Assembly: GCA_003249025.1 (NCBI GenBank)
Contig: QBMH01000019.1
Location: 1 to 37,726 of the forward strand
Length of the DNA stretch: 37,726 nucleotides
Direction of reading: 5' to 3'
DNA from: Leptolyngbya sp.
GTDB taxonomy: Bacteria; Cyanobacteriota; Cyanobacteriia; Leptolyngbyales; Leptolyngbyaceae
Below are positions 1-37,726 of the stretch, one piece after another. Position numbers and translations under genes: made by a program. Under the pieces are notes generated by a model that was not told the origin of the DNA, did no database searches, and was given only the letters and a program-made list of their open reading frames with translations. The number at the start of each line of letters is the position of its first letter. Positions within the stretch are counted from its first letter, which is position 1.

Positions 1-9588: not shown

Positions 9589-9632
9589 TAGAAATCCTGT
9601 AATCAGCCGATAGAAATCCTGTAATCAGCCGA
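9589..9632 (+). repeat. perfect 22-bp tandem duplication
   Basis: Two exact head-to-tail copies of a 22-bp unit (9589-9610 and 9611-9632), each beginning TAGAAATCCTGTAATC. They lie 40 bp before the DUF3124 gene start, in its likely 5' leader or promoter region. This may be a recent replication-slippage duplication or a doubled regulator site. Confidence 0.85.
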
Positions 9633-9671
9633 TATTTATGATGGAAATGTTTGTTTCGCCAGGAAGATAAA

Positions 9672-10256
9672 GTGTTGCAAAAAATGGTGATGCAGAGATT
9701 TAAGCAATGGATTCAATGGAGTTTAATCCTGACTTTGACGGTTAGCTTGGCTGCTTGTACCTGGTTGGGTGCCCAAACGACTCAGCCGCCTGTGCCTCAC
9801 ATGGGAAAATCAACCCTGAAACCAGTGACTCTAGAGTCCAAAAAAATTTTGGCGGGTCAAACTATTTATGTCCCCGTCTATTCCTACATCTACCATTACG
9901 ATACGCAAAATCAAGCCATCAACTTGGCAACCACTTTGAGCATTCGCAACACGGATCTCAAGCATCCGATTATCATCACAAAAATTGACTACTATGACAC
10001 GAGCGGTCAGCAGATTAAAAATCTTTTAAAGAACCCTTCAGAACTGAGTTCTATGGCATCTGCGGATTATTTTCTGCCTAGAAATGAAGTCAGCGGCGGA
10101 TTAGGTGCAAATTTTTTGGTGGAATGGGTTAGCGAGCATTCAGTCTTTGATCCCATTGTGGAAGCTGTGATGATTAGCACTGAATCAGGGCGCGGCTTAT
10201 CGTTTGTGAGTCCTGGCAAAGTGTTAAAGCAGATTGGAGCGCAGACCGCCTCTTAA
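9672..10256 (+). CDS. DUF3124 lipoprotein
   Basis: The product is 194 aa from GTG 9672, chosen because AGGAAG (9661-9666) is 5 nt upstream; TTG 9651 lacks a ribosome site. The N-terminus has basic residues, a hydrophobic run (SLILTLTVSL) and a lipobox LAAC with Cys29 as the lipidated residue. The mature protein is therefore probably anchored to a membrane. The rest matches the DUF3124 family (GQTIYVPVYSYIYH, TTLSIRNTD, YFLPRNEVSGGLGANFLVEW), whose function is not established. It may form a transcript with the small secreted protein downstream, although the 94-nt gap contains a weak hairpin (AGTTTT-gcat-AAAACT, 10278-10293). Confidence 0.85.
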   Translation: MLQKMVMQRFKQWIQWSLILTLTVSLAACTWLGAQTTQPPVPHMGKSTLKPVTLESKKILAGQTIYVPVYSYIYHYDTQNQAINLATTLSIRNTDLKHPIIITKIDYYDTSGQQIKNLLKNPSELSSMASADYFLPRNEVSGGLGANFLVEWVSEHSVFDPIVEAVMISTESGRGLSFVSPGKVLKQIGAQTAS

Positions 10257-10350
10257 GTCACTTATTGGTCGCCTAAGAGTTTTGCATAAAACTATCTTTG
10301 CCCTCTGTAAGGTCAGTACATCATTCACTGATTCTTAAGGAGGCAAAGCG

Positions 10351-10680
10351 ATGAAACTCAAGCGTGATCTTTTTTCCACGATCGCCCTGGCAATTATGGC
10401 ACTCACTACCGGAAATGCGATCGCCACTCCTGCACCTGGAGCCTCCGCCCAAGCAGCTTGCCGTCAGCATGGAGACTATCAATCTCTCTACAGCTTTGAA
10501 GCCGAGGACTCCACCATTTCTATTTGCAAAAAGGGAGAGCAGTATTACTATCTCAAACTACCAAGATCTGCTCCAGACGCAAAAGAAGCTACTCCCAGCC
10601 TCAATCCTCCGCCCACCAAACGTCCGCGCATTTATCAAGCCGAAGCAAAGCCTAAGCGATCGCCTTTCTCACCTGCCTGA
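10351..10680 (+). CDS. small secreted hypothetical protein
   Basis: The product is 109 aa from ATG 10351 with a perfect AAGGAGG at 10337-10343 (7-nt spacing), strong evidence that it is translated. It has an N-terminal signal peptide: KLKR, a hydrophobic core FSTIALAIMAL, then an Ala-rich cleavage region near GNAIATPAPGASAQA. The short mature part has two Cys (in AACRQHGD and SICKKGEQ) that could form a disulphide, and a Tyr-rich EQYYYLK. The tail is Pro- and Lys-rich. Export to the periplasm is inferred. The family is not recognised. A heptad repeat array follows immediately, separating it from recG, which is convergent. Confidence 0.7.
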   Translation: MKLKRDLFSTIALAIMALTTGNAIATPAPGASAQAACRQHGDYQSLYSFEAEDSTISICKKGEQYYYLKLPRSAPDAKEATPSLNPPPTKRPRIYQAEAKPKRSPFSPA

Positions 10681-10693
10681 AATCGCCTCTCCA

Positions 10694-10728
10694 CCTAAAA
10701 CCTGAAACCTGAGACCTGAAACCTGACA
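10694..10728. repeat. heptad (STRR-type) array, CCTGAAA unit
   Basis: Five 7-bp units in tandem (CCTAAAA, CCTGAAA, CCTGAGA, CCTGAAA, CCTGACA), filling the gap between the convergent small secreted protein gene and recG. Short tandemly repeated repetitive heptads are characteristic of many filamentous cyanobacteria. Confidence 0.85.
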
Positions 10729-10731
10729 AGC

Positions 10732-13305
10732 CTAAGTTAAAATTGCGCCGCCCATCAAGCGTTGGTAACGGTAGTCCAGTTCCTGTTGCAACCATTTCCA
10801 ACGGCTGAGAGTTTCGTCCTCAGCAATTATTTTTTCGGCAGCTTCTCGTGCCAGTTCCAGCACCGCTTGATCTTCGATCAAACTGGCTAGTGCAAAATCT
10901 GGCAATCCCGACTGGCGCGTGCCCAACACTTGACCTGGACCCCGAAAACGCATATCCATTTCTGAAATAAAAAATCCATCCTGGGATTGCTCCAACACCT
11001 TCAGCCGCTGACGAGCCGTTTCACTGCGGGAGCTACTCATGAGCAAACAAAATGACTGATCGGCACCCCGACCCACCCGACCCCGCAATTGGTGTAGTTG
11101 GGATAACCCAAACCGTTCTGCGTGTTCAATTAGCATGACAGAGGCATTGGGCACATCCACACCCACTTCAACCACTGTCGTGGAAACCAGGATTTGGGTT
11201 TCGTTGTTGCGAAAGCGTCCGATCGCAGCCTCTTTTTCAGCCGAACTCATGCGTCCATGCAGCAAGCCCACTTGAAATTCGGGAAAAACCGTTTCTTGGA
11301 GTTCTTGGTGTTCTGCGATCGCCGATTTCAAATCCAGCTTTTCCGATTCCTCCACCAGCGGCAGCACCACATACACCTGCCGTCCTTGGGCAATTTCCCG
11401 CCGCATCAGGTCATATGCCTGCATCCGCCCTTTTCCTGCCAGAGCCGTCGTTTGAATGGGTTTTCGTCCGGGTGGCAGTTCATCAATCTGGCTGACATCC
11501 AGATCGCCATGCAGCGTCAGCGCCAACGTGCGGGGAATGGGCGTGGCAGTCATGGTTAATGTATGAGGATGCTCTCCTTTTTGTTGGAGTCGCGCCCGTT
11601 GCTGCACCCCAAACCGATGCTGCTCATCAATCACCACCAGGCCTAGTCGCTGAAAAGTTACCGAGTCCTGAATCAGGGCATGGGTGCCCACCAGCACCGA
11701 TAGTTCGCCCGTTTGCAACTGGGAATGGATTTCTCGGCGTTTAGCCGCTTTGGTTGAACCCGTTAGCAGTTCTACAGGCAGATGCAGCAGGTTGAACCAG
11801 CCAACCAGCTTGCGGTAATGCTGCTCGGAAAGCACTTCTGTCGGAGCCATCATTGCCGCTTGATACCCCGATTGAATGGCGGCTAGCATGGCAACCACCG
11901 CCACCACCGTTTTGCCAGATCCCACATCCCCCTGAATCAAGCGATTCATGGCGGTCGTCTTTTGCAGATCGTTCAAAATATCGTTGACGACGCGATCTTG
12001 AGCATGGGTGAATTGGAACGGCAGCAGGGCATAAAACTCGTCAATTAATTTGCCAGTGGGAGCTAGGGCTGCGCTTGCCTGGATCTGTTGCTGAGTTTTG
12101 CGGCGTTTGAGCAAGCCCAATTGCAGATAGAAAAATTCGTCGAATACCAGCCGATGACGGGCGGCATCGAGGGCGGCGCGATCGGGGGGAAAGTGAATAT
12201 GGGCGATCGCTTCATGAATGCTCACCAATCCATACTGCGATCGCACGGAATCGGGCAGTGCTTCTTGAAGTTGCAGAGCGGCAGGCAGAACCGCTACTAT
12301 AGTCCGCCGGACTAAATCTGCCCCGACTCCTTCAGTCAGCGGATAAATGGGCACGAGTCGCCCTACTTTCAGCGAGTCAATCTCACCGCCAGAGTGATCC
12401 AACACCTCAATTTCGGGGTCTTCAATCGTCACGCCATACTTGCCGCGCTTGACTAACCCTGAAACTGCGATCGCGGCTCCAGGTGGATACTGCCGTTTTT
12501 GCTGTTCTTGCCAGCCGCGATTGCTGTAGCGACTCCCCGCATAAAACCGACTCAGCTTCAGTTGTCCGGTATTGTCTCGCACCAGCAACTCTAAAATCGT
12601 CAGCTTGGGGTTACGAGGACTACTAAAACAAGTGCAGCGCTTGACAAACGCGACTAATGTGACCGTTTCGCCCTCCTGTAACTCGCGGATATTCACCTGA
12701 CGGGCATAATCAATATGATCGCGCGGATAATAATAGAGCAGATCTCGCACGGTTAAAAGTCCCAATTTCGCTAGCTTCTCCGCATTTTTTGAACCTATAC
12801 CCGCCAGAGAAGTCAGAGGTTGATCCAGCGTGAGAGGGGCGAGGGGGGGAGGAGTTCGGAGTTTAGAGTTCGGGGTTTTAGCTAAAAAGTTTTGAGTTTT
12901 GTTGTCGTGCGTCTCTCGCAGAGAATAGCTTGAGTTTTGCAGGGATTGATTACTATTTCCTGGATTACTTGCATCTCCGCTTCGCTGCTCCCAGGTTTGT
13001 CTTGCCTGATGCAAAAATCGGCGCGTGTCTGCTACAAGGTGCTGCCGCTGGGCAAAACTCATCTCCGAATAGGTGACGAACTGGCTGCTAAGCGCTTGCC
13101 AACGGCGTTGAGCATCGGCAGGAAGTGATTCGGGGGGTTGATTCAGGGAGAGGCTGAGAAATTCGCTGAACCGATGCTCTTTGCCTTGCAGGTCGTTAAA
13201 GCCGCGATCGGCTTCGACTGACAACGCTTTTTGCAAACGTAGCCAGTTCGGTGCAGAGTTGGGAATGGAGAGCGAGGAAGACGCACCCTCATTATCGTGA
13301 GTCAT
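10732..13305 (-). CDS. recG: ATP-dependent DNA helicase RecG
   Basis: The product is 857 aa from ATG 13305, longer than the roughly 690 aa of E. coli RecG because of an N-terminal extension common in cyanobacteria. It has a wedge/OB-fold domain (TSLAGIGSKNAEKLAKLGL, then the RDNTGQLKL region), Walker A GDVGSGKT near residue 458, a DEQH box (VVIDEQHRFG) near 558, TMTATPIPRTLALT, and the C-terminal QLRGRVGRG. RecG remodels stalled forks and Holliday junctions by branch migration. Residues about 142-151 are encoded by four GAGTTCG-like heptads (12852-12879), in a low-complexity linker between the extension and the wedge domain. A HIP1 site lies just upstream of the start. The gene is transcribed alone. 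Confidence 0.96.
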   Translation of the reverse strand: MTHDNEGASSSLSIPNSAPNWLRLQKALSVEADRGFNDLQGKEHRFSEFLSLSLNQPPESLPADAQRRWQALSSQFVTYSEMSFAQRQHLVADTRRFLHQARQTWEQRSGDASNPGNSNQSLQNSSYSLRETHDNKTQNFLAKTPNSKLRTPPPLAPLTLDQPLTSLAGIGSKNAEKLAKLGLLTVRDLLYYYPRDHIDYARQVNIRELQEGETVTLVAFVKRCTCFSSPRNPKLTILELLVRDNTGQLKLSRFYAGSRYSNRGWQEQQKRQYPPGAAIAVSGLVKRGKYGVTIEDPEIEVLDHSGGEIDSLKVGRLVPIYPLTEGVGADLVRRTIVAVLPAALQLQEALPDSVRSQYGLVSIHEAIAHIHFPPDRAALDAARHRLVFDEFFYLQLGLLKRRKTQQQIQASAALAPTGKLIDEFYALLPFQFTHAQDRVVNDILNDLQKTTAMNRLIQGDVGSGKTVVAVVAMLAAIQSGYQAAMMAPTEVLSEQHYRKLVGWFNLLHLPVELLTGSTKAAKRREIHSQLQTGELSVLVGTHALIQDSVTFQRLGLVVIDEQHRFGVQQRARLQQKGEHPHTLTMTATPIPRTLALTLHGDLDVSQIDELPPGRKPIQTTALAGKGRMQAYDLMRREIAQGRQVYVVLPLVEESEKLDLKSAIAEHQELQETVFPEFQVGLLHGRMSSAEKEAAIGRFRNNETQILVSTTVVEVGVDVPNASVMLIEHAERFGLSQLHQLRGRVGRGADQSFCLLMSSSRSETARQRLKVLEQSQDGFFISEMDMRFRGPGQVLGTRQSGLPDFALASLIEDQAVLELAREAAEKIIAEDETLSRWKWLQQELDYRYQRLMGGAILT
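12852..12879. repeat. heptad array inside recG, GAGTTCG unit
   Basis: Four tandem 7-bp units (GAGTTCG, GAGTTTA, GAGTTCG, GGGTTTT on the plus strand) within the recG reading frame. They encode a short linker (about KTPNSKLRTP) without breaking the frame. Confidence 0.8.
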
Positions 13306-13973
13306 GCAGAAGGCGATCGCGGTACAACGCGATTGCTTATAAAGCCATTAACGTAATCTATCCTACATAATTCCAATTAACTCTCTGCGTCATTGGAGGT
13401 TGATAAAAAGTTTTCTACCAAACCAACGCACGCTCAAGACCATTTTTTGAGAGAAGCTTACCTATGTATCAAGCTTGCAGCTAGATCTTTTAAAGATTCT
13501 CTTAAATAAGAGGGTAAATCATTCAAAAGACTCCAGTGCGAGTAGGAAAGCTTTATAGAAAATTTATGTGGATATTACTGACCTCAGTTGTCGTAACTAC
13601 AAAAAGTAACTGCCTAACTGGCGTTTCTACAGATTGTTTAATGAGTAAGTCTTTGAAACGATTTGTGAGAGTTTCTACTTAAGTAAAGGTACTGTAAAGA
13701 GTTTTATGAGAGCTTTGCAGGGGACAATCTCTACGTATATATTCTAGTCAAAGCATAAACGAATCGCGAATAAAGTTCAGGAGAGAAAGCAAGTACAGCG
13801 TTTATATAGTGCATTGATAAATGTCTATTAATCAATGCACTATGTAGACTGAAAGTTGCTTTTTTCATCAAAGCTTATTTGCTGAAATTGCTTTACCACT
13901 CCTTTTTGCGATCTCAACGAGTAGCCAAACATCTAACTGATTTGTTCACTTTATCGTTTTTATACATACACTC
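13306..13973. other. 668-bp AT-rich gene-free stretch
   Basis: This lies between divergent recG and the aminotransferase relic. Apart from one HIP1 site next to recG it has no HIP1 and is visibly richer in A and T than its surroundings. It holds a perfect 13-bp inverted repeat (13806-13843) and a weaker CTCAA...TTGAG pair near 13430-13460. The longest forward frame I followed (39 codons near 13567) lacks a ribosome site. No gene is supported. Confidence 0.6.
13806..13843. repeat. perfect 13-bp inverted repeat, 12-nt loop
   Basis: ATAGTGCATTGAT (13806-13818) and its exact complement (13831-13843) flank a 12-nt AT-rich spacer. It lies 131 bp before the aminotransferase frame. No T-run follows directly, so it is not a typical terminator. 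An operator, an mRNA leader stem or a mobile-element remnant are possible. Confidence 0.7.
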
Positions 13974-15217
13974 ATGTTGAATACAAATATACCTTTTTCA
14001 CGTTTGCACACTACTGGCAACGAGTTAGATTACATTCAACAAGCGATCGCTAGTGGACAAATTTCTGGTGATGGTGCATTTACCAAACGGTGTCAAGCAT
14101 GGTTAAATCAGCACCTGGGTAGCCAAAAAGTATTATTAACAAATTCTTGTACATCGGCGTTAGAAATGGCAGCTATCTTGGCTGATATCCAGCCGGGTGA
14201 TGAAGTGATCATGCCATCTTATACTTTTGTTTCAACAGCAAATGCGGTAGTTTTAAGAGGAGGAGTTCCCGTTTTTGTGGATGTTCGTCCGGATACCCTC
14301 AATTTGGATGAAACCAAAGTTGAGGCAGCAATTACCTCTAAAACGAAAGCTATTTCTCCCGTCCATTATGCTGGTGTTTGATGGAGATGGATTCCATTTT
14401 AGATGTTGCCAACCAGTATGGACTTTATGTCATTGAAGACGCGGCTCAAGGATCATTTGCGACCTACAAAAACAAGCCGCTAGGTGCTTTTGGAAACATG
14501 TCAGCGTTTAGCTTTCATGCAACTAAAAATATTGTTTCGGGAGAAGGCGGCGCACTGGTTATCAACGATCCTAAGTTAGTTGAACGAGCAGAAATCATCT
14601 GGGAAAAAGGCACTAACCGGAGTCAATTTTTTCGAGGAGAAGTTGATAAATATACTTGGGTTGATGTGGGGTCTTCTTTCTTACCTAGTGAACTGATGGC
14701 TGCTTTTTTATGGTCTCAGTTAGAACTAGGTGAGCAAATTACTCAGCAACGATTAAAGTTTTGGTCGCGATACCACTGGGCATTTACGAGGTTAGAGTTT
14801 GAGCAGGTGGCGCGTCGTCCTCTTATTCCGGATCATTGCCAACATAATGCTCATATTTATCATTTGTTGCTAGATAGTTTAGAAACCCGGACGGCAATCT
14901 TAAAGCACCTCAAGGACAATGGCGTACAAGCGACGTTCCACTATGTTCCTTTGCATAGTTCTCCGGCTGGGTTGAAATATTGTCGTACATCTGGAGATTT
15001 GAGCGTAACGGAAGATATTAGCGATCGCATTCTGCGATTACCGATGTCTGCCAATATGACCATGGCAGAAGTCGATCGCATTATTGCTTTAGTGCTTGAG
15101 TCCCTGGGTTCTCACTACAGCGTAGAAAAAATGTTTTATCAGCCCTATCAAAAATCTACGAACAGTCGAAAGTTTCACTCAGGAATAACAACTGAAACTA
15201 GGGCTAGCAAAGTTTAA
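13974..15217 (+). pseudogene. sugar nucleotide aminotransferase (DegT/RffA type), frameshifted
   Basis: Two adjacent frames together make one PLP-dependent aminotransferase of the dTDP-4-amino-4,6-dideoxygalactose transaminase (RffA/WecE/FdtB) type, about 414 residues in all. Frame 1 (13974-14381, 135 aa) has IPFSR, a TNSCTSALEMAA segment, EVIMPSYTFVSTANAV and ends HYAGV. Frame 2 (14378-15217) continues with MDSILDVANQYGLYVIEDAAQ and SFHATKNIVSGEGGA (PLP lysine). The family normally reads HYAG(V/I)xCEMD across the joint, so about one base is missing near 14376-14384. One extra T there would restore HYAGVLMEMD. The two frames overlap as TGATG, so coupled translation of two halves cannot be excluded. 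The likely role is a nucleotide-sugar step for surface polysaccharide. A terminator follows. Confidence 0.8.
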
Positions 15218-15325
15218 TGTTGGATTGGGAGGCAGTTACAAGGTTTCCAACATTTTAAGGTTTCAAGCTTGTTATTCGTGATTTCTATGAGAATCCAATA
15301 ACTAGCTTGGATGAGGTGAGAGATC

Positions 15326-15358
15326 TGGAGGGAAGAATAACTTCTCTCCATTTTTTTT
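15326..15358 (+). terminator. rho-independent terminator after the aminotransferase
   Basis: A 10-bp stem (TGGAGGGAAG paired with CTTCTCTCCA, one G-U pair), an AATAA loop, then eight T residues at 15351-15358. It lies 109 bp after the aminotransferase stop and 69 bp before murF, and would separate the two transcripts. Confidence 0.85.
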
Positions 15359-15426
15359 ATTAAAGACTTGCCAATGGGAAGGGTTAGACGTTCAATAACA
15401 GCTAGACCTTTTTTGATTGTCGCCCT

Positions 15427-16827
15427 ATGCCCTGCCAAGCAACCCTAACTCAGCTTATTAATTTGCTCAACGCCACTGTATTCAATTCATTAGACGATGG
15501 CACACGGACGACTTTAGCAACGGGGATCACCACCGATACTCGCTCCATCAAGCCTGGGGAAGTATTTGTGGCACTACGCGGCGAGCAATTTGATGGTCAT
15601 CAGTTTGTGACTACTGCTTTTGAGAAGGGCGCGATCGCGGCAATGGTAGACCACAAATTCTTAAGTGCAGATTTTGCTACTCAACAGGCTGAGCAACCAT
15701 TTTTGCTGATTCAAGTAGAAGATACATTAGCGGCATATCAGGCGATCGCCCGCTGGTGGCGCACTCAGTTCACCATTCCAGTCATTGCAGTGACGGGTTC
15801 CGTAGGTAAAACGACCACCAAAGAGCTAATTGCTGCTGTTCTCTCCCATTCTATTCCCGGCTCCCCAACCCAAGTCTTAAAAACCCAGGCAAATTACAAC
15901 AACGAGATCGGAGTCCCCAAAACCTTATTAGAACTGGATGCCAGCCATGACTATGCGATCGTGGAAATGGGGATGCGCGGACGGGGAGAGATTGCATTAC
16001 TATGCAACATTGCTCAACCTGATATTGCTGTGATTACCAACGTTGGCACTGCCCACATTGAGCGGTTGGGATCAGAAGAGGCGATCGCCGAGGCAAAATG
16101 CGAACTTCTCGCCGAACTTTCTCCTAACAGCATCGCCATTCTCAACCATGACAATCCTTTACTCCTCAAAACAGCCGCCACCGTGTGGCAGGGCAAAACT
16201 CTGACGTTTGGGCTAGACGGGGGAGATATTCACGGACACTTGCTTGACCCAAACACGGTGCAAGTCGATGGCATCGATCTCCCCTTGCCCTTACCCGGTC
16301 GCCATAATGCCCTGAATTATCTGGCAGCATTGACCGTGGCTAAAGTCTTGGGTTTAGATTGGTCGCCGCTTACGAAAGGAATCGCCGTGGAGCTTCCCGG
16401 TGGACGCGCCCAACGCTATGATTTGCCAGACGACATTGTGGTGTTGGATGAAACTTACAATGCGGGGCTGGAATCCATGCTGGCATCGCTGCATTTATTG
16501 ATGCAAACCCCTGGGAAACGACATATTGCAGTGTTGGGCACAATGAAAGAATTGGGGGAGCGATCGCTAGAGTTTCATCAACGAGTGGGGTTGACGGCTC
16601 AACAACTCCAAGTTGATCACCTCCTGATCCTCGCTGACCCGCTTGAAGCTGCCGCCATGAAGGCGGGTGCTGCGGGAATTCCAACTGAATACTTTACCAG
16701 CCAATCCCAATTAGCTGAACGGTTAAAAGGACTCGCTAAAAGGGGCGATCGCTTCCTCTTCAAAGCATCCCGCGCCGTTCAGCTTGACCAAGTAGTGAAT
16801 CAATTCTGCCGCGATATTCACCCCTGA
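15427..16827 (+). CDS. murF: UDP-N-acetylmuramoyl-tripeptide--D-Ala-D-Ala ligase MurF
   Basis: The product is 466 aa, normal for MurF. N-terminal substrate domain: GITTDTRSIKPGEVFVALRG and FDGHQFV. The central ATPase has P-loop VTGSVGKTTTKE near residues 121-132, then KTQANYNNEIGVPKTLL, EMGMRGRGEI and ITNVGTAHIERLGS. The C-terminal domain has LPGRHNALNYLAALTVA, DETYNAGLESMLASL and VLGTMKELG. It adds D-Ala-D-Ala to the UDP-MurNAc-tripeptide, the last cytoplasmic step of the peptidoglycan monomer. ATG 15427 gives MPCQATLTQLINLL and has no strong ribosome site. It is isolated from upstream DNA by a terminator and converges with the CNNM gene across a heptad array. Confidence 0.95.
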   Translation: MPCQATLTQLINLLNATVFNSLDDGTRTTLATGITTDTRSIKPGEVFVALRGEQFDGHQFVTTAFEKGAIAAMVDHKFLSADFATQQAEQPFLLIQVEDTLAAYQAIARWWRTQFTIPVIAVTGSVGKTTTKELIAAVLSHSIPGSPTQVLKTQANYNNEIGVPKTLLELDASHDYAIVEMGMRGRGEIALLCNIAQPDIAVITNVGTAHIERLGSEEAIAEAKCELLAELSPNSIAILNHDNPLLLKTAATVWQGKTLTFGLDGGDIHGHLLDPNTVQVDGIDLPLPLPGRHNALNYLAALTVAKVLGLDWSPLTKGIAVELPGGRAQRYDLPDDIVVLDETYNAGLESMLASLHLLMQTPGKRHIAVLGTMKELGERSLEFHQRVGLTAQQLQVDHLLILADPLEAAAMKAGAAGIPTEYFTSQSQLAERLKGLAKRGDRFLFKASRAVQLDQVVNQFCRDIHP

Positions 16828-16829
16828 TC

Positions 16830-16857
16830 ACTCCAAACTCCAAACTCCGAACTCCAA
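16830..16857. repeat. heptad (STRR-type) array, ACTCCAA unit
   Basis: Four tandem 7-bp units (ACTCCAA, ACTCCAA, ACTCCGA, ACTCCAA) plus a degenerate fifth reaching 16864, filling the 37-bp gap between the convergent murF and CNNM genes. Confidence 0.85.
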
Positions 16858-16864
16858 ACTTCCC

Positions 16865-18517
<1,653 letters not shown>

Positions 18518-18946
18518 ATGAAACCTCGCTTAATCATTCTTTGTACCGGTAATTCTTGCCGCAGCCAAATGGCGGAAGGGTTTTTGCGAGAATTAGCCGA
18601 TGATTTGTTTGAGGCTCAAAGTGCGGGCATGAACCCTGCTGCGGAGGTTCATCCACTGGCAGTCAAAGTGATGTCAGAAATTGGGATTGATATTTCTGGA
18701 AATACCTGCAAACACATCAATGCTTTCTTTGATGAGCCAATTGAGGCGGTAATTACCGTCTGCGACCATGCTGATCAAAGTTGTCCGGTCTTACCTGCGT
18801 CAACCAAGCGCCATCACTTCAGTTTTCCAGATCCCGCTTCGGCAGTAGGAACTGAAAATGAAAAACTCGTGGTGTTTCGCCAAATTCGGGACGATATCAG
18901 TCGTATCTTGTTAGCCTATGTTGCAGGCAGGCGTGATGCTCTGTGA
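18518..18946 (+). CDS. arsC: arsenate reductase, thioredoxin-coupled (LMW-PTPase fold)
   Basis: The product is 142 aa from ATG 18518 (MKPRLIILCTGNSCRSQMAE). The frame extends upstream to 18422 but without family sequence. It has the low-molecular-weight phosphatase P-loop CTGNSCRS (Cys9, Arg15) and the redox pair Cys82/Cys89 in VCDHADQSCPVLP. This spacing matches the Cys10/Cys82/Cys89 triad of the Staphylococcus pI258-type enzyme. HHFSFPDPA carries the conserved DP motif. It reduces arsenate to arsenite with thioredoxin in the cytosol. No arsR or arsenite pump lies in the window. A histidine kinase follows 27 nt later in the same direction. Diverged repeats flank the pair. Confidence 0.93.
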   Translation: MKPRLIILCTGNSCRSQMAEGFLRELADDLFEAQSAGMNPAAEVHPLAVKVMSEIGIDISGNTCKHINAFFDEPIEAVITVCDHADQSCPVLPASTKRHHFSFPDPASAVGTENEKLVVFRQIRDDISRILLAYVAGRRDAL

Positions 18947-18973
18947 GCTTCGCCGCAAATTCTTAGCCTGGGT

Positions 18974-20356
18974 ATGCCAAGTATGGTTAAGTTTCCTATG
19001 GTCATAGCACAAGCTCTTGCCGATCGCGAAGATTTGCTCATGGCGCTGATTGATCGCGCTGGACGATTTCTATGGGCGAATCAAGCATTTTCTTCATACA
19101 GCAAACAATCGCTTGAGGAAATGGTTGGACAGAAGTTCTTTCAGATTCTCTCTCTCAATGCTCAGCATTTGCCACAGAAGACCTATATTCAGGAACAACT
19201 GATCAAAGGTGAAAGCTTTAAGTTCGAGTTTGCCTATCAGCAGGAAGGACATCTCACTCAAGCATGGTTGTTGATGGATGGACAGCCTATTTGCGATTCG
19301 GAAGGAATCATTAGCCAGTACTCGCTACTCGCAACCGATATTACCCTACGCAAACAGGCGGAACTGGATCTGCAAGACGCAAAACGTTTGCTCGAACAGA
19401 GTAATCAGGCCCTAGAAGTGCGGGTGCAACAACGAACCTCGGCGCTGGTTCACGAAAAAGAACGGGCAGAACAGGCATTTCAGCAACTTCAGCAGATGCA
19501 ACTGCAACTCATTCAGAATGAAAAAATGTCGGCTCTGGGCAATCTTGTAGCCGGGATTGCCCATGAGATCAATAATCCAGTGGGTTTTTTAGCAGGTAAT
19601 TTGCAACCTGCTAGAGATTACGTGCAGGACTTGTTTGGCTTGATTGACTTGTATCAGGAGAAGTATCCTACGACTGATCCAGACGTTAGCGCTGAAATGG
19701 AGGCAATTGATCTGGACTATTTACGGGAAGATTTGCCAAAGCTGATCGGTTCGATGCAGGAGGGGGTAAATCGTCTCAAACACATCAGTACCAGTCTGCG
19801 AATTTTCTCGCGAACCGATAGCGATCGCCCCGTTCCCTTCAACATTCACGAAGGTCTTGATAGTACACTTTTAATCCTTAAACATCGTCTGAAGTCTAAT
19901 GAGAGACGACCTGACATTGAAGTCAGGAAAGAATACGGAGAACTGCCAACCGTTGAGTGCTACGCTGGGCAACTGAATCAGGTTTTCTTGAACTTACTGG
20001 CAAATGCGATTGAGGCATTAGAAGAATCGCAGCAAAAATGCAGCTTTGAAGCGCTTAAAGCTAATCCTCATCGAATTGAAATTCGCACACGGCTCTCTAA
20101 AGATGAGCAACAGGTTTTGATTTGCATTGCTGATAACGGACCTGGCATGACGGCAGAGGTGCAAGCCTGCATCTTTGATCAATCGTTTACGACCAAAGCA
20201 GTCGGTACAGGAACCGGATTGGGATTAGCGATCGCCCGTCAAATTGTTGTGGAGAAACATGGCGGCAACTTGTATTGTTGTTCTCAACCGGGTCAGGGAG
20301 CAGAGTTTGTGATTGAGCTTCCTATTCAACGACAAATGCACAAAACTCCCGCATAG
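18974..20356 (+). CDS. PAS-domain sensor histidine kinase
   Basis: The product is 460 aa from ATG 18974. There is no transmembrane segment, so a cytosolic sensor. Residues about 15-130 form a PAS domain with its C-terminal cap (LLATDITLRKQAE). About 131-185 is a coiled-coil rich in Gln and Glu (LLEQSNQALEVRVQQRT). The dimerisation motif NLVAGIAHEINNPVGFL carries phospho-acceptor His197, and the HATPase domain has the N box FLNLLANAIEAL, G1 IADNGPGM and G2 GTGTGLGLAIARQIV. No receiver domain is attached and no response regulator is next to it, so its partner is elsewhere. It follows arsC by 27 nt and is probably co-transcribed, though a functional link to arsenate is only inference. Confidence 0.9.
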   Translation: MPSMVKFPMVIAQALADREDLLMALIDRAGRFLWANQAFSSYSKQSLEEMVGQKFFQILSLNAQHLPQKTYIQEQLIKGESFKFEFAYQQEGHLTQAWLLMDGQPICDSEGIISQYSLLATDITLRKQAELDLQDAKRLLEQSNQALEVRVQQRTSALVHEKERAEQAFQQLQQMQLQLIQNEKMSALGNLVAGIAHEINNPVGFLAGNLQPARDYVQDLFGLIDLYQEKYPTTDPDVSAEMEAIDLDYLREDLPKLIGSMQEGVNRLKHISTSLRIFSRTDSDRPVPFNIHEGLDSTLLILKHRLKSNERRPDIEVRKEYGELPTVECYAGQLNQVFLNLLANAIEALEESQQKCSFEALKANPHRIEIRTRLSKDEQQVLICIADNGPGMTAEVQACIFDQSFTTKAVGTGTGLGLAIARQIVVEKHGGNLYCCSQPGQGAEFVIELPIQRQMHKTPA

Positions 20357-20670
20357 CTTGAAGATGAGTAAAGTTAAGACTTCTGATTTTATTCAGAGCG
20401 ATCTCAACCCTTACCAACAATCTGAAAACTAAGAACTAGAGAATTGCTGGGCGATCGCAACACTGACCAATAGCCTTAAACCCACACCTAAACCAATGGT
20501 GAAATACAGCCCAACGGCTCAAATCAGCGGTTGATACTTTCTCTGTATCAAATCTCAAGCAGCTTAGGTTAATCCGCCGCACCAGAGTTGTTATGCATCA
20601 CATTATTATCTTCTTCGCAAAAGTACCTTAAAAGGAAATTCATTATCCTCAGCAGCAGGAGCCTCAGAAA
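20357..20670. other. 314-bp gene-free stretch between two convergent genes
   Basis: It carries the second copy of the diverged direct repeat (20422-20565) and the last HIP1 site (20450-20458) before a HIP1-free region of almost 1.4 kb. No gene or clear terminator is seen. Confidence 0.5.
20422..20565. repeat. diverged direct repeat, copy 2 (3' of the histidine kinase)
   Basis: The partner of 18192-18328 in the same orientation, sharing three blocks at near-equal spacing; one (ACGGCTCAAATCARCGGT) matches at 18 of 20 positions when its flanks are included. The two copies bracket the arsC-kinase pair. Confidence 0.55.
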
Positions 20671-21621
20671 TTACTCCTGTGGAAGTGGTAAGTTTGTGAC
20701 GACAAAAAGATTCAGAATATCCTCTCTGTCCATAAAGAGGATTTGACTACGTTTCGAGGCATCAAGCTTATTCCCAAGCCAGTTCCGCGCAGCTTTAGTG
20801 ATTTCTCCACCAGCAACAATAAAGGCATGATCCACAAGAACTCGTTTTCCAATTTCAGAATCGAAAATTTCATGCCCTAGCATCATCGTGACTTGGTTGT
20901 GAATCTCAGCTACATTTGCATTACCCGATTTGGTAACACCTGAGGAATCAAGCTTGCCTTTTTTTGCTTGGAGACCAAAGTAGAGAACGTGTTGCGTCGG
21001 GAGAGTGAATTTCATCCAAACATCCTTTCCGTACTCCAGTGCCTTATCCTTATGTCCAGCAGCCGTGATGCGATGGAATCCCAACTGCCGGAATAGGGGC
21101 AGTAGAACCTCCTCGATGAGTTCGTCCTCCGATGCTGTATCTAAGTAGGCGAGGAGATGCACCCTTCTCTTCAACTCGGAGGCTGAGAACGGGCGGTGTG
21201 GGTCAGTGGCTGCCGACACGATTGTTTTAGTTGCAATGTGTCGTAAATAGCATTGCCCATCTTCACCGTAGAAAGCCTCGAAACCTTCTCGCGCCAAGGC
21301 ACTATTGAGTAGAGCTAGCGCACTTGGTCTGTCACTTCCTTCATTCAGCACGTCTGCTGGATCCATCAATGCTTGTATAACACGAGAGAAGGTCGCTGGT
21401 GGTGTCTGGGCGTTTGTGTGGGGCTCCGCCAAGATCTGCCAAAGGGTGTCAGCGACCCAATGATTGCGCGTAGAGCCGTCATGGACAAACTCAGTATCGC
21501 AATCCTGAAAGAAGCGCGTCAGATGGCTGCTGCTGCGATAAACGAAAAAGCTCTCCTCCGCCTTGTAATTTCCGCAGATCATATCCGCAATTGCTACTAA
21601 GGTGCGTTGTTTGAATTCCAC
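20671..21621 (-). CDS. AbiJ-like N-terminal domain plus QxK (Mrr-like) nuclease domain, candidate defence protein
   Basis: The product is 316 aa from GTG 21621 (no clear ribosome site). Residues about 8-140 resemble AbiJ-type N-terminal domains: IADMICGNY, SFFVYRSSSHLTRFFQD, EFVHDGSTRNHWV, VLNEGSDRPSALALLNSAL. Residues about 150-310 look like a restriction-endonuclease fold. A helix DELIEEVLLPLFRQLGF leads to a possible active site Asp200 (EYGKDVW) and Gln218-Ala-Lys220 (YFGLQAKKGKLD), the D...QxK variant seen in Mrr-like nucleases. A helix ANVAEIHNQVTMM and a strand AFIVAGGEITKAAR follow. Such proteins are expected to cut DNA, or RNA, when phage infection is sensed. No HIP1 site occurs in the gene, which suggests transfer. 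It is divergent from the NACHT gene. Domain calls are from motif memory. Confidence 0.7.
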   Translation of the reverse strand: MEFKQRTLVAIADMICGNYKAEESFFVYRSSSHLTRFFQDCDTEFVHDGSTRNHWVADTLWQILAEPHTNAQTPPATFSRVIQALMDPADVLNEGSDRPSALALLNSALAREGFEAFYGEDGQCYLRHIATKTIVSAATDPHRPFSASELKRRVHLLAYLDTASEDELIEEVLLPLFRQLGFHRITAAGHKDKALEYGKDVWMKFTLPTQHVLYFGLQAKKGKLDSSGVTKSGNANVAEIHNQVTMMLGHEIFDSEIGKRVLVDHAFIVAGGEITKAARNWLGNKLDASKRSQILFMDREDILNLFVVTNLPLPQE

Positions 21622-21941
21622 AATCTCGATCTAACCTATGCTCTTAAGTGTTGAATGGGTAGATACGTGCAATGTCCGGAACGCGCTTGGCAGTATGCTC
21701 CTGCGCCATATACCTCTTACGTAGGCGGAATTTTTTTGCATAAAATCCCTAATTAGGTAGATAGCGGAATCTTTTCGTATAGTATCCCGTTTGGGATGAA
21801 TGAGCAGAATCTTTCTGCCTATTTTATTAGATGTGTGAGGTTGTTAGCGATCGCCTCACTCAAAATCGGGTGGGGACAAACAGGACTGTGGACTACAGTA
21901 GTTTTACGGTCAATTAGTAATTTGCAGCGGATAATCTCCCT
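21622..21941. other. 320-bp divergent promoter region of the nuclease and NACHT genes
   Basis: This region separates the divergently transcribed nuclease and NACHT genes. It holds three degenerate direct repeats (21724-21829), a short ATCCC-gttt-GGGAT palindrome near 21783-21796 and a HIP1 site at 21845-21854. Its AT-rich core contrasts with the flanking genes. No gene of its own is supported. Confidence 0.55.
21724..21829. repeat. three degenerate direct repeats at 39-40-bp spacing
   Basis: The cores GGCGGAAT (21724), AGCGGAAT (21763) and AGCAGAAT (21803) are each followed by a T-rich run and then an A/T segment ending in ATCCC or TTATT. The period of 39 and 40 bp is close to four helical turns, so all three lie on one face of the DNA. 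Operator sites for a shared regulator are possible. Confidence 0.6.
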
Positions 21942-24110
21942 ATGGCATTTGAGCAGATGTTTATCTCGGCGGCAGCCTTAACCATTGGCTCCATTTGCAG
22001 CCGTGTGTTATGTGAAGGGGGCATCCGATTTGCCAGTTGGGTAGAAGCACAAAGTGACGATGCCGCGCGGATTATTCAAAAAGCATCGGAGAAATATGCC
22101 TGGAACTATGCCAAACGTCACGGCATGATGAAAGTGCTGGGAATGCGAGAGCCAGTCCCTTTAGAGTCAGTGTATACAGCAGTACGATTTTTGGATCGAG
22201 AGAGCATTAGCCGATTTGACTCGATTGAAGATCTAGAAAAGGCATTTCGCGAACAGGGCGATCGCCGCTTTCAAAAAAAAGCAAAAAAAATCGATGGGCT
22301 ACGAGTTGCCAACGACAAGCAATATTTGATGGTATTGGGGGGTCCGGGTGCAGGCAAATCCACCTTTTTACGAAAAATGGGCTTGGAAGCGCTAAAGGGC
22401 AATAGTCTCGAAAATGGCTATGTGCATGAGTGCATCCCAGTGCTGATTGAGTTAAAAAACTTTTCCTCGAATGAAATCGCGATTGAGCAGGCGATCGCTC
22501 AAGAGTTTCGCATTTGCGGCATTCCATCGCCAGAGATCGTTACCACCAAACTGCTGGAGGCAGGCAACCTGCTGATTTTGCTGGATGGGCTGGATGAAGT
22601 GCCCACCAAACAGATGACCCATGCCATTCAGCAGATTCAAAATTTTGTTGACCAATATGACAAAAATCGGTTTGTGGCATCCTGTCGCCTTGCCGCTTAC
22701 CGCAACAACTTTTATCGATTTACCGATGTGGCGATGGCAGACTTTGACCACGAGCAGGTGAAGCAGTTTATTCACCGATGGTTTCAGTCGGAAGAAGATG
22801 TGAAATTGAATACGGCGCAGCGCTGTTGGCATTTATTGCAGCAGCCAGAATATGCCGCCACCAAAGAACTGGCTCACACGCCCCTCCTCCTCACCCTGCT
22901 GTGTTTGGTATTTGATGATTCCCAAACCTTTCCCAAAAATCGAGCGGTACTGTATGGTGAAGCGCTTGATGTGCTGTTGAAAAAGTGGGCATCGGAACGA
23001 CGAATTCAGCGCGACCCGATTTACCAAGATCTCAGCATTGCGCTGGAAGAGATGATGTTGGCAGAGATTGCCTACAAACACTTTGAGGCAAATCGCTTAT
23101 TTTTTACGAAGCGCGAAGTTGTGGAGCAAATTCGTACCTTTCTGGCGGAAAATCTGAATGCACCCAAGCATTTAGATGGAGAAGCGGTACTGGAGGCGAT
23201 CGCCATTCAGCAAGGAATCATCGTGGAGCGGGCACAGGAAGTCTACTCGTTTTCTCACCTGACCTTGCAGGAGTATCTGGCAGCCCAGTATATTGACGAC
23301 CACCACCTCACCCAAACCCTGGTGCAAGAGCATTTAACCCATGAGCGTTGGCAAGAAGTGTTTTTGCTCGTGGCGGGAGTGATGCGGAGTGGCGCGGATG
23401 CTCTGCTGTTGGCAATGGAAGCAGAGGCAAACACGTTCATCAACACGCCCAAGCTGAAAGCGTTGCTGCAATGGACTGAGGAAGTCACTACCGAATCGAC
23501 GGGTAGTCTATCACCTGCCGCTAAGCGCACGACTGCCTTGTTTCTGGCGCTGGTCAATCATCGCGCTTTGAACTTGGCGCGGGTGCTTGATCCCAATCTG
23601 GCAAGTACCTTGGAACTGGCGCGTACTTTGGCAAATATTCGCACCCTAGAGTCTTCATACACCGAAGACAATACCCCCGCTCGATCCGCGATCCCCACTC
23701 GTGCGTTGGCGATCGCCCTGACGCGATCGCTGCCGACTCGCCCCATGGGGCAGGCACTCACCAAAACATTTACTAAAACCTTTACCGATGAACTGGGCAA
23801 GCTACAGGCATTTCAAGAAACGACCCTCCAGCAATTAGTGACGCAGCTAAAAGCATTGAATCTGCGATCGCCCGATATTCGCCAATCGGCAACCGTCCTG
23901 CAAGAGTTCCACATGCAAGTGTTTCATACCTGGTTTAGCACGCTCAAACTTGATCCCACCTGGATCAGCCTTTCCACTGAAGAACTACGAAAACTCGATC
24001 GCTATCTCTACGCCAATTGGCTGCTCGTGCGCTGTAAACAAGCGGCTGTCAGAGTTTCGCCCCGCACCTGGGCAAGCATCGAATCACGCCTTTTGCGGGT
24101 ATCACCCTAA
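21942..24110 (+). CDS. NACHT-domain NTPase (STAND/NLR-like)
   Basis: The product is 722 aa from ATG 21942. An N-terminal helical segment of about 115 residues includes a hydrophobic start (FISAAALTIGSICSRVL) that could be a membrane or effector-type helix. The NACHT domain has Walker A LGGPGAGKST (132-141) and Walker B LLILLDGLDEV (210-220), the Asp-Gly-Leu-Asp-Glu form typical of NACHT. Winged-helix-like features follow (AHTPLLLTLLCLVF, YSFSHLTLQEYLAAQY). The last 200 or so residues are helical with Ala/Arg/Thr-rich, weakly repeated segments (ALNLARVL, LELARTLAN, RALAIALTRSL) and no known sensor repeat. Bacterial NACHT proteins can give phage immunity on sensing infection; here that is inference. 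HIP1 sites are present, unlike its neighbour. Confidence 0.88.
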   Translation: MAFEQMFISAAALTIGSICSRVLCEGGIRFASWVEAQSDDAARIIQKASEKYAWNYAKRHGMMKVLGMREPVPLESVYTAVRFLDRESISRFDSIEDLEKAFREQGDRRFQKKAKKIDGLRVANDKQYLMVLGGPGAGKSTFLRKMGLEALKGNSLENGYVHECIPVLIELKNFSSNEIAIEQAIAQEFRICGIPSPEIVTTKLLEAGNLLILLDGLDEVPTKQMTHAIQQIQNFVDQYDKNRFVASCRLAAYRNNFYRFTDVAMADFDHEQVKQFIHRWFQSEEDVKLNTAQRCWHLLQQPEYAATKELAHTPLLLTLLCLVFDDSQTFPKNRAVLYGEALDVLLKKWASERRIQRDPIYQDLSIALEEMMLAEIAYKHFEANRLFFTKREVVEQIRTFLAENLNAPKHLDGEAVLEAIAIQQGIIVERAQEVYSFSHLTLQEYLAAQYIDDHHLTQTLVQEHLTHERWQEVFLLVAGVMRSGADALLLAMEAEANTFINTPKLKALLQWTEEVTTESTGSLSPAAKRTTALFLALVNHRALNLARVLDPNLASTLELARTLANIRTLESSYTEDNTPARSAIPTRALAIALTRSLPTRPMGQALTKTFTKTFTDELGKLQAFQETTLQQLVTQLKALNLRSPDIRQSATVLQEFHMQVFHTWFSTLKLDPTWISLSTEELRKLDRYLYANWLLVRCKQAAVRVSPRTWASIESRLLRVSP

Positions 24111-24112
24111 TG

Positions 24113-24140
24113 GAGTTGGGAGTTGGGAGTTAGGAGTTGG
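24113..24140. repeat. heptad (STRR-type) array, GAGTTGG unit
   Basis: Four tandem 7-bp units (GAGTTGG, GAGTTGG, GAGTTAG, GAGTTGG), beginning 2 nt after the NACHT stop codon and lying in the gap before the pirin gene. Confidence 0.85.
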
Positions 24141-24232
24141 GAGAAAATAGAGTATTTCTGGCTTGTATCTAGCGCGTTTATACTAAAAAGCAGCATTGCA
24201 ACCTTTACCTAAAACAGGCAAGCAAATCCGTT

Positions 24233-25108
24233 ATGCCGAATTGCATTACTCAAACAATTGAATCGGAAGTGAAAGATTTGGGTGGCTTTGAAGTTCGGCG
24301 TATCTTACCTCACCGCGATCGCCAGATGGTTGGACCCTTTATCTTTTTTGACCATTTGGGACCCGCTGTCTTTCCACCCGATCACGGAGTCGATGTTCGT
24401 CCCCATCCCCACATTAATTTGGCAACCGTCACCTATTTGTTTGAAGGGATCTTGCTGCATCGCGATAGTTTGAACAACGTTCAAGAAATCCAGCCTGGAG
24501 CGGTCAACTGGATGACAGCGGGTCGGGGGATCGTCCATTCTGAACGCACACCCGCTGCGGTTCGGAGCCAAGAGGCAAGGCTACATGGCATTCAAACCTG
24601 GGTGGCGCTACCCGAAGAATATGAGGAAGTTGAGCCTGGGTTCTATCACTATCCCGCCGCCGATTTACCCACCTGGCAAGCCAATGGCGTAGATTTCACC
24701 CTGATTGCTGGGCAAGCCTGTGGTTACACTTCGCCTGTTAACACCTTCTCGCCGATTGTTTATCTAGATGTGCGGCTGTCTTCTGGAACGCAGTTCATGT
24801 TGCCGGATGGATATAGCGATCGCGCCATTTATAGCGTTACACCAGGTCTAACGGTTGATCATCAACCACTGGAACCCCATCGCTTGGCAATTCTCGCCCC
24901 TGACACCCCGATTGAAGTCGCCTCGGAAGCAGAAGCGCGCTGCATTATTATTGGGGGTGAACCGCTGGGCGATCGACATAAATGGTGGAACTTTGTTTCT
25001 AGCCGACCAGAGCGCATCGAACAGGCAAAGCAAGATTGGCAAGCAGATCGATTTGCCAAAGTACCCCAAGAAACAGAATTCATCCCGCTCCCAGAAAATG
25101 CTTCCTAG
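24233..25108 (+). CDS. pirin family protein
   Basis: The product is 291 aa from ATG 24233, two cupin domains. The metal site of the N-terminal cupin is intact: His58 and His60 in RPHPHINLATVTYLFEG, His102 and Glu104 in AGRGIVHSERTP, the same four ligands as in E. coli YhhW. The flanking motifs FIFFDHLGP and HGIQTWVALPEE also fit. Pirins bind iron; some act as quercetin dioxygenases, others as redox-sensitive co-regulators, and the role here is open. No signal peptide is seen. It converges with the YciI-like gene 22 nt downstream. Confidence 0.93.
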   Translation: MPNCITQTIESEVKDLGGFEVRRILPHRDRQMVGPFIFFDHLGPAVFPPDHGVDVRPHPHINLATVTYLFEGILLHRDSLNNVQEIQPGAVNWMTAGRGIVHSERTPAAVRSQEARLHGIQTWVALPEEYEEVEPGFYHYPAADLPTWQANGVDFTLIAGQACGYTSPVNTFSPIVYLDVRLSSGTQFMLPDGYSDRAIYSVTPGLTVDHQPLEPHRLAILAPDTPIEVASEAEARCIIIGGEPLGDRHKWWNFVSSRPERIEQAKQDWQADRFAKVPQETEFIPLPENAS

Positions 25109-25130
25109 CCTACGCCCTAAGTTTTTACTC

Positions 25131-25397
25131 TTACTCAACCACAACACACCATTCATACAGCTTGTAATGGACACACGCATTGATCACCAAAGGATCTTGC
25201 GCCACGATCGCCCGTGCCTCATCCATCGAGGATGCCTCAAACAGCAACATGCCGCCACCCCGACAGCCCCAATAGCCAGTTTTCGCCTGATGCCCCTTCG
25301 CAATTAACCTTTGCACAAATTCCTTATGGGCGGGAACGTACTGATCAAAAATTGCCTTATCAACAATCCCTTCCTCGATCTTCACAAACCACGGCAT
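25131..25397 (-). CDS. YciI-like family protein
   Basis: The product is 88 aa from ATG 25397 (MPWFVKIEEGIVDKAIFDQY). AAGGA lies about 10 nt upstream, so the longer frame to 25418 is unlikely. A ferredoxin-like small protein of the YciI group: AHKEFVQRLIAKGHQAKTG, then GGGMLLFEASSMDEARAIVAQDP, and a C-terminal YKLYEWCVV. The His and Asp of the family (PAHKEF, QDPLV) are in place. YciI-like proteins are dimers of uncertain function, some with dehydrochlorinase-like activity. It converges with pirin. Confidence 0.85.
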   Translation of the reverse strand: MPWFVKIEEGIVDKAIFDQYVPAHKEFVQRLIAKGHQAKTGYWGCRGGGMLLFEASSMDEARAIVAQDPLVINACVHYKLYEWCVVVE

Positions 25398-25788
25398 GAC
25401 GGTGTTTCCTTTCCTCACAAGGCGTTATTAACAAATGTCTGTTTATTTATTCTCCATCTAGGTTGTGTCTCAAAAAGTCCAAGACATATTTCCTCATACG
25501 TCATTTCTTGGGGCTTAACAGTTCAGCGATCGCCCATAAATCAGTCACGATCGCCCAGTCTGTTTTTGCAATAAGCTAATCGTCATTTAAGTTGCAGTTT
25601 TCAAAACTCAGCAAACTCTTTGAACGAGGGCTTAAGCCCCTTGTCTTTGAAATTTGAATGCCTATCAACTTAACCCATCTTCAAAGTAGTCTTTTTAACC
25701 TTTAAAACTTCGATTTAGAAAGTATCAGAGCTTACTAAAACTTTTATTAATGGTAGAATTTTTCGGATAACTAGGAGCCAGCACCATC
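25398..25788. promoter_or_regulatory. 391-bp divergent upstream region of the SphR-like regulator
   Basis: No gene is seen. The region contains two Pho-box-like octamers, CTTAACCC (25669-25676) and TTTAACCT (25694-25701), but their 25-bp spacing does not fit the usual 11-bp phasing. A possible -10 (TAGAAT, 25754-25759) lies 35 bp before the start, and AGGAG (25773-25777) lies 11 nt before ATG 25789. Confidence 0.35.
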
Positions 25789-26589
25789 ATGTCGCTTACG
25801 CTGACCGCTGACCAAACCAAAGCTCAAGCCAAAGCTCAAAACGGACTTCGCATCGGGCGAATTTTAGTTGTTGAGGACGAAGAACTTATCCGTGAAACTA
25901 TTACCCTTGCCTTAACTGAGGAAGGATACGACGTGGTTGCAGCAGCAGATGGACGGGCTGCGCTTGACTTATTGCATCAAGAGGATGGGATTGACTTTCG
26001 CTCTGGAAAAACGTCTGTTTCAGGGCACCCCAATCCTGAATTTGATGTGATTATTCTTGATTTAATGTTGCCTTATGTGAATGGGCTAGATTTGTGTCGC
26101 GTGGTGCGGCGTGAAGGCAATAATGTCCCCATTTTAATGCTTAGCGCCAAGGGTGGCGAAACCGATCGCGTCGTCGGGTTAGAAGTGGGCGCAGATGACT
26201 ATTTGACCAAACCCTTCGGACTGAGAGAACTCGTTGCTCGTTGCCGAGCGTTGATGCGTCGTCACTATCACTTTCAGGCAGAGCCAGAACAACCCCTGCT
26301 AAAATTTGACGAGATTATTCTATATCCACAAGAATGCCGCGTCATAGTACGAGGTGAAGAGGTCAATTTCTCTCCTAAGGAATTCAAAATCTTAGAATTG
26401 TTTCTGAGCTATCCGCGTCGGGTTTGGTCGCGAGATCAACTGCTAGAACGCATTTGGGGACCTGACTTCATTGGTGATAGCAAAACCGTTGATGTCCATA
26501 TTCGCTGGCTGCGTGAAAAGTTAGAGCGCGATCCCAGCAACCCAGACTATTTAGTCACCGTTCGAGGGTTCGGCTATCGGTTTGGCTGA
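25789..26589 (+). CDS. sphR: OmpR/PhoB-family response regulator, SphR-like
   Basis: The product is 266 aa from ATG 25789. Its N-terminal 20 residues are a short repetitive tail (KAQAKAQ). The receiver domain has the acidic pair in LVVEDEELIRE, phospho-acceptor Asp91 in VIILDLMLP, and the Lys switch in DDYLTKPFGLRELVAR. The C-terminal winged helix has the OmpR-type segments LVRGEEV-like VIVRGEEVNFSPKEFKILE, VWSRDQLLERIWG and TVDVHIRWLREKLE...VRGFGYRFG. The sequence resembles SphR, the cyanobacterial phosphate regulator, and the next gene is a PhoR/SphS-like kinase. It probably activates Pi-scavenging genes when phosphate is low. An insertion of about 15 residues (EDGIDFRSGKTSVSGHPNP) precedes the phospho-Asp strand. 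Confidence 0.85.
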   Translation: MSLTLTADQTKAQAKAQNGLRIGRILVVEDEELIRETITLALTEEGYDVVAAADGRAALDLLHQEDGIDFRSGKTSVSGHPNPEFDVIILDLMLPYVNGLDLCRVVRREGNNVPILMLSAKGGETDRVVGLEVGADDYLTKPFGLRELVARCRALMRRHYHFQAEPEQPLLKFDEIILYPQECRVIVRGEEVNFSPKEFKILELFLSYPRRVWSRDQLLERIWGPDFIGDSKTVDVHIRWLREKLERDPSNPDYLVTVRGFGYRFG

Positions 26590-26761
26590 TGCATTCTGAT
26601 TAAGGGCAAACAACTATACACTAGATTGATCCTTTGGATTGATCACGATGCCGAGAGCAAAACAGATCACCCAGTGAACTCAGCGATCGCCTAAGATTAG
26701 CAGCTTAGAATAACGATAGCCCTAATGATGGGATAGTCTAGCTGCACTCTATTCGATTGCC

Positions 26762-28171
26762 ATGGAAATATGGGTTTTGATTGGGCTACTGACGGGGCTG
26801 GCATTTTTAGAATGGCGATGGCTGCGGCTTAACGCCAAGCTGTGGCGTATTGTGCAGAAGTGGCGACCGGATGCTCCCGTGGCATTTTCGTCTACCTCTC
26901 GACTCACACGGGCGATCGCGGCTTATCAAGAAGTCCATTTTTCTCTCCAAACCGAATTGCAAAGCCTGCAAGCCCTATTCCAAGTTGCACCCATTGGATT
27001 TTTGCAAGTAGATGAAGACAATCAGCTATTGACTTGCAACAGTAAAGCTTGTGAACTGCTGAGTATGCAGCCTTATGTTTCTGGAAAACCCCGTTTGCTC
27101 CTAGAACTTGTGCGCTCCTATGAATTGGATGCCCTGATTGACGAAACTCGCCATGCTCAACAACCGTGCCAGAGCGAATGGGTTTTTCATCCGGTTGATT
27201 CCGACTATGCCAAACTGGCGCAAAAACAGCCCTGTCCTTTGCGAGGTCACGGCACCCCCATGCCAGATGGCTGTGTTGCGGTGTTTTTGGAAAGCCGAGA
27301 ACAAGTGGTGATGTTGACCCAGCAGCGCGATCGCTGGATTTCGGATGTCGCCCATGAGCTAAAAACGCCCTTAACTTCCATTCGGCTAGTGGCTGAAACC
27401 CTGCAATCTCGCTTAGAACCGCCCACTCGCGACTGGGTAGACCGTTTATTAAATGAAACGATTCGCCTCAGTGGATTAGTGCAAGACTTGCTAGATCTCA
27501 ATCGGCTTGGAATGCAGCCCTCTGCTCGTTTGACGCTGAAACCCGTCGATCTTCCCCGTCTAGTCCAGTCGGCTTGGCTAAGCTTAGAACCCCTAGCGCG
27601 AGAAAAGCAGATCCAGTTAGATTATGTGGGCTACGATCGCCTGTTAATCTTGGCAGATGAAGCCAGACTGCACCGGGTTTTATTAAACCTGTTAGATAAC
27701 AGCATTAAATACAGCCCCACCCAGCAAAATATTCGAGTACAGATTTCAGTGGGTCAAGCCAATCAGTCAGATGCCGCCAAGCACACAGACCAACAGGTTC
27801 ATCTAGAAGTAATTGACGCGGGTCCGGGCTTTCCAGAAGCCGCTTTATCCCAAGTATTCGAGCGCTTCTATCGCGTTGATCCCTCTCGTACCCGCCAACC
27901 TTTGCTCAAAGCGACGACAACCGATCAAACACCTGCCTTGTCTTCAGACCACAGCGTTGCTTCCCAACCCGTTGAGGCTCAGCGGGCAGAAAAAAGTTGG
28001 AAGCAGGACTTTTTTCAAGCAAATAGCGGCACAGGGCTAGGATTGGCGATCGCTCGTCAAATTGTGGAAGCTCACCAAGGCTCGGTGAAAGCTAGTAATC
28101 ATCCTGAAACAGGCGGAGCTTGGCTAGAGGTATTTTTACCCCTAAAACAAGGCGTTGGAGAATTGGAATGA
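26762..28171 (+). CDS. sphS: PhoR/SphS-like sensor histidine kinase
   Basis: The product is 469 aa from ATG 26762. A single N-terminal hydrophobic helix (IWVLIGLLTGLAFLEW) anchors it to the membrane without a periplasmic domain, as in SphS. A PAS domain spans about 65-180 (FQVAPIGFLQVDEDNQLL). Dimerisation motif DVAHELKTPLTSIRL carries phospho-acceptor His198. HATPase boxes are LLNLLDNSIKYSP, IDAGPGFPE and SGTGLGLAIARQIV. A low-complexity insert of about 50 residues (TTTDQTPALSSDHSVA and onward) lies between the F box (VFERFYRVDPSRTRQ) and the G2 box. It follows the regulator gene by 172 bp, so a separate or read-through transcript is possible. Partner and role are inferred from neighbourhood and layout. 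Confidence 0.85.
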   Translation: MEIWVLIGLLTGLAFLEWRWLRLNAKLWRIVQKWRPDAPVAFSSTSRLTRAIAAYQEVHFSLQTELQSLQALFQVAPIGFLQVDEDNQLLTCNSKACELLSMQPYVSGKPRLLLELVRSYELDALIDETRHAQQPCQSEWVFHPVDSDYAKLAQKQPCPLRGHGTPMPDGCVAVFLESREQVVMLTQQRDRWISDVAHELKTPLTSIRLVAETLQSRLEPPTRDWVDRLLNETIRLSGLVQDLLDLNRLGMQPSARLTLKPVDLPRLVQSAWLSLEPLAREKQIQLDYVGYDRLLILADEARLHRVLLNLLDNSIKYSPTQQNIRVQISVGQANQSDAAKHTDQQVHLEVIDAGPGFPEAALSQVFERFYRVDPSRTRQPLLKATTTDQTPALSSDHSVASQPVEAQRAEKSWKQDFFQANSGTGLGLAIARQIVEAHQGSVKASNHPETGGAWLEVFLPLKQGVGELE

Positions 28172-28307
28172 TGATAACCTTACTAATGCTGAGAATTGTT
28201 AAGGGGCAGTGTACTATATTTAAGTGAGAATACTCACCGCTTGTCATAAGGCATCAGGTATTCGCAGAACAAACGCGCAAATTGCAAAAGCAAAGCTCCG
28301 CTAACGC

Positions 28308-29102
28308 ATGGATGAACGGGTTCAAAAAGTACTTTCTCGATGGGGCATTGCGGCTCGCCGTCAAGTTGAGCAATTGATTCAACAAGGACGAGTAGAAATA
28401 GATGGCAGAGTTGCCTACTTAGGTCAAAAAGTTGATCCAACGGCTGTTCAAATTTCAGTGGATGGTGCTGTGGTTAACCCGATCGCGTCTCCACAGCGCA
28501 TTTATCTACTGATGAATAAGCCGAGGAATGTTGTTTCTACCTGCGATGATCCCCAAAAAAGACAGACTGTTTTGGATTTGCTATCCCCTGTTCTGCGCCA
28601 AGGACAAGGAATACATCCAGTGGGACGGTTGGATGAAGATTCTACTGGGGCATTGCTGCTCACTAATGACGGAGATTTGACGTTCTATCTGACTCATCCC
28701 CGATATCATGTTCCTAAGACTTATCAAGTTTGGGTTGAGGGCTATCCATCCCTCTTCGCTTTAAAGCAATGGCAACAGGGAGTATTGTTAGAAGGAAAAA
28801 GAACCCTTCCCGCAGATATTTCTGTCCTGAAATCGCACCCCGATCGCCGAACCTTATTAGAGATTGTTTTGAAAGAAGGACGTAATCGCCAAATTCGGCG
28901 AATTGCAGAGCAGTTAGGGCATCCCGTCCAAACGCTGCACCGTACCGCCATTGGTTCTATTCGGCTGCAATCAGCCAGTCAGTCTCAACTTGAGAATGGT
29001 GACTATCGCCCTTTGACAAGCCCTGAGATTTGTTTTTTGAGATCCCAAATTGACTTAACATCGAAGAAGACGCTAAGCGTGGGTGAGGAGTGCCGAGCAT
29101 GA
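28308..29102 (+). CDS. 16S/23S rRNA pseudouridine synthase, RsuA/RluB family
   Basis: The product is 264 aa from ATG 28308. An N-terminal S4 RNA-binding domain (MDERVQKVLSRWGIAARRQ, QLIQQGRVEIDGRVA) precedes the catalytic domain. That contains YLLMNKPRNVVSTCDDP and GRLDEDSTGALLLTNDG, where Asp109 is the catalytic nucleophile, then HPRYHVPKTYQV and LKEGRNRQIRRIAEQLGHPV. It isomerises uridine to pseudouridine in ribosomal RNA; RluB of E. coli modifies U2605 of 23S rRNA. The stop codon overlaps the RodZ-like start (ATGA, 29099-29102), so translation is coupled. Confidence 0.93.
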   Translation: MDERVQKVLSRWGIAARRQVEQLIQQGRVEIDGRVAYLGQKVDPTAVQISVDGAVVNPIASPQRIYLLMNKPRNVVSTCDDPQKRQTVLDLLSPVLRQGQGIHPVGRLDEDSTGALLLTNDGDLTFYLTHPRYHVPKTYQVWVEGYPSLFALKQWQQGVLLEGKRTLPADISVLKSHPDRRTLLEIVLKEGRNRQIRRIAEQLGHPVQTLHRTAIGSIRLQSASQSQLENGDYRPLTSPEICFLRSQIDLTSKKTLSVGEECRA

Positions 29103-29977
29103 ACGATAAAACTCTTCAATTGAGTAAAGAACAAGCGCAATTATTGGCTGAAATTGGCACTTACTTGTGCCGCCTTCGACAAGCGCAACCGTTGTCTTTA
29201 GAAGCGATCGCTTCTACAACGCTGATTCCCGTGAAGACTTTAACGGCGATCGAAGAAGCAGATGTGACCCAACTTCCCGAACCCGTTTATATTCAGGGGT
29301 TTATTCGACGATATGCTGATGCGATCGGAGCAGATGGCGCAGAGGTTGCCAACGCATTTCCTGCCCAAACGGATCTAAGATCTCCTAAACCAACCTGGAA
29401 CAGTACTGTAGAAGCGCAGTTACGCCCCCTGCACCTGTACTTGATTTATATGCTCTTGGTCATGGGTGCCGTTAGCGGGTTGTCCTATGCCCTTAATCGC
29501 TCTTCGTCGCAAGCGTTTCGCTATGCCAATTTGCCTCGACAGCCCGGAACAGGGCAATTGCCAACTCAAAAGACTGAATTGTATGGTCCTCCCTCACCCA
29601 GCCAAAAAACGACGGGTGCTGTCGCAAGTAAAGCGATTGGAAAAACAGAGCTACCCTCTGCGACTGCAAGATCTGACAAACCCGTTCGCGTTGACTTGGC
29701 TTTAAAAGCCCAATCCTGGATTCGGATTGTTGCAGATGGAAAAATGGAATTTGAGGGGGTGCTATCGGAGGGCGCTCAGCAAACTTGGGCAGCCAAGCAG
29801 CAAATTACTGTGCGAGCTGGAAATGCTGGCGGAGTAATGGTGAGCTATAACGAGAGTCCGCCAAAACCCTTGGGTGAGCCGGGTGCAGTCGAAGAAAAAA
29901 CCTTTGAGGCTACACAAGCAGGAATAAATCAATCTGAAAAACCACTTGTTGCAGTGTCTCTTCTGCCAAACCTATAG
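29099..29977 (+). CDS. RodZ-like helix-turn-helix membrane protein
   Basis: The product is 292 aa from ATG 29099, overlapping the previous stop by 4 nt and preceded by GAGGAG at 8-nt spacing; GTG 29090 is an alternative. Residues about 12-80 form a RodZ/HTH_25-type domain (IGTYLCRLRQAQPLSLEAIA, VYIQGFIRRYADAIG). A single transmembrane helix (LYLIYMLLVMGAVSGLSYAL) follows near 105-125, then a Pro/Gln-rich linker and a C-terminal periplasmic beta domain like DUF4115 (SWIRIVADGKMEFEGVLSEG, TWAAKQQITVRAGNAGGV). RodZ links MreB to the cell wall elongation machinery and sets cell shape. The cyanobacterial equivalent is less studied, so the role is inferred from architecture. Confidence 0.85.
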   Translation: MNDKTLQLSKEQAQLLAEIGTYLCRLRQAQPLSLEAIASTTLIPVKTLTAIEEADVTQLPEPVYIQGFIRRYADAIGADGAEVANAFPAQTDLRSPKPTWNSTVEAQLRPLHLYLIYMLLVMGAVSGLSYALNRSSSQAFRYANLPRQPGTGQLPTQKTELYGPPSPSQKTTGAVASKAIGKTELPSATARSDKPVRVDLALKAQSWIRIVADGKMEFEGVLSEGAQQTWAAKQQITVRAGNAGGVMVSYNESPPKPLGEPGAVEEKTFEATQAGINQSEKPLVAVSLLPNL

Positions 29978-30046
29978 CCATTTTGCTTTCGGTGCTGCGT
30001 TCCTGCATCAACCTACCCTACAAGTTACTCTTTCAGGCTCAACACT

Positions 30047-30069
30047 TTTCCTAACGGAGATGCTACGCG
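30047..30069 (+). repeat. CGGAGATGCTACGCG interspersed repeat, copy 1
   Basis: The core CGGAGATGCTACGCG sits in the gap between the RodZ-like gene and mutL, preceded by TTTCCTAA. It matches 30913-30934 inside mutL except for C/T and a short indel. It resembles a dispersed repeat class known from filamentous cyanobacteria. Confidence 0.65.
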
Positions 30070-30129
30070 AACAATACTCAGCACTCATCTTCTTACACCA
30101 GCTTCCTGCCCCTCGCCTACACTGGAGTT

Positions 30130-31986
30130 ATGCAATCTGGCATTTATCCATTACCAACCGAGGTTATCCATCTCATTGCTGCTGGAGAGGTCATTGACTC
30201 TCTCGCTGCGGCTGTTCGAGAACTGGTGGAAAATTCCTTAGATGCGGGTGCTACTCGGATTACAGTGTCGGTTTGGGCAGAGCAGTGGCGACTGCAAGTG
30301 GCAGATAACGGGCTTGGGATGGATTGCCAGAACTTGAAGCAGGCAGCGAGTCCTCATAGCACGAGTAAAATTCGCGATCGCCAAGATTTGTGGAATATTA
30401 CCAGCCTTGGATTTCGGGGTGAAGCTTTGCACAGCTTGGCGCAGTTAGCCCAATTGCAGATCGCTAGCTGTCCATTGCCATTTTCCAGTGATGCTGATCT
30501 AGGTCAAGAACGTGAGGGTTGGCAAGTTACTTACGATACTCAAGGGTTGCCTGTGGAAATGGCACCTGTAGCGATCGCACCGGGCACCATCGTCACTGTT
30601 GATCATCTGTTTGCTAGCTTGCCCACTCGTCGTCAAGGCTTGCCCTCTTTTGCTCATCAACTTAAAGCAGTACAAGCCACGATTCATCACATTGCCCTTT
30701 GCCATCCTCAAGTGACCTGGCAAGTGCAGCAAGGCGATCGCGGCTGGTTTACTCTATTTTCTGGCAAAACTGCCCGTCAAATTTTGCCCCAGCTTTTACG
30801 AGAAGTCGAAGTTAGCGATTTGCAAGAGGTGGAGCAGGTTGCGGGTTGCGGGTTTCAGGTGTCGGGGAAGAGGGAAGAAGAAAAAGGGGAGCGAAACTTA
30901 GAACTCAAAATATTTCCTGCGGAGATGTTACGCGTTGGCAAAGCCAGTCCAAAGAACTTACAAAATTCAAAATTCAAAATTCAAAACTTCACTCCCTCTC
31001 TCTATCTTTTACTTGGCTTACCCGATCGCTGCCATCGTCGTCGTCCAGATTGGGTGAGTGTTGCGGTGAATGGGCGATTAGTCCACCTGCCGGAGATTGA
31101 ACAAACCATTTTGGCGGCATTTCGGCGAACGTTGCCCCGAGATCGCTATCCGGTGTGCTTTGTCCATTTGCAGGTGCCACCAGCGCAGATTGACTGGAAC
31201 CGTCATCCTGCCAAATCAGAAATTTATCTGCACCATTTAGATGATTGGCGCGAGCAGATTGCTGCCGTAATTGACCAAGCGTTGCGCTTAAATCCTAACT
31301 CCTTGCCAGAAACGCTTTACTCTGATCGCATTGGGCACCTACTCAAAACCGCCGAAACTGGAGGTGGATGGAATACCTCGCAACCGTCAAAAGAAATAGA
31401 AGGTGACCAAGATGAATTCCTAGCCTCTAGCCCCCATCCCCTAGCCTCCACTCTCAAAGCGCTTGCCCAAGTTCACAACACCTATATTTTGGCGGAACAC
31501 TCCACGGGAATTTGGATGATTGAGCAACACATTGCCCATGAACGGGTGCTATATGAGCAACTGTGCGATCGCTGGCAAATTGTGCCGCTGGAAACGCCAA
31601 TTATTCTTAACGGGTTGACCAATGTTCAAGTGGAGCAATTGCAGCGGATTGAGATCGACGTGGAACCTTTTGGTGAACAATCGTGGGTGGCGCGATCGGC
31701 TCCTGCCCTGCTAGCAGCGCGATCGGATTGTGCAGACGCACTCACCGAACTCAGCCTGGGCGGTGATTTGCAAACAGCCCAAGTAGCAACCGCCTGTCGT
31801 AGCGCCATTCGCAATGGCACCGTGTTGTCCCTTTCAGCGATGCAAACCCTGTTAACCCAATGGCAGCAAACTCGCAATCCCCGCACTTGTCCCCATGGTC
31901 GCCCTATTTGCCTGACGCTAGAGGAGTCTTCCCTATCGCGCTTTTTCCGACGGCACTGGGTGATTGGTAAAAGTCATGGAATTTAG
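30130..31986 (+). CDS. mutL: DNA mismatch repair protein MutL
   Basis: The product is 618 aa from ATG 30130. It has the GHKL ATPase motifs: AAGEVIDSLAAAVRELVENSLDAGAT, DNGLGMD and SLGFRGEALHSLAQL. In the transducer domain GLPDRCHRRRPDWVSVAVNGRLV is followed by FCR-type segments. The C-terminal part has EQHIAHERVLYE, the DQHAx2Ex4E endonuclease motif with D-to-E and A-to-I changes, plus ACRSAIRNGT and CPHGRP. The protein coordinates strand incision in mismatch repair. Residues about 236-290 are an inserted segment encoded by heptad repeats and an interspersed repeat, and a third heptad array lies near residue 431. The frame is kept through all of them. There is no ribosome site of note. Confidence 0.94.
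   Translation: MQSGIYPLPTEVIHLIAAGEVIDSLAAAVRELVENSLDAGATRITVSVWAEQWRLQVADNGLGMDCQNLKQAASPHSTSKIRDRQDLWNITSLGFRGEALHSLAQLAQLQIASCPLPFSSDADLGQEREGWQVTYDTQGLPVEMAPVAIAPGTIVTVDHLFASLPTRRQGLPSFAHQLKAVQATIHHIALCHPQVTWQVQQGDRGWFTLFSGKTARQILPQLLREVEVSDLQEVEQVAGCGFQVSGKREEEKGERNLELKIFPAEMLRVGKASPKNLQNSKFKIQNFTPSLYLLLGLPDRCHRRRPDWVSVAVNGRLVHLPEIEQTILAAFRRTLPRDRYPVCFVHLQVPPAQIDWNRHPAKSEIYLHHLDDWREQIAAVIDQALRLNPNSLPETLYSDRIGHLLKTAETGGGWNTSQPSKEIEGDQDEFLASSPHPLASTLKALAQVHNTYILAEHSTGIWMIEQHIAHERVLYEQLCDRWQIVPLETPIILNGLTNVQVEQLQRIEIDVEPFGEQSWVARSAPALLAARSDCADALTELSLGGDLQTAQVATACRSAIRNGTVLSLSAMQTLLTQWQQTRNPRTCPHGRPICLTLEESSLSRFFRRHWVIGKSHGI
30837..30878 (+). repeat. heptad array inside mutL, GGTTGCG unit
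   Basis: Six 7-bp units (GGTTGCG, GGTTGCG, GGTTTCA, GGTGTCG, GGGAAGA, GGGAAGA) in the mutL frame, encoding a 14-residue insertion that is translated. Confidence 0.75.
30913..30934 (+). repeat. CGGAGATGTTACGCG interspersed repeat, copy 2 (in mutL)
   Basis: Matches the gap copy at 30047-30069 over TTTCCT and CGGAGATGYTACGCG. It lies between two heptad arrays in mutL and is translated as part of the inserted segment. Confidence 0.65.
30961..30988 (+). repeat. heptad array inside mutL, CAAAATT unit
   Basis: Four tandem 7-bp units (CAAAATT three times, then CAAAACT), encoding a basic/Asn-rich stretch (QNSKFKIQN) in the mutL insertion. Confidence 0.85.
31420..31454 (+). repeat. heptad array inside mutL, CTAGCCT unit
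   Basis: Five 7-bp units (CTAGCCT, CTAGCCC, CCATCCC, CTAGCCT, CCACTCT) in the linker before the MutL C-terminal domain, encoding LASSPHPLAST. Confidence 0.75.
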
Positions 31987-32166
31987 GCATTAGTTTAGGT
32001 TGCTTAAGTTTGCCTAGGTAGCGATCGCGTATTGTATAGCGATACCCAGAACAATGAAGACAAGCAACAGAGCCTAAACCTATGCACATAAGCCTCTTCA
32101 CCCCTAGAATCTGACACCTAGTACCTACTCTACAAATCAATGCACTCTCAAAAAAGGACAATCGGC

Positions 32167-32934
32167 ATGGTAAGACGAGCATTAACACGGCTATTGCTGG
32201 GGGTAAATGCCATCTTGTTGCTGATCGCATTGTCTATTGGATTGCAGATGGGGCAAGTGTTCCAAATCAACCCATCGACGATCGTTCCAGAGTTACTAGC
32301 CGTGGCAGGAGTGGCTCCGAAACCCGACGATTTGACCTCGAAGCAATGGTGGCAGGATGAAGTGCAGTATCGCACTCGCATTTCCCAAGGGCAAGCTTAT
32401 AACGTTTGTTTGTTCGGAGATTCTATCTCTTCCGCATTAGGAAACACCTTGGGCGATCGCACCTTCAACTTTGCGATTAGCGGGATGAGCAGCGTTTCGT
32501 TGATACCCCAAATGCAAAACCTGGTTACCGCCTCCACCCGTTGCCAGCAAGTTATCTTTGCCATGGGCACAAACGATGCCTGTTATGACATTACCAATGA
32601 TCAGTTTGTTGCCAATATACGCCAAGCGATCGCCCTTGCCCATAAGCTATCCGCCACTCGCATTATTGTTCTGCCTGCCTTTTATTCCACCTTGGCAGCT
32701 AGCCGCAAAATATTTCTGGCAGGCACTGTTGCACGAGTTGAAGAAATCAATGCCCTCCTGCGAGAAGTCGCCATTAATGAACAGGTGATCATGACGACCC
32801 AAGGACTGGAATCGTTATATCAAGGGCAAGAACTCAGAGCAAACTTAACAGCCGATGGCGTTCATTTGAATGCAACCGGACGAATTTTGTATCGCAATGC
32901 CCTGATGAAAATTCTGTACTACCCATCCTCCTAA
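32167..32934 (+). CDS. SGNH/GDSL-family hydrolase, membrane-anchored
   Basis: The product is 255 aa from ATG 32167, which has AAAGGA 8 nt upstream; ATG 32140 is an alternative without a ribosome site. An N-terminal uncleaved hydrophobic anchor (LLLGVNAILLLIALSIGL) puts the enzyme on the periplasmic or lumenal face. SGNH blocks: GDSIS with Ser86, SGMSS (Gly106), GTNDA (Asn136) and TADGVHLNATG with Asp230 and His233. It probably hydrolyses an ester in a lipid or carbohydrate; the substrate is not known. It is in a same-direction run after mutL but 180 nt away, so co-transcription is unclear. Confidence 0.88.
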   Translation: MVRRALTRLLLGVNAILLLIALSIGLQMGQVFQINPSTIVPELLAVAGVAPKPDDLTSKQWWQDEVQYRTRISQGQAYNVCLFGDSISSALGNTLGDRTFNFAISGMSSVSLIPQMQNLVTASTRCQQVIFAMGTNDACYDITNDQFVANIRQAIALAHKLSATRIIVLPAFYSTLAASRKIFLAGTVARVEEINALLREVAINEQVIMTTQGLESLYQGQELRANLTADGVHLNATGRILYRNALMKILYYPSS

Positions 32935-33121
32935 TCCGCTTACAAATTTGCAGTCAAAACGCAGAATGTGGGCTGCAAAACACTACACTAGGCATTGGAA
33001 CGATTACCTTTAAAGCATTGAGTTCTCGCCTTGGGCGCGATCGCTGCTCGTGGTTCAAGGCTACCCAAAAACTTCGTCTGCTCCGTTCTCCTCCACTGCT
33101 CTGTATAGGAAAAATCACGTT

Positions 33122-35035
33122 ATGACAGCAACATCCGTTCGCTTTCCCATTGATCTGAGTGCTTACAAAGCGATAGCACTAGACCCGACCAAACCGACCT
33201 TAACCGATGACGAACGGGAGGCACTAAAAGCGAATATTCAACTCTGCCGTGATGCCATTATTTTCTTTACAGCAACCGGGGCAGCGCGGGGCGTAGGCGG
33301 TCACACGGGCGGACCCTATGACACCGTGCCAGAAGTGGTGATTTTGGATGCGCTCTTTCGCGGAGCCGCTGATCAGGTTGTGCCGATTTTCTTTGATGAA
33401 GCAGGACACCGAGTTGGCACTCAATATCTGATGGCGGCGCTGCATGGAGAACTCCCTGCTGAACAACTGATGCATTACCGGGAAGCCAATTCCAAATTGC
33501 CTGGACACCCCGAACTAGGCTTGACTCCCGGCGTGAAATTTAGCTCCGGTCGCTTAGGGCACATGTGGCCCTATGTGAATGGGGTGGCGTTAGCGAATCC
33601 GGGGAAAGCCGTGTTTTGCTTGGGTTCCGATGGCTCCCAGCAAGAAGGAAACGATGCCGAAGCGGCGCGGCTAGCCGTAGCACAACACCTAAATGTGAAG
33701 CTGATTATTGATGATAACGATGTGACGATCGCGGGGCATCCCTCCAAATATCTCCCCGGTTTCACCGTTGCCAAAACCCTGGCAGGGCATGGACTTAAAG
33801 TATTAGAAGGCGATGGCGAAGACATAGATGGGTTATATAGCCGTATCCAAGAAGCCATCAACACGCCTGGACCCGTCGCAGTGATCAACAAGCGTCCGAT
33901 GTGCGTTGGGATTGAAGGGCTGGAAGGCTCGACCCACGGGCATGATGTGATTTCGGTGGAGAAGGCGATCGCCTACCTAGAAAAACACGGACATGCCGAT
34001 GCGATCGCTGTCCTGAAAGATATTAAAACACCCAAAAATCCTTACAAATTCCTGGGCATTGGCGATAAGTGGGATTCTAACCGCAACGTGTTTGGTGATG
34101 CGGTGGTTGCGGTTTTGGGACGCATGAGTGAAGCCGAGCGTAAAGAAAAAGTATTGGTGATCGACAGTGACCTGGAAGGCTCCTGCGGGTTGAAAAAAAT
34201 CCACGATGCTCATCCTGAAGTCTTCCTGCCCTCAGGCATTATGGAGCGCGGCAACCTCTCTGCGGCTGCTGGGTTTGGCATGGAAAAAGGCAAACAAGGT
34301 ATTTTCGCCACCTTTGCCGCCTTTTTGGAAATGTGTATTTCCGAAATCACCATGGCGCGGCTGAACTACTCCAATCTGCTCTGCCACTTTTCCCACTCTG
34401 GCATCGATGACATGGCAGATAATACTTGCCACTTTGGTATCAACAACTTCTTTGCCGACAATGGCTTGGATGATGGCTATGACACCAAGCTTTACTTCCC
34501 TGCCGATGCCAACCAGATGAAAGCCTGCGTCGAATCGGTTTTCTTTGATCCAGGACTACGGTTTATCTTCTCGACCCGCTCCAAAACGCCAATCTTGCTG
34601 AATCCTGAGGGCGGCGAACTGTTTGGCGAGGGCTATACCTTCACTCCCGGCAAGGATGAGGTGATTCGGGAAGGCACTGCTGGCTACATTGTCGCGGTGG
34701 GAGATGCCGTGTATCGTGCTTTGGATGCTGTGGAGCGTTTGAAGCAAGAAGGCATTGATGTGGGGCTAATCAACAAATCGACGTTGAATGTGGTAGATGA
34801 GGAGGCGATCGCCAAAATTGGTGCCTCTCCCTTTGTCATCGTAGTGGAGGCGTTTAACCGCAAAACTGGGTTGGGCAGCCGCTTTGGTAGTTGGCTACTG
34901 GAGCGCGGCTTAACCCCCAAATACGCCTACCTCGGCACTCATGAAGAAGGCTGTGGCGGATTATGGGAGCAGTTCCCCCATCAGGGCATCGATCCAGTGG
35001 GCATCATGGCAAAGGTAAAACATCTTGTAGCCTAG
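33122..35035 (+). CDS. transketolase-like thiamine diphosphate enzyme
   Basis: The product is 637 aa from ATG 33122 (MTATSVRFPIDL), with AGGA about 11 nt upstream; the TTG frame from 33050 is unlikely. It has the pyrophosphate/ThDP core (FCLGSDGSQQEGNDAEAAR, then IIDDNDVTIAG), a GGHTGGPYDTVPEV segment replacing the usual GHPGLPMG, and a pyrimidine domain with VIDSDLEGSCG and IMERGNLSAAAGFGM. A transketolase C-terminal domain ends at KHLVA. It differs clearly from the Calvin-cycle transketolase of cyanobacteria, whose N-terminus reads differently. It may be a second transketolase paralogue; the substrate is not assignable. Confidence 0.85.
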   Translation: MTATSVRFPIDLSAYKAIALDPTKPTLTDDEREALKANIQLCRDAIIFFTATGAARGVGGHTGGPYDTVPEVVILDALFRGAADQVVPIFFDEAGHRVGTQYLMAALHGELPAEQLMHYREANSKLPGHPELGLTPGVKFSSGRLGHMWPYVNGVALANPGKAVFCLGSDGSQQEGNDAEAARLAVAQHLNVKLIIDDNDVTIAGHPSKYLPGFTVAKTLAGHGLKVLEGDGEDIDGLYSRIQEAINTPGPVAVINKRPMCVGIEGLEGSTHGHDVISVEKAIAYLEKHGHADAIAVLKDIKTPKNPYKFLGIGDKWDSNRNVFGDAVVAVLGRMSEAERKEKVLVIDSDLEGSCGLKKIHDAHPEVFLPSGIMERGNLSAAAGFGMEKGKQGIFATFAAFLEMCISEITMARLNYSNLLCHFSHSGIDDMADNTCHFGINNFFADNGLDDGYDTKLYFPADANQMKACVESVFFDPGLRFIFSTRSKTPILLNPEGGELFGEGYTFTPGKDEVIREGTAGYIVAVGDAVYRALDAVERLKQEGIDVGLINKSTLNVVDEEAIAKIGASPFVIVVEAFNRKTGLGSRFGSWLLERGLTPKYAYLGTHEEGCGGLWEQFPHQGIDPVGIMAKVKHLVA

Positions 35036-35049
35036 GGATTGAGTAGATC

Positions 35050-35120
35050 GTAGGGCGTAGCATTCGGGCAATTACTGGGCGACTCAACCGCAGATCAACT
35101 ACCGAATGCCACGCCCTTAC
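35050..35120 (-). repeat. 71-bp palindromic MITE-like element, copy B
   Basis: The left arm GTAGGGCGTAGCATTCGG and the right arm CCGAATGCCACGCCCTTAC are inverted complements with one gap and one mismatch. The complete element is the reverse complement of copy A at 1044-1115 with about 70 percent identity by eye. It lies between the convergent transketolase and carboxypeptidase genes. Confidence 0.75.
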
Positions 35121-35146
35121 GCAGGGTATGCCACTTACGCAAAATG

Positions 35147-36643
35147 TTACGCGATCGCAGTTTGATAAAAGCCCTGCATCTCGGCGAACCACTGCTGCCG
35201 CGAGGCTTCCCAGGTATAAAACATGTGCCCACCGGGGTAATGTTTCAGCGTTAAGTTGGGGCGCACCTCTGGATTCAGCTTCATCAAATCCGCCAGATGA
35301 TTTGAGGCAAAATAGGGCGTAACCAGATCAAAAAAGCCGTGGTTGATCGCCACTTGCATGTAGGGATTCAGCGTCATGCCCACTCGCAAATCGTCCACTG
35401 CGCCAGCGAAGCCCTGTTTTAACTCGCCTTTGGGATCAAACGTCCAGGCTTTAAACACTTCAATATTCAGCAGGTGATAGGTGAGGTCGGTTTCCACACC
35501 CAAAGTATCGCGCAGATGGCTGTTGATTGCCCCCGTAAACAGGCGATCTACTCCATCCAAAGTCGGATCACTGCCCTCATACTGCAAGCGATCGGGAAAG
35601 GGATCGATCGCCGTCATCGCCGCATCATACAAGCCCACAATTTTGTGCTGATCGCGCAATAGCTCTCTGGCAAAAGCTTCAATCCCAATCCGTCCGGCTT
35701 GGCGCTCCACAAACGAAACAGGTAAGCCAATCAAGTCCGCAAGCTGCTGATAGGTACTCTGCCGTTCATCTGGGGACAGCGTGTCGCCCATCGCCAGCAT
35801 GGGAATGAAGGTTTTGCGAGAAAACTGCTCTGCGGCGGTAATGTGAGCCTGGAGATCACCCATATTGCCTGCCCACTGAGCGCGATCGTGGTGTGCCGCC
35901 GTTGCTGCAAAAGAGGGAATCAGGGTTGCCCAGCCCGTCAGATTGTAATCGTTGGCATCAAACAAGCTGAACTCCAACGCTGGCGAAATCAAAATTGCCC
36001 CCGAAAGCCCCACGCCAAAGTCCTGTTGCAGTTTGCGGGCAAGTTTCGCCACTCGAAAACCACCGTAGCTTTCTCCAGCGATAAAGATGGGAGACAGCCA
36101 GCGCTTTTGCCGCGACAAAAATCCCTGAATGAATTCTCCCAAGGATTTCAAATCGCGCTCCACATCCCAAAATGCTGCTTCTTTGGGCTTATCGTTCTTG
36201 CCTTCCGGCTTCTCGCCAGGTTTTTCAGGGGATTCTTTATCCGATGGCAAACTGCGGCTAAATCCGGTGCCGATCGGGTCAATAAACACTAAATCGGTAA
36301 AGCTCAGCCAGCTTTCCAGGTTATCCACTAAGCGAACAGGCGGTTTGGACAAGCTGCCCTGGGTGCCAAATGCAATGCGTTTGGGTCCCAAAGCGCCCAT
36401 GTGCAGATAGGCAGAGGCAGCACCCGGTCCACCATTGAAGACAAAGGTGAGCGATCGCTGCGAGGGAGAATCCGTTTTTGCCAGATACGCCACATGAAAC
36501 ATCTCGGCGATCGGCTTCTCGTTTTCATACAGCGTTTGCCACTCGGCAGTTGCGGTATAGGGAATTTGGCGATCGCCCAGAGAAAGGGTGTGTTCGGTGG
36601 TTTTACCTTGACGGGCGATCGCGGGATTAGGAGTGTCGGGCAT
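35147..36643 (-). CDS. S10-family serine carboxypeptidase-like protein
   Basis: The product is 498 aa from ATG 36643 (MPDTPNPAIARQGK); TTG 36667 would add eight residues. The S10 fold is seen: SLTFVFNGGPGAASAYLHMGALGP (oxyanion region), DLVFIDPIGTGFSRSL, catalytic Ser192 in FIAGESYGGFR, an Asp in INHGFFDLVTPYFA and the His in YPGGHMFYTWE. A charged Lys/Glu/Pro insertion (ESPEKPGEKPEGKNDKPKE) sits near 137-156. Eukaryotic S10 enzymes are secreted carboxypeptidases, whereas this protein has no signal peptide, so it is probably cytosolic. The related bacterial group is common in cyanobacteria and proteobacteria. The substrate is unknown. Divergent from the toxin-antitoxin genes. Confidence 0.9.
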   Translation of the reverse strand: MPDTPNPAIARQGKTTEHTLSLGDRQIPYTATAEWQTLYENEKPIAEMFHVAYLAKTDSPSQRSLTFVFNGGPGAASAYLHMGALGPKRIAFGTQGSLSKPPVRLVDNLESWLSFTDLVFIDPIGTGFSRSLPSDKESPEKPGEKPEGKNDKPKEAAFWDVERDLKSLGEFIQGFLSRQKRWLSPIFIAGESYGGFRVAKLARKLQQDFGVGLSGAILISPALEFSLFDANDYNLTGWATLIPSFAATAAHHDRAQWAGNMGDLQAHITAAEQFSRKTFIPMLAMGDTLSPDERQSTYQQLADLIGLPVSFVERQAGRIGIEAFARELLRDQHKIVGLYDAAMTAIDPFPDRLQYEGSDPTLDGVDRLFTGAINSHLRDTLGVETDLTYHLLNIEVFKAWTFDPKGELKQGFAGAVDDLRVGMTLNPYMQVAINHGFFDLVTPYFASNHLADLMKLNPEVRPNLTLKHYPGGHMFYTWEASRQQWFAEMQGFYQTAIA

Positions 36644-36761
36644 AGGAAAATTGGGGCGATACTGCAACGATTCTAGTATTGTTCAGGGATTCACAGAAAT
36701 GATTGGCTAAACACAGTCAATTGCTGCCAAAATAAAACCAAATGCTGAGGCTACTAGAGCG

Positions 36762-37001
36762 ATGCAAGCAAAGATTCAACAATGGAATGGGCGATTAGCA
36801 GTGTGTTTGCCTGACGCGATCGCAACGGAAATTCAGATGACAGCAGGCATGAATGTTGAAATCGAAATCGTCAATGGCAAACTCATGATTCACCCTAGTC
36901 CCAAGCGGTATGACTTAAGCGATCTATTAGCGCAAATCACACCTGATAATCTGCATCCGGCGATCGACACCGGAGAGACGATTGGACAAGAGGTTTGGTA
37001 G
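36762..37001 (+). CDS. mazE: MazE-type antitoxin
   Basis: The product is 79 aa from ATG 36762; GAGG lies about 11 nt upstream. The N-terminal part is an AbrB/MazE swapped-hairpin domain (AKIQQWNGRLAVCLPDAIAT, NVEIEIVNGKLMIHPS), which binds operator DNA. The C-terminal acidic tail (DLLAQITPDNLHP) would bind and block the toxin. The next gene is the MazF toxin, overlapping by one nt, so the pair is co-translated. MazE-type antitoxins repress their own promoter and are degraded under stress. Confidence 0.88.
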   Translation: MQAKIQQWNGRLAVCLPDAIATEIQMTAGMNVEIEIVNGKLMIHPSPKRYDLSDLLAQITPDNLHPAIDTGETIGQEVW

Positions 37002-37366
37002 TGACGGCAGCGTATATTCCTGATTCAGGCGATCTGGTTTGGCTTGACTTTAATCCTCAGACCGGACGAGAGCAGGCAAATCGCCGTCCAGCGGTTGTTC
37101 TCTCTCCTGCCAGCTACAATGGCAAAGTCAAGCTGGGGATTTTCTGTCCCATTACTACTAAGGTTAAAAGCTACCCGTTTGAAGTAGCACTCCCAGATGA
37201 TTTACCCATTGCTGGCGTGATTCTAGCTGACCAGGTAAAGTCTCTCGACTGGCAAATTCGGAAAGCTGAGTTTATTTGCAAAGCTCCAGATTCAGTGATG
37301 GCAGAAGTCAGTGCGAAGCTGAAAGTTTTGCTGCCCTCACCTTCAGCAAACCAAACAGAGGACTGA
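37001..37366 (+). CDS. mazF: MazF-type endoribonuclease toxin
   Basis: The product is 121 aa. GTG 37001 overlaps the antitoxin stop (TAGTG) and has AAGAGG 7 nt upstream; TTG 36995 is an alternative. Typical MazF/PemK fold: GDLVWLDFNPQTGREQANRRPAVVLS, then GIFCPITTKVKSYPFEV and GVILADQVKSLDW. The conserved Arg in QANRRPAVV and Thr in CPITTK correspond to the catalytic pair in the family. It cleaves mRNA at short specific sites and stops growth when the antitoxin is lost. Such pairs can be mobile or defence-related; HIP1 occurs in the antitoxin, so it is not obviously recent. Confidence 0.9.
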   Translation: MTAAYIPDSGDLVWLDFNPQTGREQANRRPAVVLSPASYNGKVKLGIFCPITTKVKSYPFEVALPDDLPIAGVILADQVKSLDWQIRKAEFICKAPDSVMAEVSAKLKVLLPSPSANQTED

Positions 37367-37375
37367 AAACTCCCT

Positions 37376-37672
37376 TCAAGAAAGTTTCTGTTGCCCCTCA
37401 GTTGCTTCATTTTGAATAGATGAAGGTGCTAGTGTAGCTGGGTTGGCAATTTCCACCGCTTTTTCCTCAACAGATAGATTTTGCAACAAATAATCTGGCA
37501 ACTCTGATTCGTGATAAGAAGTCGTAGAAATTTGTTTCCGAGTTAAACTCTTCACATCTGAGCGACCGTATTCAGCCCGCAACCTTACACAGATTAAATT
37601 CGCCCCATTTAATTCAGCATCTTTAAGATTTGCATCCTGAAGTCGTGCAAACCTTAAATCAGCACTTGTCAC
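37376..37672 (-). pseudogene. pentapeptide-repeat protein remnant
   Basis: An open frame of 98 codons starts at GTG 37672 and has an in-frame TGA immediately upstream, preceded by an open stretch containing MGEP. Residues 3-30 hold A(D/N)LxxA-type pentapeptide repeats (ADLRFARLQDANLKDAELNG), but the repeats stop early. The remainder (ISTTSYHESELPDYLLQNLS and a Glu-rich tail) has no recognised domain. Pentapeptide-repeat proteins form right-handed beta helices of many roles. The short repeat run and the upstream stop suggest a broken or shortened gene. A translated short protein from GTG is the alternative; the frame is near the window edge but does not run into it. Confidence 0.5.
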
Positions 37673-37726
37673 TCACGGTTCGCCCATTTTTGAGTGAGGT
37701 AGTGACATTGGGCTAGAGTTCGTTAA

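Follow-up and report, generated by a model that had tools for sequence, protein, structure and literature searches.

An open reading frame (ORF) of 316 codons with a GTG start occupies positions 20671–21621, on the minus strand, of a 37,726-nucleotide stretch of DNA from the cyanobacterium Leptolyngbya sp. (the whole stretch is called the window below), and it raises a twofold question: what does a protein built from two such dissimilar halves do, and how did its gene come to lie there? A sequence-only reading had proposed an AbiJ-like N-terminus joined in an unusual fusion to a D...QxK nuclease-like C-terminus, recently acquired in an island free of HIP1 sites. Comparing the protein with its relatives, we find the most interesting feature at the C-terminus of the relatives; in the window it lies past the stop codon of the ORF.

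The ORF (P0001) is genuine. Full-length relatives at 65–86% identity align with it over its whole length, and the motif blocks that had been picked out are all in the 316-codon frame, with YRSSS at residues 28–32, VHDGSTR at 46–52, GKDVW at 198–202, and QAKKG at 218–222. The idea of a new joining does not hold, as many phyla have this two-part protein, conserved at ~70% identity; judged from these alignments, the two-part design is ancient and not a local fusion. Profile searches of Pfam, NCBIfam 2026, and PADLOC 2023 with the window protein gave no significant match, a PDB sequence search returned no relatives, and wherever the records shown annotate family genes, they read "hypothetical protein".

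Two domains, one a predicted nuclease

The AlphaFold model of the whole protein (mean pLDDT 82, pTM 0.52) divides into an N-terminal domain, residues 1–145 (21187–21621, minus strand, as for all features of the ORF), and a C-terminal domain, residues 146–316 (20674–21186); the low pTM probably reflects uncertain placement of the two halves. The C-terminal model contains a helix at residues 165–179, strands at 183–187, 201–206, and 212–220, a helix at 235–247, and further strands. Structural comparison matched 136–139 of its residues to AspBHI (Z 10.4; 3.7 Å over 136) and MspJI (Z 10.0), followed by AF1548 and FokI, where models with no clear match form a background of Z 7 to 8; a viral structure library gave generic restriction-fold matches only. 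Aligned by hhalign with a profile of 15 Mrr_cat domains from related cyanobacteria, the nuclease-half profile scored a probability of 80% (E 1.4e-5) and placed D200 (21022–21024) and Q218-x-K220 (20962–20970), the predicted catalytic residues, on those of Mrr. Together with E165 (21127–21129), an acidic residue in the helix that precedes the nuclease core, they are invariant in 63 sequences and kept in the window copy. Single sequences stayed below the Pfam gathering cut-off for Mrr_cat (PF04471), with the window protein unmatched and the best of the 63 members at E 0.01. The models and profiles make it close to certain that residues 146–316 form a PD-(D/E)XK domain, predicted to cleave DNA in a metal-dependent manner. 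The nuclease-like C-terminus first read from the letters is thereby confirmed by its fold, its invariant D200, Q218, and K220, and its profile match, and the comparison with Mrr suggested at the time returns a restriction-endonuclease fold closest to AspBHI and MspJI.

The N-terminal domain, modelled alone, is predicted with good confidence (pLDDT 86.8, pTM 0.84) and consists mainly of helices, five of them main ones, with a final β hairpin; its invariant residues are G17, F37, F38, H47, G49, R52, and W55. A PDB fold search with this model found no match (best Z 3.8), which does not prove a new fold, and no SRA-like or other known DNA-reading domain was matched in that comparison. The likeness to AbiJ is at most suggestive. 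Matches to AbiJ_NTD3 below threshold appear in 9 of the 63 members, the best at E 0.015 (in the member shown, residues 77–119 against profile positions 82–123); hhalign of the N-terminal half against AbiJ-NTD3 gives a probability of 0.7%, over a local match of 41 columns in the same stretch, and no solved fold matches. A search for AbiJ-NTD3 sequences from a second phylum, sought for a sharper profile, found none. A very distant relationship to AbiJ-NTD3 is only suggested by these sequence matches. As for membership of AbiJ itself, the C-terminal HEPN RNase is absent and a PD-(D/E)XK nuclease stands in its place. AbiJ-NTD3 is described in front of REase domains, including DUF2726, in a passage of Anantharaman et al. 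2013 (PMC3710099), so the architecture of AbiJ-NTD3 plus nuclease would not be unprecedented. With those fusions the family shares a small domain ahead of a restriction-fold nuclease and the faint N-terminal likeness; it differs in that its C-terminal domain is unmatched to DUF2726 and its AbiJ-NTD3 likeness is not significant, and the passage describing the fusions gives them no tail.

A C-terminal tail resembling that of SSB

The relatives are mostly 325–342 residues long, compared with 316 for the window ORF. Beyond the nuclease domain they carry an extension of 13–21 residues in all, made of a variable linker and a conserved end: 92 of 98 relatives terminate in Pro-Phe, position −4 is acidic in 84% and −5 in 76%, and −3 is mostly I, P, or L (DDDIPF and DEPPF are examples). 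PF ends were found in none of 268 control ORFs drawn from elsewhere in these genomes and in three of 829 neighbouring ORFs, all three in one cluster. The C-terminal tip of E. coli SSB is given as DDDIPF in a passage of PMC5872125, and SSB is described as recruiting its repair and replication partners through this tip in parts of PMC10164576 and PMC10018359. That the tail of the relatives resembles this SSB C-terminus (SSB-Ct) in layout and sequence is well supported by the alignments: shared are the variable linker, the acidic residues, the terminal x-P-F, and a tip type that tends to match the host SSB. Unlike SSB, the family has no OB fold and bears the tip on a nuclease; the OB-fold SSB domain (PF00436) drew no Pfam match in the window protein or the 63 members, and the two domains modelled here are a mainly helical one and a nuclease. 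Our search of open-access papers found none on SSB-tail mimicry in defence nucleases.

The tail may also follow its host. In 18 of 29 pairs, the family protein and an SSB of its own genome agree at residue −3 (7.6 expected by shuffling), and P at this position occurs in 8 of the 11 pairs from Actinomycetota and in 0 of the 18 others; three actinobacterial pairs break the P match. On the family tree, which was built without the tail, Actinomycetota occupy two positions, with PPF tails in both. Because the tree gives just two independent entries of Actinomycetota, and a sign test needs more, adaptation of the tail to the host SSB is suggested by the sequences and not proven, with shared descent as a possible alternative.

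In the window copy, one base is missing between 20680 and 20681 (minus strand CTTCC-ACAGG) relative to three family members (L006, L007, and L024), and the frame is shifted ahead of the tail. The window translation stops at LPLPQE, and a tail remnant, VISEAPAAEDNEFPF (20630–20674), recognised by direct reading beside the tails of the relatives, lies in another frame, untranslated with the ORF and with its stop codon altered too. The nuclease domain and its motif are intact. The SSBs of this genome end LDDIPF and QDEF, and the second cyanobacterial copy of the family (L064) ends EEDGLSF, not PF. Two explanations are decay of the tail in cyanobacteria and an assembly error behind the window frameshift; as the frameshift removed the tail and the nuclease motif was kept, the window copy is decaying, mis-sequenced, or working without the docking that we propose below.

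Distribution, acquisition, and neighbours of the gene

One scan of a genome collection yielded 146 relatives, of which 80 were kept (65–86% identity, nearly all full-length), from at least eight phyla: Pseudomonadota, Actinomycetota, Bacteroidota, Thermodesulfobacteriota, Myxococcota, Verrucomicrobiota, Vulcanimicrobiota, and Cyanobacteriota. Further copies lie in 46 plasmid records, 24 of them conjugative, and in nine viral contigs. Family sequence is present in 191 of 5,426 complete E. coli genomes (~3.5%), nearly always at 80–90% DNA identity to a plasmid copy; the E. coli chromosomal copy that we inspected (L143:9001-9981, end NDDIPF) sits in a lambdoid prophage remnant, flanked by a site-specific integrase gene and hokD. 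Searches of PHROGs and of 50,697 phage records found no family match. Plasmid carriage, the spread in E. coli, the copy in a prophage remnant, and the lack of a fixed partner gene support a horizontally mobile gene.

Among 292 cyanobacterial genomes, the window's own included, a full match occurs only in the window's genome and a broken remnant in one other; the second full cyanobacterial copy, from the genome-collection scan, belongs to Nodosilinea (L064). The remnant, in another cyanobacterium (L125; G183:C26:15782-15988), covers residues 201–271 at 45% identity with one stop. On the tree, the window copy groups with metagenome-assembled genomes (MAGs) of Thermodesulfobacteriota and Burkholderiales (SH-aLRT 98 and 97), in which binning errors are possible. 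In a genome of the same genus the neighbouring NACHT gene is present, with 87% identity to the window DNA from 21847 onwards, and the family gene is not beside it. We considered this a candidate for a clean empty site and rejected it: the sequence left of that NACHT gene differs, with ORFs that we take by eye to be moaC-like and MAPEG-like, and the difference is therefore a rearrangement, not a simple insertion.

Horizontal acquisition of the window gene is well supported, because its distribution is patchy, its place on the tree is beside other phyla, and its nearest relatives are in other phyla. The sequence-only reading had also called for acquisition, and a recent one, from the absence of HIP1 sites; the acquisition stands on distribution, phylogeny, and the absence of the gene beside the same-genus NACHT gene, and the argument by which it was reached does not. 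HIP1 (GCGATCGC) is absent, as had been noticed, from 20459 to 21846, which is 1,388 bp in all. With 8,420 sites in 5.46 Mb, or 1 per 649 bp, the genome would by chance have ~12% of its intervals, ~990 in number, at least as long. In 97 kb of the genome, 10 of 171 gaps reach this length and contain 18% of the bases between HIP1 sites; two of the ten are inside the window, where the gap at 18127–19821 is longer than that of the ORF. As such gaps are common, we rejected this one, an ordinary one by these counts, as evidence of recent acquisition.

The divergent neighbour of the window gene, at 21942–24110, encodes a NACHT-NCH2 protein (PF05729, PF22727) that bears a weak likeness to anti-phage NACHT proteins. 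The interval between the two genes contains a dispersed repeat (21741–21858), of which the genome has an 81% copy in C399 and shorter copies in C282 and C89; the repeat ends at a HIP1 site (21847–21854) and is possibly a small mobile or palindromic element.

Across the family we found no conserved partner gene, the most frequent neighbour clusters occurring in 3 of 80 loci. A vapBC pair directly upstream was considered as an operon partner and rejected, being confined to four related enterobacterial plasmids (L132:7202-7845, L133:7218-7861, L134:7199-7842, and L140:2202-2845), in three of which an opposite-strand ATPase gene follows. One plasmid copy adjoins xth, ligD, and an SOS peptidase gene. 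At E 1e-5, 150 neighbour ORFs match 146 PADLOC models and 150 control ORFs match 7, a comparison that counts models and not proteins, with control regions of mostly core genome; since many of the models are redundant, the enrichment is to be read as an indication, not a rate. The models matched by neighbours include type I and II methyltransferases and MADS.

In three Pseudomonas loci (L057:7082-8572, L065:7076-8566, and L081:7076-8566), a Shedu gene whose product ends DEDLPF lies 89–95 bp downstream of the family gene; in the two that were scanned, SduA_C matches at E 2.5e-21 and 8.6e-23. Two plasmid relatives of this Shedu end EHLPF and DTVPF, and two others, together with the more distant Shedus that we read, have no PF end. 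Judged from these termini, more than one defence nuclease may carry an SSB-like end. Shedu (SduA, PF14082) is a single-gene PD-(D/E)XK anti-phage nuclease, as the present family probably is too, and some members of the subfamily at the Pseudomonas loci share the xPF end; the family differs in its N-terminal domain and is unrelated by sequence; SduA_C is missing both from the matches of the window protein and from the listed families of the 63 members.

Proposed function and alternative explanations

With slightly better than even confidence, we read the family as a stand-alone, mobile defence nuclease that uses a mimic of the SSB tip to reach the SSB-partner proteins of its host. Residues 146–316 would be the DNase, and residues 1–145 are conjectured to be a sensing or regulating part. 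In intact members, the short variable linker would bear the imitation of the host tip, D/E-D/E-I/L/P-P-F. Since host SSB recruits its partners by its tip, a nuclease with the same tip should be able to sit on them; we propose that it docks on SSB-interacting proteins of the RecQ/RecO/RecJ/ExoI/PriA/HolC class at replication and repair intermediates. The docked enzyme would be located at forks, gaps, and broken ends, and may cut where invading phage or plasmid DNA replicates or recombines. We infer that the family probably has an anti-phage role; the setting to which this explanation appeals consists of the PADLOC-rich neighbours, the Shedu genes beside three Pseudomonas copies, and the NACHT protein beside the window copy. 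Against the explanation stand the absence of the tail from the window copy, the LSF end of the other cyanobacterial copy (L064), and the three actinobacterial pairs that break the P match. More tentatively, and with less than even confidence, we suggest that at least two unrelated defence nuclease families, the present one and the Shedu subfamily, share an "SSB passport" that targets invading DNA: their tips would imitate that of the host SSB, become adjusted to a new host once transferred, and let SSB-partner proteins bring the nucleases to complexes of replication and repair.

Four other explanations account for parts of the same evidence. The protein may be a modification-dependent restriction enzyme of type IV, or a restriction enzyme of another kind, its N-terminal domain reading DNA modification or structure and the PF tail secondary. 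The enzymes that its nuclease domain resembles most in structure, AspBHI and MspJI (ahead of AF1548 and FokI), are modification-dependent, the gene stands alone without a methyltransferase partner, and some loci adjoin restriction-modification genes; with Mrr, MspJI, and AspBHI (Mrr_cat, PF04471) the family shares a PD-(D/E)XK core with D and QxK, a stand-alone gene, and an N-terminal domain followed by a C-terminal nuclease. It differs from them in its N-terminal domain, for which the fold search matched no SRA-like or other known DNA-reading domain, in lacking a significant single-sequence Pfam match, and in its SSB-like tail, whose nearly invariant PF tip a restriction enzyme would leave unexplained, and we regard this account as unlikely. 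The tip might instead be an autoinhibitory peptide that occupies the protein's own nuclease or N-terminal domain, its likeness to SSB being convergent: SSB tails can fold back onto the protein that bears them, and here linker and tip come straight after the nuclease domain. The tip, however, tracks host lineage (I/L in most phyla, P in Actinomycetota) on a nuclease domain that is almost invariant, which makes autoinhibition improbable.

An enzyme that joins repair complexes by its tip might also be a nuclease of DNA repair or replication restart that plasmids have spread, with no role in defence. That SSB gathers repair proteins by SSB-Ct, as passages of PMC10164576 and PMC10018359 describe, would suit such a nuclease, as would the plasmid copy next to xth, ligD, and the SOS peptidase gene; its very patchy presence, prophage and plasmid sites, and many defence neighbours argue against it, and we hold it to be rather unlikely, somewhat more so than a restriction enzyme. 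An AbiJ-type abortive-infection protein whose HEPN RNase was replaced by a DNase would fit the weak AbiJ_NTD3 and hhalign matches in the same stretch and the AbiJ-NTD3 fusions to other REases described in part of PMC3710099, but every score is far under its cut-off, and of all the accounts we give this one the least credence.

For a defence nuclease with an SSB-like tip there are relatives in kind. Nhi, Retron-Eco8, and Hachiman respond to phage SSB and, with Shedu, are tied to SSB or DNA ends (PMC12904381). The family would share with Nhi, Retron-Eco8, and Hachiman a link between nucleases and SSB biology; in contrast to these systems, in which phage SSB is sensed, the nuclease itself would bear an imitation of the host tip.

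What is new is the SSB-like C-terminal tip on members of an unannotated nuclease family, one that is widespread in many phyla and in ~3.5% of complete E. coli genomes and is still called a hypothetical protein. An acidic-x-PF terminus on a nuclease is a simple sign by which more such proteins may be found. If the tail docks as we propose, the family would illustrate how the SSB interaction network of the host can direct a solo DNase, one that has no modification partner, to particular DNA.
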